Part shown: positions 1-64,000 of the stretch, one piece after another | Position numbering within the stretch: position 1 is the stretch's first letter | Layout: each line of letters starts with the position of its first letter | From: Paractinoplanes polyasparticus | Lineage (GTDB): Bacteria > Actinomycetota > Actinomycetes > Mycobacteriales > Micromonosporaceae | Length of the DNA: 64,000 nucleotides | Assembly (NCBI RefSeq): GCF_019710575.1 | Contig: NZ_JAHWFK010000031.1 | Location: 186,001 to 250,000 of the forward strand | Direction: 5' to 3' | Made by a program: the position numbers and the translations under genes | Notes under the pieces: generated by a model | What the model was told of the DNA's origin: nothing | Seen by the model: only the letters and a program-made list of their open reading frames with translations | The model's database searches: none

Positions 1-1
1 G

Positions 2-94
2 TGGCACTGCGAGGCGGCGCGCGAAGCGGGCTTTCGCGAGGCCGGCGTCGTCTGGCGTCGCGGCCCGCACGCGGCGGTGTGCGCAATCGTCTGA
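2..94 (+). CDS. C-terminal end of an unidentified protein, possibly a methyltransferase (partial)
   Basis: Only the last 30 codons and a TGA stop lie inside the window; the gene begins upstream of base 1. The tail reads roughly EAAREAGFREAGVVWRRG and ends AAVCAIV. A helix of the type 'EAGF', followed by a beta-strand pair and a hydrophobic end, is typical of the C-terminal hairpin of class I SAM-dependent methyltransferases, but the stretch is too short to be sure. A gap of about 140 bp with the zinc operator separates it from the next gene, so it is probably not in the same operon. Confidence 0.45.
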   Translation, partial: WHCEAAREAGFREAGVVWRRGPHAAVCAIV

Positions 95-190
95 GGCGGT
101 CGCGGGGAATGGCATGCAAGCAGATATGCGAAATTGATGATACGTCGCGGTGATGCACAGATTGTCATCTCGCTATTAGACGATCATTTC

Positions 191-210
191 TGAAAACGAT
201 TATCGTTCTG
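191..210 (+). promoter_or_regulatory. Zur-like operator upstream of the zinc ABC transporter operon
   Basis: The stretch starts TGAAAACGATTATCG and contains a perfect 6-1-6 palindrome, AACGAT-T-ATCGTT (195-207). It matches the actinobacterial Zur consensus (about TGAAAATCATTTTCA) at most positions. It ends 25 bp before the ATG of the substrate-binding lipoprotein gene, where a zinc-loaded Zur repressor would block transcription. The assignment to Zur rather than Fur rests on the neighbouring genes; no zur gene is in this window. Confidence 0.65.
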
Positions 211-235
211 CTCCTCAGCGACAGGAGTCGAATCG

Positions 236-1225
236 ATGAAACACCGCCCACGCATATTCTGGATCGCGGCCGCCGCGGCGACCGCCACCGTCCTCGCCGG
301 CTGCGGATCCGGCGACGGCGACGCAGTTCAGGCGAGTTCGGCGGCGTCCGGCAGCACACCGCTGGCGGTGGTCGCCACGACCCCCGAGGTGGCCGATTTC
401 GTCCGTAACATCGGCGGTTCCGACGTATCCGTGACGCAGATCATCAAGCCGAATGTCGACCCGCACGATTTCGAGCCGACGCCGGCCGACATTCAGGCCA
501 TCGCCTCGGCCAAGGTCGTCGTCAAGAGCGGCGCCGGGCTCGAGGAATGGCTCGACCGCACGATCGAGGCCGCCGGATTCCAAGGCGCCGTCGTCGATTC
601 GAGCCAGGGCGTGAAACTGCGCGAGGGCGGTCACCACGAGGGGGAGGAGCACGCCGAGGAGGAAGGCGAGGAGCACGCCGAGGAGCACGACCCGCACATC
701 TGGCACAACCCGCAGAACGCCAAGATCATGGTGACCAACATCGAGAAGGGTCTCGCGGCCGCCGACGCGGCCAAGGCCGGCGCGTTCGCCAAGAACCTCA
801 GCACGTACGCGGCCCAGATCGACAAGCTGGACGCCGACAACGAGGCGGCGTTCGCCGAGCTGCCCGCCGCGGACCGCAAGCTCGTCACCAACCACGACGC
901 TTTCGGCTACTACGTCGACCGGTACAAGCTGGAGTTCGTCGGCTCGGTCATCCCCAGCCTCGACACCTCGGCCGAGCTCTCGGCCAAGCAGCTGAGCGAC
1001 CTCGTCGCGCGGATCAGGTCGACCGGCACGAAGGCGATCTTCACGGAGAGCTCGCTGCCGCCCAGGACCGCCGAGGCCATCGCCAAGCAGGCCGGCGTCA
1101 AGGTGATCGGTGGTGAGGACGCGTTGTTCGGCGACAGCCTGGGCGAGCCGGGCACCCCCGAGGGCACCTATCTGGGGGCCGAGCGGCACAACACCGAGGT
1201 CATCGTCTCGGCCCTGGGCGGCTGA
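236..1225 (+). CDS. Zinc/manganese ABC transporter substrate-binding lipoprotein (ZnuA/TroA family)
   Basis: Cluster A-I (ZnuA/TroA) metal-binding protein of 329 aa. A lipoprotein signal peptide ends in the lipobox LAGC, with the lipidated cysteine at about residue 23, so the protein is anchored outside the membrane. It has the family hallmark 'PNVDPHDFEPTP' near the N-terminus and a His/Glu-rich flexible loop (about residues 130-152), followed by 'DPHIWHNP', which supplies a metal-ligand histidine; 'TNHDAFGYY' and 'FTESSL' supply further ligand motifs. His-rich loops are characteristic of zinc rather than manganese members. First gene of a tightly packed operon with the ATPase, two permeases and an ArsR regulator, downstream of a Zur-like box. 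Confidence 0.93.
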   Translation: MKHRPRIFWIAAAAATATVLAGCGSGDGDAVQASSAASGSTPLAVVATTPEVADFVRNIGGSDVSVTQIIKPNVDPHDFEPTPADIQAIASAKVVVKSGAGLEEWLDRTIEAAGFQGAVVDSSQGVKLREGGHHEGEEHAEEEGEEHAEEHDPHIWHNPQNAKIMVTNIEKGLAAADAAKAGAFAKNLSTYAAQIDKLDADNEAAFAELPAADRKLVTNHDAFGYYVDRYKLEFVGSVIPSLDTSAELSAKQLSDLVARIRSTGTKAIFTESSLPPRTAEAIAKQAGVKVIGGEDALFGDSLGEPGTPEGTYLGAERHNTEVIVSALGG

Positions 1226-1226
1226 C

Positions 1227-1979
1227 ATGCAGACCGCTCTGCGGTACGCGGCGGTGAGTGTCGGCTACGACCGTACGCCGGTGCTCACCGACGTCGACCT
1301 CGACCTGCGGCCGGGGCAGCGCCTGGCGCTGGTCGGCCCGAACGGCGCGGGCAAGTCCACGCTGATCAAGTCGGTGCTCGGTCTGGCGCCGATCCTGGCC
1401 GGGCAGGCCTCCGTGCTGGGCGCCGATCCCGCCGCGGCTCGCGGCCGGGCCGGATACGTGCCGCAGACCGACACGCTCGACGCCGACTTCCCGGTCAGCG
1501 TCCGGCAGGTCGTCATGATGGGTCGTTACCGGCGCATCGGCTGGTGGCGGCCCGCCCGGGCCGCCGACCGTCGCGCAGTCGCCGAAGCTCTGGAGCGGGT
1601 GGGACTGGCCGACCGGGCCGGGCATCGCTTCGGCACCCTGTCCGGCGGTCAGCGGCAGCGGGTGCTGCTCGCCCGTGCCATCGCCGCCGAGCCCCGGCTG
1701 CTGCTGCTCGACGAGCCGTTCAACGGTGTCGACGCGGTCAGCCAGGAGGCGATCGTCGCCGTGCTGCGGCAGCTGAGCGCCGAGGGCGCCGCCCTGGTGC
1801 TCAGCACCCACGATCTCGGTGTGGCCCGCGACCTGGCCGACCTGGTGTGCCTGATCAACGGGCGGCAGTGGGCGGTCGGCCCACCGGCCGGGACGCTCAC
1901 CGCGGACAAGCTGCGGATGACGTACGGCGGCCACGCGGTGGACCTGCCCGACGGCCGGATGATGCTGGTCGAGCCGTGA
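1227..1979 (+). CDS. Metal ABC transporter ATP-binding protein (ZnuC/TroB-like)
   Basis: ABC ATPase of about 250 aa that powers uptake of the metal delivered by the upstream lipoprotein. Walker A GPNGAGKST at residues 37-45, signature LSGGQRQR, Walker B LLLLDEP and a switch histidine in 'STHDLG' are all visible. I chose the ATG at 1227, one base after the stop of the binding-protein gene, because the ABC fold starts immediately after it; an upstream in-frame ATG would only add sequence overlapping that gene. The stop overlaps the GTG of the first permease (GTGA), indicating translational coupling. Confidence 0.93.
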   Translation: MQTALRYAAVSVGYDRTPVLTDVDLDLRPGQRLALVGPNGAGKSTLIKSVLGLAPILAGQASVLGADPAAARGRAGYVPQTDTLDADFPVSVRQVVMMGRYRRIGWWRPARAADRRAVAEALERVGLADRAGHRFGTLSGGQRQRVLLARAIAAEPRLLLLDEPFNGVDAVSQEAIVAVLRQLSAEGAALVLSTHDLGVARDLADLVCLINGRQWAVGPPAGTLTADKLRMTYGGHAVDLPDGRMMLVEP

Positions 1980-2857
1980 TCGAACCGTTCACGCTGCCGT
2001 TCATGGGCCGGGCTCTGATCGAGATCGTGCTGCTCGCCCTGATCTGCGGTCCGGTCAGCGTGTTTGTCTACGCCCGTCGCCTGGCCTTCGTCTCCGACGC
2101 GCTGACGCACACCGTATTCCCGGGCGTGGTCATCGGTTTCGTCGCGGGCGGGCTGGACGGGCTCTTCGTCGGCGCGCTGGTCGCCGGGCTCCTGACGGCG
2201 GTGGTGCTGACCGTCCTCACCCGGGGCAACCGGGTGTCCGACGACGCGGCGACCGCGGTCGTGCTCACCGCGATGTTCTCGGTCGGCGTCGTACTGGTCT
2301 CGCGCCGCACCTCGTACACCTCCGATCTCACCGCCTTCCTGTTCGGGCGCCTGCTCACCGTGACGCCGCGGCAGATCGCCGAGACCGCGGTCGTCGCCGT
2401 CGTGGTCCTGGTCGCCCTGCTCATCGGCGCCCGGGCTCTGCTGTTCCGCACGTTCGACCCGGCCGGGTCCGCGGCCGCCGGTTTCCGCGTCGGGTGGCTC
2501 GACCTGTGGCTCAACGTCGTCGTGGCCCTGGTCGTGGTGGCCGCCGTCCGCGCCGTCGGCACGATCCTGGTGGTCGCCCTGCTGATCGTTCCGGCTGCGG
2601 CGGCCCGGATGGTGACCGACCGGCTGGTGGCGATGGCCGTCATCGGGACGCTCCTGATCGCCGGGGCGGGTTGTGCGGGACTCCTGGCCAGCTGGACCGC
2701 CTCGCTGCACTACGGCGTCGCCCTGACCTCCGCCTCCTCGATCGTCCTGTTGCTGGTCGCCGTTTACCTGCTGCTGATTCCCGTACGTCTGCTGCGCACC
2801 CGGCGTGGCGGGCCGCCCGTTCCGGAGAGGAACTCCGCTCATGAGCTGGTGGGATGA
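1976..2857 (+). CDS. Metal ABC transporter permease, ABC-3 family (first of two)
   Basis: Integral membrane subunit of about 293 aa with roughly eight hydrophobic helices, ABC-3 family (ZnuB/TroC/TroD). The conserved ABC-3 segments 'SDALTHTVFPGVV', 'FGRLLTVT' and 'GTILVVALLIVPAAAA' are present. The start is the GTG at 1976, overlapping the ATPase stop. The gene overlaps the next permease by 17 bp. Two different permeases with one ATPase is the TroABCD/MntABCD arrangement and implies a heterodimeric channel. Confidence 0.92.
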   Translation: MIEPFTLPFMGRALIEIVLLALICGPVSVFVYARRLAFVSDALTHTVFPGVVIGFVAGGLDGLFVGALVAGLLTAVVLTVLTRGNRVSDDAATAVVLTAMFSVGVVLVSRRTSYTSDLTAFLFGRLLTVTPRQIAETAVVAVVVLVALLIGARALLFRTFDPAGSAAAGFRVGWLDLWLNVVVALVVVAAVRAVGTILVVALLIVPAAAARMVTDRLVAMAVIGTLLIAGAGCAGLLASWTASLHYGVALTSASSIVLLLVAVYLLLIPVRLLRTRRGGPPVPERNSAHELVG

Positions 2858-3680
2858 CGCCCTGCACCGGGCCACCGCCGAGGTGGTCCTGGCCGGAGCC
2901 CTGGCCGGCCTGGTCGGCGTGCAGGTCGTCCTGCGCCGGTTGTCGTTCTTCACGATGGCGCTCACCCACGCCACCTTTCCCGGTGTCGTGCTCGCCTCCA
3001 TCATCGGCGTCAACATCCTGCTCGGCGGCGTCGTGGCCGGCGGCATCGTCGCGCTCGGCGTGGCGGCGCTGACCCGTCGCCGCGGTCAGGACGCCTCGGC
3101 CGCCACCGGGGTCCTGCTGTCGGCCGGGTTCGCACTCGGCGCGGCGCTCGTGGCCACGCAGAGCGGCTTCAGTCGCGACCTGTCCTCCTTCCTGGTCGGA
3201 TCGATCCTGACCGTCGGCCCGCCGGACCTGGTCACCACCGCCGTCGCGCTGATCGTCGTCGCCGGGGTGCTCGCCGTCGGCGCTCGTCCACTCATGAGCA
3301 TCGGTTTCGACCGCACCGGAGCTCAGGCGGCCGGGATGCGCGTCGGCGCATGGGACATTGTTCTGCTGCTCACCATCCAGATCGCGGTGGTCACCATGGT
3401 TCCGGCGGTGGGCACGATCCTCGCCGTGTCGCTGATCGTCGCGCCCGCCGCGGCGGCCCGGTTGTGGTCGGACCGCCTGCCGATCGTCGCCGGGCTGTCC
3501 GTGGGTTTCGCCGTGGGCAGCGGGCTGGCCGGTCTGTGGGCCTCGAGCCGATGGGACGTCGCGGCCGGCGCGAGCATCTCGCTCACCGCGACGGCCGTGC
3601 TGGCGGTCTCCTGGCTGCTCGCCCGGGTGCGGACCGCTCCTGGCCGGCTTGCTGTCGACGGCGCCGGAGCGCACCCGTGA
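2841..3680 (+). CDS. Metal ABC transporter permease, ABC-3 family (second of two)
   Basis: Second ABC-3 permease, about 279 aa, paralogous to its neighbour: 'FTMALTHATFPGVVLA', 'FLVGSILTV' and 'GTILAVSLIVAPAAAA' align with the first permease. The ATG at 2841 is preceded by a GGAGAGG ribosome-binding site about ten bases upstream, inside the end of the previous gene. The stop overlaps the GTG start of the ArsR gene. It would pair with the first permease to form the membrane channel. Confidence 0.92.
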   Translation: MSWWDDALHRATAEVVLAGALAGLVGVQVVLRRLSFFTMALTHATFPGVVLASIIGVNILLGGVVAGGIVALGVAALTRRRGQDASAATGVLLSAGFALGAALVATQSGFSRDLSSFLVGSILTVGPPDLVTTAVALIVVAGVLAVGARPLMSIGFDRTGAQAAGMRVGAWDIVLLLTIQIAVVTMVPAVGTILAVSLIVAPAAAARLWSDRLPIVAGLSVGFAVGSGLAGLWASSRWDVAAGASISLTATAVLAVSWLLARVRTAPGRLAVDGAGAHP

Positions 3681-3967
3681 CGGGCATCAACCGAGTCGCG
3701 CTCGCCAAGGCCGTCGAGGCCCTGCAGGGCATGGCCTACGAGCACCGCCTGCACATCCTCATCCTGCTGCGGGCCGGTGAGGCCACGCCCACGGAACTGG
3801 CCGTGGCTGTCCCGGCGCACTCCACCGCTGTGTCGCATCATCTGCGCCACCTGATCCACGCCGGCCTGGTTCGCCGCCGCCGCGAGGGTCGGCAGGTGTT
3901 CTATTCACTGCCGGACGAGGCCACCGGCCGGCTCGTCGACGACGTCCTGCGGTACGCCGCCGAATAG
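3677..3967 (+). CDS. ArsR/SmtB-family metal-responsive regulator
   Basis: Winged-helix ArsR-family repressor of 96 aa, started at GTG 3677, which overlaps the permease stop by four bases. The recognition helix region reads 'HSTAVSHHLRHLIHAGLV' and the wing 'RRREGRQVFYSL'. It has no cysteine. At the C-terminal alpha-5 zinc site of SmtB-type sensors (ligand order D, H, H, E) the sequence 'DEATGRLVDDVLRYAAE' keeps only the first Asp and the final Glu, so its sensing site is incomplete or different. Being the last gene of the zinc-uptake operon suggests a role in zinc homeostasis; its target is unknown. Confidence 0.85.
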   Translation: MTGINRVALAKAVEALQGMAYEHRLHILILLRAGEATPTELAVAVPAHSTAVSHHLRHLIHAGLVRRRREGRQVFYSLPDEATGRLVDDVLRYAAE

Positions 3968-3974
3968 GGCCTCG

Positions 3975-5006
3975 TCACTGCGGCTTCTCCTCGGTGGCGA
4001 CGAGCCGGAAGCACCGTGCGAACGGGTCCGGCAGGCCGGTCCAGGAGTCCCAGCCGTCGGCCAGTTCGGCGTCGGTGAGCAGGCAGCGGGTGAGCGCGCG
4101 GTGAATGCCGACCGGGTCGATGTCGATGCCGACGAAGGCCAGGTGCTGACCGCGGTCGTCGTAGTAGGGGTCCCAGTCGACGGCGGCCGCCAGCCACCGC
4201 TCCTCCTCGACGTCGTCCCGGAACTCGTCCGGGGCGGCGGCGAGCCACCCGCTGTGCGCGCCGATGCTCAGGCTGTCGGCCGACTCCCAGGTCATCACGA
4301 CGTCCGGACGGCCGGCGAGCCAGAAGGTGCCGCGCGACCGCAGGACCCCCTCGGTGATCTCGTCCAGCGCGTCGTGCAGCCGGCCGGGATGAAACGGCCG
4401 GCGGGCCTGGAACACGAACGACACCACGCCGTATTCGGCCGGAGGGTGGTGAACTCCCGGCGCCCGCCCGCGAAGGCCTCTCGTGACCGCGGCGACCGGC
4501 TCCGTGCGTCCGGCCGTGGACAGGCGTCCGGCCGTGGACAGGCAGAGGTCCTCGACGCTCGAGTGCCCCGACCACGGAGCGATCCGGCGCAGGAGCGTCC
4601 GCAGCTGCTCGGTCTCCCATTCGTCGTCCCCTTCGAGCCGCCCCGCGAGTACGACGGTGTCGGCCTGCTCGATCTGCCGGGCCACCAGCGCGCCGATGCT
4701 GCGCTCGTCGTCGTCCGCTCGGTGCAGGCCCACGGCTCGCAGGGCCCGGTCGTCGGTGAGTCCGTCGAGCAGCAGGTCGGCCGGCACGACGGTGACGATG
4801 TGCGGGGCGCTGCCGGCTCCACCGGCGGTGCGGATCTGATCCGGCTCGTATCCCTCCGGCGCCACCGTCAGCAGAATCCGGCCCGACGCGGCGAGCGGGT
4901 GATCGGCGAGCAGGCGGTCGGCCACCTCGGTGGTGGCATGGGCCCAGAAGCCGCACAGCACGACCGCCGGCACAGCACGCTTCCCAGTGCTGATCCGCCA
5001 GGTCAC
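3975..5006 (-). CDS. COG0523/CobW-like protein without a recognisable P-loop (second gene of pair)
   Basis: About 343 aa. The start is the GTG at 5006, overlapping the upstream gene's stop by four bases (GTGA); longer in-frame versions would run antisense inside that gene. The C-terminal half is a clear CobW_C domain: 'FVFQARRPFHPGRLHDALDEI' through 'WDPYYDDRGQHLAFVGIDID' to 'RCLLTDAELADGWDSW'. In the N-terminal G-domain region the usual GxxGxGKT/S Walker A is absent ('VVLCGFWAHATTEVADRLL' occupies the place), and the zinc-binding CxCC motif is missing. COG0523 proteins are metallochaperones or insertases; this one may be a non-hydrolysing partner of the neighbouring paralogue. Confidence 0.8.
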   Translation of the reverse strand: MTWRISTGKRAVPAVVLCGFWAHATTEVADRLLADHPLAASGRILLTVAPEGYEPDQIRTAGGAGSAPHIVTVVPADLLLDGLTDDRALRAVGLHRADDDERSIGALVARQIEQADTVVLAGRLEGDDEWETEQLRTLLRRIAPWSGHSSVEDLCLSTAGRLSTAGRTEPVAAVTRGLRGRAPGVHHPPAEYGVVSFVFQARRPFHPGRLHDALDEITEGVLRSRGTFWLAGRPDVVMTWESADSLSIGAHSGWLAAAPDEFRDDVEEERWLAAAVDWDPYYDDRGQHLAFVGIDIDPVGIHRALTRCLLTDAELADGWDSWTGLPDPFARCFRLVATEEKPQ

Positions 5007-6232
5007 GACGCGGCTCCCCGGGAGGCCACCGCCGGCTCCGGCTCGCTGCCGGCCGGGAAGAACCCGGCGAAGGGATCGGGCAGGGCGTGCCAACTGTCTG
5101 CCCCGTCGGCGATCTCGGCGTCGGTGAGCAGGCAGCGCCGGAGCGTCGCGGTCATCGCATCCACGTCGAGGTCGAACCCGACGAAGGACAGCGCGGTGGT
5201 GCGATCGCCGTAGTAGGGATCCCAGTTCGCGTCGGCGGCCAGCCGGCGCATGTCGCTCGCCTCGCCCCAGCGTTCGCGGGGCAGGCACGCCAGCCACCGG
5301 CCGAGGTTGCCGAGCCGCAGCCCGCTGCCGGACGACTCCCAGCCGATGGCCGCATCGGGCTGGGTGGCGATCCACAGATGGCCGCGGCCGCGCAGGGCTT
5401 CGCTCGTCAGATCGTCCAGGGCGTCGTGCAGGCGCCGCGGGTGGAACGGCCGCCGGCTGTGGAACAGCATCGCGTTCACGCTGTGCTCGCCGGCCGGGTC
5501 GTGGATGCCGATCGGATAGCCCTCCAGTGCCCGCCCGAGCATGCCGGGCACGGTGGAATCGTGCCGGCCGGTGCGCAACAGGCGGGCGGCGAGGGCGGTG
5601 CAGTCGACCATGGGGGAGTCCCCGATGCGGACGTGCGCCGCCCAGGGGGCGAGCCGATGCAGCAGAGCGGTGAGGCGGTCACGCTCCAGGACGTCGATCT
5701 CCGGGCTGCTCCAGACGACGATCGTGTCGGCGAACTCGAGCTGGCGGCCGACCACGTCGGCGACCGCGCGATCGTCGTTGGCGGCGGCGTGCCGGTCGCG
5801 GTCTCGCAGACCGTGGGTGCTGGTCAGGTCGTCGAGCAGGCCGGCCGCCTCGACCACGGTGACGAAGGAGTCGAGACGCACCGCGCCGGACATCGCACAC
5901 GCCGCGGCGACCGCTTCGGGCTCGACGGCCGGGGGCAGCGCCAGGAGCAGATCGCTGCCGGGGCGCCGGCGGCTCAGCCGCGCCAGTGTCGGTATGACGT
6001 CCTCCCGCAGCGTGCAGGACACGCAACCGTGCACCAGCTCGGTGCTGTCGTCCTCGAGGATCTGATCCGAGGTGCGCACGGTGCGGCGGACGACTCCGTC
6101 GCGGACGCCGGTGAGGTCGTGGGCGACGAGGATCAGCGTGGGATCGGTGACCAGCAGGCTGCGGGCCACAGCGTCAGTGGCCGCGGGTGAGAACCCGGCG
6201 AGCACCGTGACGCGGGGTCGGGAGTCGGTCAT
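5003..6232 (-). CDS. COG0523/CobW-like zinc-binding protein with a degenerate P-loop
   Basis: About 409 aa, ATG at 6232 directly downstream of a Zur-like box. It keeps a CxxC metal site, 'HGCVSCTLRED' (cysteines at about residues 70 and 73), at the position of the GCVCCT motif of zinc-responsive COG0523 proteins. It ends with a CobW_C domain ('RRPFHPRRLHDALDDL', 'WDPYYGDRTTALSFVGFDLD'). The Walker A region is 'LAGFSPAATDAVARS' instead of GFLGAGKTT, so GTP binding is doubtful. Actinobacterial paralogues of this type (for example Mrf of mycobacteria) are made under zinc starvation and act in zinc handling or ribosome hibernation; whether this one does so is inference. Confidence 0.83.
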   Translation of the reverse strand: MTDSRPRVTVLAGFSPAATDAVARSLLVTDPTLILVAHDLTGVRDGVVRRTVRTSDQILEDDSTELVHGCVSCTLREDVIPTLARLSRRRPGSDLLLALPPAVEPEAVAAACAMSGAVRLDSFVTVVEAAGLLDDLTSTHGLRDRDRHAAANDDRAVADVVGRQLEFADTIVVWSSPEIDVLERDRLTALLHRLAPWAAHVRIGDSPMVDCTALAARLLRTGRHDSTVPGMLGRALEGYPIGIHDPAGEHSVNAMLFHSRRPFHPRRLHDALDDLTSEALRGRGHLWIATQPDAAIGWESSGSGLRLGNLGRWLACLPRERWGEASDMRRLAADANWDPYYGDRTTALSFVGFDLDVDAMTATLRRCLLTDAEIADGADSWHALPDPFAGFFPAGSEPEPAVASRGAAS

Positions 6233-6245
6233 GCCTCCATCTTGT

Positions 6246-6260
6246 TGGAAATGGTTTTCA
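6246..6260 (-). promoter_or_regulatory. Zur-like operator upstream of the CobW-like pair
   Basis: Read on the minus strand the site is TGAAAACCATTTCCA, which agrees with the Zur consensus TGAAAATCATTTTCA at 13 of 15 positions. It ends 13 bases before the ATG of the CobW-like gene. It lies also about 115 bp upstream of the plus-strand GH114 gene, but proximity favours the CobW-like operon as the target. Confidence 0.7.
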
Positions 6261-6375
6261 TTGTAAAGTCACCGGGGCGAGGCGAACGTCAGGAAAAGAT
6301 CGCGGTCGGCGGCAGCAGCAGCGGAGGCCCACCACGTTGAGGTAGTGGAGTTGTCGCCGAAATGAGGAGTCGTCC

Positions 6376-7248
6376 ATGTCTGTCCCCCACGGACGCCATC
6401 GGGTCAAGGCGCTGGCCGTCGCGGCCGTCGCGGTCGTCCTCGCCGGTATCGGCATCGGCGCCGCCCATGCGGCCACCGACCGGGCCCGGCCCGAGCCCGG
6501 AAAGGCCGCGGCGCCCGGCTGGACGGCGCCACCCCCGAACGCGACCTTCGACTATCAGATCGGCTCGCCGTACACCCCGCCCGCCGGCGTCACCGTGGTG
6601 AGCCGCGACTACACCGCGGCCGCCGCGCCGGGCATCTACAACATCTGCTACATCAACGCCTTCCAGACCCAGGGCGCAGGCAGCGGCGAGGCCTCCCAGG
6701 GCTGGTGGGAGTCGAAGGGCCTGGTGCTCAAGGACCGCAACGGCAACCCGGTCGAGGACGAGGACTGGGGCGAGTACCTGCTCGACTTCTCGACGGCGGC
6801 CAAGCGGACGGCGCTGACCACGGCCGTCGGCGGATTCATGGACAAGTGCGCCGGTAAGGGATTCAAGGCCGTCGAGCTCGACAACCTGGACTCGTTCTCG
6901 CGCTCGAACGGCCTCCTGAAGCAGGCCGACGCGATCACCTACGCCAAGCTGCTGGCCGACGCCGCGCACAGCCGGGGCCTGGCCACCGGCCAGAAGAACT
7001 TCGTCGAGCTGAGCGCGGCGAACATCAGGACGATCGGCTTCGACTTCGCCGTGGTCGAGCAGTGCGGCGAGTACGACGAGTGCGACGTGGTCACCGCCCG
7101 GTACGGCGCCCGGGTCATCGTGATCGAATACTCCAGCGCGGGCTTCCGCACGGCGTGCTCGGAGTTCGGCAGTAAGTTGTCCATCGTCCTGCGCGACGTC
7201 AACGTGACCGCCCCCGGTTCGAGCTCGTACAAGTACAAGACCTGCTGA
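6376..7248 (+). CDS. Secreted glycoside hydrolase, GH114 (endo-alpha-1,4-polygalactosaminidase-like)
   Basis: 290 aa with an N-terminal signal peptide (basic start, hydrophobic core, 'AHA' cleavage site at about residue 35), so it is exported. The mature part has the GH114/TM1410 barrel signature: 'FDYQIG', 'ICYINAFQTQ', 'AVELDNLDSF' with the acidic catalytic pair, 'KNFVEL' and 'FAVVEQCGEYDEC'. Four C-terminal cysteines probably form disulfides. Family members hydrolyse alpha-1,4-linked polygalactosamine. The start is the ATG at 6376, seven bases after a GAGGAG ribosome-binding site. A Zur-like box lies about 115 bp upstream but on the CobW side of the intergenic region. Confidence 0.85.
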   Translation: MSVPHGRHRVKALAVAAVAVVLAGIGIGAAHAATDRARPEPGKAAAPGWTAPPPNATFDYQIGSPYTPPAGVTVVSRDYTAAAAPGIYNICYINAFQTQGAGSGEASQGWWESKGLVLKDRNGNPVEDEDWGEYLLDFSTAAKRTALTTAVGGFMDKCAGKGFKAVELDNLDSFSRSNGLLKQADAITYAKLLADAAHSRGLATGQKNFVELSAANIRTIGFDFAVVEQCGEYDECDVVTARYGARVIVIEYSSAGFRTACSEFGSKLSIVLRDVNVTAPGSSSYKYKTC

Positions 7249-7260
7249 GCAATCATCCTC

Positions 7261-7827
7261 ATGCCGCTACCCCGTCAGATCCCCGGAGCCCCGGCGCGGG
7301 CTCCGGTGATCTCCGACGCCCGTACCGGCTCGCCCGACAGCTTCGACGAGTTCGTGCAGACGCGGGGGTGGGCCCTGCTGCGGTTCGCCTACGTGCTGTC
7401 CGGTGACTCGTACCTCGGCGAGGATCTCGTTCAGGAGGTGCTCGCCCGGATGCACCGGCGCTGGCCCAAGGTCGCCGCGATGGACAGCCCCGAGGCGTAC
7501 GTGCGGACGGCGATCGTGCGGCAGTTCCTGTCCTGGCGGCGCCGGCGATCCGCGGGGGAGTCGATTCTCGCCGAGGTGCCCGAGCCGTCCGCCGCCGACG
7601 AGCCGCAGCATCACGTTGTCGTCCGGGACCAGATGTGGCGGCTGCTGGCCGGTCTGCCACGCTCGCAACGGGCCGTCCTCGTCCTGCGGTTCTACTGCGA
7701 CCTTCCCGACGACGAGATCGCCGCCCTGCTGAACTGCGGCGAGTCCACCGTACGGTCGCAGGCCTCCCGGGCGCTCGCGAAGATGCGCATCATGTTGGCC
7801 GGGAAGGGGGCGCGGGGCGATGGATGA
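7261..7827 (+). CDS. SigE-family (ECF) RNA polymerase sigma factor
   Basis: 188 aa. Region 2 is recognisable as 'WALLRFAYVLSGDSYLGEDLVQEVLARMHRRW' (a family pattern spread over about 32 residues) and region 4 as 'LPRSQRAVLVLRFYCDLPDDEIAALLNCGESTVRSQASRALAKM'-type helices. This is the actinobacterial SigE-family group of ECF sigma factors, whose genes are typically followed by a membrane protein gene, as here: the next gene overlaps by eight bases. The GTG/ATG choice is uncertain; the first 25 residues are low-complexity, and a start nearer 'SFDEFVQ' is possible. Confidence 0.9.
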   Translation: MPLPRQIPGAPARAPVISDARTGSPDSFDEFVQTRGWALLRFAYVLSGDSYLGEDLVQEVLARMHRRWPKVAAMDSPEAYVRTAIVRQFLSWRRRRSAGESILAEVPEPSAADEPQHHVVVRDQMWRLLAGLPRSQRAVLVLRFYCDLPDDEIAALLNCGESTVRSQASRALAKMRIMLAGKGARGDG

Positions 7828-8770
7828 CCTGGACCGGATGCTCGCCGGCTCGCTGCACGACGCGGCCGGCCGCGCGCCGTCGCCGGAAGGCCTGTTGAAC
7901 GCCGTACGCCGCCGGTCCGACCGCTATCGCCGCCGCCGGGTCGCCGCCCAGTTGTCCGCGCTGGCGGCCGTGGCCGCGCTCGGCATCCCGGCCGGAATCG
8001 TGCTCGCGAACCGGCCCGCCCCCCTGCCGGCGACGGCGACCCGTGAAGTCGTGCGGCTGGCCGCCGGGTTCCAGCCACCGGCGTTCCCCTACACGCTGCC
8101 ACCGACCGTCGGCATGAAGGCGCCCATCGTCACGCTGCGGGACGGTGACCTGGTGGCCTCGTTCGAAGCGACCGATCAGCGCGACCACGCCGACACCACG
8201 GTCACCGTCACGAGCGGGAAACCGGCATTCGGCACGGCCGCCGCCGAGACGCCGGTTCAGGTGCGGGGGCGCAACGGCCGATTGCGTACGGTCGACGTCC
8301 GGCCGGCCGCGCAGCTCACCCTGTACTGGCAGGAGTCCGGACGGTGGATCCAGCTCGCCACCGACGACACCTACACCCCGCAGGAGGTCGTGGCCCGGGC
8401 CGACGCGCTGTCCTCCGCGTCCATCGCCGTGCCGCCCCCGTTCCGGCTCGACTACAGCCCGGCCGGCATGGTGGCGGACACGATCTCCCCGTCGACGATG
8501 AGCTTCCGCCCGGCCGGCGCGCCACCGGGCTCCGCCGCCTTCACGGTGGTGCTGCGCAAACCCCGCCCGCTCACCGGCGCCGATCGTACCGTCGCCGGGC
8601 ACGACGCACGGCTCACCCGCGACGCCGGCGCCGTACGCCTGGCCGTCGACGTGACCGACTGGGAAGCGACCCTGGAGATCACCGTCGGTGCGGAACTGAC
8701 CATCAGCGACGACGACCTGGTGCGCTTCGCCGCCGGCGTACACATTCTGAATCGGTCCGATCCGGAGTGA
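7820..8770 (+). CDS. Single-pass membrane protein co-encoded with the sigma factor (putative anti-sigma-like partner)
   Basis: 316 aa, overlapping the sigma-factor stop by eight bases. It has a short cytoplasmic N-terminus ending in a basic stretch ('RRRSDRYRRRR'), one transmembrane helix at about residues 41-64 and a long extracytoplasmic domain without a recognised fold. The layout (cytoplasmic N-tail, one helix, outer sensor domain) is that of anti-sigma factors paired with SigE-family sigmas, but no zinc-finger anti-sigma motif (HxxxCxxC) is present. The function is inferred from position only. A gene of the same design follows the second sigma factor at 43 kb. Confidence 0.75.
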   Translation: MDDLDRMLAGSLHDAAGRAPSPEGLLNAVRRRSDRYRRRRVAAQLSALAAVAALGIPAGIVLANRPAPLPATATREVVRLAAGFQPPAFPYTLPPTVGMKAPIVTLRDGDLVASFEATDQRDHADTTVTVTSGKPAFGTAAAETPVQVRGRNGRLRTVDVRPAAQLTLYWQESGRWIQLATDDTYTPQEVVARADALSSASIAVPPPFRLDYSPAGMVADTISPSTMSFRPAGAPPGSAAFTVVLRKPRPLTGADRTVAGHDARLTRDAGAVRLAVDVTDWEATLEITVGAELTISDDDLVRFAAGVHILNRSDPE

Positions 8771-8831
8771 GCCCGGCCCGGCCGGCGGTGCCTATGATCT
8801 CTGTCTGACGGCCACCCCATCGAAGGGCTTC

Positions 8832-9611
8832 ATGATGACCGAACCGAGCATCGACACGAGCCGGCCGAGCAGCGCGAGGGTGTGGAACTACCTGCTGAAC
8901 GGCAAGGACAACTTCGCCGTCGACCGCGAGCTGGGCGAGGCGCTGCGCTCGGCGAACCCGGCGATCGCCGCCGTCGCCCAGGCCCAGCGCAGGTTCCTCG
9001 TGGAGGCGGTCACGCTCTTCGCCGGTGAGGCGGGCATCCGTCAATTTCTGGACATCGGCACCGGCCTGCCGACGGCCAACAACACTCACGAGGTCGCGCA
9101 GCGGGTGGCGCCCGAATCCCGGGTCGTGTACGTCGACAACGATCCCCTCGTGCTGGTGCACGCCCGCGCGCTCCTGACGAGTTCCCCCGAGGGCGAGACG
9201 GCCTACGTCGACTCCGATGTGGAGGACCCCGAGCGGATCCTCCGCGAGGCGGCCGGCACGCTGGACTTCAGCCGGCCGGTGGCGCTGACCATGATCGGCA
9301 TCCTGGGCAACGTCGCCGACTATGCGCAGGCGCGCTCCATCGTCGCCCGCCTCCTCGAGGCCGTGCCGTCGGGCAGCTACCTGGCCGTGAGCGACGGCAC
9401 GAGCACCAGCGCGCAGAGCGTGGAGAGTCAGCGCGTGGCCAAGCAGAGCGGCCATCCGTACAACCTGCGCACCCCGGAGGAGATCGGCGGCTACTTCGAG
9501 GGCCTGGAACTGCTGGAGCCGGGCGTGGTGCCGACCTCGCTGTGGCGGCCACAGCCGGGAACGGAACCGGAGGCCCTCGACGTGTACTGCGCGGTCGGCC
9601 GCAAGCCCTGA
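8832..9611 (+). CDS. SAM-dependent methyltransferase, DUF574/Methyltransf_19 family
   Basis: 259 aa of a family restricted largely to actinomycetes. Hallmarks seen: 'RVWNYLLNGKDNFAVDRE' at the N-terminus, the SAM-binding 'FLDIGTGLPT', and 'VVYVDNDPLVLVHARALL'. The substrate of this family is unknown. The protein has a paralogue at 46.2-47.0 kb on the minus strand that shares these motifs. It may start at the first or second of two adjacent ATG codons (8832 or 8835). It stands alone between the sigma-factor pair and a minus-strand acetyltransferase gene. Confidence 0.92.
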   Translation: MMTEPSIDTSRPSSARVWNYLLNGKDNFAVDRELGEALRSANPAIAAVAQAQRRFLVEAVTLFAGEAGIRQFLDIGTGLPTANNTHEVAQRVAPESRVVYVDNDPLVLVHARALLTSSPEGETAYVDSDVEDPERILREAAGTLDFSRPVALTMIGILGNVADYAQARSIVARLLEAVPSGSYLAVSDGTSTSAQSVESQRVAKQSGHPYNLRTPEEIGGYFEGLELLEPGVVPTSLWRPQPGTEPEALDVYCAVGRKP

Positions 9612-9617
9612 CGGTCG

Positions 9618-10154
9618 CTACGGGCGCCAGATCCAATTCCGCCGTACGTACATGGGCTTCAGCCCGGCCCGCAGCATGTTCTCGTAGGACGGGTTGAACT
9701 GCCCCTCGGCCGGCTGCCCGGTCTCGCCGACGACGAACCGGCAGCCGAGTTCGCGCGCCTTCCTGAGCCGGGCTGCGACGAGCGCCCGCTGCCCGCCGCG
9801 CCGCTGGAAGTCCGGCAGAACGGCACCGGAGTTGAGCGAGCACACCTCGCCGTCGACGTAGAGGGCGGCGCCACCGACCACGGTGTCGCCGGCCAGAGCG
9901 GCGTACGCGAGGAACTGGGGGTGACCGGCACTCGCCTGCATTATGCCGGCGGTGACCGGCTCGGCGAAGCCGAAACCCAGCGCCTTGTTCCAGTAACCGG
10001 TCACGTCGTTGCGCATCGACAGCACCACGCCGCCGCCCACCCGGTGGGTGGTGATCCCGAGCAATTCGCGGTCGGCGGCCGGGGCGCCGGCTTCGTACAG
10101 GTACATGAACTCGGCTTCGATGCCTTCGGCGCGAGCGGTCGACAGGGTGTCCAT
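9618..10154 (-). CDS. GNAT-family acetyltransferase, apparently lacking its middle part
   Basis: About 178 aa from the ATG at 10154; upstream in-frame codons look non-coding. The C-terminal half is a good GNAT core: 'FLAYAALAGDTVVGGAALYVDGE', the acetyl-CoA loop 'LPDFQRRGGQRALV' and 'NPSYENMLRAGLKPMYVRRNW'. The N-terminal part 'THRVGGGVVLSMRNDVTGYWNKALGFGFAEPVT' resembles the start of roughly 270-residue actinobacterial GNAT proteins. Relative to those (recalled, not aligned here) about 80 residues seem to be missing after 'EPVTAGIMQ', without a frame change. It may be a natural short form or a decaying gene. No strong ribosome-binding site is seen. Confidence 0.7.
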   Translation of the reverse strand: MDTLSTARAEGIEAEFMYLYEAGAPAADRELLGITTHRVGGGVVLSMRNDVTGYWNKALGFGFAEPVTAGIMQASAGHPQFLAYAALAGDTVVGGAALYVDGEVCSLNSGAVLPDFQRRGGQRALVAARLRKARELGCRFVVGETGQPAEGQFNPSYENMLRAGLKPMYVRRNWIWRP

Positions 10155-10447
10155 GCTGACCAATACGTGCGCCGGCGGCGATTTTTCGAAGCCGTGCCTG
10201 TGGAATCGGTCACCACTGTTCCCCGGCGGACGAGTACCAGCACGAGCGCGCCGGCCGGCTCCTCGCCGGGGCAGCCGCGACACAGGTCGGATTGATACCC
10301 TCCGACTCCAGGTGGTTACCGGAGAAAACCTCACGATCGCTCCGGTGGTCGTCATCATCAATGGAATCATCGCCGGCCTGAGCCGGCTCGCACAGCCGAC
10401 GAGTTGGCATAGGGCGATCGGCCCGACAAAACGACCGAAAGCGCCTC
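10155..10447. other. Intergenic region between divergent genes (293 bp)
   Basis: This stretch separates the minus-strand GNAT gene from the plus-strand membrane protein. It contains an AT-richer segment around 10300-10370 (for example TCATCATCAATGG) that could hold the promoter of the membrane protein gene. I see no strong inverted repeat, RNA gene or convincing short reading frame. Confidence 0.4.
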
Positions 10448-12097
10448 ATGAATACGGTGTACGGGGGAACGGCACGGACGCTGGGTGCGGTGGCGGCCGT
10501 GCTCGCGGCGCTGGCCACGATCGTCGTGGCCAGCCTGTCGAACCTGAACGGCGACGTCCGGTACGTCCTCGGCGGGCTCGAGACGGCCGGCAAGGGCGGC
10601 GTCGGCATCTGGGATGTCTTCGTCTCGCGGCCGCTCGCCTACAAACTGGTGATGGCGGCGCTCGACAAGCCCGTCGCGGGGCCCTCGTCGGACTCGACGC
10701 ACCTGGTGATCCGGCTCGAGACGTATGCCGTGGTCATCCTCGTCACCGCGGTGCTGTTCCTGGGTGTGCGGCGGGTCGCCGGACGGGCGGCGGCGGCCGG
10801 GATCGCGGGCGCCACGGGCCTGGCACTGCTCATCGCTCCGCCCTGGCATTTCCTCGAGCCCGACTGGGTCGCCGTGCTCCTCGCGGTGCTGGCGGTCGGT
10901 GCGGCCTGCGTGCCCAAGTGGCCGTGGCTCGGGGCGCTGTTGGCCGGTCCGGCCGCGATGCTGGTCGTGGCGGTCAAGGCTTCCACCTTCCCCATCGCGC
11001 TGGTGGCGCTGATCGTCATCGGCGTGTTCGACCGGCGCCGTGCCGCCTGGGCGACGCTGTCCACGGTGGTCTGGGTGGCGGTCTGGTACGTGGTGAGCAG
11101 GCACTTCCTGCCGTGGGAATGGACCTGGCTGGAGGACTTGGCGTACCTCGTGCACGCCGAGCCGCAGCGGATCTACTGGGACGAACTGGTCAAGCTGCAA
11201 GTCGCGATCGGCGACGCGGCGGTGCTCAGCCCGGTCCTGGCGCTGTTCCCGGCGGCCGCGGCGGCGCTCATCCAGCGCGAGACCGGCCGCCGGCGGTGGG
11301 CCGGAGCGGTGGTCGCGGTGGTCGCGTTCCTGCTGACGCTGGCGCCCGCGTACGGGCAGGGCGAGTTCTTCATGTACCACTTCGCCGCGACCGTCGTGCT
11401 CGCGGCGGGGGTATCAGGCGCTGCCTTCGCGCTCTGCCCCGGTTTCCGGCTGCCGCTGGCCGTCATAGCGGTCGTCGTCAGCGGCATCAGCCTCTTTCTG
11501 GTCCGCCAGCCCGACTCGTGGCGACTGGAGAACGCCACGCCGGTGATCTGGGCGTACGAGATCGGCGCGCTGGTCCTGGCCGTCGTCGCCTGGTTCCTCG
11601 CCGGCCGGGCGCGGTTGTCGCTGCCGTGGTCCGCCGGCGTGGTCGTCCTCTGCTTCGCGCTGCTTCCGCCCGTGCTGCAGGGCTCCCCGTACGCGTTCAG
11701 CACCTACAACCACAGCGCCCTCAACGGCCGATCGCCCGATGCGGCGCTGGTCGAACTCGGCCGGCGGCTCGGCCCGGACACCCCGGTGCTGTACCTGACG
11801 TACGGCACCGTGAACCACGCCATGGGCAACCCGACGACCTGCCGGTACCCGTCGCCGATCTGGTTGCAGCGCGGGGCCGGGGACGACCGGATGCGCGCCC
11901 GCCCCAGCTACGCCGACAATCTGCGCTGCCTGACCGAGGACAGCAACGCCCGGTACCTGGTCGTGCAGACCAACTGGTACAGCCGCCCGAAGGCGGCCCC
12001 CGACGTGCAGGCGCTGCTCAACGAGCGGTTCGACTGCTCCGCGGCGGCTCAGATTCCGGCCCCGCCGCCGGTCATCGTCTGCCCGGCCCGGCGCTGA
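10448..12097 (+). CDS. Polytopic membrane protein, GT-C/GT87-like glycosyltransferase candidate
   Basis: 549 aa with about ten to twelve hydrophobic helices and a soluble C-terminal domain of roughly 130 residues. Extracytoplasmic loops contain acidic and aromatic clusters ('WHFLEPDWVAV', 'FLPWEWTWLEDLAYL'); the first large loop near residues 35-75 would carry the catalytic Asp in GT-C enzymes. No specific family can be named from sequence alone. The C-terminal domain ('PVLYLTYGTVNHAMGNPTTC' and four cysteines) is probably outside the cell. It stands as a single gene; a role in transferring a polyprenyl-linked sugar to a cell-envelope acceptor is inference. Confidence 0.6.
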   Translation: MNTVYGGTARTLGAVAAVLAALATIVVASLSNLNGDVRYVLGGLETAGKGGVGIWDVFVSRPLAYKLVMAALDKPVAGPSSDSTHLVIRLETYAVVILVTAVLFLGVRRVAGRAAAAGIAGATGLALLIAPPWHFLEPDWVAVLLAVLAVGAACVPKWPWLGALLAGPAAMLVVAVKASTFPIALVALIVIGVFDRRRAAWATLSTVVWVAVWYVVSRHFLPWEWTWLEDLAYLVHAEPQRIYWDELVKLQVAIGDAAVLSPVLALFPAAAAALIQRETGRRRWAGAVVAVVAFLLTLAPAYGQGEFFMYHFAATVVLAAGVSGAAFALCPGFRLPLAVIAVVVSGISLFLVRQPDSWRLENATPVIWAYEIGALVLAVVAWFLAGRARLSLPWSAGVVVLCFALLPPVLQGSPYAFSTYNHSALNGRSPDAALVELGRRLGPDTPVLYLTYGTVNHAMGNPTTCRYPSPIWLQRGAGDDRMRARPSYADNLRCLTEDSNARYLVVQTNWYSRPKAAPDVQALLNERFDCSAAAQIPAPPPVIVCPARR

Positions 12098-12277
12098 CTC
12101 CTCAGGCGGTGCGGTCGGCAGCCGGGCGGGGCCAGCGGGCGGCTCGGCCCATATCACGTCGAGCGTCAGGGCGGCGGGGTTGGCGCCGGTGGTGACCTGC
12201 ACGGTGGACCGGCTGGGAGTGGCGGTGCCTGCCATGGCGGTCAACATTCAGTTGATCGGGCTATCGGTAACCTGCCG

Positions 12278-13768
12278 TCAGGACGTGGCCGGGCTCAGTT
12301 CGCCCGATGCGGCCGACGGCTCCCGGCCCGGGCGGTCGTCGCTGCTGAGCACCCAGGTGCCCCGGCCTCGACGCTTGGCCTCGTACATCGCCGCATCGGC
12401 CTCGCGCAGCAGGCCGGCCGTGCTCTGCGGGCCGGTTCCGCGATGCGCGGCGATGCCGACACTGGCCCCGACGGCCAGGTCCGTGCCGTGAAAGGCGACC
12501 GGCATGGCCATGTCCCGCAGCACCCGCCCGGCCAACTGGGTCGCTTCCCCGGCCGGCAGGCCCGGGCACAACAGCACGAACTCGTCGCCACCGAGCCGGG
12601 CCACCACGTCGGTGTCGCGGACGACGCCCGACAGACGGTCGGCCACGGTGGTCAGGACCGCGTCGCCGGCTTCGTGCCCGTACCTGTCGTTGATCTCCTT
12701 GAAGCCGTCGAGATCGAGATAGAGAACCGCCACCGGAGCGCCCGGAGCCGACAGCACCCGGTCGAGGCGTTCGCCCAGCACCGCCCGGTTCGCCAGCCCG
12801 GTCAGCGGGTCGTGCTGCGCCTGGTACGCCATCCGGGCCTGAGCGCGCTCCTGCTCGCGCACAGCGATCGTGAACCGGGCCAGCACGAAGGCCGCACACA
12901 GGGTCGTGGCCAGCAGCGCGGCGATCTCGGCCCGGCCGAAACCGGCGTGCATCAGCGTGAGCGTGGGCGCGGTCATCAGCGCCAGGCCGAGGAACAGCAC
13001 CCGGGCCGGGTGCAGGCTCGCCGTGGCGTCGCCGGGAGTCGTCAGCTCGGCGCGCCGGGGATGCAGACAGGCGGCGACCAGCCCGGCGTTGCCCAGCAGG
13101 ATGAGGGGGCCGATCCGCTCGACGACGCTGTAGTCGAGCACGTACGGCAGGGCGTTGTAGCCGATGTCGATGGCCAGGTAGAGCAGCACGGCGCCGAGCA
13201 GCAGGCGGGTCGGTGCGGCGCGCGTGCCCGGCGAGAGCGCGACGAAGAGGATCCCGGCCAGCAGCACGACGTCGCAGACCGGATACAGGACCGGCACGAC
13301 CGTCTCCAGGACCGGGTAGCCCAGCCCGAGCGTCGGCTCGATGAGGAACTGCCATGCCGCCGCCGCGGCCGCGATCGTCATGGCCAGCGCGTCGAGCACC
13401 CCGCCTCGCAGCCGGCCGGGTGCGCGGCGGCGGGCCATCAGCGTCAGCGCCACCGCCATCAGCGGATATCCGGCCAGCCAGAAGGCGTCAGCGAGCCCGA
13501 CGCTCGGCACGGCTGCGAAGACGTAGTAGTACACCAGCTCGATCGCGTCACCGGTGAACCACAACGTCTGGGCCAGCGCGATCAGCAACCAGGGCCGGCG
13601 GGCCGGGCCCGGCGGCAACCGCAGGGCCGCCCACCATGCCACCGAGCAGACGCCGAGATAGACCGCGGCGTAGAACAGGTCGCCGGGCTTGCTGCCGTAG
13701 CCGGCCACACTCGCCGCCACGGCGGCGATGACACCGGTCAGGAAAATCCATGTCGCACGTACGCCCAT
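12278..13768 (-). CDS. Membrane-bound diguanylate cyclase (GGDEF)
   Basis: About 496 aa from the ATG at 13768; a GTG nine codons further upstream is an alternative. About nine transmembrane helices form an N-terminal sensor region, then a cytoplasmic GGDEF domain: 'HDPLTGLANRAVL', 'VLYLDLDGFKEIND' and the active-site GGDEF itself at about residues 393-397. An RxxD inhibitory I-site ('RDTD') sits five residues before GGDEF, as in PleD, so product inhibition by cyclic di-GMP is expected. The domain makes cyclic di-GMP from two GTP. No EAL domain follows; the C-terminus is a short disordered tail. Confidence 0.92.
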   Translation of the reverse strand: MGVRATWIFLTGVIAAVAASVAGYGSKPGDLFYAAVYLGVCSVAWWAALRLPPGPARRPWLLIALAQTLWFTGDAIELVYYYVFAAVPSVGLADAFWLAGYPLMAVALTLMARRRAPGRLRGGVLDALAMTIAAAAAAWQFLIEPTLGLGYPVLETVVPVLYPVCDVVLLAGILFVALSPGTRAAPTRLLLGAVLLYLAIDIGYNALPYVLDYSVVERIGPLILLGNAGLVAACLHPRRAELTTPGDATASLHPARVLFLGLALMTAPTLTLMHAGFGRAEIAALLATTLCAAFVLARFTIAVREQERAQARMAYQAQHDPLTGLANRAVLGERLDRVLSAPGAPVAVLYLDLDGFKEINDRYGHEAGDAVLTTVADRLSGVVRDTDVVARLGGDEFVLLCPGLPAGEATQLAGRVLRDMAMPVAFHGTDLAVGASVGIAAHRGTGPQSTAGLLREADAAMYEAKRRGRGTWVLSSDDRPGREPSAASGELSPATS

Positions 13769-13947
13769 GGCCGGTCCGTCGGCGTCCGGCCCACGCACCT
13801 GAGGCGATGTGATCCGGACGTCGCCACCGCGGAGCCCGGTGAACGGAAGCACGGTCTCGACGGCGCAACCGACCGGCACCCACGGCGCAACTGTGCTGCA
13901 CCGGTGGAACCCGAACATGGGTTTCTCCACGACCCAGGAGTTCTGTC

Positions 13948-14619
13948 ATGCGCATGCGCCGCCTCGCAGTCGTCGTTGCCCTGGCGACGGCCGCCACCGT
14001 TCCCGCCGCCTTGCCCGCGCTCGCCGCGTCCGCGAAACAAGGCTCGGCAGCCGCCGCTTCCAAGCCGACGGCCAAGCCGACCGCCAAGCCCACGGCCAAG
14101 CCCACCGCTAAGCCTTCCAAGCCCAGTGCCAAGCCGACCGCCAAGCCTTCCAAGCCGACTGCCAAGCCTTCCAAGCCTTCCAAGCCGACTGCCAAGCCGA
14201 CGGTCAAGCCGACGGTCAAGCCGACGGTCAAGCCGGCCAAGGTCGCCTTCGCCGCCAACGGCATCGTCACCGCCGTGGCCGGCGACAAGGTCACGATCGC
14301 CGTCAAGGGCGGCACCAGCGACGTCAAGGGACGCACCGTCACGGTCACCGTGCCGGCCAGTGCCCGGGTGATCGTCAAGGGTGGCCGCAAGAGTGTCGTC
14401 GCCATCGCCGTCGGATTCAAGATCACCGTGACTGGCGTCCGGACCGGCGCTGTCTACACCGCCGTCAAGGTCCAGACCTCGGGCAAGGCGGCCAAGCCGG
14501 CTCCCGTTGTCACGCCGAGCCCCGTCGTCACGCCGAGTCCGTCGGACGCGCCCGGCTCGGACGACGCCCCGGCCGACCAGCCGGCCCCCGAGCCCACCGA
14601 CGTGCCGGTGGCATCCTGA
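13948..14619 (+). CDS. Secreted Lys/Pro-repeat protein with a small beta-rich domain
   Basis: 223 aa. A signal peptide with an 'ALA' cleavage site (about residue 27) is followed by about 60 residues of KPTAKP/KPSKP/KPTVKP repeats, giving a strongly basic extended linker. A compact domain at about residues 100-170 ('VAFAANGIVTAVAGDKVTIAVKGGT...') resembles an OB-like fold of the DUF5666 kind. The tail is Pro/Asp-rich and acidic. The ATG at 13948 has a CCAGGAG ribosome-binding site. Basic KP repeats suggest attachment to anionic cell-wall polymers; the function is unknown. Confidence 0.75.
   Translation: MRMRRLAVVVALATAATVPAALPALAASAKQGSAAAASKPTAKPTAKPTAKPTAKPSKPSAKPTAKPSKPTAKPSKPSKPTAKPTVKPTVKPTVKPAKVAFAANGIVTAVAGDKVTIAVKGGTSDVKGRTVTVTVPASARVIVKGGRKSVVAIAVGFKITVTGVRTGAVYTAVKVQTSGKAAKPAPVVTPSPVVTPSPSDAPGSDDAPADQPAPEPTDVPVAS
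14062..14238 (+). repeat. Tandem low-complexity repeat encoding the Lys-Pro linker
   Basis: A run of imperfect 9- and 12-base units of the type AAGCCGACGGCC and AAGCCTTCC, all in frame, encoding K-P-T-A, K-P-S and K-P-T-V. Neighbouring units are close to identical at the DNA level (for example three successive AAGCCGACGGTC units near 14200), so the number of units can be expected to vary between strains by slippage or recombination. Confidence 0.85.
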
Positions 14620-14652
14620 CGTACCCCCGGACCTGACCAGCAACGCGATGCG

Positions 14653-14687
14653 TCACCGGGCGGGAGGGAAGCCTCACCGCCCGGTGA
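14653..14687. terminator. Probable bidirectional terminator between convergent genes
   Basis: TCACCGGGCGG (14653-14663) pairs perfectly with CCGCCCGGTGA (14677-14687) around a 13-base loop. It lies between the converging KP-repeat gene and the GH43 gene and includes the last codons of the latter. There is no U-tract, as is common for actinobacterial terminators. Confidence 0.6.
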
Positions 14688-16137
14688 TCGCGAAGCCGTC
14701 GAAAGCGGCGGCGGCGTTGTAGACGCGCACTCCGGATGAGCCGGCGGCGTAGGTGCCGTCGGTGACCGTGATTCTCGGGTTGGTCATGTCGTTGACGAAG
14801 ACCTTCAGCGACGTGCCCACCGCCTCGACACGCAGGTGGTACCGCGTGCCGGGGGTGACGGTCAGGGACGCGGCGCCCAGCCGGGTCCAGTTGTTGTTCG
14901 CCTTGCCCAGGACGACCTGGCCCGCCGGCGAGATGCCCGCGTAGTAGCCGCGGTAGCTGTCGGCGCCGACGGCGGGGGAGGTCGCCCGGAAGACCAGGCC
15001 GGCGTCGCCACCGGTCGAGGTGACCGTGACGTCGGCGTCGTAGACCGCGTTCGCGTGATTGTCGGTCAGCAGCGACTTGCCGCCGTAGGAGTGCTGGGCC
15101 CGGTACTGCCCGCCGGTGGCCGTCCAGGAGCCGCCGTAGGTCTTCCAGCCGATCGCGTTGTTGTCGTCGAAGTTGTCCTTGACGAGCATGGCGACCCGTT
15201 GAATGGTGCCGTCGGCGTTGAAGTTCATCCGGTCGTACGCCAGGTAGCGCGCGTTGCCGTCGGTCTCGCCCAGCGGACGGCGGTGGTAGAAGGTGTACCA
15301 GGTCCCGGTGCCCGGAATGTTGAGGACCGAGTTGTGGCCCGCGCCGCGCGCGACCGTGGCGTCCTGCGCGAGGATCCGGTCGAGGCGCTGGAACGGGCCG
15401 ATCGGGGAGTCGGACATCGCGTACGCGACGGAGTAGTCCGGACCGGTCCAGCCGCCCTCGGACCACATCAGGTAGTATTTGCCGTTGCGCTTGAGCATCT
15501 GCGGTCCCTCGACGTACCCGGCCGGGGTGATCTCCTTGTAGACGCTGCCGTCCGCGAATGTGCCGAGGCTCGTCATGTCGCTGTTCAGCCGGGCGACGTT
15601 GGCGTGGCCGTGGCCGCCGTAGTAGATGTACGCCTGCCCGTCGTCGTCGATGAACACGTCCTGGTCGATCGGCTGCGCGCCGTTGACGAACCGGTCGATG
15701 AGCGGCCGGCCGATGGCATCCACGTACGGACCCTCCGGCCGGTCCGCGACCGCGACGCCGATGCCACCGAGCTCGGCGTTGTTCTGGATGTCGTTCGCCG
15801 CGAAGTAGAGGTAGTACCGGCCGTCGCGCTGGATCGGCGCGGGCGCCCAGACCGCCTCCTTCGCCCACGAGACGTTCGCGGTGGTCAACACGTTCGGGTG
15901 CCGGGTCCACGTGACGAGGTCGGCGGAGGAGAAGGCGTCCAGGTACGTCTGCTCGGCGTAGCTGCGCGAGGCGGTGGGGAAGACCCAGTACCGATCGTTG
16001 TAGATCGCCACGTCCGGGTCGGCGTACCGGCCGTCGACGAAGGGATTGCCCGCCTCGGCCGTCGTGTAGGTGGGCGGGGCCGCCACGGGGGCGGGCGCGA
16101 CGAGCAGGGCGACCAAGACTGCGGCGACTGTGTGCAC
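14674..16137 (-). CDS. Secreted GH43 glycoside hydrolase with C-terminal LamG/DUF1080-like domain
   Basis: 487 aa from a GTG at 16137; an in-frame stop lies just upstream. A short signal peptide precedes the five-bladed beta-propeller of GH43. The three catalytic acids are visible: base Asp in 'YADPDVAIYND' (about residue 40), Asp in 'QPIDQDVF' (about 158) and acid Glu in 'YVEGPQML' (about 210). Residues from about 318 ('DNFDDNNAIGWKTYGGSW' to the end) form a second beta-sandwich of the concanavalin-like type found behind many GH43 modules. The family acts on arabinose- or xylose-containing polymers; the exact substrate cannot be read from sequence. Confidence 0.9.
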   Translation of the reverse strand: MHTVAAVLVALLVAPAPVAAPPTYTTAEAGNPFVDGRYADPDVAIYNDRYWVFPTASRSYAEQTYLDAFSSADLVTWTRHPNVLTTANVSWAKEAVWAPAPIQRDGRYYLYFAANDIQNNAELGGIGVAVADRPEGPYVDAIGRPLIDRFVNGAQPIDQDVFIDDDGQAYIYYGGHGHANVARLNSDMTSLGTFADGSVYKEITPAGYVEGPQMLKRNGKYYLMWSEGGWTGPDYSVAYAMSDSPIGPFQRLDRILAQDATVARGAGHNSVLNIPGTGTWYTFYHRRPLGETDGNARYLAYDRMNFNADGTIQRVAMLVKDNFDDNNAIGWKTYGGSWTATGGQYRAQHSYGGKSLLTDNHANAVYDADVTVTSTGGDAGLVFRATSPAVGADSYRGYYAGISPAGQVVLGKANNNWTRLGAASLTVTPGTRYHLRVEAVGTSLKVFVNDMTNPRITVTDGTYAAGSSGVRVYNAAAAFDGFAITGR

Positions 16138-16271
16138 GGCTATCCCATCGACGTATCCCGATGAATGGTGAGGATTGTTTACTTGTGTTCGGCCGTGTGG
16201 TCAAGGGATCCGGCACGAACTTTGGTCTCTGCCGTCAAAAGAACGTCACCTGTCGGCGAAAGTGCCCGTTC

Positions 16272-16309
16272 TTGACGTTGGGAAGATATCTTCCTAATCT
16301 CAGGAGGTG
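16272..16309 (+). promoter_or_regulatory. PadR promoter with a palindromic operator in its spacer; likely leaderless start
   Basis: TTGACG (16272-16277) and TAATCT (16295-16300) are spaced by 17 bp, a near-consensus promoter. A perfect 14-bp palindrome, GGAAGATATCTTCC (16281-16294), fills the spacer. A transcript would begin around 16306-16307, exactly at the GTG start of the PadR gene, so the mRNA is probably leaderless. The AGGAG just before the GTG is too close to act as a ribosome-binding site for it. The palindrome is the expected place for autorepression by PadR. Confidence 0.7.
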
Positions 16310-16663
16310 CCGCCACGCAAACCGGGAACCCTGCTGCCGCTCGAGGCAGACGTCCTCACCGCCGCGATGTCGAATCACCGTGCCGGGCAGGCGGCGTTCC
16401 ATGGCTTCGGTCTCGCGCGGATGATCCAGGAACAGAGCGGGGCCCGCTCGCTCACCGCGCACGGCACGTTGTACAAGGCCCTGAACCGGCTCGAGGAGCT
16501 CGGCCTGCTGACTTCCGACTGGGAGGATCCGGCCGGGGCTCCCACCGGTCGCCCGCGGCGGCGGCTGTACCAGCTCACCGCTCAGGGCATGCACGTCGCC
16601 GACCGGGTCGTCGCCGACCGGACGGCGGGACGAATCCCGCGGTTCGCGCCGGGGCCGGCATGA
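16307..16663 (+). CDS. PadR-family transcriptional regulator
   Basis: 118 aa winged-helix protein. PadR hallmarks are 'GFGLARMIQEQSG', 'LTAHGTLYKALNRLEELGLLTSDWED' and 'PRRRLYQLTAQGMHVAD'. The C-terminal dimerisation helix is short (PadR subfamily-2 type). The stop overlaps the ATG of the following membrane protein gene by four bases (ATGA), so the two are co-translated; PadR regulators often control the membrane protein encoded beside them. The promoter palindrome suggests negative autoregulation. Confidence 0.9.
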   Translation: MPPRKPGTLLPLEADVLTAAMSNHRAGQAAFHGFGLARMIQEQSGARSLTAHGTLYKALNRLEELGLLTSDWEDPAGAPTGRPRRRLYQLTAQGMHVADRVVADRTAGRIPRFAPGPA

Positions 16664-17124
16664 CGACGCGCCTGGCTGATCGCGCCGCTCACCTGGTGGT
16701 CCGGTGGGTGCGGTGCTACACGCGGCAGCTGCCGGTCGCGGTCGCCGAGCGCCGGCTCGACGAGATCCGTTGCGACCTGCACGACCACCTCGCGTACGAA
16801 CAGGCCCGCGGCGCACGGGACGGGCGCATCGCCCTCAGTGTCCTGTCCCGCATGGCTCGTGGCCTGCCCGCCGACGCCATCTGGCGCGGCCGCATCCGAC
16901 CCTGGACAGGAGACATCGTGAAATCCTTCGCCGCCGTCCTCGCCGCCGGTCTCGCTCTCGCCGCCGTCGGTGTGCTCGCCATCCTGTACGGCAGCGGTGA
17001 CGACTCGCCAGGACTCGTGCTCATCGGCGTCCTGCTCATCGTCGGAGCCTTCGCCATCGGCGTGCGCACCGGTCATCGGCGCGGGCAGGGCGTCAGCCGC
17101 CGCCGAAACGCTGAGCACTCCTGA
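16660..17124 (+). CDS. Small membrane protein co-transcribed with PadR
   Basis: 154 aa with a cytoplasmic N-terminal helix bundle ('VAERRLDEIRCDLHDHLAYEQARG', residues about 27-50) followed by two transmembrane helices (about 88-110 and 117-135) and a basic tail. The N-terminal part resembles the segment found in DUF1700/HAAS-like proteins that accompany PadR regulators. In such pairs the regulator controls expression of the membrane protein; the activity of the protein itself is unknown. Confidence 0.75.
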   Translation: MTTRLADRAAHLVVRWVRCYTRQLPVAVAERRLDEIRCDLHDHLAYEQARGARDGRIALSVLSRMARGLPADAIWRGRIRPWTGDIVKSFAAVLAAGLALAAVGVLAILYGSGDDSPGLVLIGVLLIVGAFAIGVRTGHRRGQGVSRRRNAEHS

Positions 17125-17173
17125 GCCGAACGGTCGGGATGCGGTGACGGGTCAGTGACCCTAGGCTGCTGCC

Positions 17174-18280
17174 GTGCCCGATGCCCCGGCCCCGCAGCGG
17201 CTGACCAAGAGAACCCTCGTCACCATCTCCCACGCGCTGGAACGGGCGGCGCTCGCGGCCGCCGAGGACGGGCCGATGGTGGTGTTCGCGTTGTTCCAGC
17301 GGCTGCCGTACTTCGAACGCGAACGCCAGGTCTACGAGCGGATCGCGAGCCGGGCCGCGGCGACGGTGGTGGGCCTGGTCGCGGCGCAGGCGCCACAGCT
17401 GCCCGCCGGCACGTATCCGGTGCTGCTCGACGAGAAGGAAGAACTGGCGCGGGAGTGGTCTGTCGTCGTGCTGACGCCCAGGTTCGGCGCGGTGCTGGTG
17501 GCCCGCGACCTCGAGGAGTTCCAGGCGGGCGCCGCGACGCTCGAAAGTGGACGGCTCTTCGAGGGTCGTTCGAGCTTCCGCCGGGACGAGGCGTTGCACG
17601 AGGCGCTCCGGCTGCGGCATCAGCTCGGCGACCGGCTGTCGCCACAGGCTCTGTTCGCAGTGGACGGTGTGGTCGCCCGGGTGCGTGACCTGCCGGCGAC
17701 GCCGGGCGAGAGCCGGACCGATGCGGCCCTCCAGCTGTTCGCCGCCCGGGCCGAGCAGGACCACACCCGCCTGCGGTCCGGTGCGCACCGTGCCGGGCCG
17801 GACGCACAGCGGGAGTCCGGCGGGCACGTCGACCCGGCGGACAGCCCGGCGATGCGGCAGTGGACGGGCGCGACCGGTGTCACGGCCTCCGGTGTGCTCG
17901 CGGTGGCGGTGCTGGCCGTCCGGGTCAGGCACGCGGAAAGCCAGGAAGGCCCGATCGGGCGTACGGCCACCCGGCAGCAGCAGGCTGCCATCGAGCTGCT
18001 GCTGGCCCGGTTGCGGCCGGCGGACAGGGCGACCAGGACCGGCCCGGACGACTTCCGGCTGTACCTGCCGGCGCTCGGGACCGAGGAGGCGGTGGCCTTC
18101 GCGTACGGGCTCATCGCCGATTTCCAAGCCGCCGAAGCGCGCAGCGCGTTTCTCTCCGCAACGGTGACCGTCGCACTGACCGTCACCCGCCGTCGGCCAC
18201 TGCCCGAGGACGAGCTGCAGCAGGCCCTGGAGTGGGCCGTTACCCGCAAGGCTCCGGTGGTGACCGTCGCGGAGGAGTGA
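17174..18280 (+). CDS. DICT sensory domain protein with a degenerate GGDEF-like C-terminus
   Basis: 368 aa from a GTG at 17174. Residues about 12-120 match the DICT domain associated with diguanylate cyclases and two-component systems: 'TLVTISHALERAALAA', 'VVFALFQRLPYFERER', 'AREWSVVVLTPRFGAVLVARDLEE'. The C-terminal part (about 250-360) follows the pattern of a GGDEF domain, but the active-site loop reads 'RTGPDDFRLYLP', so catalysis is not expected; it may bind a nucleotide or act as an adaptor. It stands alone upstream of the glycosyltransferase operon. Confidence 0.72.
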   Translation: MPDAPAPQRLTKRTLVTISHALERAALAAAEDGPMVVFALFQRLPYFERERQVYERIASRAAATVVGLVAAQAPQLPAGTYPVLLDEKEELAREWSVVVLTPRFGAVLVARDLEEFQAGAATLESGRLFEGRSSFRRDEALHEALRLRHQLGDRLSPQALFAVDGVVARVRDLPATPGESRTDAALQLFAARAEQDHTRLRSGAHRAGPDAQRESGGHVDPADSPAMRQWTGATGVTASGVLAVAVLAVRVRHAESQEGPIGRTATRQQQAAIELLLARLRPADRATRTGPDDFRLYLPALGTEEAVAFAYGLIADFQAAEARSAFLSATVTVALTVTRRRPLPEDELQQALEWAVTRKAPVVTVAEE

Positions 18281-18330
18281 GCACGGCCCCTAGCTGCGTG
18301 AACTCCCGGATTCGTGCCACCCGGCCCGGC

Positions 18331-18347
18331 CTTATCCCGGCCTTATC
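18331..18347 (+). promoter_or_regulatory. CTTATC-N5-CTTATC direct repeat upstream of the glycosyltransferase operon
   Basis: Two copies of CTTATC (18331-18336 and 18342-18347) start exactly 11 bp apart, one helical turn, the geometry of sites bound by OmpR/PhoB-type response regulators. It lies 50 bp upstream of the glycosyltransferase start. The same repeat with the same spacing precedes the OmpR-type regulator gene two genes downstream. AT-rich hexamers of this kind are rare in this sequence. Confidence 0.65.
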
Positions 18348-18396
18348 GCCCCTCGATCACCGTGTTTGTCGTGAACTTCGCGACCGAGGGAGCCGC

Positions 18397-19371
18397 ATGA
18401 GCGTCGATGTCACACCGTTGCTGTCGGTAGTTGTCCCCGTCTTCAACGAGCAGGATGTGCTGCCGCTGTTCGCCCAGCGGCTGCGTCCCGTGCTCGACGG
18501 CCTCGACGGGTCCTACGAGGTGCTGACCGTCGACGACGGCAGTCATGACGCCACGCCGGCCGTGCTGGAACGGATGCGCCGCGTCTGGCCGCAGCTGCGG
18601 ATCGTGCGGCTGCGTCGCAACGCGGGCCACCAGAACGCGCTCACCGCGGGCCTGCACTGCGCCCGCGGCCGGTACGTGGTCAGCATCGACGTCGACCTGC
18701 AGGACCCGCCCGAGGTCATCGCCGACATGCTGACGCTGGCCCGTACCTCGAATCTCGATGTCGTGCACGGTGTGCGGACCGATCGCAGCACCGACAGCCT
18801 GTTCAAGCGGGGGACGGCGGGGTTGTACTACCGGCTGGTCCGGCGGGTGGTCGGAGCCTCTGTGCCGCACAACGCCGGGGACTTCCGCCTGCTCAGCCGC
18901 ACCGCCGTGGACGCCCTGACCGAGCTGCCGGAGCATCGGCCGGTCTACCGTCTGCTCGTGCCGTGGCTGGGCCTGCCGAGCGGCGAGGTGCCGTACGCCC
19001 GGGAGAAGCGCGCGGCCGGCCGCTCCAAGTATCCGCTGGCCAAGATGGTCCGCCTGGCGCTCGACAGCATCACCGGGTTCTCGGCCGCTCCGCTGCGGGT
19101 CGCGACCTGGCTGGGCTGTGCGGGCATCGCCCTCTGCGTCGTGCTGGGCGCGGCTGTTCTCGCGGCGTACCTGTGGGGCAGCGTCGTGCCCGGGTGGACG
19201 TCGATGTTTGTCGCCCTGGTCTTCCTCGGCGCCCTGCAGCTGCTGTGCCTGGGGCTGCTCGGGGAGTACGTGGCTCGCATCTTCACGTCGATCCAGGGCC
19301 GGCCCGCGTACGTCGTGACCTTCGATTCCGCCGTGACGGGCGCCCGCCGCCCGGCCGGGATGCCGTCGTGA
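18397..19371 (+). CDS. GT2 glycosyltransferase, polyprenyl-phosphate sugar synthase type (DPM1/GtrB-like)
   Basis: 324 aa from the ATG at 18397, with GGGAG seven bases upstream. The GT2 catalytic domain shows 'LSVVVPVFNEQDVLPLF', 'VDDGSHDATPAVL', the nucleotide-binding 'SIDVDLQDPPEV' and 'HNAGDFRLLSRTAVDAL', followed by 'EKRAAGRSKYPLAKM' and two C-terminal transmembrane helices. Members transfer a sugar from a nucleotide donor to polyprenyl phosphate on the cytoplasmic face. The stop overlaps the GTG of a GT-C mannosyltransferase-like gene, so the pair could make and use the same lipid-linked sugar. Confidence 0.9.
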   Translation: MSVDVTPLLSVVVPVFNEQDVLPLFAQRLRPVLDGLDGSYEVLTVDDGSHDATPAVLERMRRVWPQLRIVRLRRNAGHQNALTAGLHCARGRYVVSIDVDLQDPPEVIADMLTLARTSNLDVVHGVRTDRSTDSLFKRGTAGLYYRLVRRVVGASVPHNAGDFRLLSRTAVDALTELPEHRPVYRLLVPWLGLPSGEVPYAREKRAAGRSKYPLAKMVRLALDSITGFSAAPLRVATWLGCAGIALCVVLGAAVLAAYLWGSVVPGWTSMFVALVFLGALQLLCLGLLGEYVARIFTSIQGRPAYVVTFDSAVTGARRPAGMPS

Positions 19372-20567
19372 CCCTCCTCGCCGTCGCCGCCGATCCGGAG
19401 CTGGATCTACCGGCGAATGTCCGTGTCCGCCGTCCGTGGCGTTCGGCGTGGCTGGCCGCGCTCGCGGTGTGGTCGACCTCGGTCGTGGTGCATCTGGCGG
19501 TGAGCGCCCTCGCGTGGCTGACCTACCGGGGAAACGGCCCGGCTCCCGACCTGTGGTCGATCGCTCTGAGCTGGAACGGGTGGGACGCCGGCCACTACGT
19601 GCGGATCGCCGAGAACGGCTACCACCTGGGCCCCGGATTTCGGGCGTTCTTCCCGCTGTACCCGATGCTGATCCACGTGCTCGACCCGTTGCTGCCGGGC
19701 GGCGGCGTGGTCAGCGCCCTGGTGGTGGCCCACGCCGCCGCGTTCGGCGCCCTCGCCGTGCTGTACCGGCTGGCCGACTACGAGTTCGGGCCGCGAGTCG
19801 CCCAGCGGGCCGCCTGGTACCTGGCCGCCTTTCCGATGGGGTTCTTCCTGTTCCTCGGCTACAACGAGTCGCTGTTCCTGCTGCTGATGGTGGGTGCGCT
19901 GTATGCCGGGCGTCGCGGGCACTGGTGGCTGGCCGGCACGCTGGGCGCCCTGTCGTCGGCCACCCGGCTGTTCGGTGTCCTGCTGATCGCCCCGCTGGCC
20001 GTGGAGTACCTGCGCCAGGCCGGCTGGCGGCCGGGCCGAATTCGGCCGGACGTGCTGGGACTGGCCCTGGTGCCGCTCGGGGTGGCCGGCTACAGCCTCT
20101 ACTGCCTGGTCGAACTGGGCAATCCGCTCCAGTTCAGCGTCGCCCAGGACCAGTGGGGGCGCCGATACACGTTTCCGGGCGAGGCGTGGCTGATCTCGGT
20201 CCGGCAGGTCGCCGGGCACGGGCCGCTCGACAAGGCCACCCTCGGCGCGGTTCTGGAGGCCGGCACGATCCTGATCGCCGTGGTGCTGCTGATCCTGTGC
20301 GTCAAGGGCCCGTTCAAGTTCCGGCCCGACCAGAGGTATCTGGTGGCGCAGGCCGGGACCACCCTCGTCATGCTGATGTCGACCGAGGTCGGGGGCCGCT
20401 CGATGCAGTCGTCGGCGCGCTACGCGATGGAGGCCGTGGCGATCTTCCTGGTGCTGGCCCGCATGGGCGCCAACCAGATGGCCGACCGGGCGATCCTCAT
20501 GACCGGGGCGGCCCTGCAGGCCGTCTTCCTGGTCGTCTTCATGGCCGGCACCTTCCTGGTGGCTTAG
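19368..20567 (+). CDS. PIG-V-like mannosyltransferase family membrane protein (GT-C)
   Basis: About 399 aa, GTG start at 19368 overlapping the GT2 stop (GTGA). Around nine transmembrane helices; the first outer loop has 'SWNGWDAGHYVRIAENGY', an acidic site typical of PIG-V/GT-C enzymes that use polyprenyl-linked mannose, and further motifs are 'FRAFFPLYPML', 'FLGYNESLFLLL' and 'SSATRLFGVL'. It probably transfers a sugar outside the membrane to a glycan or protein. It would be the acceptor-side partner of the upstream polyprenyl-phosphate sugar synthase. The next gene, a response regulator, starts about 40 bp later. Confidence 0.85.
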   Translation: MTLLAVAADPELDLPANVRVRRPWRSAWLAALAVWSTSVVVHLAVSALAWLTYRGNGPAPDLWSIALSWNGWDAGHYVRIAENGYHLGPGFRAFFPLYPMLIHVLDPLLPGGGVVSALVVAHAAAFGALAVLYRLADYEFGPRVAQRAAWYLAAFPMGFFLFLGYNESLFLLLMVGALYAGRRGHWWLAGTLGALSSATRLFGVLLIAPLAVEYLRQAGWRPGRIRPDVLGLALVPLGVAGYSLYCLVELGNPLQFSVAQDQWGRRYTFPGEAWLISVRQVAGHGPLDKATLGAVLEAGTILIAVVLLILCVKGPFKFRPDQRYLVAQAGTTLVMLMSTEVGGRSMQSSARYAMEAVAIFLVLARMGANQMADRAILMTGAALQAVFLVVFMAGTFLVA

Positions 20568-20575
20568 CGGGTGAC

Positions 20576-20592
20576 CTTATCGCCGCCTTATC
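20576..20592 (+). promoter_or_regulatory. CTTATC-N5-CTTATC direct repeat upstream of the response regulator gene
   Basis: CTTATC at 20576-20581 and 20587-20592, again 11 bp apart, a second copy of the element at 18331-18347. It lies 14 bp before the ATG at 20607. This suggests autoregulation of the two-component system by its own OmpR-type regulator. A weak promoter (GTGACC, 18 bp, GATCAT) overlaps the repeat and would give a transcript starting at or near the ATG. Confidence 0.62.
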
Positions 20593-20606
20593 CCGATCAT
20601 GGCAGC

Positions 20607-21278
20607 ATGGCCCGCGTGCGAGTACTGGTGGCGGACGACGAGCGGCTGCTGGCCGACACGATCGCGGTCGGTCTGCGGCGCGTGGCCATGGCGGTCGACG
20701 TGGCCTACGACGGCGGGCAGGCGATCGAGAAGATCCAGGTCAATCGGTACGACGTCGCGGTGCTCGACCGGGACATGCCCGCGGAGACCGGCGACGACGT
20801 CTGCCGCTGGATAACCGAGCACCGGCCGGCGACGCGGGTGCTGCTGCTCACCGCGGCGTGCGGCGTCTACGACCGGGTCGAGGGGCTCGGACTGGGCGCG
20901 GACGACTACCTGACCAAGCCGTTCGCCTTCGCCGAGCTGGTCGCCCGGGTGCAGGCGCTGGCCCGCCGCACGGCCCCGGCCCTGCCGCCCGTCCTCGAAC
21001 GCGACGGGATCGTGCTGGACGTGGCGACCCGCACCGCGAGCCGCGACGGCCACCCGCTGGCGCTGACCAACAAGGAATTCGGCGTGCTGCACACGCTGAT
21101 GCGCGCGCAGGGGCAGGCGGTCACCACCGAGGACCTGCTCGAGCAGGTGTGGGACGAGCATGCCGATCCGTTCTCCAACGTCGTCCGGGTGACCGTCTCC
21201 ACGCTGCGCCGCAAGCTCGGCGAACCGTCGGTCGTGCAGACCGTCCCGCGGGCCGGCTACCGCATCGGGCTGCAATGA
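20607..21278 (+). CDS. OmpR/PhoB-family response regulator
   Basis: About 223 aa. I start it at the ATG at 20607 because a longer version would run through the direct-repeat operator; a GTG at 20616 is also possible. The receiver has 'VADDERLLADT', phospho-acceptor Asp at about residue 54 in 'VAVLDRDMP' and the conserved Lys in 'LTKPFAF'. The C-terminal winged helix ends in 'VRVTVSTLRRKLG...GAGYRIGLQ'-type motifs ('TVPRAGYRIG'). Its stop overlaps the ATG of the histidine kinase. The likely targets are the two CTTATC direct repeats flanking the glycosyltransferase operon. Confidence 0.93.
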   Translation: MARVRVLVADDERLLADTIAVGLRRVAMAVDVAYDGGQAIEKIQVNRYDVAVLDRDMPAETGDDVCRWITEHRPATRVLLLTAACGVYDRVEGLGLGADDYLTKPFAFAELVARVQALARRTAPALPPVLERDGIVLDVATRTASRDGHPLALTNKEFGVLHTLMRAQGQAVTTEDLLEQVWDEHADPFSNVVRVTVSTLRRKLGEPSVVQTVPRAGYRIGLQ

Positions 21279-22327
21279 CGGGACTGCGTGCTCGTCTGGC
21301 CGGTGCGGTGTTCGCCACGGTCACCTTCGTTTTCGTGGCCGATTTCCTCTACTGGAAGTTGCCCTGGCAGCCGCCGAGCTACGACCCGTGCGGCACCGAC
21401 ATCAACGGCCTGGCCTGCCGGATCACCCGCAAGATCCCGGTGTTGGACCTGAGCCGGTACGGCATCGTGCTGGCGGTGTCGATCCTGCTGGTGCCCCTGC
21501 TGGTCTGGTGGGTGCTGGCGCCCCTGCGCCGGATGCTGCCGGCCATCGCCCAGGCGGGCCCGCAGAACCTCGGCCACCGGATCCGCCCGGGCCGCGGGCG
21601 GGACGAGGTCAAGCGGCTGGGCCGGGCGCTCGACACGATGATGGACGGCATCGCCGCCGGGTACGAGGGCCAGCGCAGCTTCGCCGCGAACGCCTCCCAC
21701 GAGCTGCGCACCCCGCTGGCCCTGCAGCGCACGCTGATCGAGGTCGGCATGGCCGAGCCGCTCACACCGGAGCAGTCGGCCCTGCTCGCGAGTCAGCTGC
21801 TGGAGACCAACGCCCGCAACGAGCGCCTCATCGAGGGCCTGCTGGTGCTGAGCCAGGCCGATCAGGGCCTCTCCGCGCGGACTCCGCAGCCCCTCGACCG
21901 CATCGTTGCCGACGTGGTCGACGCGCACGCCCGGGCCGCCGCGGACGCCGACGTGAAGATCACCTCCGAGATCGGCCGGTACGAGGTCTTCGGCGACGGT
22001 GTGCTGCTGGAGCGCCTGGTCCGCAACCTCGTCCACAACGCGATCAAGTACAACCGTCCCGGCGGCACGGTGATCGTCACGGTCGGCGCGCCCGGCGTCG
22101 CGCTCACCGTGGAGAACAGCGGCCCGCTGGTCCCGGCCGAGGACGTGGCCCGGCTGTTCGAGCCGTTCACCCGCCTCGCCACCGGGCGCATCGATCACAG
22201 CGGCGGCAGCGGGCTCGGGCTGGCGATAGCCCGTTCGATCGTCCGGGCCCACGGCGGCACGATCACGGCGACGGCGCAGGCTGACGGCGGTCTGAGCGTC
22301 CGCGTCAGCCTGCACCGGGCAGCGTGA
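21275..22327 (+). CDS. Sensor histidine kinase (EnvZ/VanS type)
   Basis: About 350 aa from the ATG at 21275 (ATGA overlap with the regulator). Two transmembrane helices (about 8-27 and 62-82) enclose a short outer loop of about 35 residues with two cysteines ('DPCGTDINGLACRI', residues about 39 and 48), which may form a disulfide. HAMP follows, then the HisKA site 'NASHELRTPLAL' (His at about 142), N box 'LVRNLVHNAIKYN' and G boxes 'HSGGSGLGLAIARSIV'. It phosphorylates the adjacent regulator. The small outer loop suggests sensing of the membrane or of a small ligand. Confidence 0.93.
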   Translation: MTGLRARLAGAVFATVTFVFVADFLYWKLPWQPPSYDPCGTDINGLACRITRKIPVLDLSRYGIVLAVSILLVPLLVWWVLAPLRRMLPAIAQAGPQNLGHRIRPGRGRDEVKRLGRALDTMMDGIAAGYEGQRSFAANASHELRTPLALQRTLIEVGMAEPLTPEQSALLASQLLETNARNERLIEGLLVLSQADQGLSARTPQPLDRIVADVVDAHARAAADADVKITSEIGRYEVFGDGVLLERLVRNLVHNAIKYNRPGGTVIVTVGAPGVALTVENSGPLVPAEDVARLFEPFTRLATGRIDHSGGSGLGLAIARSIVRAHGGTITATAQADGGLSVRVSLHRAA

Positions 22328-22343
22328 CGGCCGACCCCTCCGA

Positions 22344-23420
22344 TCAGAACTCCAACACGGCCTGAAGCTCCTGCCGCTTGCGTGCGGCGAGGTCGGTGAG
22401 CAGCTGGGGTCCCTCGTCGAACGGCACCACCGCGGTGACCAGATGCTTCCGGATCACTCCGCCGTAGGCGTCCAGGAGGTCGATCGTCTCGGCCGACAGG
22501 CGTTCCCGGTCCCACGACGCCGCAAGCCCGCGGGGGACCCGGCCGATCTGGGCGCAGCGCACGGCCAGGCCGTTGTGGTGGAACTCCTCGCCGAGCCGGA
22601 GCTCGTCGGCTCCGCCCTGATAGAAGGCCAGATCGATCACGGTGCCTTGCGGGCGCAGCAGCCGCAGAGCCAGCTGCAGGGACGCTGCCTGTCCCCGGCA
22701 CTGGAAGACCACGTCGGCCCCGCGGTCGTCGGCGGTGTGCCGCCAGGCGGTCTTCAGCGTCACCGCCGGGTCGCCGGCCTCCGGGTCCAGCGTCTCGAGC
22801 CCCAGCGCCGCCGCGACCTCGCGTCGCGCCGGCGTCGGGTCGATCACGACCACCGACGCGGCGCCGTGCCGGCGGGCGAACAGCGCCGTCAGCAGGCCGA
22901 CCACGCCGGCGCCGGTCACCACGACACGCCGGCCGGCGACCCCGTCGCCGAGTCCGCGTACCGCCGGTCCGTGCACCTCGGCCGCCGCATGCAGCAGTCC
23001 GTTGGCGCAGATCGGGCCCATGTGGGCCACGTAGATGCCCAGCAGCGGGTCCAGGCCGGAGGGCAGCGGGACGACGCGGTCCCGCAGCGGGTCACCGGTC
23101 CAGCCGGTTCGATGCCCGTACGTCATCGCCACGACGGCGCCCTCGGTGACCGCCGGGGTGTGGCTCTCGACGACCTGACCGACCTCCATGTAGCCCAGCC
23201 GCCGCACCGGATAGGCCGACGCCGGTGAGCCGCCGAACAACCCCAGCACCGGGTCGAAGCCCTCGTGCAGCGCCGGATTGGTGCCCTTCACGAAACTCAG
23301 CTCGGTGCCCGCCGAGATGCCGCTGTAGAGCGTGCGTACCCGGAAGGGCCCGTCCGCCACGGGCTCGTCGACGATCTCGAGCCGGCCCGGCCCGGCGACG
23401 ATCAGGTTGCGGTCAGACAT
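22344..23420 (-). CDS. Zinc-type alcohol dehydrogenase-like oxidoreductase (MDR superfamily)
   Basis: About 358 aa from the ATG at 23420. It shows an MDR layout: N-terminal GroES-like part ('RTLYSGISAGTELSFVKG'), then the NAD(P)-binding Rossmann fold 'VVVTGAGVVGLLTALFARRHGA'. 'GPICANGLLHAA' lies between them. Catalytic zinc ligands are not obvious (no GHE motif, no four-cysteine structural site), so it belongs to the group often annotated as bacteriochlorophyllide- or threonine-dehydrogenase-like sugar oxidoreductases. Overlaps the upstream Gfo/Idh/MocA gene by eight bases; the two probably act in one sugar or cyclitol pathway. Confidence 0.82.
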   Translation of the reverse strand: MSDRNLIVAGPGRLEIVDEPVADGPFRVRTLYSGISAGTELSFVKGTNPALHEGFDPVLGLFGGSPASAYPVRRLGYMEVGQVVESHTPAVTEGAVVAMTYGHRTGWTGDPLRDRVVPLPSGLDPLLGIYVAHMGPICANGLLHAAAEVHGPAVRGLGDGVAGRRVVVTGAGVVGLLTALFARRHGAASVVVIDPTPARREVAAALGLETLDPEAGDPAVTLKTAWRHTADDRGADVVFQCRGQAASLQLALRLLRPQGTVIDLAFYQGGADELRLGEEFHHNGLAVRCAQIGRVPRGLAASWDRERLSAETIDLLDAYGGVIRKHLVTAVVPFDEGPQLLTDLAARKRQELQAVLEF

Positions 23421-24372
23421 CGACGCTCCGGCCCGAGGCGGCCGACGCGGCCACGGCCAGCGCCAGCTCATGGGTGCGCAGCGCCTCGGCGTACGGCACG
23501 CGGATGTCCTGCTCCTCGCCGCGGACGGCACGGATGAATGCCGCGTCGACCGCCACCCGGGCCGACTCCGGGTCACTGTCGACGGTGGTGATGTCGTCGC
23601 CGGAACGGATCGTCAGCTTGTCCTCGGCCACGGAGAGTGCGAGGCCGTCGGCGTAGATCTCCAGCCCGGCGCGTTCCTTCCAGCCGAGCACACAGGTCGC
23701 GGCGAGTGTGCCGATCGCGCCGCCGGCGAAGCGCAGGGTGGCCACGGTCGAGCCGTCGATGTCGGCACCCGGCACGGACGGGGGAGTGCCGCTGCCCACG
23801 GCGCTGACCTGGGTGACCTCGCCGACCAGGTACCTCGCCAGATCGAGCACGTGGGCGGCCTGCTCCACCACCGGTCCGCCGGAACGGTCGCGGTGGGGCC
23901 ACCAGCCGACCGGCGGCACCTTGTCGAGCCACGCGCCGGTGACCAGGCGTACGTCGCGGTCGGCGAGCAAAGTGCGAGCCTTGTCGACAATGGCCAGATA
24001 TCGCCAATGGTGACCAACGGCTGTGAGGACATTACTTTCCGCGATTTGCTTGGCCAGACTGACCGCAATGTCGTGATCAAGGGAAATGGGCTTTTCCACG
24101 AAGAGAGGAATTCCGGCCGCGATCACGGCTTGTTCGGCCGGCCCGTGCGCGAACGGCGGCACACACACGTAGACCGCGTCGACCCCCTCCGACAGCAGCG
24201 CTTCGACGTCCGGGAAGACCTTCGTCCCGTACGTCGAAGCCAGGCTCTCGGCCGCGGCCGGCACGACGTCAGTCACGCCGGTCACCTGCGCATCCGGCAA
24301 TTGTGAGAGCACTCGCGCGTGACGCTGCGCGACCCCGCCCGCGCCGACCAGTCCAACCCGTGCCACCGCCAT
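23413..24372 (-). CDS. Gfo/Idh/MocA-family NAD(P)-dependent oxidoreductase
   Basis: 319 aa. The N-terminal Rossmann motif is 'RVGLVGAGGVAQRHARVL', and the family signature 'GIPLFVEKPISLD' contains the catalytic lysine of the EKP motif. 'GGPVVEQAAHVLDLARYL' carries the substrate-site histidine. Members oxidise or reduce hydroxyls of sugars and inositols. First gene of a two-gene operon with the MDR oxidoreductase. It is divergent from gpgS across about 180 bp. Confidence 0.9.
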   Translation of the reverse strand: MAVARVGLVGAGGVAQRHARVLSQLPDAQVTGVTDVVPAAAESLASTYGTKVFPDVEALLSEGVDAVYVCVPPFAHGPAEQAVIAAGIPLFVEKPISLDHDIAVSLAKQIAESNVLTAVGHHWRYLAIVDKARTLLADRDVRLVTGAWLDKVPPVGWWPHRDRSGGPVVEQAAHVLDLARYLVGEVTQVSAVGSGTPPSVPGADIDGSTVATLRFAGGAIGTLAATCVLGWKERAGLEIYADGLALSVAEDKLTIRSGDDITTVDSDPESARVAVDAAFIRAVRGEEQDIRVPYAEALRTHELALAVAASAASGRSVDV

Positions 24373-24549
24373 TGATCCTCCAGTTGTGGAAAGGCACCCG
24401 ACGTGCCGACAACTCCCCGATCGGCCCCCGCCGAAACCTCAGACCGAATTCGTGCACACAGCCGTCGCCTGATCGCCATCTTCGATCAAGGTTGAGCGCG
24501 CCCGGACCGGGAAATTCCGGATCTCCATTCACGGACCTTCGGGGGTTTC

Positions 24550-25548
24550 ATGCAGCAGGTGAGCGCGTTGCCCGTGGTCGAGGCCTGGGCGACCTACCGC
24601 ACCAGCAGTGCGGCACAGTGGACGGCAGGACAGCTGGCCCGTCGTAAGAACGGCACCAAGGTCAGCGTCGTCATCCCGGCTCGCAACGAGCAGGCGACCG
24701 TCGGCGACATCGTCGGTGTCATCCGGCGTGCCCTGGTCGAGCGGGTGACACTGGTCGACGAGATCATCGTGGTCGATTCCCGTTCGACCGACGGCACCGC
24801 CGAGGTCGCCCGCGCGGCCGGCGCCCGCGTGGTCGCTCAGGACGAGATCACCCGCGACCTGCCGCGGATGGAGGGCAAGGGCGACGCGCTCTGGGCCGGG
24901 CTGGCCGCCAGCTCCGGCGACGTCGTCGCGTTCGTCGACGGAGACCTGCGCGACTTCTCCCCGGACTTCGTGACCGGGCTGCTCGGCCCGCTGCTCTCCG
25001 ACCGTACGGTCGAATTCGTCAAGGGCTTCTACCATCGGCCGCTGGTCAGGTCCGAAGGCGTCGAGGTGGACGGCGGCGGCCGGGTCACCGAACTCAGCGC
25101 CCGCCCGCTGATCAACCTGTTCTGGCCGGAGCTGGCCGGTTTCGTCCAGCCCCTGGCGGGCGAGTACGCGGGCCGCCGCGCCACTCTCGAGCGCATTCCG
25201 TTCGTCTCCGGCTACGGCGTCGAGATCGCCATGCTCATCGACCTGCTCGACCTCATCGGCCTGGACGCGCTGGCCCAGGTCGACCTGGGCGAGCGGCACC
25301 ACCGGCATCAGAGCATCGACGCCCTGGGGCGGATGTCCGCGCAGATCATGGTGACCGCCTGGAGCCGGCTGCACCGCCGCGGCCTGGTCACCGAGCCGCT
25401 GCCGCCGACCACCCTGCTCACCCAGTTCCAGCGCGGCGCCGGCGAAGGGCTGCCGCACCTGAACCGCGACATCGTGGTGACCGACGTGGGCGTCGACGAG
25501 AGGCCGCCTCTGGTCTCCCTGCCGCGACATGCGGTGCGCGCCGCATGA
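24550..25548 (+). CDS. gpgS: Glucosyl-3-phosphoglycerate synthase (GT81)
   Basis: 332 aa. GpgS transfers glucose from NDP-glucose to 3-phosphoglycerate, the first step of methylglucose lipopolysaccharide or glucosylglycerate synthesis. Recognised by 'KVSVVIPARNEQATVGDIVGVI', 'LVDEIIVVDSRSTDGTAEVA', the metal-binding 'VAFVDGDLRDFSPDFV', 'FYHRPL' and 'QPLAGEYAGRRATLERIPFVSGYG' (spread over about 24 residues). The usual 'DSDSTD' is 'DSRSTD' here. The stop overlaps the ATG of a GT4 glycosyltransferase (ATGA), which is therefore a candidate for a later step. Confidence 0.9.
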   Translation: MQQVSALPVVEAWATYRTSSAAQWTAGQLARRKNGTKVSVVIPARNEQATVGDIVGVIRRALVERVTLVDEIIVVDSRSTDGTAEVARAAGARVVAQDEITRDLPRMEGKGDALWAGLAASSGDVVAFVDGDLRDFSPDFVTGLLGPLLSDRTVEFVKGFYHRPLVRSEGVEVDGGGRVTELSARPLINLFWPELAGFVQPLAGEYAGRRATLERIPFVSGYGVEIAMLIDLLDLIGLDALAQVDLGERHHRHQSIDALGRMSAQIMVTAWSRLHRRGLVTEPLPPTTLLTQFQRGAGEGLPHLNRDIVVTDVGVDERPPLVSLPRHAVRAA

Positions 25549-26651
25549 GGGTTCTGGTCAACGCCGGGCCGTGGCTTCCCGTGCCGCCGCGCGGTTACGG
25601 GGGAATCGAGAACGTGGTCGCCACGCTCGTGCCGGAGCTGCGCGAGCTCGGCGTCGAGGTGGTCCTGGCGACGGTCGCCGACAGCGAGCTGGCGGTCGAC
25701 GAGCGGCTCGCGGTCTTCCCACGCGGGCAGTTCCCGCTGCTGCAACGGCCGTACAACCAGGTCTGTGGTGTCGTGCCGGCGCATCAGAACGCTGTTCTGC
25801 GCCGGGTCGCGGCCGGCGACATCGACCTGGTGCACGACCATGTCGAGGCGGCCGGCCTGACCACCCTCGCCGCTCTGGGGCTCCCCTCCCTGCACACGCT
25901 CCACTGGGACCTGCAGAAGCACCCCGCGCTGTACGGGACGTTCGACAGTCACGTCCGGGTCAACGGCGTCTCCGCCGATCAGTTGAGCCACGCCCCGGAG
26001 GCGCTGCGGCGGCACTCGGTCGGGCACGTGCACCTGGCCACCCCGCTCGCCGTCGGGGCGGACCGCAGGCAAGCGGTGCCCAAGGAGGCGTACGCGGTGG
26101 TTCTGGGTCGCATCACCGCGGGCAAGGGTCAGGATCTCGCCGCCCGGCTGGCCCACGAGCACCGGTTCGATCTGGTGCTCGCCGGCCCGGTCGGCCCCTG
26201 CCACAACCCGGAGGACCTGGCCGCCGCCGACCAGCAGAACCCGGACGTCGTGTTCTGGCGGGAGAAGGTCGCGCCGTACGTGGACGGCACTCGGGTCCGC
26301 TGGATCGGCTCGGTCATGGGCAAAGCCCGCGACGAGCTGGTAGCCGGCGCGCGGGTGGCGTTGTTCCCGTTGCGCTGGAACGAGCCGGGCGGGACGGCCG
26401 TGGTCGAATCGCTCGCCCTGGGTACGCCGGTGGTCGGCATCGCCCGCGGCTGCCTGCCGGAACTGGTCGAGCACGGCCGCACCGGTCTGCTCACCGCCGA
26501 CGAGGACCAACTCGGCGAGCTGATCGAGGCCGCGGACGCTCTCGACGAGCGCGAGTGCCGCGAGGAAGCGGCCCGCCGCTTCACCCCGGCGGTGATGGCG
26601 GCCCAGTATCTGGGGATCTACGAGCGCTTGATCGAGCGGCGACCCGTGTAA
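25545..26651 (+). CDS. GT4-family glycosyltransferase
   Basis: 368 aa, GT-B fold. N-terminal 'PPRGYGGIENVVATLVPEL' is the glycine-rich acceptor-domain loop; the C-terminal GT4 signature is 'LFPLRWNEPGGTAVVESLALGTPVVG' with the E-x7-E pair that binds the nucleotide sugar. 'VVLGRITAGKGQDLA' marks the inter-domain strand. Co-translated with gpgS (four-base overlap), so it probably acts on a glucosylglycerate-derived or other small glycoside; the specific reaction is not readable from sequence. Confidence 0.85.
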   Translation: MRVLVNAGPWLPVPPRGYGGIENVVATLVPELRELGVEVVLATVADSELAVDERLAVFPRGQFPLLQRPYNQVCGVVPAHQNAVLRRVAAGDIDLVHDHVEAAGLTTLAALGLPSLHTLHWDLQKHPALYGTFDSHVRVNGVSADQLSHAPEALRRHSVGHVHLATPLAVGADRRQAVPKEAYAVVLGRITAGKGQDLAARLAHEHRFDLVLAGPVGPCHNPEDLAAADQQNPDVVFWREKVAPYVDGTRVRWIGSVMGKARDELVAGARVALFPLRWNEPGGTAVVESLALGTPVVGIARGCLPELVEHGRTGLLTADEDQLGELIEAADALDERECREEAARRFTPAVMAAQYLGIYERLIERRPV

Positions 26652-26752
26652 GTCGCGGGCCCGGTCCGGCTCGAACGGATCCTCGAGAGAGGTGAACTTC
26701 GAGCCGCCGGGCCCGTCGACCATGGTGTGACCCCGTGACCGCTGCTGGGACC

Positions 26753-26787
26753 TTGTTCGGTCGTGCAGCGTGAAATATATTGCATAT
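26753..26787 (+). promoter_or_regulatory. Promoter of the alpha/beta hydrolase gene with an AATATATTGCATAT element
   Basis: TTGTTC (26753-26758) and TATATT (26776-26781) are separated by 17 bp, a good promoter. The sequence AATATATTGCATAT (26774-26787) overlaps the -10 box. A closely related sequence, AATATGTTGCATGC, occurs at 36861-36874 at the start of the GntR-family gene, so both could be bound by the same regulator. That link is inference. Confidence 0.5.
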
Positions 26788-26855
26788 CGGAGGGGACACT
26801 TTCGGATCGCTCGGTCCGCACCGCGAGGCGGCGCGGCAACGAAGGGACGAGTCTC

Positions 26856-27563
26856 ATGAGCACCACCGGGCAAGAGATCAAGAACGTCGTGCTCGTGCAC
26901 GGCGCGTTCGCGGACGGTTCGGGCTGGCGCGGGGTGTACGACAATCTGACGGCTCGGGGCTACCGGGTCACGATCGTGCAGAACCCGCTCACCTCGCTCG
27001 AGGACGACGTCGCGGCGACCACGCGGGTGCTCGACCGGCTGGACGGCCCGGCGATTCTCGTCGGCCACTCCTGGGGCGGCACCGTCATCACCGAGGCGGG
27101 CGTCCACCCCAAGGTCGTCGGCCTGGTCTACGTGTCGGCGCTCGCGCCTGACGCCGGTGAGACCACCGCCCAGCAGTACGAGGGATTCGCGGCGACGCCC
27201 GACTTCGTCATCGACGTGGCCGAGGACGGGTACGGCTTCCTCAACCCCGACAAGTTCAAGGCCGGCTTCGCCGCGGACGCGAGCGACGTCGACGCGGCCT
27301 TCCTCCGCGACTCGCAGGTGCCCGTCAACATGGCGGCGTTCGGCACAGCGGTGAAGAACGCCGCCTGGCACGACAAGCCGAGCTGGGCTGCCATCGCGAC
27401 CGACGACCGGGCGTTCGACCAGGCGATGCTGCAGCACATGGCCAAGCGCATCGGCGCGCAGGTCACCAGCGTCCCGGCCAGTCACGCCCTGTTCCTGACC
27501 CAGTCCGGGGCTGTCTCCGACGTGATCGTGACCGCCGCGCAGAACGCGGCCGGCGCTCGCTGA
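26856..27563 (+). CDS. Alpha/beta hydrolase
   Basis: About 235 aa from the ATG at 26856. The oxyanion segment is 'VVLVHGAFADGSGWRGV', nucleophile elbow 'VGHSWGG' (Ser at about 72), acid in 'IATDDRAFDQAML' and catalytic His in 'PASHALFLTQ'. This is the small cofactor-free esterase group (AB_hydrolase_6, similar to EstA or hydroxynitrile-lyase-like proteins). It stands alone behind a strong promoter. Substrate unknown. An extended in-frame start at 26763 would lie inside the promoter and is unlikely. Confidence 0.87.
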   Translation: MSTTGQEIKNVVLVHGAFADGSGWRGVYDNLTARGYRVTIVQNPLTSLEDDVAATTRVLDRLDGPAILVGHSWGGTVITEAGVHPKVVGLVYVSALAPDAGETTAQQYEGFAATPDFVIDVAEDGYGFLNPDKFKAGFAADASDVDAAFLRDSQVPVNMAAFGTAVKNAAWHDKPSWAAIATDDRAFDQAMLQHMAKRIGAQVTSVPASHALFLTQSGAVSDVIVTAAQNAAGAR

Positions 27564-27582
27564 CACACCGACCACCCGACCC

Positions 27583-27615
27583 GGGCCGGCTCGCACATGC
27601 CCCGTGAGCCGGCCC
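27583..27615. terminator. Probable intrinsic terminator after the hydrolase gene
   Basis: GGGCCGGCTC (27583-27592) pairs perfectly with GAGCCGGCCC (27606-27615) around a 13-base loop, 20 bp after the hydrolase stop and 25 bp before the next ATG. There is no U-tract. Confidence 0.55.
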
Positions 27616-27639
27616 CGAGCCTTGCCGGAGTGTGACCGC

Positions 27640-28287
27640 ATGTCCATCACGCCGTTCCAGGTGGCGCTGTGGATCGAGCTCCTCGCGGCGGGACTCGGTG
27701 GCCTGCAGGGGGCCCTGTTCGCGGCGGGGGAGAGGCACCGCCGCATCGACGTGTTCGGCGTCATGGTGATCGGGCTCGCCGTGTCGCTCGGGGGAAGCCT
27801 GCTACGCGACATCGTGCTCGATCAGCGGCCGGTCGTGATCTGGATGAACTGGTACCTGCTGGTGGCGGCGGCCTCAGCGATCATCGGCATGCTGTCGCAG
27901 CCGGTGTTCGCGCGAGCGGACTGGCTGATCACCGTGCTCGACGCCGTCGTCATGGGACTGTTCGGCGCGATCGGGGCGTCCAAGGCCTTGTCCCTGGGCG
28001 TCGGTGAAGCCGGGGCGCTGGTCGTCGGCGTCATCGGAGCCATCGGAGGCGGCATGCTGCGCGACGTCATCATGAACCTGCCGATCTCGTTCCTGCAGGT
28101 CGGCACGCTCTATGCCGTCGCCGCCGGGGCCGGAGCCGGCACGTTCGTCCTGCTCGCCACGTTCGGCACACCGACCCCGATCGCAGGCCTGGTCTGCGTG
28201 GCCGTGACCACGGCCGTGCGCCTGGCCGCCGTTCGCTTCGGCTGGACCTTTCCCGAGCAGCGTGCGGTGGGCCCTCGTACCCCGTAG
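27640..28287 (+). CDS. TRIC-family (UPF0126) cation channel protein
   Basis: About 215 aa, seven hydrophobic helices in two repeated halves, each with the glycine-rich signature of the UPF0126/TRIC domain: 'GLAVSLGGSLLRDIVL' and 'GVIGAIGGGMLRDVIM'. Prokaryotic TRIC homologues form trimeric channels selective for monovalent cations. I start at the ATG at 27640 because helix 1 begins directly after it. It converges with the minus-strand sigma-factor gene 17 bp downstream. Confidence 0.9.
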   Translation: MSITPFQVALWIELLAAGLGGLQGALFAAGERHRRIDVFGVMVIGLAVSLGGSLLRDIVLDQRPVVIWMNWYLLVAAASAIIGMLSQPVFARADWLITVLDAVVMGLFGAIGASKALSLGVGEAGALVVGVIGAIGGGMLRDVIMNLPISFLQVGTLYAVAAGAGAGTFVLLATFGTPTPIAGLVCVAVTTAVRLAAVRFGWTFPEQRAVGPRTP

Positions 28288-28304
28288 ACCGCCCGCGCGG
28301 CGGC

Positions 28305-28817
28305 TCAGCTGTTCATCAGCGCATTGCGCAGATGCCGGACGCCGTAATGCGCGCGAGATTTCACGGTGCCCACGGGAAGGCCGAGCCGGTCGGCCACCTC
28401 GTCGACGGAATATCCGTTCACATACAATTCCAGCAGGACGGACCGGTGGCCGGCGCCGAGTTGGCCGACGGCGTGCCGCAGAGTGAGTGAGGCGATTGCC
28501 GTTTCCGCCGCGGCATTCGTCGAGGCGGTCAGTTCCGTCTCGGCCAGGCCGACCTCCACGGGCCGCGTCTGCGTTTTCCGGTACGCGTCGATCGCGAGGC
28601 GCCGGGCAACCGTGAACAGCCAGCGACGCTGCCGCTCCGGGTCGGTGGGCACCTGATCCAGGTTGCGCCAGGCCCTCAGCATCGTCTCCTGCACCAGGTC
28701 CTCGGCAGTGCAGGGGGCGCCCGGCGGGGTCAGCCGGCGGAGGTAGCGGAGAAGCGCGCTCACGTTGTCCCGGTGCAGATCCCGCATGTGCGCCTCGGCG
28801 GCGATGGATGTCGGCAT
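28305..28817 (-). CDS. ECF RNA polymerase sigma factor, SigL-like
   Basis: 170 aa. Region 2 is 'LLRYLRRLTPPGAPCTAEDLVQETMLRAWRNL' (distributed family pattern) with 'RRWLFTVARRLAIDAYRK'; region 4 is 'LGAGHRSVLLELYVNGYSVDEVADRLGLPVGTVKSRAHYGVRHLR'-type helices. It resembles the SigL/SigK group, which normally is followed by a zinc-finger anti-sigma gene; none follows here because a convergent channel gene sits 17 bp away. It may be controlled by an anti-sigma factor elsewhere. Confidence 0.9.
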   Translation of the reverse strand: MPTSIAAEAHMRDLHRDNVSALLRYLRRLTPPGAPCTAEDLVQETMLRAWRNLDQVPTDPERQRRWLFTVARRLAIDAYRKTQTRPVEVGLAETELTASTNAAAETAIASLTLRHAVGQLGAGHRSVLLELYVNGYSVDEVADRLGLPVGTVKSRAHYGVRHLRNALMNS

Positions 28818-29051
28818 CGTGTCTCCCCGTCAATTCCCAGCAAGTCGGGGAAGCGTACGGGGATGCCTGTTAATTCCTACTCTATTGCCTGTGAATCAGC
28901 AGGTGAATGAGACGTCCGGCGATACCACGGAATGCGCCGGAAAGAAAAGGTGATCTGTTTGTCGCCGGGTCGCCGGCGGCCCGGACGCCCCGCGATGGCT
29001 CTTCATCGTGCACTACGTGTCCGGATGGGCCGGGTTCACTCGCCATCGGCC
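28818..29051. other. AT-richer intergenic region upstream of the ECF sigma gene
   Basis: About 230 bp. The part nearest the sigma gene (28860-28960) is unusually AT-rich for this DNA, containing TTAATTCCTACTCTATTG and GAAAGAAAAGG, and probably holds the sigma-factor promoter on the minus strand. The rest shows no reading frame I can support. Confidence 0.4.
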
Positions 29052-29165
29052 TCACCTAAACGGCAGACTAATTAACTCCACGCCCATCTCGGCGTCATCC
29101 GCGGGCAGCTCTTCCAGACTGGCCCTCGAGAGGGGCTGATCCGAGACGATCGCGACTCGAAGCAC
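29052..29165 (-). CDS. Short hypothetical protein (37 aa), possibly a fragment
   Basis: GTG at 29165 is preceded by a strong GGAAGGAG ribosome-binding site (29171-29178, minus strand) at five bases spacing. The product begins [20 protein letters not shown] and ends VELISLPFR. The pattern (R-V-hydrophobic-S followed by a helix with Leu/Glu) resembles the first beta-alpha unit of small actinobacterial proteins beginning 'RVLVVxxEPL', so it could be the truncated start of a larger gene. It lies in a stretch with other broken genes. Confidence 0.4.
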
Positions 29166-29232
29166 GACGGCTCCTTCCGGGAGTGGGCCACGGTCACGGC
29201 AATCCGGCGTTGGAACGTTCAATCTCGGTGCC

Positions 29233-29842
29233 CCGCGCTGTGTGGTCGCCGGCTGGTCCGGCGGCGGCCCGCACGCCCTGGCGACGGCCGCGCGGCTGCC
29301 GGAGCGAGTGGCCGGGGCGCTGGTGATCGCTGGGGCCGCGCCGTATCGGGCCGATGGCCTGGACTTCCTGGCCGGCATGGGCGCCGACAATGTCACGGAG
29401 TTCGGCCTGGCCGCGCGCGGAGAGCGCGAACTGCGCCCGTTCCTCGAGAAGGAGGCCGAGGCGATGCGCCAGACCGACGCGGCCAGCCTGGTCGCCGGGT
29501 TGTCGAGCCTGCTGCCCCCGGTAGACCGTGCCGTGCTGACCGACGAGTTCGGCGCCGATCTGACTGCCAACATCGCGGAGGCGCTGCGCCTGGGTGATGA
29601 CGGATGGGTCGACGACGACCTGGCCCCTGACCCGCGACTGGGGGTTCGAACTGGGCGAGATCAGGGTGCCGACCTTCCTGTGGCAGGGCAGCGAGGACCT
29701 GATGGTGCCGTACGCCCATGGCCGTTGGCTCGCCGCCCATATGCCGGGGGTGACCGCCCAGCTGGAACAGGGCGAGGGGCACCTGTCGGTGTTCCTCGGC
29801 GCCGCGGCCCGCATGGTCGACGAACTCGTCACCGTGCTGTGA
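29233..29842 (+). pseudogene. Alpha/beta hydrolase pseudogene, truncated and frameshifted
   Basis: The conserved region begins at the nucleophile elbow '[23 protein letters not shown]'-type sequence (from about 29236) without the preceding ~80 residues that carry the oxyanion motif. It runs in one frame to '[11 protein letters not shown]' (about 29628) and continues in another as '[20 protein letters not shown]', '[15 protein letters not shown]' and 'GEGHLSVFL' to a TGA at 29842. The two halves join at the expected homologous position, so a one- or two-base indel near GGCCCCTGACCCG broke the gene. The usual catalytic Asp and His segments are still visible in the second half. Confidence 0.72.
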
Positions 29843-29872
29843 ATCCGGGCCGGGCGCGGAGCTGCGGCGAGG

Positions 29873-30044
29873 TCAGTGTTGGGCCAGGTGGAAGAAGTGG
29901 ATCGGCGAGTTGGGGGTGCAACCGATCCCGAGGGGCCGTCACCGTGTCGACGCGGTTGCCGACCCGGACGGCCTGGTGGTAGTGCAATGCGTTGAGCTGG
30001 GTGTCGCCGTATCCCGGTGTAGCGAAGAACGCGGGCTCACTCAT
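29873..30044 (-). pseudogene. RidA (YjgF/UK114) gene fragment
   Basis: An ATG at 30044 opens 'MSEPAFFATPGYGDTQLNAL', then '[15 protein letters not shown]', which looks like the first 35 residues of the actinobacterial RidA-like imine deaminase family ('LNALHYSQAVRVGDRVEISGQGGWDD' in relatives, from memory). After this the similarity stops: the frame continues as low-complexity Pro/Arg sequence, and another frame ends in '[12 protein letters not shown]' at 29873. The catalytic arginine region is absent, so it is a remnant. Confidence 0.5.
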
Positions 30045-30236
30045 GCCGGCCTGGTTCTTTCCCGTTGTTGTTGCTGCCGTGTCGACTCGCCATCCGACAC
30101 CCTGTGGTGGGAACAAGCTCAAGAGCGGCGTCGTCACGGCCCGCACCAACGCGTGGTTGACCGTGTTCCTGGAACAAGGTGTCGACTGGCGGGGAAGGAA
30201 GCAGTCCGAGCCGATCGTCGGGAGGCGGGCCGATTC

Positions 30237-32066
30237 GTGAGCCAGGAACGCCGATGGCGGTGGTGGCACTGGGCGCCGCTGATCCCGTTGACCCTCGTGG
30301 CCGTGGTTCTGGCCTGGCTCAACCGGAATCCCTGGTGGGGCTGGGCGCTGCCGGCGGTGCTGCTGGCCGGGCTCGGGCTCACTGCCCGGCGGTGGGTGCG
30401 CGGGCGGTTCGTGATCCGAGCCGGGGCGTGGTTGCTGGCCGCCGTTCTGGTCTCGGCGTTGGTGGTCGTCGCGCATCCGCCGCCGCGGAACCGGGTCGCG
30501 GGCGGAGAGGAACGTCGGGTGACGGCCGAGGTGCCGACGGGGCAGGGCCCGGTCACCGGTGTGCTCAACGACGAGCGGTCGGTCGAGATCTTCGCCGGCA
30601 TCCCGTACGCCCGGCCGCCGGTGGGCGACCTGCGCTGGCGCCCGCCGGAACCGCCGGCGAGCCGGGCCGGCGTCCTCGCGGCCGACCGTTTCTCCGACGT
30701 ACCGGTTCAGGGAACTTCGACGTTCTTCACCCGGGCGTTGTCCCGGATGGTCCAGGTGCCGCTGGAGGAGACGCTTCTCAACCCCTACCCGGCCGGTGAG
30801 GACAGCCTGACGCTGAACATCTGGCGCAGCTCGAAGCCCGCCGCGAGTCCGCGGCCGGTTCTGGTCTACATCGCGGGCGGCGGCTTCGCGACGGGTTCCG
30901 GCGCCCTTCCGCTCTACGACGGCGAAAGCCTCGCCGCGCGGGGCGAGACCATCACGGTCACGTTCAATTACCGGCTGGGCGTGCTCGGCTTCCTGTCCCA
31001 CCCCGAACTGGCCGCCGAGTCCGCGCAGCAGGTGTCGGGCAACTACGGGATTCTCGACCAGATCGCGGCGCTGACCTGGGTGCGCGACAACATCGCGGCG
31101 TTCGGCGGTAACCCGGGCCGGGTGACGATCGCCGGGGAGTCGGCCGGCGGCGAGAGTGTCTGCCTGCTGGGTGCGTCGCCGCTGGCCCGGGGGCTGGTGC
31201 ACAGCATCATCGGGAGCAGCGGCGCCTGCATGGGCACCACCGGCGACGCCGGCCACGGCGACCAGGCCGACACTCGTACTGTCGCTCTGGACGTGGGGAG
31301 GCGATTGAGCGAGGAGCTCGGGGGCGCGTCGGTGCGAGAGATGCGGGCGATGCCGGCCGAGCGGATCCAGTCGGCCGCCGAGTCGCTGGCCGCGCATTGG
31401 CGGCCCTCGGTCGACGGTCATGTGCTGCCGAAGCCACCAGCCGAGATCTACGCCGCCGGTGAGCAGCTCGACGTCCCGATCCTGGTCGGCAGCAACGCCG
31501 ACGAGTCGTCGCTCATCCGGGCCGACCCGCCGGAGACCGGGGTGGAGGACTACGCGGCATCGGTCCGGGAGACGTACGGGCCGGACGCCGGCGCGTTCCT
31601 GCGGTTGTATCCGGGCGGCTCGCCGGACGAGGTGCTCGAGTCGACGCTGCAGGCGAGCACGGACAGAGTCATGACCCGGGCCATGCACCGCTGGGGTCTC
31701 CTGCAGACCAGGACCGGCGACGCCCCGGCGTACGTCTATTTCTTCACTCGCGTCCCGCCGGAGCCCGGGCTGGAGAAGTTCGGGGCTTACCACGGGGCGG
31801 AGGTGATGTACGCGTACGACAACCTCGGCCACGACGGTCAGCCCGACTACGAGCCGGCCGACTACCGGCTGCGCGACCACATGAGCGCGTACTGGATCAA
31901 CTTCGTGCGCCGGGGCGATCCCAACGGGCCCGGGCTGCCGCGCTGGCCGACCGTGGAGCACGCGCCCGCTCAGGTGATGGGCTTCGGCGACAGCACCGCG
32001 CTCCAACCGCGCCCGCGAGCCGAGGCGGTCGATTTCTGGATGGACTACCGGGGGCCGATCGCGTGA
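30237..32066 (+). CDS. Type B carboxylesterase with N-terminal membrane helices
   Basis: About 609 aa from the GTG at 30237, with GGAGG 11 bases upstream. Three hydrophobic helices in the first 85 residues anchor the protein; the rest is a full carboxylesterase/cholinesterase domain placed outside the membrane. Seen: 'EIFAGIPYARPPVGDLRWRPP', 'EDSLTLNIWR', oxyanion 'IAGGGFATGS', nucleophile 'GESAGGESV', acid in 'VGSNADESSLI' and catalytic His in 'FGAYHGAEVMYAY'. The first glycine of the HGGG oxyanion motif is replaced ('AGGG' for 'HGGG'). N-terminal membrane anchoring is less common in this family, which is usually soluble or secreted. Confidence 0.88.
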   Translation: MSQERRWRWWHWAPLIPLTLVAVVLAWLNRNPWWGWALPAVLLAGLGLTARRWVRGRFVIRAGAWLLAAVLVSALVVVAHPPPRNRVAGGEERRVTAEVPTGQGPVTGVLNDERSVEIFAGIPYARPPVGDLRWRPPEPPASRAGVLAADRFSDVPVQGTSTFFTRALSRMVQVPLEETLLNPYPAGEDSLTLNIWRSSKPAASPRPVLVYIAGGGFATGSGALPLYDGESLAARGETITVTFNYRLGVLGFLSHPELAAESAQQVSGNYGILDQIAALTWVRDNIAAFGGNPGRVTIAGESAGGESVCLLGASPLARGLVHSIIGSSGACMGTTGDAGHGDQADTRTVALDVGRRLSEELGGASVREMRAMPAERIQSAAESLAAHWRPSVDGHVLPKPPAEIYAAGEQLDVPILVGSNADESSLIRADPPETGVEDYAASVRETYGPDAGAFLRLYPGGSPDEVLESTLQASTDRVMTRAMHRWGLLQTRTGDAPAYVYFFTRVPPEPGLEKFGAYHGAEVMYAYDNLGHDGQPDYEPADYRLRDHMSAYWINFVRRGDPNGPGLPRWPTVEHAPAQVMGFGDSTALQPRPRAEAVDFWMDYRGPIA

Positions 32067-32093
32067 GCAGGGGTCCGGATCCCTGTATGGCGG

Positions 32094-32468
32094 TCAACCG
32101 GGCCGGCGGGTGAATGTGTTGCGCAGCTCGACGATGCGCCCGTCCGGCCCGATGACCGCGTGCTCGATGCCGGCGACGGTGATGACGGCTCCGTCTATCG
32201 TGCGGGCCGCGCACACCCACTCCACCCGTTGACGGCCGTCGGGCAGCACCATGGTGTTCCAGTAGAGCTTGGTCGCGGTGTGGAAGGTGATGAACCCCTG
32301 GTTGAACTCGCGGATGGCCGCCGCTCCCGGCACCGGGGCGTCGTCGATCTGCACCACGGCATCCGGATCGAACAGGTCCAGCAGGTCGTCCAGGGCTACC
32401 TTGTCGGCGACCGCGCGATCGGTCGCGGCGAGGTAGCGGTCGAGCGTCAGGGGCGGTGCCTCAGTCAT
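32094..32468 (-). CDS. SnoaL/NTF2-like protein
   Basis: 124 aa, single-domain cone-shaped alpha+beta barrel of the NTF2/SnoaL superfamily: 'LDRYLAATDRAVADKVALDDLLDLF' forms the N-terminal helices, then strands 'AVVQIDDAPVPGAAAIREFNQGF' and 'VEWVCAARTIDGAVITVAGIEHAVI'. Such proteins act as small isomerases, cyclases or ligand-binding proteins. The gene is divergent from the SARP regulator and shares a 225-bp promoter region with it. Confidence 0.8.
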   Translation of the reverse strand: MTEAPPLTLDRYLAATDRAVADKVALDDLLDLFDPDAVVQIDDAPVPGAAAIREFNQGFITFHTATKLYWNTMVLPDGRQRVEWVCAARTIDGAVITVAGIEHAVIGPDGRIVELRNTFTRRPG

Positions 32469-32693
32469 GTAACAAGGTCCTTCCGGGGGCGAGAGGGGTC
32501 AGCTGCAGCTTCCACAGCTCGTCGTCGATGATTCACGCCTTGCTCACGACGGCCGAACGAGACTGATCTTCACCTCGACACGCTGATCAACATCGATTCA
32601 GCAGATCGTATTAAGGGCTTCTAAGCTGTGGCCGGTGACCATTGTCCGTCGACGCTGGTGGGGGCCGCTTTCGTGACCGGGCCGGAGGGCGAC

Positions 32694-35495
32694 GTGCGCT
32701 TCGCCGTGCTGGGGCCGGTGGAGGTGTGGCGTGGCGGGCAGCCGGTCGATCCCGGTTCCCGCCAGCAGCGTCTGGTTCTGGCTCTGCTCCTCGCGCGGGC
32801 CGGCCGGCCGGTCGGCATCGCGGATTTTGTCGCGCTGTTGTGGGACGAGCGGCCGCCGCGCAGCGCCGCGAACATCGTGCACCTTTATCTGGGCCGGCTG
32901 CGGCGGCTGTTCGAGCCCGGCCTGCGCCCGCGTGCGTCCGGCCGCTGGGTGGCGGGTGACGCGGCCGGCTATCGCCTGGTGGTCGACGCGGACGGGCTGG
33001 ATCTGCTGAGGTTCCGGAGCTTGGCGCAAAGGGCGCGCGCGGCTGACGACCCCGCTGCGGCGCTGGCCGCCTACGTCGAAGCGCTGGAGTTGTCGCGTGG
33101 GCCGTGCGCCGGCGCGCCGGAGCTGGTCAGCCGTCCGGTCGCCGAGTTCGAGGCGGTGGACAACGAGTACGCCGATCTGGTGCGGGAGGCCGCCGACCGG
33201 GCCCTGCGCGCCGGCGCGGCCCGTGTCGTGCTTCCGATGCTGCGACGGGTGGCCCAGCAACGTCCGCTGGATGAGGCCGTTCAGGCCAGGTTGCTGCTGA
33301 CGTTGTCCGCGACCGGGCAGCAGGCCGAGGCCATCGCTCTGTACCAGGAACTTCGCGGCCGGCTCGCCGGCGACCTCGGCATCGATCCGGGCCCGGAGCT
33401 GCAGGAGGCGTACCGGAGCGTCCTGCGCAACGGCCCGCCGGAGGATCCGCCGGCGGGCGGGTTGCACATCCGCCCGGGCCAGCTGCTGCCGGACCTGCCC
33501 CACTTCACGGGCCGGGGCGAGACCCTGCGCCGGGCGCTGGCGCTCATCCATGGCCGCGCCGCCGAGGGCGCCTTGCGGATCGTGGCCGTCGAAGGCATTC
33601 CCGGCGTCGGCAAGACCAGCCTCGCGACCCACCTCGCGTATCGGGTGGCCGGCGAGTTCCCGGACGGCCAGCTCTACGCCGACCTGAGAGGTCTGGACCC
33701 GGACGCCGCGCCGGCTCCGGGCGAGGTGCTGCAAGCTTTCCTGCACGCGCTGGGTGTCCGTGGCCCGGACATCCCGGAGAGCGACCTGGCCCGGTCCGGG
33801 CACTACCGCAGTGTCCTGGCGGAGCGCCGGGTGCTCATCGTGCTGGACAACGTCCGCGATGCCGAGCAGGTCCGGCCCCTGCTGCCCGGCGCCCCCGGCA
33901 GCCTCGTCCTGGTCACGAGCCGCTACAGCCTGGCCGGTCTCGTCGCGACCCACGGGGCCCACGTGCTGGCCCTCGACGTTCTGCCGGTCGACGAGGCGCG
34001 CGAGCTCCTGGTCTCCCGCGTGGGTCCCGCGCGAGCTCTGGCCGACCGGCAGGCGCTGGACGAGATCGTCGACCGGTGCGGAGGCCTTCCGCTGGCCCTC
34101 GCCGTGGTGGCCGCCCGTGCCCTGGCCCGTCCCGGACCTGGGCTGGCGGCTGTCGCGCGCGAGCTGCACGACGCTCAGGGCAGCCTCGACGGGTTCGATT
34201 CCGACGATCCGGACAGCGACCTGCGGGCCATCTTCTCCTGGTCCTACCGTGGCCTCAGTCCGGCGGCAGCGCGTCTCTTCCGTCTGTCGGCCCTGCATCC
34301 TGGTCCGGATCTCACCCTCCCGGCGGCGGCGAGCCTCGGCGGCCTGTCCACACGCGACGCTCGCGGCGTGTTCGGCGAACTGGTACGCAGCAGGCTGATC
34401 ACGGAACGCCGGCCCGGCCGTTACGGCGCCCACGACCTGATCGCCGCGTACGCGCGTGAGCTGATGCTCGGCGCCGATTCCGGCGCCGAGCGCGACGCCG
34501 CCGCGGACAGGTTGCTCCTCCACTACCGGCGTGCCGCCTACGCGGCCAACCTCTTCATCAATGCCGAGATCGACGCGGACCCGCCCGCCGCGCGGGACGG
34601 GGTCGTCGACGAGAGCCCGGGCGACGGCAAGGAGGCCGCCGACTGGTTCGCCGCCGAACGTGAGGTGCTCAAGGCCGTCGTGCGTCAGGCCAACGACAGG
34701 GGCCGGGTGTACGACGCCTGGCAGCTGGAGCTCACGGTGCAGGGTTTCTATCAGCGCGAGGGCTGGTGGCAGGAGTGGGCGACCGTGGTGCGCGAGTGCC
34801 TGAACGCGGCCGACAGCGCCGCCGACCCGGCCGGGTCGGCGAACATGCTGCGCAGTCTGGCCGGCGCCCAGTTCTACCTGGGCAACAGCGCCCTCGCGCT
34901 GGTCCTGCTCGAACGGGCGCTGGTGATCTTCACCGAGCTCGGCAACGCGTCCCGGGAGGCGCTGACGCTGCGCAATCTCGGCGAGGTGAGCTTCGCGGTG
35001 GGTGACCACGACCGCTCCGTCGCCTGCCACCATCAGGCCCTGCGCATGGCGGAGGCGCTCGGTGACCGGACGGCGCAGGCGGATGTGCTGTGCCGTCTCG
35101 CCGACGCGCAGTACGAACTCGGCCGCCGCACACTGAGTTTCGAGACCATCGGCCGCGCCCTGACCCTGAGCGAGCAGCTCGCCGACGACGTCCGGCGCAG
35201 CGAGTGCCGTCTCCGGCGCGCCCAGCTGTATCTGCGCGAACGGCAGTTCACCGAATCGCTCGCCGACTGGACCGCGGCCCGGGACCTCTCCCAGGCGGTC
35301 GGCCATCGGGTGCACATGGTCCGCGCGAGGCTGGGCCTCGGCGACATCGCCTGTGCGATGAACGACCGCCCCGCTGCCCGGGCGGCGTGGCTGGAGGCGC
35401 TCGCCCTGGGCAACGACTCGGATCCGCAGCAGGCGGAACAGATCCGGCGACGCCTGGCCCAACTCGGCGAGAGTGCCGACGGCGCGGCGGCGTAG
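32694..35495 (+). CDS. AfsR/SARP-family transcriptional regulator (BTAD, NB-ARC, TPR)
   Basis: About 933 aa. I chose the GTG at 32694 because a GGAGGG ribosome-binding site sits four bases before it and the family typically starts 'xRFxVLGPVEV'; GTG codons at 32628 and 32673 are possible. Order: OmpR-like winged helix (1-75), BTAD bacterial transcriptional activator domain (about 85-230, 'LYQELRGRLAGDLGIDPGPELQEAY'), NB-ARC ATPase (Walker A 'GIPGVGKTSLA' at about 300, 'RVLIVLDNVRDAEQV', 'CGGLPLALAVVAARA'), and C-terminal TPR repeats (about 690-900). AfsR-type regulators activate secondary metabolism or other accessory genes; no biosynthetic cluster is adjacent. Confidence 0.92.
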   Translation: MRFAVLGPVEVWRGGQPVDPGSRQQRLVLALLLARAGRPVGIADFVALLWDERPPRSAANIVHLYLGRLRRLFEPGLRPRASGRWVAGDAAGYRLVVDADGLDLLRFRSLAQRARAADDPAAALAAYVEALELSRGPCAGAPELVSRPVAEFEAVDNEYADLVREAADRALRAGAARVVLPMLRRVAQQRPLDEAVQARLLLTLSATGQQAEAIALYQELRGRLAGDLGIDPGPELQEAYRSVLRNGPPEDPPAGGLHIRPGQLLPDLPHFTGRGETLRRALALIHGRAAEGALRIVAVEGIPGVGKTSLATHLAYRVAGEFPDGQLYADLRGLDPDAAPAPGEVLQAFLHALGVRGPDIPESDLARSGHYRSVLAERRVLIVLDNVRDAEQVRPLLPGAPGSLVLVTSRYSLAGLVATHGAHVLALDVLPVDEARELLVSRVGPARALADRQALDEIVDRCGGLPLALAVVAARALARPGPGLAAVARELHDAQGSLDGFDSDDPDSDLRAIFSWSYRGLSPAAARLFRLSALHPGPDLTLPAAASLGGLSTRDARGVFGELVRSRLITERRPGRYGAHDLIAAYARELMLGADSGAERDAAADRLLLHYRRAAYAANLFINAEIDADPPAARDGVVDESPGDGKEAADWFAAEREVLKAVVRQANDRGRVYDAWQLELTVQGFYQREGWWQEWATVVRECLNAADSAADPAGSANMLRSLAGAQFYLGNSALALVLLERALVIFTELGNASREALTLRNLGEVSFAVGDHDRSVACHHQALRMAEALGDRTAQADVLCRLADAQYELGRRTLSFETIGRALTLSEQLADDVRRSECRLRRAQLYLRERQFTESLADWTAARDLSQAVGHRVHMVRARLGLGDIACAMNDRPAARAAWLEALALGNDSDPQQAEQIRRRLAQLGESADGAAA

Positions 35496-35498
35496 GCC

Positions 35499-35852
35499 CT
35501 AGCTTGGCGCATCATCGCCGTGCGGGAGATAGCGCTCGCTCCACCGCGACAGCGGCTGGAGCGTGGCGATCAGCTCCTCGGCCTCGACCGTGAGCGCATA
35601 GGTGATCTGGACCGGTGTGCTGGGAACGACGGTGCGCTCGATGAGGCGGCGCTCCTGCAACTGCTTGAGGCGCAGCGTGAGCTGAGGGTCGGAGATGCCC
35701 GGGACCAGGGCGCGGTACTCCTTGAAGCGGCGCGCGCCGCGGGCCCCCGCGAGCAGGATGGGGCCGGTCCAGCGGGTGCCGATGATGTCGATCGCCCGCA
35801 GGATGCGAAAGCAGCTTTCCTCGTCGACCCGAGGCTCGTCCGGCTTGTTCAC
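35499..35852 (-). CDS. HxlR-family transcriptional regulator
   Basis: 117 aa winged helix. HxlR signature: one N-terminal cysteine ('DEESCFRILRAIDIIGTRW'), 'GARRFKEYRALVPGISDPQLTLRLKQLQERRLI' and 'ITYALTVEAEELI'. The N-terminal cysteine is the redox-sensing residue in HxlR relatives such as YodB/HypR. The gene is divergent from a pirin gene, a pairing that is common, with an inverted repeat between them. Confidence 0.92.
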   Translation of the reverse strand: MNKPDEPRVDEESCFRILRAIDIIGTRWTGPILLAGARGARRFKEYRALVPGISDPQLTLRLKQLQERRLIERTVVPSTPVQITYALTVEAEELIATLQPLSRWSERYLPHGDDAPS

Positions 35853-35859
35853 TTCTCAA

Positions 35860-35872
35860 AAGTAAGTAACTT
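35860..35872. promoter_or_regulatory. Candidate HxlR operator between hxlR-like and pirin genes
   Basis: AAGTAAGTAACTT contains the inverted arms AAGT and ACTT around five bases; GTAAGTAAC-like palindromic AT-rich sites are typical of HxlR-family operators. It sits eight bases before the HxlR start and 65 bases before the pirin ATG, so it could control both divergent genes. Confidence 0.5.
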
Positions 35873-35936
35873 GGGGGGCGTTTGCCACTCCCGGCGGGCG
35901 GCAGGACGCTTCTCACAACCGAAGAGAGAAGGCGTC

Positions 35937-36827
35937 ATGACGCAGCAAGCGGCACCTACGGCCCGGACAGTGCAACGGGTTCTCGACAAGACCGATCTCG
36001 GTCCGACCCCCATGTCGGCCCGGAGCTCGCTGATCATCGCTCCCGGCCGCGACGCCTGGACCGACCCGTTCCTGGTGATGGGCGAGGAGCTGGTCAACCA
36101 GCCCGGATTCGACTGGCATCCGCACCGCGGCATGGAGACCGTCACCCTGATCCTGGACGGAGCGCTCGAGCACGGCGACAGCATGGGCCACGCCGGGGTG
36201 CTCGGGCCCGGGGACGTGCAGTGGATGACCGCAGGCCGCGGCATCATCCACCGGGAGGTCGCCGCCCGGTCGGAGCACGCGCACATCATCCAGATGTGGG
36301 TCAACCTGCCGGCCGATCAGAAGCTGGTGCCCACCCGCTACCAGGACCTGCGCGCCGGCATGCACGCCGTGCACACCGAGCCGGGGGTGCTGGTTCAGCT
36401 GATCTCGGGCGAGACCGGCTCGCTGCGCGGCCCGGCGGTCAACCAGTGGCCGATCCTCGGCATGCTGATCACGCTGGATCCCAGGACCGGCTACCGGCAG
36501 CTGCTCGACGGCGATCAGCGCGCGTTCGCGTACGTGATCTCGGGCCGGCTCACCGTGGCCGGCCGCAGTGTGCGCGCCGGGCAGGTCGCCTGGTCCGATC
36601 CGGCAGCGCAGCCGGGCGGCCCGACCGCGCTGGCGCTGGCCACCGGCGACGGGGACGAGCAGACCCAGGTGCTGCTCTTCGCCGGACGCCCCATCGGCGA
36701 ATCCGTGTACGCCAGCGGCCCGTTCGTGATGAACTCGCGCGACGAGATCGAGCAGGCGTACCGCGACTTCCACTCCGGCAAGTTCGGCAGCATCCCGCGC
36801 CACACCCGCCTCCCCGCCGGCGCCTGA
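35937..36827 (+). CDS. Pirin-family bicupin protein
   Basis: 296 aa from the ATG at 35937, preceded by GAGAGAAGG. The N-terminal cupin has the pirin metal site 'GFDWHPHRGMETVTLILDGALEHGDSMGH' (His residues of HPHRGxExxT and the following EH), followed by 'MTAGRGIIHREV' and 'IQMWVNLP'. The C-terminal cupin holds 'FAGRPIGESVYASGPFVMN' and the tail 'FHSGKFGSIPRH'. Bacterial pirins are iron-binding and often have quercetinase activity or respond to redox stress. The divergent HxlR gene probably regulates it. Confidence 0.93.
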   Translation: MTQQAAPTARTVQRVLDKTDLGPTPMSARSSLIIAPGRDAWTDPFLVMGEELVNQPGFDWHPHRGMETVTLILDGALEHGDSMGHAGVLGPGDVQWMTAGRGIIHREVAARSEHAHIIQMWVNLPADQKLVPTRYQDLRAGMHAVHTEPGVLVQLISGETGSLRGPAVNQWPILGMLITLDPRTGYRQLLDGDQRAFAYVISGRLTVAGRSVRAGQVAWSDPAAQPGGPTALALATGDGDEQTQVLLFAGRPIGESVYASGPFVMNSRDEIEQAYRDFHSGKFGSIPRHTRLPAGA

Positions 36828-36834
36828 GGCTCTT

Positions 36835-36874
36835 TTGACTCGCGTGCGTCGGCGGTGTGGAATATGTTGCATGC
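36835..36874 (+). promoter_or_regulatory. Promoter of the GntR-family gene; likely leaderless
   Basis: TTGACT (36835-36840) and TGGAAT (36858-36863) are separated by 17 bp, which puts the transcript start at about 36870, directly at the ATG at 36871. The element AATATGTTGCATGC (36861-36874) covers the start and resembles AATATATTGCATAT in the hydrolase promoter at 26774-26787. It may be the operator for autoregulation. Confidence 0.5.
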
Positions 36875-37548
36875 CGGTCCCTGCGCGTATGGGTGTCATC
36901 TCGCGGTCGTTGCTGCGGGAGAACGCCTATCAGTCGATCCGCGATGCGATCGTCGACGGCACGCTGGCCCCGGGGGAGCGGCTCAACGACGCCGAGCTCG
37001 CCCAGTGGCTGGGGGTGAGCCGCACCCCGGTGCGCGAGGCGCTGACCCGGCTCGAGGAATCGGGGCTGGTGCGGACCAAGCCCGGCCGCTACACGATGGT
37101 GAGCCCGCTGGACGCTCGCGCCGCGCGAGCCGCGCAGACGGTCACCGCGGCGATGCATGAGCTGGCCGTACGCGAGGCGGTGCCGCACCTGTCGGCCGGT
37201 GAGATGGAGGCGATGCGCGCGGCCAACGCCCGGTTCGCGGCGGCCCTGCAGGCGGACGACGTCGATGCGGCCATCGCCGCGGACGACGAGTTCCACGGTG
37301 TCGCGGTGACGGCCTCGGCCAATCCCGCGATCCGCGCGGTCGTCGAGCAGTTCACCCCGGTTCTGCGGCGGCTGGAACGGCTGCGGTTCTCGTCGCTCAA
37401 CGGCCGGGCCTCGGTGGCGCTGCACGAGCGCATCGTGACCCTGTGCGAAGCGCGCGATGTGGAGGGCGCGGCCGTGGCCGCCCGGGAGAACTGGCTGAGT
37501 CTCGACGAGGTCTTCGACCTGGCCGTTGACGACGAACGGCCCGCGTGA
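36871..37548 (+). CDS. GntR-family (FadR/FCD subgroup) transcriptional regulator
   Basis: About 225 aa from the ATG at 36871; the product begins 'MPVPARMGVISRSLLRENAY', and a second ATG six codons later is possible. Winged helix: 'YQSIRDAIVDGTLAPGERLNDAELAQWLGVSRTPVREALTRLEESGLV' (family pattern). The C-terminal all-helical FCD domain keeps a metal-binding Asp/His set ('ADDEFHGVAV' and 'LHERIV'). FCD regulators respond to organic acids or sugar acids. Followed by a fragment and an unrelated ATPase gene. Confidence 0.9.
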   Translation: MPVPARMGVISRSLLRENAYQSIRDAIVDGTLAPGERLNDAELAQWLGVSRTPVREALTRLEESGLVRTKPGRYTMVSPLDARAARAAQTVTAAMHELAVREAVPHLSAGEMEAMRAANARFAAALQADDVDAAIAADDEFHGVAVTASANPAIRAVVEQFTPVLRRLERLRFSSLNGRASVALHERIVTLCEARDVEGAAVAARENWLSLDEVFDLAVDDERPA

Positions 37549-37554
37549 CCGGCG

Positions 37555-37659
37555 GTGCGAAAGCACACCCTCGGCATCGACGGCCCGGTCCACGAGACCT
37601 ACCTGGCCGGCCTTCCGGATGACCCCGGCCTGATGGCCGCGCCTACGCTCGCAAGATGA
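37555..37659 (+). pseudogene. Fragment of a GyrI-like effector-binding domain
   Basis: A 34-codon frame from GTG 37555 to a TGA that overlaps the next gene's ATG. It reads 'HTLGIDGPVHETYLAGLPDD', which resembles the C-terminal ligand-pocket strand of GyrI-like domains found in MerR/AraC regulators ('HxGPVHETYLxG'). No DNA-binding or other part is present, and the spacer to the upstream GntR gene is only six bases, so it is probably a remnant of a deleted regulator. Confidence 0.45.
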
Positions 37660-39806
37660 TCGGACGCCGTCGTGAGCTGGCCGTCGTGCAACGGCTGCTG
37701 GACCGTGCGGTCGCCGGCTCGGGTGAGCTTCTCACCGTCGTGGGCCCGGCCGGATCGGGAAGGACGGTGCTCGCCGAGGGGGCAGCGGAGCTGGCCCGGC
37801 AGCGTGGACTGCCGGTTCTGCGGTCGGTGGCGGCCGGCGGAACGGGCGCCCGGCTGGTGATCCTCGATGATCTCGACCCGGCCGCGGATACGGCGGATCT
37901 CGATCGGCTGGTTCTCGGCGGCGCCGCTGTGCTGGCCACCACCGACGCGGCCACGGGGTCGGGCCGGCATCTCTTTCTCGCCCCGTTCACCGAAGCCGAA
38001 CTGGCCGTGCTGCTGCCCGGGCGGCCGCCCGGAACGGTGCACGCGATGTGGTTGCTCACCGCGGGCTGGCCCGGTCCGGTACTCGACCTCGCGGCGGCCG
38101 TGCCCCGGGACGCCGGCGCGGACGCCGTCGTGGAGATCGCACTCTCGACGCCGTCCCGGGGCGAGTTCCTCGTGCTCGACACGGCGCTGATCCGGCTGCT
38201 GGAGGAGGCCGCGTCGCGGGCGTCACCGCCGGCCACCCGGGCCCGGGTGCTGGTGCGGCTGGCCGGCGAGCTGCTGGGTGACCCGTCCGCGGCGGCGCGG
38301 CGACGGGAACTGGTCGACGAGGCAGTCCGGCTCGCCCGGGCCACCGACGACCCCCGGACCCTGGCCGCCGTGCTGGACGGGCGGCTGCACGGGTTGTGGG
38401 ACCCGGCCGCGGCCGGCGAGCGGCTGTCCACCGCGTCCCGGATCGTCGACCTCGCGCGCCGGGCCGGGGACGCGGTTCTCGAGCGGCGTGGGCTGTTCTG
38501 GCGGTTCACCGCTCTGGCCGAGCTCGGCGACCTCGACGCGGCGGAGGCCGCCCTGGTGGCGTACGCGCGGGCGGGGGAGCGGGACGGTGACCCCGAGGCG
38601 GCGGTCGTCGCGCTGTCCCGCCAAGCGGTGCTGGCGTTGGTCCGCGGCCGTCTGGAACTCGCGGAGGAGCTGGCCGCCGAGGTGACCGAGGCCGGGCGAC
38701 GGGCCGGGCTGGCCGACACCGACCGGTTGACGGCGTCGCTCCGGGGCCGGCTGGCGCTGCTGCGCGGCGAAGCGGCCGGTCAGGTCGAACCGCTGCGGGC
38801 GCTCGCACGGCGACTGCCCGGGCACTTCTTCGAGGTGACGGCAGCTCGGGCGCTGGCCGAGTCGGGTCAGGTCGCGCCGGCGTTGCTCGAGGTGGACCGC
38901 CTGCTGCCGGCGGTGCTGGCCGGGGCCGGTCCCCGCTGGATCGGCGCCGTGGCCGACCTGGCGCTGGTCGCCTCGCTCGGCGCCGCCCCCGCTGCCGCGC
39001 AGGCCCTCTACGACGCGCTGGTTCCCTGTGCCGGCCGCCTGGTCGTCTGGGGCGGGGCGAACACGATCACGGGACCGGTCGACGACTATCTCGGCCGGCT
39101 CGCCGCCCACCTGGGGCGGCCGGACGAGGCACGTGCTCATTTCGACCGGGCAGTGGAACTGGAGGAACGGCTGGGCGCGCTGCCCTGGCTGGCGGCCACC
39201 CTCGCGGCTCGCGGCGACCGGGCGCGGGCCGCGAGGATCGCCGGCGAGCTCGGCCTGTCCGCTGCCGACGTCTGGCGGCTGGTGCGCGACGGCGACGACT
39301 GGGTCTTCGACGCGGGCCCGGAACACGCCCGCCTGCGCGACGTGCGAGGGCTGCACTATCTGCGTACGCTCCTGGCCCGTCCCGCTCAGGAGGTCGCCGC
39401 CCTGGATCTGGTGGCGGGCGGCGCCGGACTCGTGACGTCCCCGCCCGAACCCGTGCTGGACGCCGCGGGTCGGTCCGCGTACCGCCGGCGGCTCGACGAC
39501 CTGGCCGGGCAGTTGGATGCCGCGGACCGCGCCGGCGACGTCGAGCGCGCCACGACGCTGGCGGCCGAGCGGCAGGCCGTGCTGGGCGAGCTGCGGCGGG
39601 CCGCCGGACTCGGGGGCCGCACCCGCCGGCACAGCGCCGAGGCGGAACGCGCGCGGGTCAACGCGACGCGCGCCGTCCGGGCCGTGCTGACCCGGCTCGA
39701 GCCGCTCATGCCCGTCGCAGCGGCGCACCTGCGTTCCTCGGTGCGCACCGGCAGTCATTTCCGGTACGAACCGGCCGCCGGTGGGCCCGCCCGCTGGCAG
39801 GTGTGA
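37656..39806 (+). CDS. AAA-type ATPase regulator with TPR-like helices, no HTH
   Basis: 716 aa. It begins 'MIGRRRELAVVQRLL' with Walker A 'VGPAGSGRTVLAEG' (Lys replaced by Arg in GxGKT, so 'GSGRT') and Walker B-like 'LVILDDLDPAAD'. A long helical, TPR-like middle follows (about 200-560). The C-terminus 'RRHSAEAERARVNATRAVRAVLTRLEP' with 'LRSSVRTGSHFRYEP' matches the tail found at the end of many actinobacterial LuxR/AfsR-like ATPases. No helix-turn-helix is present, so it is likely a signalling ATPase or a regulator that lost DNA binding. Confidence 0.75.
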   Translation: MIGRRRELAVVQRLLDRAVAGSGELLTVVGPAGSGRTVLAEGAAELARQRGLPVLRSVAAGGTGARLVILDDLDPAADTADLDRLVLGGAAVLATTDAATGSGRHLFLAPFTEAELAVLLPGRPPGTVHAMWLLTAGWPGPVLDLAAAVPRDAGADAVVEIALSTPSRGEFLVLDTALIRLLEEAASRASPPATRARVLVRLAGELLGDPSAAARRRELVDEAVRLARATDDPRTLAAVLDGRLHGLWDPAAAGERLSTASRIVDLARRAGDAVLERRGLFWRFTALAELGDLDAAEAALVAYARAGERDGDPEAAVVALSRQAVLALVRGRLELAEELAAEVTEAGRRAGLADTDRLTASLRGRLALLRGEAAGQVEPLRALARRLPGHFFEVTAARALAESGQVAPALLEVDRLLPAVLAGAGPRWIGAVADLALVASLGAAPAAAQALYDALVPCAGRLVVWGGANTITGPVDDYLGRLAAHLGRPDEARAHFDRAVELEERLGALPWLAATLAARGDRARAARIAGELGLSAADVWRLVRDGDDWVFDAGPEHARLRDVRGLHYLRTLLARPAQEVAALDLVAGGAGLVTSPPEPVLDAAGRSAYRRRLDDLAGQLDAADRAGDVERATTLAAERQAVLGELRRAAGLGGRTRRHSAEAERARVNATRAVRAVLTRLEPLMPVAAAHLRSSVRTGSHFRYEPAAGGPARWQV

Positions 39807-39853
39807 TCGGAGCCACGAACAACGTGTTCCCCGCCCGGTTACGCCTCCCGGGT

Positions 39854-40594
39854 ATGTCGTCTCCGCTCGTTCTTCTGCACGGACTCACCTTCGACCGGCG
39901 GCACTGGGAGCCGTTGCGCCGGCGCCTGGCCGTCGTGGACCCCGGCCGTGAGGTTCTCGCCCTCGACCTGCCGGGTCACGGAGACGCCCCGTCGCGGGCC
40001 TCCTACCGCCTGGCGGAGGTCGCCGAGGTGCTGCACAGCCAGATAGCAGCGGCGGGTCTGACCGAGCCACCGACCGTGGTGGGTCACTCGGTGAGCGGGA
40101 TCATCGCCACTGCCTACGCCGCCCGCTACCCCACTCGTACGGTCGTGAACCTGGACCAGATTCTGCTGCCCGGACCCTTCGGCGCCATCGTGCGCGCAGC
40201 GGAGCCGGAGCTTCGGGGCCCGGGCTGGCGTGCGGTCTGGGAGCGAATGGTGGCCGGCATGGGAATCGAGGCGCTCGAGGGTGAGGCCAGGCAGCTCGCG
40301 GAGACGGCCACCGATCCGCGCCCCGACCTTCTGCTGGGTTACTGGGACGAGGTCATGCACCGTACGGACCAGCAGCTCCGTGCCGACCGCGAGGCCGACC
40401 TGCGCAGCATCGGTGAGCGGGGCACCGGCTATCGGTGGGTGACCGCCGCGGAACCGCCGGCCGCCTACGTCGACTGGCTGACGGCGGCGCTGCCCACAAC
40501 CGTCGTCACGGTGCTGCCCGGCAGCCACCTGCCGCACCTGGAACATCCCGACGAGCTCGCGCTGCTGTTGTCGCGGCTCGCGATCGAGCCGTAG
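39854..40594 (+). CDS. Alpha/beta hydrolase
   Basis: About 246 aa from the ATG at 39854. Oxyanion motif 'LVLLHGLTFDRRHWEPL', nucleophile elbow 'VVGHSVSGIIATAYA', and catalytic His in 'LPGSHLPHLEHPDELA'. A GTG at 39803 overlaps the upstream ATPase stop (GTGA) and would add 17 poorly conserved residues; coupling from it is possible. It belongs to the broad AB_hydrolase_1 group; substrate unknown. It converges with an SDR gene. Confidence 0.85.
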   Translation: MSSPLVLLHGLTFDRRHWEPLRRRLAVVDPGREVLALDLPGHGDAPSRASYRLAEVAEVLHSQIAAAGLTEPPTVVGHSVSGIIATAYAARYPTRTVVNLDQILLPGPFGAIVRAAEPELRGPGWRAVWERMVAGMGIEALEGEARQLAETATDPRPDLLLGYWDEVMHRTDQQLRADREADLRSIGERGTGYRWVTAAEPPAAYVDWLTAALPTTVVTVLPGSHLPHLEHPDELALLLSRLAIEP

Positions 40595-40612
40595 GCGCAG
40601 CGACGCGGGGTC

Positions 40613-41455
40613 TCACCGGCGGGCGGCCGAGGGAACGTCGGTGAGGCCGAACTGATCCCTGACGCCGGCCAGGAAGGTGGCGTCGTCGGCTGCCCGCCGG
40701 GCGCTGAGCATCCGGATGCCGTCGGCGCCCGCTTCGTACCGGAGCTGGTCGGTGCCGTCGGTGACCGCGGTGAAGACGGTTTCGGCGATGTTGGCCGGGG
40801 CCGAGCCCTCGGCTGTCAGCGGGCCGAGAACGCCGAGGACCTTGCCGACGGCCGGCTGGTAGTCGGCGATCTCCGGGTCGTTGCTGAAGTCGAGGGACCG
40901 GCCGCCGAAGTCGGTCCGGATGCCGCCGGGTTCGACCAGCTTCACCCGTACGCCGATCGTGCCGAGCTCGTAGGCCAGTGACTCGGAAAGGCCCTCGACC
41001 GCGAACTTCGCGCCGTGGTAGAGCGTGCCGAGCGGGAACGCCATCCGGCCGCCGATCGACGAGATGTTGACGATGACGCCGGAACGCTGCGTCCGGAAGT
41101 GCGGCAGCACCGCCTGGGCCGTCGCCAGCAGGCCGAAGACGTTCACCTCGAACTGGCGCCGGATCTTCGCCATCGGCGTGGCCTCCAAGGGTCCGTACGC
41201 GCCGTAGCCCGCGTTGTTGACGAGGGCGTCGAGGCGCCCGAAGCGGTCCAGGCCGGCCCGCACCGCCGACGTGATCGAGCCGGCGTCCTCGACGTCGAGC
41301 CGCGTGACGAGCGTGTTGTCCAGCCGCGTCAGCTCGGTCTCGGCCTCGGGCCGGCGCATGGTGGCGACGACGTTCCAGCCCTTGGCCTGGAACAGTTCGG
41401 CCGTGGCGCGGCCCAGGCCGCTGGAGGTTCCGGTGATCAGCACTGTCTGAGTCAT
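40613..41455 (-). CDS. Short-chain dehydrogenase/reductase
   Basis: 280 aa classical SDR. Cofactor motif 'LITGTSSGLGRATAE', 'LVNNAGYG', catalytic Ser in 'VNISSIGGRM' and 'YHGAKFAVEG' with the YxxxK pair. The specificity residue after strand 2 is 'MRRPEAETELTRL', suggesting NADP(H). The gene is divergent from an AraC-family regulator with an 86-bp shared promoter, a common arrangement in which the regulator controls the SDR. Confidence 0.92.
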   Translation of the reverse strand: MTQTVLITGTSSGLGRATAELFQAKGWNVVATMRRPEAETELTRLDNTLVTRLDVEDAGSITSAVRAGLDRFGRLDALVNNAGYGAYGPLEATPMAKIRRQFEVNVFGLLATAQAVLPHFRTQRSGVIVNISSIGGRMAFPLGTLYHGAKFAVEGLSESLAYELGTIGVRVKLVEPGGIRTDFGGRSLDFSNDPEIADYQPAVGKVLGVLGPLTAEGSAPANIAETVFTAVTDGTDQLRYEAGADGIRMLSARRAADDATFLAGVRDQFGLTDVPSAARR

Positions 41456-41541
41456 GGATCAATCGTCGGCCCCGCCGAGGCTCAGCCCTAGACTGTTCGG
41501 CGCGCTCCGATGCCTGATCCGCTCACCGCTGCGACCCGCGT

Positions 41542-42435
41542 GTGAGTGCCATACTCGCGGATGTGGAAGCGCTGACCGAGCTGCGCGAGCTCATTCCTCG
41601 GCTGCACGGCACGGTCGCGCGGGGCAGTTGGCTGCCCGGCTCGCTGGTGACGGCCGCGACCGCCGAATCCGAGCCGTACTGCTCGCACGTCGAACCCATG
41701 GTCGCCGTCGTGGTGGCCGGCGAGAAGCGGATGGCTCTGGCCGGGCACGAGTTCCGCTACGGCGCCGGCGAATACCTGGTCTTCTCGATGGAGTTGGCGG
41801 TCACGGCACGGATCACCCGGGCCGACCCGTTCCTCGCGGCCGGGGTGCGCCTGCGTCCCGAGCTCATCGCCGAGCTGCTGCTCGAATCGCCCGAGTCGGC
41901 CGCGCGGGACACCCCCGGGCCCGGCGCCGGGGTCGCCACCGCGGACGACGACCTGCTCGGCGCGCTCGTGCGGCTGCTGCGCCTCGTCGAGCGGCCGCGG
42001 GATTTCGCGATCCTGGCTCCGGGGGTCGAGCGGGAGATCCACTGGCGGCTGCTGACCGGCCCCCTGGGCGGTCTCGTCCGGCAGGTCGGCCGGGCCGACG
42101 AGCGCTTCACGATCGCCCGGCGCGCCGCGCGCTGGCTCGAGGATCACTACGACCGGGCCATCCGAGTCGATGACCTGGCCCGTCACGCGGGTGTCAGCGT
42201 CGCCACGCTCAACCGGCACTTCCGGGCGGCCACCCTGATGAGCCCGGTGCAATACCAGAAGCAGCTGCGCCTGCAGGAGGCCCGGATCCGGCTCGCGGCC
42301 GCGCCGGGGGATGTGGCCGGGGTCGGGCACGCGGTGGGGTACGGGAGCCTGTCGCAATTCAGCCGCGAATACCGCCGGCTCTTCGGCGTGCCGCCGAGCG
42401 AGGACGCCCGCCGCACCCGCCCCCCGTCGGCCTGA
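41542..42435 (+). CDS. AraC-family transcriptional regulator
   Basis: 297 aa from a GTG at 41542. The N-terminal domain ('GSWLPGSLVTAATAESEPYCSHVEPMVAVVVAGEKRMALAG'-type pattern, residues about 25-180) matches the AraC N-terminal family (PF06719-like cupin) common to regulators divergent from SDR genes. Two C-terminal HTH motifs: 'RVDDLARHAGVSVATLNRHFRAAT' and 'DVAGVGHAVGYGSLSQFSREYRRLFG'. It likely controls the divergent SDR. Confidence 0.92.
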   Translation: MSAILADVEALTELRELIPRLHGTVARGSWLPGSLVTAATAESEPYCSHVEPMVAVVVAGEKRMALAGHEFRYGAGEYLVFSMELAVTARITRADPFLAAGVRLRPELIAELLLESPESAARDTPGPGAGVATADDDLLGALVRLLRLVERPRDFAILAPGVEREIHWRLLTGPLGGLVRQVGRADERFTIARRAARWLEDHYDRAIRVDDLARHAGVSVATLNRHFRAATLMSPVQYQKQLRLQEARIRLAAAPGDVAGVGHAVGYGSLSQFSREYRRLFGVPPSEDARRTRPPSA

Positions 42436-42528
42436 GACCAGCGGCGGCCGGCCCGGCGCAGCAGATCCGGCGGCGAATGCGTTCTTAGCCCAGGGGCACC
42501 GGACGGGCGCCACCGACGGGGAGGACGG

Positions 42529-43029
42529 ATGAGCTTCGAGGAGTTCGCGGCGGCGCGGTTGGCCTCGCTGCTGCGATATGCGGTGCTGCTCAGCGGCGAC
42601 CGCGAGGAAGCCCGCGACATCGTCCAGGAGGTGCTGGCCCGGGCGCTGGTGAAGTGGGGCCGGATCGGCTCGGTGCACGATCCCTACGGCTACGTGCGGC
42701 GGATGGTGACCAATGAGTTCCTGTCGCTGCGCCGCCGCCGGCGGGTGTGGACAGTGCCGCTGGGACCGGACGCGGTCGACGGCGCGTCGGCGCCGCGCGT
42801 GCCGGAACAGCCGGAGCCGGACGACGACCTGTGGCACCTGCTGATGAGGTTGCCACGCCAGCAGCGGGCGGTGATCGTGCTGCGCTACTACGAGAGCCTC
42901 AGCGATCTGGAGATAGCGGAGGTGCTCGGCTGCCGCACCGGGACAGTGCGCAGCAACGCCAGCCGGGCGCTGGCCGCGCTGCGGGTCGAACTCGACGAGC
43001 CTGCGAACAACGAAAGGATCCCCTCGTGA
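42529..43029 (+). CDS. SigE-family (ECF) RNA polymerase sigma factor
   Basis: 166 aa, ATG at 42529 behind GGGGAGG. Region 2 'SLLRYAVLLSGDREEARDIVQEVLARALVKW' and region 4 'LPRQQRAVIVLRYYESLSDLEIAEVLGCRTGTVRSNASRALAALR' are of the same SigE-family group as the 7.3-kb sigma factor. Its stop overlaps the GTG of a membrane protein gene (GTGA), again forming a sigma/membrane pair. Confidence 0.92.
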   Translation: MSFEEFAAARLASLLRYAVLLSGDREEARDIVQEVLARALVKWGRIGSVHDPYGYVRRMVTNEFLSLRRRRRVWTVPLGPDAVDGASAPRVPEQPEPDDDLWHLLMRLPRQQRAVIVLRYYESLSDLEIAEVLGCRTGTVRSNASRALAALRVELDEPANNERIPS

Positions 43030-44147
43030 CCAGCCTCGACGAGCTCCGGCGCACCCTCGAGCAGCGCGCCGATCTCGCCCCCGACGCCGTCGGCCTGGTG
43101 GAGCAGGCACGAGCCGGCGCCGTGCGCCTGCGTCGCCGCAACCGGTTCCGCGCGGTCGCCGCCGCGGTCGTCGCCGTGGCTGTCGCGGTGGGCGTCCCGT
43201 ACGCCGCCCGGCTGAACCCCAGCGAGCCGGCACCGAACCCGGCCGGTCCCATGACGTACTACCGCGAGCCGTTCCAGCTCACCCTCGACCTCGCGCCCGG
43301 CCCCGTCTACTTCACCCTGACCCACGGCACCCAGGGCAGGACGCAATTCCTGGTCGCCCGGCCGATCGGCACGCCCAAGGACGACTCCGGCGGCACCATC
43401 GCCGCCCACGACCCGGGCACGTTCGACCCCACCCGGCTGCGCCGTGGCGAGCGGGTCACCGTGCACGGCCACCCCGCCTTCTATGTGCAGAACCTGGACC
43501 CGCCCGCACCGTCCGAGCCCGCCGGCACGAACGCGTCCGGCCCGGACTCGTCGTACCGGATCGGAGCGGCGGTGGGCTGGCAGGACCCGTCCGGCGCGTG
43601 GGTGACCGTCTCCGACGGCGCGAGCCGAGCCGCGATGCTGCGGCTGGCCGAGAGCGTCCGGCTGACGTCGCCGCGCACCGCGCGGGCGCCGGTGAGGTTC
43701 GGTTGGGTGCCGCTGGACCTGCCGGTCACCTATACCGAGAGCCGCGACGTGGCGGCCCACGGAGTGTCGGCGAACATCGGGTTCGGCGGCCCCGCCGAAC
43801 CGTCCGGGCAGCCGTCCAGTCCGTTCTTCGCGATGCCGTACGACACCCCGCTGAGCGTGTCTGTGCTGCCGATGGAGGGCATCATGACCGCGTGGGGGGA
43901 GGACTACGCCGATCGCCCGATGCGCGTCATCGCCGGCCACCGGACCTGGTACATCGAGGGTGATGCCGGTCCGCTCGCCAGCCGGGACGGCAGTCACATG
44001 CTGATCCAGGCCGGCTCGTGCGGGATCACCATCGCGGTCCGGGACCGAGCCTCGATCCCGTCCGCGGCGCTCGAGAGGATGGTCGAGAACATGACCTTCG
44101 GCGGGTGCGACGACACATCGGACTGGCTGCCGATCGTCGGCTCCTGA
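43026..44147 (+). CDS. Single-pass membrane protein co-encoded with the second SigE-family sigma factor
   Basis: About 373 aa from GTG 43026, overlapping the sigma-factor stop. Architecture as in the first pair: cytoplasmic N-terminal helix ('TSLDELRRTLEQRADLAPDAVGLVEQARAG'), a basic patch 'RLRRRNRFR', one transmembrane helix (about 42-58) and a large outer domain with four cysteines or fewer near the C-terminus. No enzyme motif is seen. A sensor/anti-sigma function is inferred from gene order. Confidence 0.75.
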   Translation: MTSLDELRRTLEQRADLAPDAVGLVEQARAGAVRLRRRNRFRAVAAAVVAVAVAVGVPYAARLNPSEPAPNPAGPMTYYREPFQLTLDLAPGPVYFTLTHGTQGRTQFLVARPIGTPKDDSGGTIAAHDPGTFDPTRLRRGERVTVHGHPAFYVQNLDPPAPSEPAGTNASGPDSSYRIGAAVGWQDPSGAWVTVSDGASRAAMLRLAESVRLTSPRTARAPVRFGWVPLDLPVTYTESRDVAAHGVSANIGFGGPAEPSGQPSSPFFAMPYDTPLSVSVLPMEGIMTAWGEDYADRPMRVIAGHRTWYIEGDAGPLASRDGSHMLIQAGSCGITIAVRDRASIPSAALERMVENMTFGGCDDTSDWLPIVGS

Positions 44148-44159
44148 TCACACGGCCCT

Positions 44160-44243
44160 GATGTCGCAGTCGGTCCTCACGATGTCGCAGTCGGTCCTCA
44201 CGATGTCGCGGTCGGTCCTCACGATGTCGCGGTCGGTCCTCAC
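44160..44243. repeat. Four tandem copies of a 21-bp unit
   Basis: The unit GATGTCGCNGTCGGTCCTCAC occurs four times head to tail (44160, 44181, 44202, 44223). Copies 1-2 have A and copies 3-4 have G at the variable position; otherwise all are identical. The array fills the space between the membrane protein gene and the convergent DM13 gene. A multiple of three keeps a frame open on the minus strand, but no gene uses it. It could be a variable-number repeat or a set of phased protein sites (two helical turns). Confidence 0.9.
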
Positions 44244-44791
44244 GTGAGAGCGGCTGCGCCGAACGACACCGAGAAGCGTTTGCACCAGATGCTGACGCTG
44301 CGGAAGTCGCTCGGGTCGATGTTGTCGCGGAGGCGGTACACCTGGTTGCCGTGATTGCCCTTGAGCCGACCCAACTCCGCGTACTCGCCGTCGTCGAAGA
44401 CGTGCCAGCCGTCGGCGCCGGCCCGTACGGGTTGGTCGGACAGCCATACCCGCAGGTCAGGCCCGTCGGAGGTATCCAGGCCGACCAGTTCCAGCTGGTG
44501 GCTGCCGTCCGCGTTGCGGACCATCCTGGCGGTGCCGGTGGTTCCGTGCTCGTGGGTGACGAACGAACCCTGCGTGAGCACCATCGCGGCCGGTTCCCGC
44601 GGCTTCGAAGAGGGGGCCGATGCCGCCGATGCGGCCGGAGAAGCGGAAACTTCGATGGACAGCGCGTCCGTCACGGTCGTGTCGGTGAGGAGTCGCCAGG
44701 GCTGGAACCAGTAGAGGCCCACGGCGCCGCCGACGCTGAACAGCGCTGCGACGAGCCAGGCAACGGGCTTGGACAAGGTTCGGCGAATCAT
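44240..44791 (-). CDS. Membrane-anchored DM13-domain protein
   Basis: About 183 aa from the ATG at 44791 (a GTG at 44848 would add 19 residues). One N-terminal transmembrane helix ('PVAWLVAALFSVGGAVGLYWFQPW'-type segment), a Ser/Ala/Pro linker, then a DM13 domain at about residues 75-183: 'GSFVTHEHGTTGTARMV', 'LVGLDTSDGPDLRVWLSD', 'LGRLKGNHGNQVYRL' and 'SIWCKRFSVSFGAA' with the conserved cysteine. DM13 domains are proposed redox/electron-transfer modules; the domain is outside the membrane here. Confidence 0.85.
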   Translation of the reverse strand: MIRRTLSKPVAWLVAALFSVGGAVGLYWFQPWRLLTDTTVTDALSIEVSASPAASAASAPSSKPREPAAMVLTQGSFVTHEHGTTGTARMVRNADGSHQLELVGLDTSDGPDLRVWLSDQPVRAGADGWHVFDDGEYAELGRLKGNHGNQVYRLRDNIDPSDFRSVSIWCKRFSVSFGAAALT

Positions 44792-44931
44792 GGCTTCGAG
44801 CCAACCCGGAGCCGACCGTTCGCGCCAGGCTGCGGTGCTTACGGTCACCTTACGGCGGGAGCCCGCCGCCCTGTCCCGCCCGGTCCGCCGGGAACGGCAT
44901 AACGCGGAGAGAAGCGGGCACGCTAGCAGCC

Positions 44932-46200
44932 GTGCAAACGTCTGACGTCGTATTCGCGGTCATCGGTTTCGGGGCGCTGCTCGCCGGGATCCTGCCGCGC
45001 CTGCTCGAGCGCCGGCCGCTGTCGATGCCGATCGCGTTCCTGGGTCTCGGCATGCTCGTCTTCGGTCTGCCGCTCGGTCTGCCCGACGCCGATCCGCTGA
45101 CCCATTCCAAGGCCACGGAGCACCTGACCGAGGTCGGCGTCATCGTCGCCCTGATGGGAGCGGGTCTGAAGATCGACCGGCCGCTCAGCGGGCGGGGCTG
45201 GGCGTCCACGTGGCGGCTGCTCGTGATCGCGATGCCGGTGACCATCGCCGCGGTGGCGCTGCTCGGCTGGTGGTGGGCCGGACTCGTACCGGCCGCCGCC
45301 TTGCTGCTGGGCGCTGCGCTTGCCCCGACCGACCCGGTTCTCGCCTCGGACGTCCAGGTCGGCGAGCCCACCGACTCCGAGGACTCCGAGGACGAGGTGC
45401 GGTTCGCGCTCACCTCCGAGGCCGGGCTCAACGACGGGCTCGCGTTCCCCTTCGTCTACGCGGCCATCGCGATGGCCGGGACGGCCGGGCTGGGCTGGAT
45501 CGGCCACTGGGCCTGGCAGGACCTGCTCTACAAGCTCGCCATGGGCGTGATCGGCGGGTTGATCGTGGGCAGGGTGCTGGGCTGGCTGTTCTTCCGTCCT
45601 CGTGCCGAGGCGCTGCGCCTGGCCCGCCATTCCGAGGGTTTCCTCGCCCTGGCGGCGACGTTCGTGGCGTACGGAGTGGTGGAAGTCGCGGGAGGGTACG
45701 GCTTCCTGGCCGTGTTCGTCGCCGCGCGAGCCATCCGTGCCGCCGAGCGGTCACACGACTACCACCAGGTGTTGCACGACTTCGCCGAGCAGACCGAGCG
45801 GCTGCTCACCGTCCTTCTGCTGCTGCTCTTCGGTGGTGCGATCGTGGGCGGACTGCTCGAAGCCCTCACCTGGCCCGCCGTCTTCGTGGGGCTCGCGCTG
45901 TTGTTCGTCATCCGGCCGCTGACCGGCATCCTGTCTCTGCGCGGGGCGCCCGGCTCGACCGCGGAGCACTGGGTGATCGCCGCCTTCGGCATCCGGGGGA
46001 TCGGTTCGTTCTACTACCTGTCCTACGCGTTGACGCATGCCGCCTTCCCCGGCGCCGACCTGATCTGGGCGACCATCGGCTTCGTCGTGCTCGTGTCGGT
46101 GGTTCTGCACGGCGTGGCGGCCACGCCGGTGATGCAGATGCTGGACCGCGCCCACGATCGCACGGGGCAGCGCGGGCCGCAGCCGGAACCCAGCCGGTGA
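44932..46200 (+). CDS. Cation:proton antiporter (CPA1, NhaP type)
   Basis: 422 aa from a GTG at 44932, about 12 transmembrane helices. The ion-binding helix shows 'LLLGAALAPTDPVLASDVQ' and the next core helix 'FALTSEAGLNDGLAFP', where the Asp residues of the TDP and ND motifs exchange Na+ (or K+) for H+. 'SFYYLSYAL' lies in the last core helix. An acidic loop 'EPTDSEDSEDE' interrupts the core. It stands alone and converges with a methyltransferase gene. Confidence 0.9.
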   Translation: MQTSDVVFAVIGFGALLAGILPRLLERRPLSMPIAFLGLGMLVFGLPLGLPDADPLTHSKATEHLTEVGVIVALMGAGLKIDRPLSGRGWASTWRLLVIAMPVTIAAVALLGWWWAGLVPAAALLLGAALAPTDPVLASDVQVGEPTDSEDSEDEVRFALTSEAGLNDGLAFPFVYAAIAMAGTAGLGWIGHWAWQDLLYKLAMGVIGGLIVGRVLGWLFFRPRAEALRLARHSEGFLALAATFVAYGVVEVAGGYGFLAVFVAARAIRAAERSHDYHQVLHDFAEQTERLLTVLLLLLFGGAIVGGLLEALTWPAVFVGLALLFVIRPLTGILSLRGAPGSTAEHWVIAAFGIRGIGSFYYLSYALTHAAFPGADLIWATIGFVVLVSVVLHGVAATPVMQMLDRAHDRTGQRGPQPEPSR

Positions 46201-46215
46201 ACCGGCAGAACGGGC

Positions 46216-47040
46216 TTACGGGATCCGGGCGACGGCCCCGTACCCGGTGGCCTCGGCGGCGGTCGGGCGGGGTCCCGGTTCGGGGCGCCAGTCGCTCACC
46301 GAGACGATTCCCGGGTCCAGCAGTTCGAGACCGTTGAAGAACGGGGTGACCTCGGCCAGCGTACGCGGGCTGAACCGGGGCTTGATGCCCTCGTTGATCG
46401 CGTTCATCGCGGCGATCGTCTCGGGGTCGAGCGGATCGAACGTCGCGTGCGACAGCATCAGGTAGCTGCCGGCCGGCAGCGCGGAGACGAGCTCGCTCAC
46501 GATGCCGTAGGGGTCCTCGTGGTCCTCGACGAAGTGCATGATCGCCACCAGCTGCAGCGCGATGGGCCGGGACCAGTCCAGGGTGCTGCGCACGGCGGGG
46601 TCGTCCAGGATCTTCCGCGGTTCCCGCACGTCGGCGTCGATGTAGGCGGTGGCGCCCTCGTCCGAACTGGTCAGCAACGCCCGGGCGTGGCTCAGCACCA
46701 GCGGGTCGTTGTCCACGTAGACGATCCGCGACTCCGGGGCGATTCCCTGGGCCACGTCGTGCACATTGTCGGCGGTGGGCAGCCCGGTGCCGATGTCGAG
46801 GAACTGCCGGATACCGGCCTCGCGGGCGAGGTGACGCACCGCCCGCTGCATGAACGCGCGGTTCTCGCGGGCGGCGGTGCGGATGTGCGGGAACACGCCG
46901 GCGATCGCGTCACCGGCATCGCGGTCGGCCTGGAAATTGTCCTTGCCGCCGAGCCAGTAGTTGTACCGACGCGCCGGATGCGGCCGGGTGGGGTCGAGGT
47001 CCGGCCCGCCGCGCTGATCCGTGCCCTGCTCGCTGCCCAT
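46216..47040 (-). CDS. SAM-dependent methyltransferase, DUF574/Methyltransf_19 family
   Basis: About 274 aa. The ATG at 47040 has a GGAG ribosome-binding site six bases away and fits the family length; an ATG at 47052 is possible. Family marks: 'RRYNYWLGGKDNFQADRDAG', 'FLDIGTGLPTADNVHDVAQ', 'IVYVDNDPLVLSHARALL' and 'FSPRTLAEVTPFFNGLELLDPG'. Paralogue of the protein at 8.8-9.6 kb. The substrate is unknown; such genes occur in many copies per actinomycete genome. Confidence 0.93.
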   Translation of the reverse strand: MGSEQGTDQRGGPDLDPTRPHPARRYNYWLGGKDNFQADRDAGDAIAGVFPHIRTAARENRAFMQRAVRHLAREAGIRQFLDIGTGLPTADNVHDVAQGIAPESRIVYVDNDPLVLSHARALLTSSDEGATAYIDADVREPRKILDDPAVRSTLDWSRPIALQLVAIMHFVEDHEDPYGIVSELVSALPAGSYLMLSHATFDPLDPETIAAMNAINEGIKPRFSPRTLAEVTPFFNGLELLDPGIVSVSDWRPEPGPRPTAAEATGYGAVARIP

Positions 47041-47266
47041 CACCGTCTCCATTGTCCCTCGATGCGATCCCGCCATCCTAGATCGGCCGCGAAATCCGTC
47101 CGCCCTTCGGTGCGGCGCAGGGAGGACGGGCGCGGCCCGCACGGCCTCGTCGACGGTGGCGATCACCGAGGCCAGGCCAGCTGGGCCAATGCTCGCGCGG
47201 GCCCTCGCCAAGCTGCGGGAGGAGCTCGGCCCGGACGCCGGCTGACCGGTTCCCGGCGCGGAAGGC

Positions 47267-48286
47267 TCAGAACGTGCCTCGATAGAGTGAGCAACCGCGG
47301 CAGACCTCCGGCGGATCGCTGCTGATCAGCCGGCGCCGGAACTCGCGGTAGCGCGCGCCGTGCCAGATCTCGGCGAAAGTCTGCTCGCCGACCTGCCCCA
47401 GGGTGGCCCGGTCGTCGCCCATGACCATGCAGCAGGGTTGGACCACGCCGGCGCTGGTGACGTAGACAGCCTCCCAGGGCCAGGAACACCCGCGACCGTC
47501 GGACGGCCCGGGCTCGGTCATGGTGAGCCCGGGCAACCGCAGTCGCAGGCCGGTCTCGGCGGCGGCGGAGTTCGCCCGGGCGAACAGGGCGGCGGCGTGG
47601 TCGAGGTCGGCGCCGGTCCAGAGCGCCTGATCGGCCGTGAAGGATCGGATGCCCGCGTACCGGCCGGCCGGGTCGGTGTCGGAGAAGCTGTGCGACAGGT
47701 TCTGCACGTGCAGCTCGTCGACCCCGATGCCGGCCAGCAGGCGGACCAGGTCCGGCAGCTCGCCGACGTTGCCGCGCATCGCCACGAACACCACCCGGAT
47801 CCACGGGGTCACGCTCCCGGCCTGCCGCTTGGCGGTGACCAGCCCGGCCAGGTTCTCCACGACGCTCGCGAATCGCGCGCCGTCGCGGATGTTCTCGTAG
47901 GTCGCTGCGGTGGCGCCGTCCAGCGAGACGTGCAGCCAGTCGACCCCGCTGCCGACCAGCTCGTCGGCCCGCCGGCGGTTGAGCAGCGTCGCGTTGCTGT
48001 TGAAGCCGACCGTGATCCGGCGATCGACGGCCGCGCGGATCATGTCGAGCAGATAGGGGGAGAGGAGCGGCTCGCCCAGGCCCTGCAGGGTGAGCCGCCG
48101 CAGCTCGGGCAGGTCGCCGATGAGTCGCTGGAACAACTCGAGCGGCATGGCCCCGGCCAGCTTGTTGACCGGCGGCCGGTAGCGGACGAGGCACATGGTG
48201 CAGGCCAGATTGCAGGCTGCGGTGATCTCGACCTGCAGGTGCGGCGGCAGCGCCGGTTCATCCTGATCGACCGGCATGGGCGTCAT
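47267..48286 (-). CDS. Radical SAM/SPASM-domain protein
   Basis: About 339 aa from the ATG at 48286 (second ATG at 48277). The radical SAM motif CxxxCxxC is 'AACNLACTMCLV' (cysteines at about 25, 29, 32), followed by 'LTLQGLGEPLLSP' (the GE/GGEP-like motif), 'VGFNSNATLL' and 'WLHVSLDGATAATYENIR'. The C-terminal SPASM region has 'GCSWPWEAVYVTSAGVVQPCC' and 'VCRGCSLYRG' cysteines for an auxiliary cluster. Such enzymes modify peptides or proteins; no precursor peptide gene is visible beside it. Divergent from an epimerase-like gene. Confidence 0.92.
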   Translation of the reverse strand: MTPMPVDQDEPALPPHLQVEITAACNLACTMCLVRYRPPVNKLAGAMPLELFQRLIGDLPELRRLTLQGLGEPLLSPYLLDMIRAAVDRRITVGFNSNATLLNRRRADELVGSGVDWLHVSLDGATAATYENIRDGARFASVVENLAGLVTAKRQAGSVTPWIRVVFVAMRGNVGELPDLVRLLAGIGVDELHVQNLSHSFSDTDPAGRYAGIRSFTADQALWTGADLDHAAALFARANSAAAETGLRLRLPGLTMTEPGPSDGRGCSWPWEAVYVTSAGVVQPCCMVMGDDRATLGQVGEQTFAEIWHGARYREFRRRLISSDPPEVCRGCSLYRGTF

Positions 48287-48394
48287 ACGCGGCGCATTCC
48301 CCGCCCGGCCGGCTTGAAACCGGCTCCGGTACGGGCAGATTCGCGGGCGGCATCCGGCTTGACAAAGGGCGCGGTCCTTCGTGGACGATGCGGG

Positions 48395-49303
48395 ATGCGC
48401 ATTCTCGTCGTGGGTGGAAGTGGTCTCGTCGGGGCCCATGTCGCGGAGGTGCTGCGTGAGCGCGGCCACGCGGTGACCAGTGTGGCGCGTGCCGCGGCCC
48501 CCGGCGTGGACCACCGGCTCGATCTGGGAGCCGCCTCGGCCGAGCAGATGCGGCCGCTGCTGGCCGGGCACGACGGCGTGGTCTTCGCCGCCCGCACGGA
48601 CGAGCAACGACCGCTGCGCCGGCCGATCCATCCGGCGTTCCGCCGAGACATGGTGGAGCCGGTGGTACGCCTGTTCGCCGCGGCCCGCCACGAGGGGCTG
48701 ACCCGCGGCGTCATCATGGGCTCGTACTACACGTACTTCGATCGGCTGCATCCGCAGTGGCGCCTTCCGGAACGGCACGTCTATGTCCGCTGCCGGGTCG
48801 AGCAGGCCCGGGAGGCGCGGGTGGCCGCCGGTCCCGGTCTGCCGGTCGCCGTCCTGGAGCTGCCGTTCGTGTTCGGCCGTGCCGGCGACCGCCTGCCGAA
48901 CTGGGCGCCCGCCCTGGATCGCTGGGTCCGGTCCCGTGCGCCGCTGGTCGCCCCGCCCGGCGGGACAGCGGCCACCTCGGCCCGCCGCGTGGCCGAGGTC
49001 GCGGCGGACGCGCTCGAACGCGGCAGCGGCCAGGACATCCCGGTGGCCGACGAGAACCTGACCTGGTCCGAGATGATCACTCGGATCGCCGCGGCAGCCG
49101 ATCGTCCGCGCCGGGCCGTTCGCCTCCCGGCTGTCGCGATGCGCGGGTCGCTCCGGCTCGGCGGGGCCTTGCAGGCTCTGAGCGGCCGGGAGTCGGGCAC
49201 CAATCTGACGTACCTGGCCGACCTGCTGCTGGCCGACCTGTTCATCGAGCCGGTGTCGGGCCGGCCGCTGGAGGAGGCCATCCGGGACACGTTCAAGCCT
49301 TGA
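48395..49303 (+). CDS. NAD-dependent epimerase/dehydratase-family protein
   Basis: About 302 aa from the ATG at 48395. Extended SDR: 'MRILVVGGSGLVGAHVAEVL' dinucleotide fold, 'VDHRLDLGAAS', 'HDGVVFAARTDEQRPL', catalytic Tyr in 'MGSYYTYFDRLHPQW', and lower-domain motif 'FVFGRAGDRLPNW'. The canonical YxxxK lysine is not clear ('YVRCRVEQAREARV' follows), so it may be a binding or atypical member. A TTGACA box at 48359-48364 lies upstream, 31 bp before the start. Divergent from the radical SAM gene across 108 bp. Confidence 0.82.
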   Translation: MRILVVGGSGLVGAHVAEVLRERGHAVTSVARAAAPGVDHRLDLGAASAEQMRPLLAGHDGVVFAARTDEQRPLRRPIHPAFRRDMVEPVVRLFAAARHEGLTRGVIMGSYYTYFDRLHPQWRLPERHVYVRCRVEQAREARVAAGPGLPVAVLELPFVFGRAGDRLPNWAPALDRWVRSRAPLVAPPGGTAATSARRVAEVAADALERGSGQDIPVADENLTWSEMITRIAAAADRPRRAVRLPAVAMRGSLRLGGALQALSGRESGTNLTYLADLLLADLFIEPVSGRPLEEAIRDTFKP

Positions 49304-49309
49304 CGCCGC

Positions 49310-49972
49310 TCAGCGCACCCGGACCAGTCCCTGCTGGTAGGCGAGGACGACCAGCTGGGCGCGGTCGCGGGCCCGCACCTTCATCATCGCCCGGTGGATG
49401 TGCGTCCGTACCGTCAAGGGGCTCACGGTCAGGCGGTCGGCGATCTCCTGGTTCGACAGGCCGTGGGCGGCCAGCGCGGTCATCTCGCGCTCCCGGTCGG
49501 TCAGCGTCGCCAATGAGCCCCGGGACGGCTCGCCGACGGTGCCGGGACCGGACAGGAACTGGTTGATGAGCGCGCGGGTGGCTGACGGCGAGAGCAGCGC
49601 CTCGCCCCCGACCACGGTCCTGATGCCGGCCAGCAGAACGTCCGGGGTGACGTCCTTGCCGAGAAAGCCGCTGGCCCCCGCCTCGAGCGCGCGGGCCACG
49701 TACTCGTCGGTTTCGAACGTGGTGAGGATCAGCACGCGCGTCCGTGCCAGCTCGGTCGTGGAACAGATGCGTCGCGTCGCGGCCAGCCCGTCGAGGACCG
49801 GCATCCGGATGTCCATCAGGACGAGGTCGGGCCGGTGCAGCTGAGCGAGTGCGACCGCTTCCTCGCCGTTCGCGGCCTCGGCGACAACCGTCATGTCGTC
49901 GCCGGACTCGATCAGCATCCGGAACGTCGAGCGCAGCAGCGCCTGGTCGTCGGCGAGAACGATCCGGATCAT
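49310..49972 (-). CDS. NarL/LuxR-family response regulator (module A)
   Basis: 220 aa. Receiver 'IVLADDQALLRSTFRMLIES', phospho-acceptor Asp at about 54 in 'LVLMDIRMPVLDG' and Lys in 'GFLGKDVTP'; C-terminal LuxR HTH 'LTDREREMTALAAHGLSNQEIADRLTVSPLTVRTHIHRAMMK' (family pattern). Its ATG overlaps the kinase stop (ATGA), and the kinase in turn overlaps the MmpL gene, so mmpL-kinase-regulator form one operon on the minus strand. Confidence 0.94.
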   Translation of the reverse strand: MIRIVLADDQALLRSTFRMLIESGDDMTVVAEAANGEEAVALAQLHRPDLVLMDIRMPVLDGLAATRRICSTTELARTRVLILTTFETDEYVARALEAGASGFLGKDVTPDVLLAGIRTVVGGEALLSPSATRALINQFLSGPGTVGEPSRGSLATLTDREREMTALAAHGLSNQEIADRLTVSPLTVRTHIHRAMMKVRARDRAQLVVLAYQQGLVRVR

Positions 49973-51126
49973 CGGAGCACCTGCGCTTCCTGCCAGGGGG
50001 CCAGCGGGATGGTGAGGGAGACCGCGTACCGATCGGGGCCGGCCGGTCCGGCCCGGACCGACCCGCCGACCGCGTTCGCGCGTTCGCGCATGCCGATCAG
50101 CCCGTAACCGCCGGTTCCGGCCGGAGCGGAGTGGGCCGAGGTGTTGACCACGTGGACGGCGAAGGTGTCCTCCTCGTACGTCAGGCAGATGGTGACGATC
50201 GGGCGGACGGCATGTCTGGTGACGTTGGTCAGCGCCTCCTGAACGATCCGGAACGCTGTGAGCTCGACCAGCGACGGTAAGCGCCGCGGCGTCCCGTCGC
50301 TGGTCACGGAGACGTCGATCCCGGCCGCCCGGCAGGCTTCGATCACCTCGGAAAGCTGGTCGAGGCCGGGCGCCGGGGTGGTGCCCGGCGAGGAGTCGTC
50401 GCCGGGGTTACGGAGCAGTCCCACGGTCGCTTTGAGCTCGCGCAGAGCGGCCGACGTGGAGCCGCTCAGCCCGGCGAGAAGTTGAGGCACCTGCTCCGGA
50501 CGCTTCCCCAGCAGATGGGCCGCGGTCCCGGCCTGCGCGTTGGCGACCGCGAGGTGATGGGCGACAACATCGTGCAGGTCACGCGCGATGCGCAAGCGTT
50601 CCTCGCTCAGCCGGCGGCGCACGTCGTCGTCCCGATTGCGTTCGGCGTCCGCGGCGCGGGCCTCGACCATCCGCAGGTACGCCCGCTGGGCGTGGGTCAT
50701 CCGTCCGGCGAACACGGCCGGGAGCAGCCACAGGGCGACGCCGACGGTCCGCAGGAGCAGGGACCCTCCCGTCGGGGTCGCGTCGCCCACCGCGCCGCCC
50801 GCGATCACCGCGCCCACCGCGATCCCGGTCCACCAGGCCGCCGCCCGCAGACTGCCGGCAACCGTCAGCCGATACAGGCAGCCGATCAGCGGGGCCAGCA
50901 GCAACGGCGTCGGCAGGTAGCCGGCCGCGCAGGCGGCAGCGGCGCAGCAGATCGCGACGACGGTCGCCACCCGCGGGAAGCGGGCGGAGGCGAACAGGGC
51001 CCCGCTCGCGACCAGGCTCAGCAGCGCGCCGGGAAGCAGCTCGGCCGGCCGGAAGATGCCCTCGGTGCTGAGGCTGGCGCCGAGGGCAGCGAAGACGAAC
51101 GCGACCAGCGCGGTCAGTACGTTCAT
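49969..51126 (-). CDS. NarX-type sensor histidine kinase (module A)
   Basis: About 385 aa from the ATG at 51126, which overlaps the MmpL stop by four bases. N-terminal membrane region with five to six helices, no large outer loop, then a HisKA_3 dimerisation helix 'RLRIARDLHDVVAHHLAVANAQAG' (His at about 185) and HATPase with 'FRIVQEALTNVTRHA' (N box) and 'TGGYGLIGMRERANAVGG' (G box). Intramembrane-sensing kinases of this type often respond to envelope stress; its operon with an MmpL transporter fits. Confidence 0.93.
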   Translation of the reverse strand: MNVLTALVAFVFAALGASLSTEGIFRPAELLPGALLSLVASGALFASARFPRVATVVAICCAAAACAAGYLPTPLLLAPLIGCLYRLTVAGSLRAAAWWTGIAVGAVIAGGAVGDATPTGGSLLLRTVGVALWLLPAVFAGRMTHAQRAYLRMVEARAADAERNRDDDVRRRLSEERLRIARDLHDVVAHHLAVANAQAGTAAHLLGKRPEQVPQLLAGLSGSTSAALRELKATVGLLRNPGDDSSPGTTPAPGLDQLSEVIEACRAAGIDVSVTSDGTPRRLPSLVELTAFRIVQEALTNVTRHAVRPIVTICLTYEEDTFAVHVVNTSAHSAPAGTGGYGLIGMRERANAVGGSVRAGPAGPDRYAVSLTIPLAPWQEAQVLR

Positions 51127-53312
51127 CGGGCCGACACTACGTGAACCGGCTCCGATCCCGGCTGCGGTTCGCTCGAGGCCCCGCCCTCGACGTCGACATG
51201 CGGCAGCACCCGGTCGAGCCACCGCGGCAGCCACCAGGCCCGCTCGCCGAGCAGCCGCAGGACGGCGGGCACCAGCGTCAGGCGTACCACGAAAGCGTCG
51301 AAGAAGACCGCGCACGCGAGCCCGAGGCCCACCATCTTGATCAGCGGCTCGTCGGCCGCCGCGAACCCGCCGAACACCGCGATCATGATTACCGCAGCCG
51401 CGACCACGACCTTGGAGCTCTGCTCGAAACCGGTGACGATCGCGTCGTGGGCCGGCCTTCCGTGTACGTGAGCTTCGCGCATCCGCGACACGAGGAAGAC
51501 CTCGTAGTCCATCGCGAGCCCGAACACGATGCCCACGAGCAGAATCGGCATCAGGCTCATGACCGGCCCGGTCTGCTCGATGCCGAGCAGGTCGGCTGCC
51601 CATCCCCACTGGAACACCGCGACGATCACCCCGAGCGCGGCGAACAGCGACAGCAGGAAGCCGAGCGCCGCTTTGACCGGGACCCAGACCGAACGGAAGA
51701 CCACCAGCAGAAGCAGTACGGCGAGGCCGATCACGATCGCGACGTACGGGACGAGCGCCGACTGCGTCTTGCGTGCCATGTCGATGTCCAGCGCGGTGGT
51801 GCCGGTGATCTCGTACCGTACCTGTCCGGCCGCCTCCACGCCGGGGCGCGCGGTTCGCAGCGCTTCCACCAGTGCCTCGGTACGTTCGTCGGTCGGACCG
51901 GTCGACGGCACGGCGGTGAGGATCGCCGTGTCGCGCTGCTGGTTGAAGGTCGCCTTGGACACCGACACCACGCCGCTGGTCGTTCTGACGCTGTCCGCCA
52001 CAGTTGCCACCGCCGACACCGGGTCAGTGGCGCCACGGGCGTCGACCACCACCGTCAGCGGACCGTTGAACCCGGGACCGAACGCCTCGGCCCTCAGGTC
52101 GTACGCGCGTCGCTGGGTCTCTGTCGTCGGCAGCGACGCATCCCCGGGCGTGCCGAGTTGCAGGGACAGGGCCGGGACGGCGATCGCGGCCAGCACCGCG
52201 ACACCGGCCAGCGTGATCACGAGCGGACGGCGCAACACCAGCCGCATCCAGGCCCGCGCCGCCGGGTGGCGCTCCGAGCTGCGGACACCGCTGCGGCGTT
52301 GCGATCGGGGGAGGACCCGGTTCGGGGCGAAGCCCAGCAACGCCGGCACCAGGGTCAGCGCCACCAGGACGGCCACCACCACCGCACCCGCGGCGGCCAG
52401 TCCCATCTTCGCCAGCGACGGGATCCCCACCACCGACAGACCGGCGAGCGCGATCACCACGGTGGTCCCGGCGAAGGCCACCGCCGAGCCGGCCGTCCCC
52501 ACCGCGCGCCCCGTGGCCCGCTCGGCGTCGTCGCGGCCGTGGCGCTCCTCGCGGTAGCGGGAGACGACGAACATCGCATAATCGATGCCGACCGCCAGCC
52601 CCAGCATCAGCGCGAGCATGCCGCTGGTGATCGCCATCTTCAGCGGCCCGGCGACCGCCCAGACGCCGAGGAACGAGATGGCCACCCCGATGACCGCCGT
52701 GAGGAGCGGCAGACCCGCCGCCACCATCGAACCGAAGGTCATCAGCAGGACGACCGCGGCGATCGCCACTCCGGCGAGCTCCATGGCACTCATCCGGGTG
52801 CCGGTCTTGAGCGCCGATCCCGACATCTCCGCCGTCAATCCGGCATCGCGCGCCCGCTCCACCGCATCGGCCAGCGCCATGCGCGACTCCTCGGTCACCT
52901 CGGACGACGGAACCCCGTACGACACCGACGCGAACCCGGTCGATCCGTCGGCGCTGACGCCTCCGCCGGTCGAGGGCGGCACGACCCGCGACACCTGAGG
53001 GCCGCCGGAGACGAGCGCCAGCGCCGCGTCGACGGCCTTCGCGTTCCCCGCGGACGTCAGTCGCTGACCCGGCGGAGCGACGAACACGATGGTCGCCGAC
53101 GCCCCGTCCGCGGCGGCGCCCGGAAAGCGCTCCGCGATGAGGTCGAACGCCTGCTGCGACTCGATCCCCGGCATCGTCGCCCGGGTGCTGACCGGGCCCT
53201 CCGACTCGACGGCGAGCAGCACGACCCCGCCCAGCGCGAACAGCCACACCAGGACGACCAGCCATCGACGGCGATAGGAAAAGCGACCAAGACGATCCAG
53301 CATGCCTGCCAT
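51123..53312 (-). CDS. MmpL/RND-family transporter (module A)
   Basis: About 729 aa. I prefer the ATG at 53312, eight bases after a GGAG, over a GTG at 53321. Twelve transmembrane helices in two halves, each with an outer domain; the MMPL motifs 'GLAVGIDYAMFVVSRYREE' and 'GIVFGLAMDYEVFLVSRMREAH' carry the Asp-Tyr pairs of the proton relay. Members export lipids, pigments or hydrophobic drugs. First gene of an operon with a kinase and a regulator. Paralogue of the MmpL at 54.2-56.4 kb. Confidence 0.93.
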   Translation of the reverse strand: MAGMLDRLGRFSYRRRWLVVLVWLFALGGVVLLAVESEGPVSTRATMPGIESQQAFDLIAERFPGAAADGASATIVFVAPPGQRLTSAGNAKAVDAALALVSGGPQVSRVVPPSTGGGVSADGSTGFASVSYGVPSSEVTEESRMALADAVERARDAGLTAEMSGSALKTGTRMSAMELAGVAIAAVVLLMTFGSMVAAGLPLLTAVIGVAISFLGVWAVAGPLKMAITSGMLALMLGLAVGIDYAMFVVSRYREERHGRDDAERATGRAVGTAGSAVAFAGTTVVIALAGLSVVGIPSLAKMGLAAAGAVVVAVLVALTLVPALLGFAPNRVLPRSQRRSGVRSSERHPAARAWMRLVLRRPLVITLAGVAVLAAIAVPALSLQLGTPGDASLPTTETQRRAYDLRAEAFGPGFNGPLTVVVDARGATDPVSAVATVADSVRTTSGVVSVSKATFNQQRDTAILTAVPSTGPTDERTEALVEALRTARPGVEAAGQVRYEITGTTALDIDMARKTQSALVPYVAIVIGLAVLLLLVVFRSVWVPVKAALGFLLSLFAALGVIVAVFQWGWAADLLGIEQTGPVMSLMPILLVGIVFGLAMDYEVFLVSRMREAHVHGRPAHDAIVTGFEQSSKVVVAAAVIMIAVFGGFAAADEPLIKMVGLGLACAVFFDAFVVRLTLVPAVLRLLGERAWWLPRWLDRVLPHVDVEGGASSEPQPGSEPVHVVSAR

Positions 53313-53491
53313 GGCGGACACTCCACTTCTCTGCGAAAGGTGCCCACAGCCTCTCGGCCGGGCCCCGGTCGCGTCGTCGTGCAGGTGCAGGCTTCAGGTA
53401 CGGGAATCGCAGTACGCGCTGAGCGTCAGGCCGGCGGGTGTGATCCTGCCGTCGGCGGGAAGTGAGCGGACGGAAGGGAGTTGAACCTGTA

Positions 53492-54091
53492 GTGACGCTC
53501 AAGTTCGCGGTATTCGGTGACTCGATCGCCTACGGCCAGGGTGCCTCCGCCACCGCCGACACGGTGGCGCAGCGTCTCTCGGCCGACCTGACCGCCCATG
53601 ATCTGCCCAACGAGGTGCGCGTCTTCGCCGTACCCGGAGCCCAGAGCCGTGACCTGCCGGCCCAGGTGGACCGGGGGCTCGCCTGGCGGCCGCGGCTCGC
53701 GCTGATCATCATCGGCGCGAACGACCTGACCCGCTTCGTGCCGCCGGAGCAGGCCGCCGCTCAGCTCGCTGCCGCTGTTCGGCGCCTGCGGGCGGCCGGC
53801 GCCGAGGTGGTGGTCGCGCCGGCGCCCGACCTCAGCGTGGTGCCCTGGGTGCCGCCGCAGATGCGGGCGGTCGTGCGGGCCGGCAGCCGGGTGCTGCACG
53901 ACGCGCAGAGCCGAGCCGTTCTCGCCGAGGGCGCGCGGGTGGCGGACTTCGGGATGAGCTCCTCGGCGGGCTTCGTCGTGGATCCCGGCCTGTTCAGCGC
54001 CGACCGGTTCCACCCGTCCAGCGCCGGCTACGCCGTCATCGCCGGCGCGCTGGCCGGCACGGTCCGCGAGGCGGCTACGGCCGCGCGGTGA
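53492..54091 (+). CDS. SGNH/GDSL hydrolase
   Basis: About 199 aa from the GTG at 53492, 11 bases after GGAAGGGAG. Block I 'AVFGDSIAYGQGA' (nucleophile Ser), block III 'IIIGANDLTRF' and block V 'SADRFHPSSAGYAVIA' with the catalytic Asp and His. It has no signal peptide, so it is cytoplasmic. It sits between two MmpL/two-component modules, divergent from one MmpL gene and convergent with the other. It could deacylate a lipid that the transporters handle; that is inference. Confidence 0.9.
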   Translation: MTLKFAVFGDSIAYGQGASATADTVAQRLSADLTAHDLPNEVRVFAVPGAQSRDLPAQVDRGLAWRPRLALIIIGANDLTRFVPPEQAAAQLAAAVRRLRAAGAEVVVAPAPDLSVVPWVPPQMRAVVRAGSRVLHDAQSRAVLAEGARVADFGMSSSAGFVVDPGLFSADRFHPSSAGYAVIAGALAGTVREAATAAR

Positions 54092-54096
54092 CGCGG

Positions 54097-54134
54097 GAGG
54101 CACCGTCCGCGGTGTGGCTCGCGGACGGTGCCTC
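54097..54134. terminator. Strong bidirectional terminator hairpin
   Basis: GAGGCACCGTCCGCG (54097-54111) and CGCGGACGGTGCCTC (54120-54134) form a perfect 15-bp stem with an eight-base loop. It lies between the convergent SGNH hydrolase and the second MmpL gene, 5 and 20 bp from their stops. This is the strongest hairpin I noticed in the window. Confidence 0.8.
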
Positions 54135-54154
54135 GGCTCAGGTCGCGCCGGGGG

Positions 54155-56350
54155 TCAGCGGCCCGCGCCGACCGGTTGCGGCAGAGCCGGCGGCTCGGGT
54201 ACGGCGTCCTGCAGTCGTTCGCCCTCCACGTCGACGTTCGGCAGCAGCCGGTCCAGCCACCGGGGGAGCGCCCACGCCCGCCGGCCGAGCAGGGCCATCG
54301 CCGCCGGGACGATCGTCATGCGGACCAGGAACGCGTCGAGCAGGATGGCCGCGGCCAGGGCGAACCCGATCGACTTGATCAGTGGGTCCGGGGCCAGGAC
54401 GAAGCCGGCGAAGACGCTGATCATGATGATCGCCGCCGCCGTGACCACGCGGGCGCCGTGCGCGTAGCCCGCGGTCACCGCCTGGATCGGGGACGCGCCG
54501 TGCACGTGCTCCTCGCGCATCCGGCTGACCAGGAAGACCTCGTAGTCCATGGCCAGACCGAACACGATCCCGATGAGGATCACCGGCAGCAGGCTGACGA
54601 TCGGGCCGGTCTGTTCCACCCCGAACACGTCGGCCAGCCAGCCCCACTGGAAGACCGCGACCACCGCGCCGAACGTGGCCACCACCGACAGCAGGAACCC
54701 GGCGATCGCCTTCAGCGGCACCAGCACCGACCGGAACAACAGGGTGAGGAGCAGGAAGGCCAGAACGACGATCACCGCCAGGTACGGCACCAGCGCGTCA
54801 CCCATCTTGGCGGCGATGTCGATGGTGACGGCCGTGGTGCCGGTGACGGACAGGTCGGCGCCGGTGTCCGCCCGCAGGTCCGCGTCGGCGTCGCGGATCG
54901 CGTGCACGAGGTCGGTCGTCTCGGTGCTGTCCGGCGCGCTGGCCGGGATCACCGACACCATCGCGGTGTCGCCGGCCTGGTTGAACGTCGGCGGGCTGAC
55001 CGACACCACGCCGGGCAGGGCCTTGATGGTGTCGGCGGCCGCGGTCGCCGCCGCCTTCGGGTCCGGGCTGCCGGCAGCGTCCACCACGACCAGCAGCGGA
55101 CCGTTGTAGCCGGCGCCGAATCCGGTCGTCATCAGGTCGTACGCCTTGCGCTGGGTGGTGTCCGGCGACGCCATGTTGTCGCCGGGCAGGCCCAGCCGCA
55201 GATCGAGCGCCGGCACGGCGATGATCCCGAGCACGGCGACCGCGGTCGCCACGGTCAGGATCGGCCGCCGGGTGATCGCGCGAGCCCACCGCAGGCTCAG
55301 CGTGGGGCGGGCCCCGTCCGCCTCGAGGTCCCGGGCGTGGCCGGTGCGCCCGGTGATCCGCCGGCCCGCGAAGCCGACCAGCGCCGGCAGCAGGGTGAGG
55401 GCGATGAGCACGGCCACCGCGACCGCGCCCGCGGCGGCCAGACCCATCTCCGTGAGCACCGGGATGTTGACCACCGCCAGCGCGGTCAGGGCGACGAGCA
55501 CGGTGAGCCCGGCGAACGTGACCGCGGACCCGGCCGTGCCGACCGCGCGCCCGGCCGCCTCCGCGCCGGTCCGGCCCACGGCCAACTCGTGCCGGTACCG
55601 CGAGACGATGAAGAGCGCGTAGTCGATGCTGACCGCGATGCCCAGCATCAGCGCCAGCGTCGACGTGCTGCTGCTCAGGTCGAGGAAGCCGGAGGCCAGC
55701 TGGATGCCGGCCATCGTGGCCGCCACCCCCAGGAAGGCGGTGAGCAGTGGCAGCCCGGCCGCGATGAGCGAGCCGAAGGTGATGGTCAGCACGACCGCGG
55801 CCACGCCGAAGCCGATCACCTCGCTGAGCCCCTGCTCGGGCTCGCTCTGCAGGGCGTCGCCCCCGGCCTCCACGGCCAGCCCGGCGTCGCGCCCGGGTTC
55901 CGCGGCCGCCAGAAGCGCCTCACGGTCGGCGTCCGTCACCTCGGCCGCCGGCACCTTGAACGTGACCCGGGCGTACGCGATCGTGCTGCCCTCGTTGACG
56001 GTGCCGTCCAGCGGATCGCTCACCTGGGCCACCTGCGGCCCGGTCTTCAAGGCGGCGACGGTACGGTCGACCGCGCCCCGGTTCTGCGGGTCGGTGAGCT
56101 TCTCGCCGGGCGGTGCGGCGAACACCACCCGTGCCTCGGCGCCACCCGCGGGTGACTCGCCGAAGCGCTCGCTCAGCAGGTCCTGAGCCTGTTGGGCCTC
56201 GGTGCCGGGAATGGCGAAATCGTCCGAGGTCGGGCCGGACAGCGTGGCCGCGCCCACGCCGAGCAGCCCCAGTACGGCCAGCCAGATCGCGAGGACCAGC
56301 TTGCGGCGGTAGAAGCTGAACCGGCCGAGCCGGTACAGATAGGTAGCCAT
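54155..56350 (-). CDS. MmpL/RND-family transporter (module B)
   Basis: 731 aa from the ATG at 56350, with GGGAGA upstream. Same layout as the first MmpL protein: 'RLGRFSFYRRKLVLAIWLAVLGLL' at the start, 'GIAVSIDYALFIVSRYRHE' and 'GIVFGLAMDYEVFLVSRMREEH' as the charged relay motifs, and large outer loops after helices 1 and 7. The gene is divergent from a histidine kinase/regulator pair, across about 175 bp. It is likely under their control. Confidence 0.93.
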   Translation of the reverse strand: MATYLYRLGRFSFYRRKLVLAIWLAVLGLLGVGAATLSGPTSDDFAIPGTEAQQAQDLLSERFGESPAGGAEARVVFAAPPGEKLTDPQNRGAVDRTVAALKTGPQVAQVSDPLDGTVNEGSTIAYARVTFKVPAAEVTDADREALLAAAEPGRDAGLAVEAGGDALQSEPEQGLSEVIGFGVAAVVLTITFGSLIAAGLPLLTAFLGVAATMAGIQLASGFLDLSSSTSTLALMLGIAVSIDYALFIVSRYRHELAVGRTGAEAAGRAVGTAGSAVTFAGLTVLVALTALAVVNIPVLTEMGLAAAGAVAVAVLIALTLLPALVGFAGRRITGRTGHARDLEADGARPTLSLRWARAITRRPILTVATAVAVLGIIAVPALDLRLGLPGDNMASPDTTQRKAYDLMTTGFGAGYNGPLLVVVDAAGSPDPKAAATAAADTIKALPGVVSVSPPTFNQAGDTAMVSVIPASAPDSTETTDLVHAIRDADADLRADTGADLSVTGTTAVTIDIAAKMGDALVPYLAVIVVLAFLLLTLLFRSVLVPLKAIAGFLLSVVATFGAVVAVFQWGWLADVFGVEQTGPIVSLLPVILIGIVFGLAMDYEVFLVSRMREEHVHGASPIQAVTAGYAHGARVVTAAAIIMISVFAGFVLAPDPLIKSIGFALAAAILLDAFLVRMTIVPAAMALLGRRAWALPRWLDRLLPNVDVEGERLQDAVPEPPALPQPVGAGR

Positions 56351-56524
56351 CGGAGTTCTCCCGGGCAGCCGGAGTCAGTGACCGCTCCACAGTCGCGAAA
56401 CCCACGCCGGAAGTCGTCGTCCAGCCACAGACGGCCGTCTACGACAATTGCGGTATCCGGCGCCGTGCCCGGTACCACGCCGGGAGGACGCCACCGGATC
56501 GCGCCGGGCGTAGGGTCGGCCGTG

Positions 56525-58255
56525 ATGAACACGACCGAGGGACACCTGCTGGGACGCTGGCGCGTGATCGCCGAGCGGCCGCTGCTGGTCGATTTCGTGC
56601 TCGCCCTGGTGCTGGCGGCCGCGGTGTTCAAGGCGGCGCTGCCGGAGTCCACGCACCGGCCGAACGGCTGGGACGTGCTGATCGCGGTGGTGGCGTTCGT
56701 GGCGGTCATGGGCCGCCGCCGCCGGCCGATGACCGCGCTGGCGATCGCCACCACGGCCACTGCCGCCGCCGTGGTCCAGGAGGTCAACAATCCGGGCCTG
56801 ATCGTGGCGCTGGGCGTCATCACGTACTCGATCGCCGCCCACACCGATCGGCGCCGGGGCTGGTTGTGCGCGCTGGCCGCGTCATCGGTGGTCTATGTGA
56901 CCGTGGTGCTGCTCAACCGGGACGTGTGGCTGCGCCCCGACGTGCTCGGACTGTTCGCCTGGGTCTTCCTGGCGGCCGCGGTGGGCGACGCGGCCCGGTC
57001 GCACCGGGCGTATGTCCGCGAGGTGGAGGAGCGGGCCCACCGTGCCGAGCACAGCCGCGAGGAGGAGGCCCGCCGCCGGGTCACCGAGGAGCGGCTGCGC
57101 ATCGCCCGCGAGTTGCACGACGTGGTGGCGCACCACATCGCGGTGATCAACGTGCAGGCCGGCGCGGCCACCCACATCCTCGACCGCCGGCCCGACCAGG
57201 TGGCGCCCGCCCTGAACCACATCCGGGAGGCGTCGAACAGCGTGCTCTCCGAGATCCAGTCGGTGGTGGGCGTGCTGCGCAGCGCGGACGAGCCGGACGA
57301 CACCGAGCCGGCGCCCAGTCTCACCCGGCTGCCCGACCTGCTGGCCGGTCTCGCGGCGGCCGGTTTTCCGGTGAAGTTCCGTCAGCTCGGCGAGCCGGGG
57401 GAGCTGCCGGTGGTGGCCGACCTGGCGGCGTACCGGATCGCGCAGGAGGCGCTGACCAACGCGTACAAGCATGGCGCCGGCACCGCCCGGCTCACGGTGC
57501 GGCACACCCCGGAGGCGGTCGAGATCGAGGTGGTCAACCCGCTGCCCGTGGGCGCGGCCGAGTTGGGTTCCGGATACGGGCTGCTGGGCATGCGGGAGCG
57601 CGCCGCATCCGCGGGCGGCACTCTCACCGTGGGGCCGACGGGCAGCGATTTCCGCGTACGGGCGGTGCTGCCGGCCGGCGCGCCGGCGCCCCGATTCGGC
57701 TCTCCACCACGCGAGCCGGCCCGCAGCGCCGGCCTGCTGCACGACATCGTGACCGGCCACATGGTGTCGGTCGTCGAGCAGACGCGCGCGGCCACGCGCC
57801 TGCTCGAGAGCCCCGGGGCGGTGGCGCCGTCGCTCGCCCACATCCAGCGGGCGTCGGACTCCCTGCTCACCGAGATGCATTGCGTGGCCCGCCTGCTCGG
57901 CATCTCCGACGAGCCTGCGCCCGGGCTCCGCGGGCTGTCCGAGTTGCCGGCGCAGCTGGCGGCGACCGGGATGACGGTGGAGCTTCAGGTCCGCGGCGAA
58001 CCGCGGCCGCTGCCCACGGCGACCGACCGGGCCGCGTACGAGACCATCGCCGAGGCCGTGGCCGGGGCGCACCGGCTCACCGTGCGAGCGGTCCGGCTCA
58101 CCGTGCGGTACCGGCCGGACGCGGTCGAGATCGAGGTGGTCAGCAACGAGGGGGACGGCTACCGGATGCAGGCGGTGCTGCCGGTGGCCTCTCCGGCGCC
58201 GCAGACGGCCCCGGGATGCGGAGTCGTGCCCCGCAGCCGGGTGCGGTCGGCGTGA
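56525..58255 (+). CDS. NarX-type sensor histidine kinase with a second, degenerate kinase core (module B)
   Basis: About 576 aa, ATG at 56525 (typical relatives are about 400). Four to five transmembrane helices, then a complete core: 'RIARELHDVVAHHIAVINV' (His about 198), N box 'AQEALTNAYKHG' (Asn about 312) and G box 'GSGYGLLGMRERA' (348-360). After 'VRAVLPAG' a second copy begins at about 404: 'LLHDIVTGHMVSVVEQTRAAT', 'SLAHIQRASDSLLTEMHCV', 'LAATGMTVELQVRGEPRPLP' and 'VRYRPDAVEIEVVSNEG'. This copy keeps the LHD histidine but has 'EAVAGAHRL' in place of the N box and lacks the G box. Its stop overlaps the regulator's GTG. Confidence 0.9.
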   Translation: MNTTEGHLLGRWRVIAERPLLVDFVLALVLAAAVFKAALPESTHRPNGWDVLIAVVAFVAVMGRRRRPMTALAIATTATAAAVVQEVNNPGLIVALGVITYSIAAHTDRRRGWLCALAASSVVYVTVVLLNRDVWLRPDVLGLFAWVFLAAAVGDAARSHRAYVREVEERAHRAEHSREEEARRRVTEERLRIARELHDVVAHHIAVINVQAGAATHILDRRPDQVAPALNHIREASNSVLSEIQSVVGVLRSADEPDDTEPAPSLTRLPDLLAGLAAAGFPVKFRQLGEPGELPVVADLAAYRIAQEALTNAYKHGAGTARLTVRHTPEAVEIEVVNPLPVGAAELGSGYGLLGMRERAASAGGTLTVGPTGSDFRVRAVLPAGAPAPRFGSPPREPARSAGLLHDIVTGHMVSVVEQTRAATRLLESPGAVAPSLAHIQRASDSLLTEMHCVARLLGISDEPAPGLRGLSELPAQLAATGMTVELQVRGEPRPLPTATDRAAYETIAEAVAGAHRLTVRAVRLTVRYRPDAVEIEVVSNEGDGYRMQAVLPVASPAPQTAPGCGVVPRSRVRSA

Positions 58256-58932
58256 CCATCCGCGTCCTGCTGGCCGACGACCAGGCGCTGATCCGGGCCG
58301 GCTTCCGCATGATCATCGATGCCGAGCCGGGGTTCGAGGTGGTCGCCGAGGCCGCCGACGGCCGCGAGGCGCTGGGTCTGGCCCGCACGACCCGGGCCGA
58401 CGTCATCCTGATGGACATCCGGATGCCGCGCATGGACGGCCTGGAGGCGACCCGGCTGATCGGGGCCGACGACAACCTGGCCGGCGTCCGGGTGCTCGTG
58501 CTGACCACGTTCGAGAACGACGACAACGTGGTGCTGGCGCTCCAGGCCGGAGCGAGCGGCTTCCTCGGCAAGAGCGTGGAACCGGAGGACCTGCTGAACG
58601 CCATCCGGGTGGTGGCCGACGGCGAGGCGCTGCTGTCGCCGCGGGCCACCCGGGCGCTGGTGGCCCGCTTTCTCGACCACCTCCGGCCGGACGGCCCGCG
58701 GGCGCCCGCGCTGGACGACCTGACCGATCGCGAGCGCGAGGTCCTGGTCCTGGTGGCGCACGGCCTGTCGAACAACGAGATCGCGGTTCGGTTGCACATG
58801 TCGCCGTTGACCGCGAAGACCCACGTGAACCGGGCGATGACCAAACTCGGCGTCCGCGACCGCGCCCAGCTGGTGGTGCTCGCCTATCAGTGCGGTGTGG
58901 TCCGCCCGGGCGACGCGCTGCCCGGCGACTGA
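58252..58932 (+). CDS. NarL/LuxR-family response regulator (module B)
   Basis: About 226 aa from GTG 58252, overlapping the kinase stop (GTGA). Receiver 'VLLADDQALIRAGFRMIID', Asp at about 55 in 'VILMDIRMPRMDG', Lys in 'GFLGKSVEPEDL'; LuxR HTH 'LTDREREVLVLVAHGLSNNEIAVRLHMSPLTAKTHVNRAMTKLG' (family pattern). Closely similar to the module A regulator. Its last 46 bases overlap the convergent LysR-type gene, so the two transcripts are antisense at their 3' ends. Confidence 0.94.
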   Translation: MTIRVLLADDQALIRAGFRMIIDAEPGFEVVAEAADGREALGLARTTRADVILMDIRMPRMDGLEATRLIGADDNLAGVRVLVLTTFENDDNVVLALQAGASGFLGKSVEPEDLLNAIRVVADGEALLSPRATRALVARFLDHLRPDGPRAPALDDLTDREREVLVLVAHGLSNNEIAVRLHMSPLTAKTHVNRAMTKLGVRDRAQLVVLAYQCGVVRPGDALPGD

Positions 58933-59813
58933 CCGCCGGCCGCTATCTCGTGCAGGGCGCCGAGGACCATGCGGACGCCGGCCCGGTGCAGGCTCTCCGG
59001 ACGCGCGAGAACGTCGATGTGCCGCCCGGCCGGCAGGTCGGCCAGCGGCCGCAGCACCACGCCGGGATCGGGCCGGCTGGTGTAGCCGGGCAGCAGCGCG
59101 AGCCCGCCACCCGCCGCCACGATCGCGGCCACGACGGTGAACTCGTTGACCCGGTGGACGATGTCGAGGGGCCGGCCGGCGATCGCGGCGATGGCGGTCA
59201 GCACTCCCTCGATCGGGAACCCCTCGTGGACGCTGATCCACGGTTCCCCGGCGACGTCGGTGGCGGTGAGCGACGGCTCTGAAGCCAGCCGGTGGCCGGC
59301 CGGGATGGCGACGTACAGCGGCTCGTGGACCAGCGGCACGACCGTGAGCCGGTCCGCCGGCCAGGAAGGGCTGTGCGCCAGCCGGTGGGCCAGCACCAGG
59401 TCGTAGTCGGCGACCAGCGCCGGGAAGCCGGCCTGGGCCACGTCCTTGTCCGAGCACCGCACCGGCGGCAGGCCGGCCCGGCCGATCAGCGGGCCGAAAT
59501 AGGTCAGCCCGGCGCTGTGGAAGGCGGCCACCGTGACCGGCGCGGCCGGGTCGTCGAGGTAGGCGTCCACGGCCCGGCCGGCCCGGTCGAGCGCGGTGGA
59601 GACCTCGATCGCCGCCGCGGCGAGGGCCCGGCCGGCCTCGGTGAGCACGAGACGGCGGCCTCGGCGTTCGGTCAGCGGCACCCGCGCGGAGCGCTGCAGC
59701 GACCGCAGTTGCTGGGAGACCGCCGACGGCGTGATGTGCATCGCCCGGGCGACGGCGGCAACGCTGCCCCGGTCGCCGAGTTCCCTGAGCAGGCGCAGAT
59801 GGTGCAGATCCAT
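58887..59813 (-). CDS. LysR-family transcriptional regulator
   Basis: 308 aa. N-terminal winged helix 'LHHLRLLRELGDRGSVAAVARAMHITPSAVSQQLRSLQ' (family pattern), then a periplasmic-binding-protein-like effector domain from about residue 90. The effector domain has the usual strand 'LPAGRHIDVLARPES' near the end. It is divergent from an EamA transporter gene across about 70 bp, the classical arrangement in which the regulator controls the exporter. Its 3' end overlaps the convergent response regulator gene. Confidence 0.93.
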   Translation of the reverse strand: MDLHHLRLLRELGDRGSVAAVARAMHITPSAVSQQLRSLQRSARVPLTERRGRRLVLTEAGRALAAAAIEVSTALDRAGRAVDAYLDDPAAPVTVAAFHSAGLTYFGPLIGRAGLPPVRCSDKDVAQAGFPALVADYDLVLAHRLAHSPSWPADRLTVVPLVHEPLYVAIPAGHRLASEPSLTATDVAGEPWISVHEGFPIEGVLTAIAAIAGRPLDIVHRVNEFTVVAAIVAAGGGLALLPGYTSRPDPGVVLRPLADLPAGRHIDVLARPESLHRAGVRMVLGALHEIAAGGQSPGSASPGRTTPH

Positions 59814-59885
59814 TAGGTATGACTACACCGTACGTTCAGAGGTACGCATCTTGTCTTCACGATCTGGCCGCTTCAGGCTGCGGTC

Positions 59886-60764
59886 ATGTCGATACGCCGG
59901 AGTGACCTGTTGTTGCTGGCCGTGGCGGTGGTGTGGGGCAGCAGCTACCTGGCCGCGCAGACACTCGTCCTGGCCGGTGGGGTGCTCGCCGTGCTGGCGC
60001 TGCGCTTCGCCGTTTCGGCGATCGCCCTCGCGCCGGCCATGGCCGGGCGGCAGCTGAGCCGGCCGGAGCTGCGGGTCGGGGCGCTGCTGGGCCTCACTCA
60101 GGCGGCGGTGCTCGTGCTGGAGACGTACGGGGTGGCGCTGACCAGCGCGACCAACGCCGGGGTGCTGATCAGCCTGACGATCCTGCTGACGCCGGCGCTC
60201 GAGGGCGCTGTGCGCCGGCGGTGGCTGCCGAGCCGGTTCTTCGTGGCCGCTGCGGTGGCTGTGGCCGGGGTGGTGCTGCTCGTCGCCGGCCCGGGCCTGC
60301 GCGCGCCGACGGCGGGCGACGCGCTGATGCTCGCGGCGGCTGTCGTCCGCGCGGCCCATGTGACGCTGTCCGGGCGGCTGACGGAGGGCCGGCGGTACGA
60401 CACGGTGACGCTCACCTGGCTGCAGATGGTGGTCGGCACGGTCCTGTTCACGATCGTCGCGGCGCCCACCCTGCCCTCGGCGGTGCGCGCCTTCGGGCCT
60501 GGTCACTGGCTCGGCGTGCTGTACCTCGCGCTGGGCTGCAGCGTGTTCGCGTTCCTGGTGCAACTGTGGGCGATCCGGCGTACGTCGGCGGCCCGCGCGA
60601 GCCTGCTGCTGGGCACCGAACCGGTGTGGGCGGTGCTGATCGGGGTCGGTGTCGCCGGCGAGCGCCTGACCGCGGTCGCCGTCGCCGGGATCGCGCTCGT
60701 CCTCGCCGGCACCTACTACGGCCAGCGCGTCGAGGCCGGCCATCGCGCGCTTACCCCGGTCTGA
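59886..60764 (+). CDS. EamA/DMT-family transporter
   Basis: 292 aa, ten transmembrane helices arranged as two EamA repeats: 'LLLLAVAVVWGSSYLAAQTLV' opens the first and 'GDALMLAAAVVRAAHVTLSGRL' the second. 'ALTSATNAGVLISLTILLTPALEG' and 'RRTSAARASLLLGTEPVWAVLIG' are the conserved ends of each half. The family exports amino acids or other metabolites. Probably regulated by the divergent LysR protein. Confidence 0.92.
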   Translation: MSIRRSDLLLLAVAVVWGSSYLAAQTLVLAGGVLAVLALRFAVSAIALAPAMAGRQLSRPELRVGALLGLTQAAVLVLETYGVALTSATNAGVLISLTILLTPALEGAVRRRWLPSRFFVAAAVAVAGVVLLVAGPGLRAPTAGDALMLAAAVVRAAHVTLSGRLTEGRRYDTVTLTWLQMVVGTVLFTIVAAPTLPSAVRAFGPGHWLGVLYLALGCSVFAFLVQLWAIRRTSAARASLLLGTEPVWAVLIGVGVAGERLTAVAVAGIALVLAGTYYGQRVEAGHRALTPV

Positions 60765-60784
60765 TCCCACCGTGCGAGCGCTGG

Positions 60785-62050
60785 TCAGCGCACCTTGCGC
60801 ACCCGGGTCACGCCGAGGGCGCCGAGGATGCCGAACAGGGCGCCGCCGAGAAAGAGGCCGGGATAGCCGAACGCGGCGATGACCCCGGGGGCCGCGATGG
60901 GGATGAGCGACTGGGGTAGCGATTGGGCGAGGTTGGCCACGCCGAGGTCCTTGCCCGCGTCCTCCTCGCTCGGCAGCACGTCGGCGATGAGGGCGAGTTC
61001 GACGGCGAAGAAGGCGCCCACCCCCGCGCCCAGGATGAACTGGCCCAGCAACAGCACCGGAATCGTCGACGAGAGGGCGATGACGGTGAGACCGCCGGTC
61101 GCGATCAGCGACGAGAGGATGACGAACGGCTTGCGCCGGCCGAGCCTGTCGGAGAGCCAGCCCAGCACGGGGGTGACCAGCAGCAGGCCGACCGCGTTGA
61201 CGAGCACGGCCTGGAAGACCATGGTCGGCGCCTCGTCGTCGCTGACGTTGAACTCCGCGATGAGGAAGTACGTCAGGTAGCTGGTGGCGGTGAACTGCGT
61301 GGTGTTCAGGAAGAACCGCGTCAGCCAGGCCCAGCCGAGGTCGGGGTGCTTGCGCGGGTTGAAGACGAACGATCCGAACAGGGTCTTCACGTCGAGCCGT
61401 CCGACCGGCCGCTCGGTGCGGACCTTGTCCCTGATCGGCGCGACCACGGCGAGCATGAGCACGACGCCGGACAGGCTCGGGATCAGACTCTGCAGGGGGC
61501 CGATGGGGAAGAGCTGCACCAGGAACGTGGCGCCCACGCCGCCGACGTTCTGGGCGAGGCTGATGAACGAGGCGACGCGTCCACGCCGGTGAGGTTCGAC
61601 CTGGTCGGGCAGCAGGGCGATCAGTGCGGCGAGCGAGAGGTTGAGGCCGATCTGGGCCACGCTCCAGCCCAGCAGGACGACCGGCACGTTCGGCGCGAAC
61701 GCGATGACGGCGACGCCGGCGTAGCCGATGACGGCGCCACTGAAGATCCACGGCTTGCGCATGCCGAAGCGGCTCATGGTCCGGTCGGACAGCCGTCCGG
61801 CCAGCGGGTTGGTGACGAAGGAGAAGAAGGCGCCGACGCCGAGCACGATTCCGAGGTTCGTCGCCGCGCCGTCGACGTCCAGCTCGCGCAGCCGCAGGGC
61901 GATCGTGACGGCCAGCGGGGGCACCAGGGCGATGGACCAGCCGAGCAGGGCGAGGGGTATCGCCGCGACGGCGTACCGGGATCGTGCGGGCGCGCCGTCC
62001 TGCGGCGGGACTTCGGCGACGGACACGGGGGTGCTGCGGGATTCGTCCAC
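60785..62050 (-). CDS. MFS transporter, sugar-type candidate
   Basis: About 421 aa from the GTG at 62050, seven bases after AGGA. Twelve hydrophobic helices; MFS motif A-like loops 'NPLAGRLSDRTMSRFGMRKPW' and 'GWLSDRLGRRKPFVI' follow helices 2 and 8. The pattern 'GRLSDRTxxRxGRRRPW' is that of the glycoside-pentoside-hexuronide/SLC45-like group, so a glycoside is a likely substrate. Its promoter carries the same operator and core as the GH38 gene, with the TetR gene in between, which supports a role in mannoside uptake. Confidence 0.85.
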   Translation of the reverse strand: MDESRSTPVSVAEVPPQDGAPARSRYAVAAIPLALLGWSIALVPPLAVTIALRLRELDVDGAATNLGIVLGVGAFFSFVTNPLAGRLSDRTMSRFGMRKPWIFSGAVIGYAGVAVIAFAPNVPVVLLGWSVAQIGLNLSLAALIALLPDQVEPHRRGRVASFISLAQNVGGVGATFLVQLFPIGPLQSLIPSLSGVVLMLAVVAPIRDKVRTERPVGRLDVKTLFGSFVFNPRKHPDLGWAWLTRFFLNTTQFTATSYLTYFLIAEFNVSDDEAPTMVFQAVLVNAVGLLLVTPVLGWLSDRLGRRKPFVILSSLIATGGLTVIALSSTIPVLLLGQFILGAGVGAFFAVELALIADVLPSEEDAGKDLGVANLAQSLPQSLIPIAAPGVIAAFGYPGLFLGGALFGILGALGVTRVRKVR

Positions 62051-62098
62051 GTCAGATCCTCTGAGCTGAGGGAATGCGGCTGCTGCGGCCGCGTGAGC

Positions 62099-62130
62099 GA
62101 ACCGTAACACCGAATTGTTCCGCGTGGAAC
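62099..62130 (-). promoter_or_regulatory. TetR operator and promoter of the MFS gene
   Basis: Read on the minus strand: GTTCC-ACGC-GGAAC (62117-62130), two bases, then TTCGGTGTTACGGTTC (62099-62114). The same arrangement, with identical arms and an identical 16-base core, precedes the GH38 gene at 62856-62887. The inverted repeat would overlap the -35 region and spacer of a promoter whose -10 lies in TGTTAC, so a bound TetR protein would block RNA polymerase. Confidence 0.8.
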
Positions 62131-62157
62131 TTTTTGTTGGTGGCTCCGGCCGAGGGG

Positions 62158-62796
62158 TCAGTCCTCGCGTGGAGTGCCGGTTTCGAGCAGGCGCTCGAGC
62201 AGGGCCATGCCGGCGTGCATGTCGGCGCCGGGGTCGAGCAGCCACTGGGTGGAGAGGCCGTCGAGCGCCGCGATCAGCAGGGCGGCCGCGGTGTCGAGCG
62301 GGATGTCGGCCCGGACGGTTCCGCGTTCGCGGGCGAACTCCAGCAGCGTCAGCGCCTGCCGGCGCAACGATCGATAGCGCTCGCGGAAGAACTCGCGCGA
62401 GTGCTCGTTGCCCGGTTCGAGCGCGCGGGCGACCATGCTGTGCCGCAGGGCCATGAGCCCGGGGACCTGCTGGGCGTAGTTCGCGGCCATCGCCGCGAAG
62501 CCCGGCGCCCGGTCGTGACCGGCCTCGTGCGCCTCGGCCAGCGCCTGGCGGTCCTTCTCCCGCAGCACCTCGAGGAAGAGCTCCTCGCGGGTCTCGAAGT
62601 AGCGCCGGAGCGCGGCGTGGCTGACCCCGATGGCTTCCCCGATCGCTCGCAGCGAGGTGCCCTCGAATCCGAGGTCGGCGTAGACCTCGACGGCGCGGTC
62701 GAGAATCTGCCGGCGACGGAGAATTCCCTTCGGGTAGCGCCCCCGTGCGCCCTGCCCGGACACCGGCGAAACCTTCTCGGGGGCCTCGTCTGTCAT
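62158..62796 (-). CDS. TetR-family transcriptional regulator
   Basis: About 212 aa from the ATG at 62796, behind AGGGAGGGAG. N-terminal HTH 'RRRQILDRAVEVYADLGFEGTSLRAIGEAIGVSHAALRRYFETREELF' (family pattern with the 'GTSLRAIGEAIGVS' turn). The helical ligand domain resembles the TetR_C_13/6-type group ('RADIPLDTAAALLIAALDGLSTQWLL'). It sits between the MFS and GH38 genes, both of which have the same inverted-repeat operator; the GH38 site also lies in this gene's own divergent promoter, implying autoregulation. Confidence 0.93.
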   Translation of the reverse strand: MTDEAPEKVSPVSGQGARGRYPKGILRRRQILDRAVEVYADLGFEGTSLRAIGEAIGVSHAALRRYFETREELFLEVLREKDRQALAEAHEAGHDRAPGFAAMAANYAQQVPGLMALRHSMVARALEPGNEHSREFFRERYRSLRRQALTLLEFARERGTVRADIPLDTAAALLIAALDGLSTQWLLDPGADMHAGMALLERLLETGTPRED

Positions 62797-62851
62797 CTCG
62801 CGCGTTCTCCCTCCCTTGCTGGGTGCGACTCCCGCCACCTTAGTGACGCTG

Positions 62852-62887
62852 AAAAGTTCCGGGTGGAACTTTTCGGTGTTACGGTTC
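62852..62887 (+). promoter_or_regulatory. TetR operator and promoter of the GH38 gene
   Basis: AAAAGTTCC (62852-62860) and GGAACTTTT (62865-62873) form a perfect inverted repeat with a four-base spacer, followed by the core TTCGGTGTTACGGTTC (62872-62887), identical to that before the MFS gene. With -10 in TGTTAC (62877-62882) the transcript would start about 62889-62891, right at the ATG at 62892, so the mRNA is probably leaderless or nearly so. The site lies between the divergent TetR and GH38 genes. Confidence 0.82.
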
Positions 62888-62891
62888 CGTC

Positions 62892-64000
62892 ATGCATGAC
62901 AACGACGGCCAGGCGCAGCTGCGCATCGGCAATGTGCTGAGCACCCGGCTCGGACCGCGCCTCTATCGGCGGATCGCGCCGCTGACGGTGACGGCCTGGG
63001 AGGCGCCCGGCGAACCGGTCCCGTTCCGGGAAGCGGTCACCCAGTCCTTCCAGCCCTTCTCGGCCGGGCAGCGATGGAGCAGGCCCTGGGGCACGACCTG
63101 GTTCCACGTCACCGGCGCGGTGCCGCCGGGCTGGGGCGGCGCCGGCACGGCCGTCCAGATGCTGGTGGACCTCGGATTCAGCGGCCTGCTGCCGGCCTTC
63201 CAGGCCGAGGGGCTGGTGTACCGGCCCGACGGTTCGATCGTCAAGGGCCTCGAACCGTTCAACCACGGGGTCGACATCGACCCGGCCGGTGACGCCGACG
63301 TCGACTTCTACGTCGAGGCCGCGTCGAATCCGAACCTGCTCGAGCACTTCTTCGCGACGACGCTCGCCCCGGCAGCCGGGGGAGCGCCCCTCCCGTCCGG
63401 ATTCGCCTCGCCACGCCGGTCCGACGTGGTTCACCTCGGCGACAAGGCGACCGCCGGCGCCGAGCCCATCTACACCCTCCGCCAGGTCGCGCTGGTCGAG
63501 CGCGACCTCGCCGTGGACGCGCTGCTGCGGGACGCCGCGGGACTCATGGGCCTGATGCGGGAGCTCGACGCCACCTCGCCGCGCCGGGCCGCTGTCCGGC
63601 ACGCGCTCGAGCGGATGTGCGACGTTCTCGACCCCGACGACATCGAGAACACGGTGACGGCGGCCGCCGCCGAGCTGAGGCAGGTTCTCGCCGCACCCGC
63701 CCACCCCAGCGCCCACTCGATCGTCGCGGTCGGCCACGCCCACCTCGACTCGGCCTGGTTGTGGCCGGCCCGCGAGACGGTCCGCAAGGCCGCGCGCACG
63801 TTCTCGAACGTGCTCACCCTGATGGACGCCGACCCCGACTTCGTCTTCGCCGCGTCCAGCGCCCAGCAGTTCGACTGGGTCAGGCAGTTCTATCCCGCCC
63901 TCTTCGAACGGATCCGGGCCCGGGTCCACGAGGGACGGTTCGTTCCGGTCGGCGGCATGTGGGTCGAGAGCGACACCAACATGCCCGGCGGCGAGGCCCT
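62892..64000 (+). CDS. Alpha-mannosidase, GH38 family (partial, runs off the end)
   Basis: Open from ATG 62892 (MHDNDGQAQLRIGNVLSTRL...) to the window end, 369 codons without a stop; full-length relatives are about 1000 residues. The N-terminal part (to about residue 270) is the beta-rich domain found in bacterial and fungal/vacuolar GH38 enzymes; the catalytic domain begins 'VAVGHAHLDSAWLWPARETV' with the zinc ligands His and Asp of the HxHLD motif, then 'FAASSAQQFDW' and 'GGMWVESDTNMPGGEA', matching GH38. It cleaves alpha-mannosides with retention. Absence of a signal peptide places it in the cytoplasm, so mannosides must be imported, plausibly by the linked MFS protein. Confidence 0.93.
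   Translation, partial: MHDNDGQAQLRIGNVLSTRLGPRLYRRIAPLTVTAWEAPGEPVPFREAVTQSFQPFSAGQRWSRPWGTTWFHVTGAVPPGWGGAGTAVQMLVDLGFSGLLPAFQAEGLVYRPDGSIVKGLEPFNHGVDIDPAGDADVDFYVEAASNPNLLEHFFATTLAPAAGGAPLPSGFASPRRSDVVHLGDKATAGAEPIYTLRQVALVERDLAVDALLRDAAGLMGLMRELDATSPRRAAVRHALERMCDVLDPDDIENTVTAAAAELRQVLAAPAHPSAHSIVAVGHAHLDSAWLWPARETVRKAARTFSNVLTLMDADPDFVFAASSAQQFDWVRQFYPALFERIRARVHEGRFVPVGGMWVESDTNMPGGEA

Follow-up and report, generated by a model that had tools for sequence, protein, structure and literature searches.

The MFS, tetR and GH38 genes of a Paractinoplanes polyasparticus locus appear to form a conserved regulon under one local TetR protein and two candidate operators, a common type of genetic switch. 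We consider it very probable that the TetR protein is a local repressor that covers the -35 regions of MFS, tetR and GH38 and is released by a mannoside-type ligand. The locus lies within a stretch of 64,000 nucleotides (the window) and reads, from right to left, GH38 (+), operator 1, tetR (-), operator 2 and MFS (-) (Table 1). The initial annotation had joined the three genes into one TetR regulon, and this assignment gained support from operators kept in five of five genomes, operator letters that follow the TetR helix, the likeness of GH38 to alpha-mannosidases and the MFS_2 match of the transporter.

Table 1. Genes, operators and promoter elements of the GH38-tetR-MFS locus (window numbering)
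Feature	Position	Strand	Evidence or remark
MFS transporter, GTG start 62050, ribosome-site-like AGAGGA upstream	60785..62050	-	MFS_1 E 5.7e-34, MFS_2 E 1.1e-21
MFS promoter core, identical 16 bases; -10 box 62101-62106	62099..62114	-	exact copy; invariant in 5/5 genomes
Operator 2 (candidate), AAAAGTTCC-ACGC-GGAACAATT, before MFS	62113..62134	-	kept in 5/5 genomes, including AATT end
tetR, TetR-family regulator, 212 aa	62158..62796	-	TetR_N E 2.5e-12, TetR_C_6 E 7.3e-08
Predicted tetR -10 box TAAGGT; leader of about 34 bases from a start predicted near 62830	62837..62842	-	sequence, inferred
Operator 1 (candidate), AAAAGTTCC-GGGT-GGAACTTTT, between divergent tetR and GH38	62852..62873	.	perfect 9+9 palindrome
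GH38 promoter core TTCGGTGTTACGGTTC, extended -10 TG-T-TACGGT, -10 box 62880-62885	62872..62887	+	exact copy; varies in relatives
GH38 alpha-mannosidase, 1023 aa	62892..64000, on to 65963	+	four GH38-related Pfam domains

The TetR_N helix-turn-helix domain of the regulator scored 46.8 bits against a curated cut-off of 24, and TetR_C_6 also passed its cut-off. No equivalog model reached its cut-off on the protein, its best relative of solved structure was 2iai_A at E 1.1e-08, and the TetR_C domain gave no hint of a sugar ligand. The GH38 protein carries catalytic, middle and C-terminal domains (PF01074, PF09261, PF07748 and PF17677), all above their cut-offs, and no signal sequence was evident in it. 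Residues 11-1019 of its 1023 match the solved GH38 alpha-mannosidases 7ufs, 7ufr, 7ufu and 7uft (7ufs_A, E 2.5e-224), a near-full-length likeness by sequence match alone. Judging from the enzyme family of GH38, a mannoside may serve as both substrate and ligand.

A TetR gene beside an MFS gene is a common efflux layout, and the two could form a drug-efflux pair with GH38 as a bystander. Several efflux models match the MFS protein below their cut-offs, and a sister group of TetRs adjoins MMPL proteins in five of five loci. We nevertheless regard an efflux pair as unlikely, since the MFS protein passed the cut-off of the MFS_2 sugar-transport model, an operator of its own precedes GH38, and GH38 and MFS are still together in a genome (G155) where tetR is gone. 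Furthermore, an MFS protein 43% identical to that of the window sits with GH3 and GH42 beside a TetR of another helix type in G307, together with a palindrome with a 5-base spacer, and on a Bifidobacteriaceae contig that combines GH13, TetR and MFS, both the GH13 and the MFS gene are preceded by sites. With the GPH sugar:cation symporter model TIGR00792 the protein scored 50.3 bits, below the cut-off of 231.35, and it is therefore filed only as an MFS protein with an MFS_2 match. The MFS_1 and MFS_2 matches were obtained with a translation longer by one upstream codon; the MFS start was verified separately.

Palindromic candidate operators are present at the regulated promoters. The window contains just two perfect copies of GTTCC-N4-GGAAC (62117-62130 and 62856-62869); allowing one mismatch brings the total to six, against a shuffle mean of 1.60, and six was reached in 0 of 100 shuffles. 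The 16-base core TTCGGTGTTACGGTTC lies at exactly the two promoters, and when up to three mismatches were allowed the shuffle mean was 0.16, with no shuffle getting to two. Aligned over 62852-62887 (+) and 62134-62099 (-), the two blocks are identical at 31 of 36 bases, A/T flanks included, and the runner-up matches of this 36-mer in the window reached 24 and 23 (both are the palindromes on the opposite strand) and 22. The duplicated operator-promoter block at MFS and GH38 described in the initial annotation is thus borne out by two exact palindromes, two exact cores and this 36-base agreement. The likeness extends beyond the proposed length of about 32 bp. Two further details were corrected: GTTCC-N4-GGAAC, taken as the full operator, is part of a longer one (AAAAGTTCC-N4-GGAACTTTT at GH38), and the two bases taken as a mere linker are the operator end, TT at GH38 and AA at MFS, in five of five genomes. 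We read the operator as a 22-bp palindrome and as the predicted TetR site.

Such sites are scarce. The exact TTCGGTGTTACGGTTC 16-mer is found only at these two places in the 10.68-Mb genome, with one further site at one mismatch, and the sole whole-genome match of the AAAANNTCCNNNNGGANNTTTT frame at up to one mismatch is operator 1; operator 2 is imperfect, with its AATT end, and hence falls outside that pattern. GTTCC-N4-GGAAC occurs at 17 places genome-wide (reversed control pattern, 3). We rejected the other places as operators, as the full A/T-flanked form is present only at the two described among the 17; at the nearest other site, C96:87755, the palindrome surrounds an AGGAGG ribosome site directly before an ATG, and a similar site is found in G222. 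Across the five genomes that carry this operator type, AAAGTTCC-N4-GGAACNNTT with at most one mismatch matched only the two operators and the ribosome-site look-alike G000:C96, and with two mismatches only a few scattered extra sites appeared (control pattern, 0 to 3 per genome).

Palindromes between genes may also be intrinsic terminators, and a terminator scan called 62117-62130 (+), a 5-pair stem with a T run, with 2 such calls compared with 0.6 in shuffles. This explanation is extremely improbable here and was rejected on position: the only call at 62117-62130 is on the + strand, where no gene ends, the tetR-to-MFS reading has no T run (AATTC follows), and operator 1 lies between two divergent starts. 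Moreover, the base letters track the TetR helix. Beyond the locus, a GH65 family gene about 3 kb past GH38 (69076-71451 in window numbering; L016:10076-12451, -) is without such an operator. Elsewhere in the window, at 56400-58200 (+), we noticed by eye, from the translation, a sensor-kinase-like frame in which the kinase region seems to be repeated, the second time in degenerate form.

A third correction concerns TTCGGTGTTACGGTTC: to judge from its bases, it is an extended -10 element whose spacing from the operator is fixed. The GH38, MFS and tetR promoters each have a TAnnnT -10 box without a recognisable -35, with a TG extension at GH38 and MFS. TAnnnT occupies 45 of the 64,000 window positions on the + strand, and no sigma-70-type hexamer pair was found within 60600-63000. 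The GH38 box ends 6 bases before the ATG; the predicted transcript start therefore falls on the A of the ATG, giving a leaderless mRNA. The MFS transcript is predicted to start near 62094, which would give it a leader of about 44 bases. According to a study on Actinoplanes sp. SE50/110, TAnnnT precedes 98% of mapped starts, transcripts are leaderless for 14% of coding sequences, and the -35 motif is nTGACn (PMC7682106). The TAnnnT just before the GH38 start codon resembles these leaderless promoters, whereas nTGACn is absent here and the operator stands in its place.

The same gap of 6 bases between -10 box and start codon was observed in 11 of 11 GH3-type loci, at L099 and at three of the five GH38 promoters, the other two having 7; at MMPL-type targets no start was found at such a distance. 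The MFS leader (62050-62100, -) is well conserved across the five genomes around CCTCAG-N-TCAGAGGA. A hairpin in this leader was unsupported (z-score -1.03; 31 of 200 shuffles fold equally well).

We examined conservation in other genomes by scoring 7 to 10 first-pass candidates per genome and taking loci for up to 30 matches. The TetR was present at 80-92% identity in at least 4 of 299 other genomes, and the nearest named relatives by TetR identity were Paractinoplanes pyxinae (92%) and P. ovalisporus (86%), which add no extra entries to the five-genome counts. Both operators are retained in all five Actinoplanes genomes found with the locus, and the upstream flanks diverge. Lack of the block in orthologous loci, named in the initial annotation as a possible refutation, was therefore not what this check returned. 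Gene order (MFS, tetR, GH38) is preserved in G222, G254 and G119. The MFS operator, AAAGTTCC-N4-GGAACAATTCGGTGTTACGGTTCG, is identical in the five genomes, and the GH38 operator is kept in each, although G155 has one altered half-site base and G119 an altered end base.

In G155 (L103:1595-1784 and L062:7225-7787), GH38 and MFS are divergent, their operators lie 146 bases apart, and tetR is missing between them. Both target operators remain despite this apparent loss of tetR in place, and short stretches resembling the tetR ends appear to us to persist there in order, the 3' one at only E 0.07. A TetR of the group is encoded at the end of another contig and runs off it, with 80% identity over the part present; the site upstream of this relocated tetR is degenerate, with 4 mismatches. 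Sites without an adjacent tetR might suggest that a different DNA-binding protein uses them, and the link between the TetR of the window and its sites is itself drawn from sequence comparison. We judge use by another protein very unlikely, as the sites accompany the TetR subfamily and vary with its recognition helix, and G155 does hold the group TetR on the other contig.

The relatives also bear on how the two promoters came to be alike. The initial annotation took the identical core as a sign that the whole promoter had been copied. The 31 of 36 agreeing bases in the window, the 15 of 16 core bases retained at GH38 in G155 and the restriction of a second operator of such form to one TetR clade (the GT clade described below) are consistent with copying. 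The MFS core is invariant in the five genomes, but the GH38 core drifts: it differs in all four relatives, by 1 base in G155 and by several in G222, G254 and G119. Matches between GH38 and MFS blocks are no higher within a genome than between genomes (the MFS blocks have 35 bases, so this comparison counts 35 positions rather than 36). In addition, the same TTTTC-NN-TGTTACGGT geometry, with the same -10 spacing, recurs at GH3 targets under other TetRs of the subfamily. Copying of the whole promoter is thus doubtful; shared constraint is enough to account for the identical core and explains it equally well.

Next to the locus itself, TetR relatives provide the evidence on operator recognition. 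We examined 58 TetR loci, of which 55 were counted after removing the repeats L111, L115 and L130 (L046-L053 are outside the count). Among the 35 TetRs whose recognition helix reads [ST]H[AP], 29 are preceded by an A/T-flanked TCC-N4-GGA palindrome, and none of the 20 others is; the six subfamily members in which it is missing upstream are L028, L044, L045, L100, L117 and L119. Several of the 20 others have AAAAC-type palindromes with a 5-base spacer. The palindrome was found in 0 of 20,000 random 340-base pieces of window positions 1-60660, and in 495 of 20,000 pieces taken across all the long loci, where the sites themselves are included. The subfamily frame, AAAA-NN-TCC-N4-GGA-NN-TTTT, is common to TetR relatives beside GH3, MMPL and GH13.

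Within this frame, the two NN bases of the half-site agree with the helix. GT accompanies SHAALRRYF (4 of 4), TA accompanies THPVLKHHF (5 of 5), and TA with TG occurs with THPTLVHYF (1). CC or CT is found with SHAALKHYF (11 of 11) and CC with SHAALRHYF (1) and SHAALLHYF (2), while THAALTHYF (5) has CC paired with CC, CT or TC. The resulting rule reads RR for GT, KH, RH, TH or LH for CC, CT or TC, and THP for TA or TG. Since the NN bases follow the recognition helix, the operator is tied to the TetR of the window. A tree built from 39 TetRs places the GT and THPVLKHHF groups each on one side of a branch (100/98), and the two groups plus L056 make up a clade (100/100). The GT and TA groups are thus one clade each, so few switches took place and the agreement between helix and operator rests on few events. 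An operator plus -10 with at most three mismatches was detected in 15 of 67 genomes of the genus (reversed control pattern, 0); 5 of these have the GT type and 12 the CC type, including two, G119 and G155, with both.

The neighbouring genes of the subfamily vary. All 11 loci L033-L043 have GH3 beside TetR, and all 5 of L029-L032 and L120 have MMPL there, by tblastn and, for some, Pfam. The MMPL-neighbouring sister group has a TA-type operator, AAAATATCC-N4-GGATATTTT. Gene calls around tetR in L068 and L104 are frame artefacts, and GH3 in L068 was established by tblastn. On the Bifidobacteriaceae contig (L056), GH13, TetR and MFS lie together. The GH13-tetR gap contains one site, and the gap from tetR to MFS a nested double operator, AAAATATCC...GGATATTTT (L056:5605-5640), followed by TG-C-TATGGT. 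The same contig has a weak GH3-like match (24%) at 1456-2910. In L106 a second site separates an isomerase-like gene from a divergent ABC transporter gene, and the second site in L105 is near divergent isomerase-like and aldo/keto reductase genes and overlaps one called frame. A scan of 7 GH3-type and 4 MMPL-type stretches gave no such second operator.

Occlusion by a TetR dimer, which would bind the 22-bp palindrome AAAAGTTCC-N4-GGAACTTTT, is the most likely mechanism. Counted from the predicted starts, operator 1 would span about -40 to -19 at GH38 and about -43 to -22 at the divergent tetR, and operator 2 about -40 to -19 at MFS. Because operator 1 overlaps both promoters, one occupied site would silence GH38 and tetR together; its position between the divergent genes is the layout required by autoregulation, which the initial annotation had proposed. 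Since these TAnnnT promoters have no recognisable -35, an occupied operator would exclude RNA polymerase. To go by GH38, the probable ligand is an alpha-mannoside or its product, which would bind the TetR C-terminal domain and lift repression; MFS would import the oligosaccharide and GH38 would cleave it inside the cell.

This arrangement resembles other TetR-family local repressors (TetR_N, PF00440) in its TetR_N and TetR_C_6 domains, its palindrome over the promoter and its divergent gene with an autoregulation layout, and differs in its predicted targets, a glycosidase and a sugar-type MFS. In Actinoplanes sp. SE50/110, AmlR is likewise a local repressor of an intracellular glycosidase gene, amlE, with a palindrome over the -35 region (PMC6828939). 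Unlike the TetR of the window, AmlR is of the PurR/LacI type, has a 12-base palindrome and is encoded in one operon with amlE; being LacI-type, it was rejected as a TetR relative (PMC6828939). Among the titles and abstract openings returned by a search of open-licence papers, none described a TetR controlling GH38 or GH3 in actinomycetes.

Overall, an alpha-mannosidase module gains a candidate regulator, operators and promoters that are open to direct testing. At somewhat better than even odds, an actinomycete TetR subfamily of which this locus is one branch reuses an operator-plus-promoter cassette, the frame followed by a -10 at fixed distance and often leaderless, before varied glycosidases, sugar enzymes and transporters. 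In this proposal the two half-site bases are rewritten with the recognition helix, which would insulate sub-regulons inside one cell, as in the two genomes with both GT- and CC-type sites, where cross-talk between subtypes is therefore measurable. Of wider value, the natural series of helix-operator pairs in the subfamily provides a basis for testing a TetR recognition rule.
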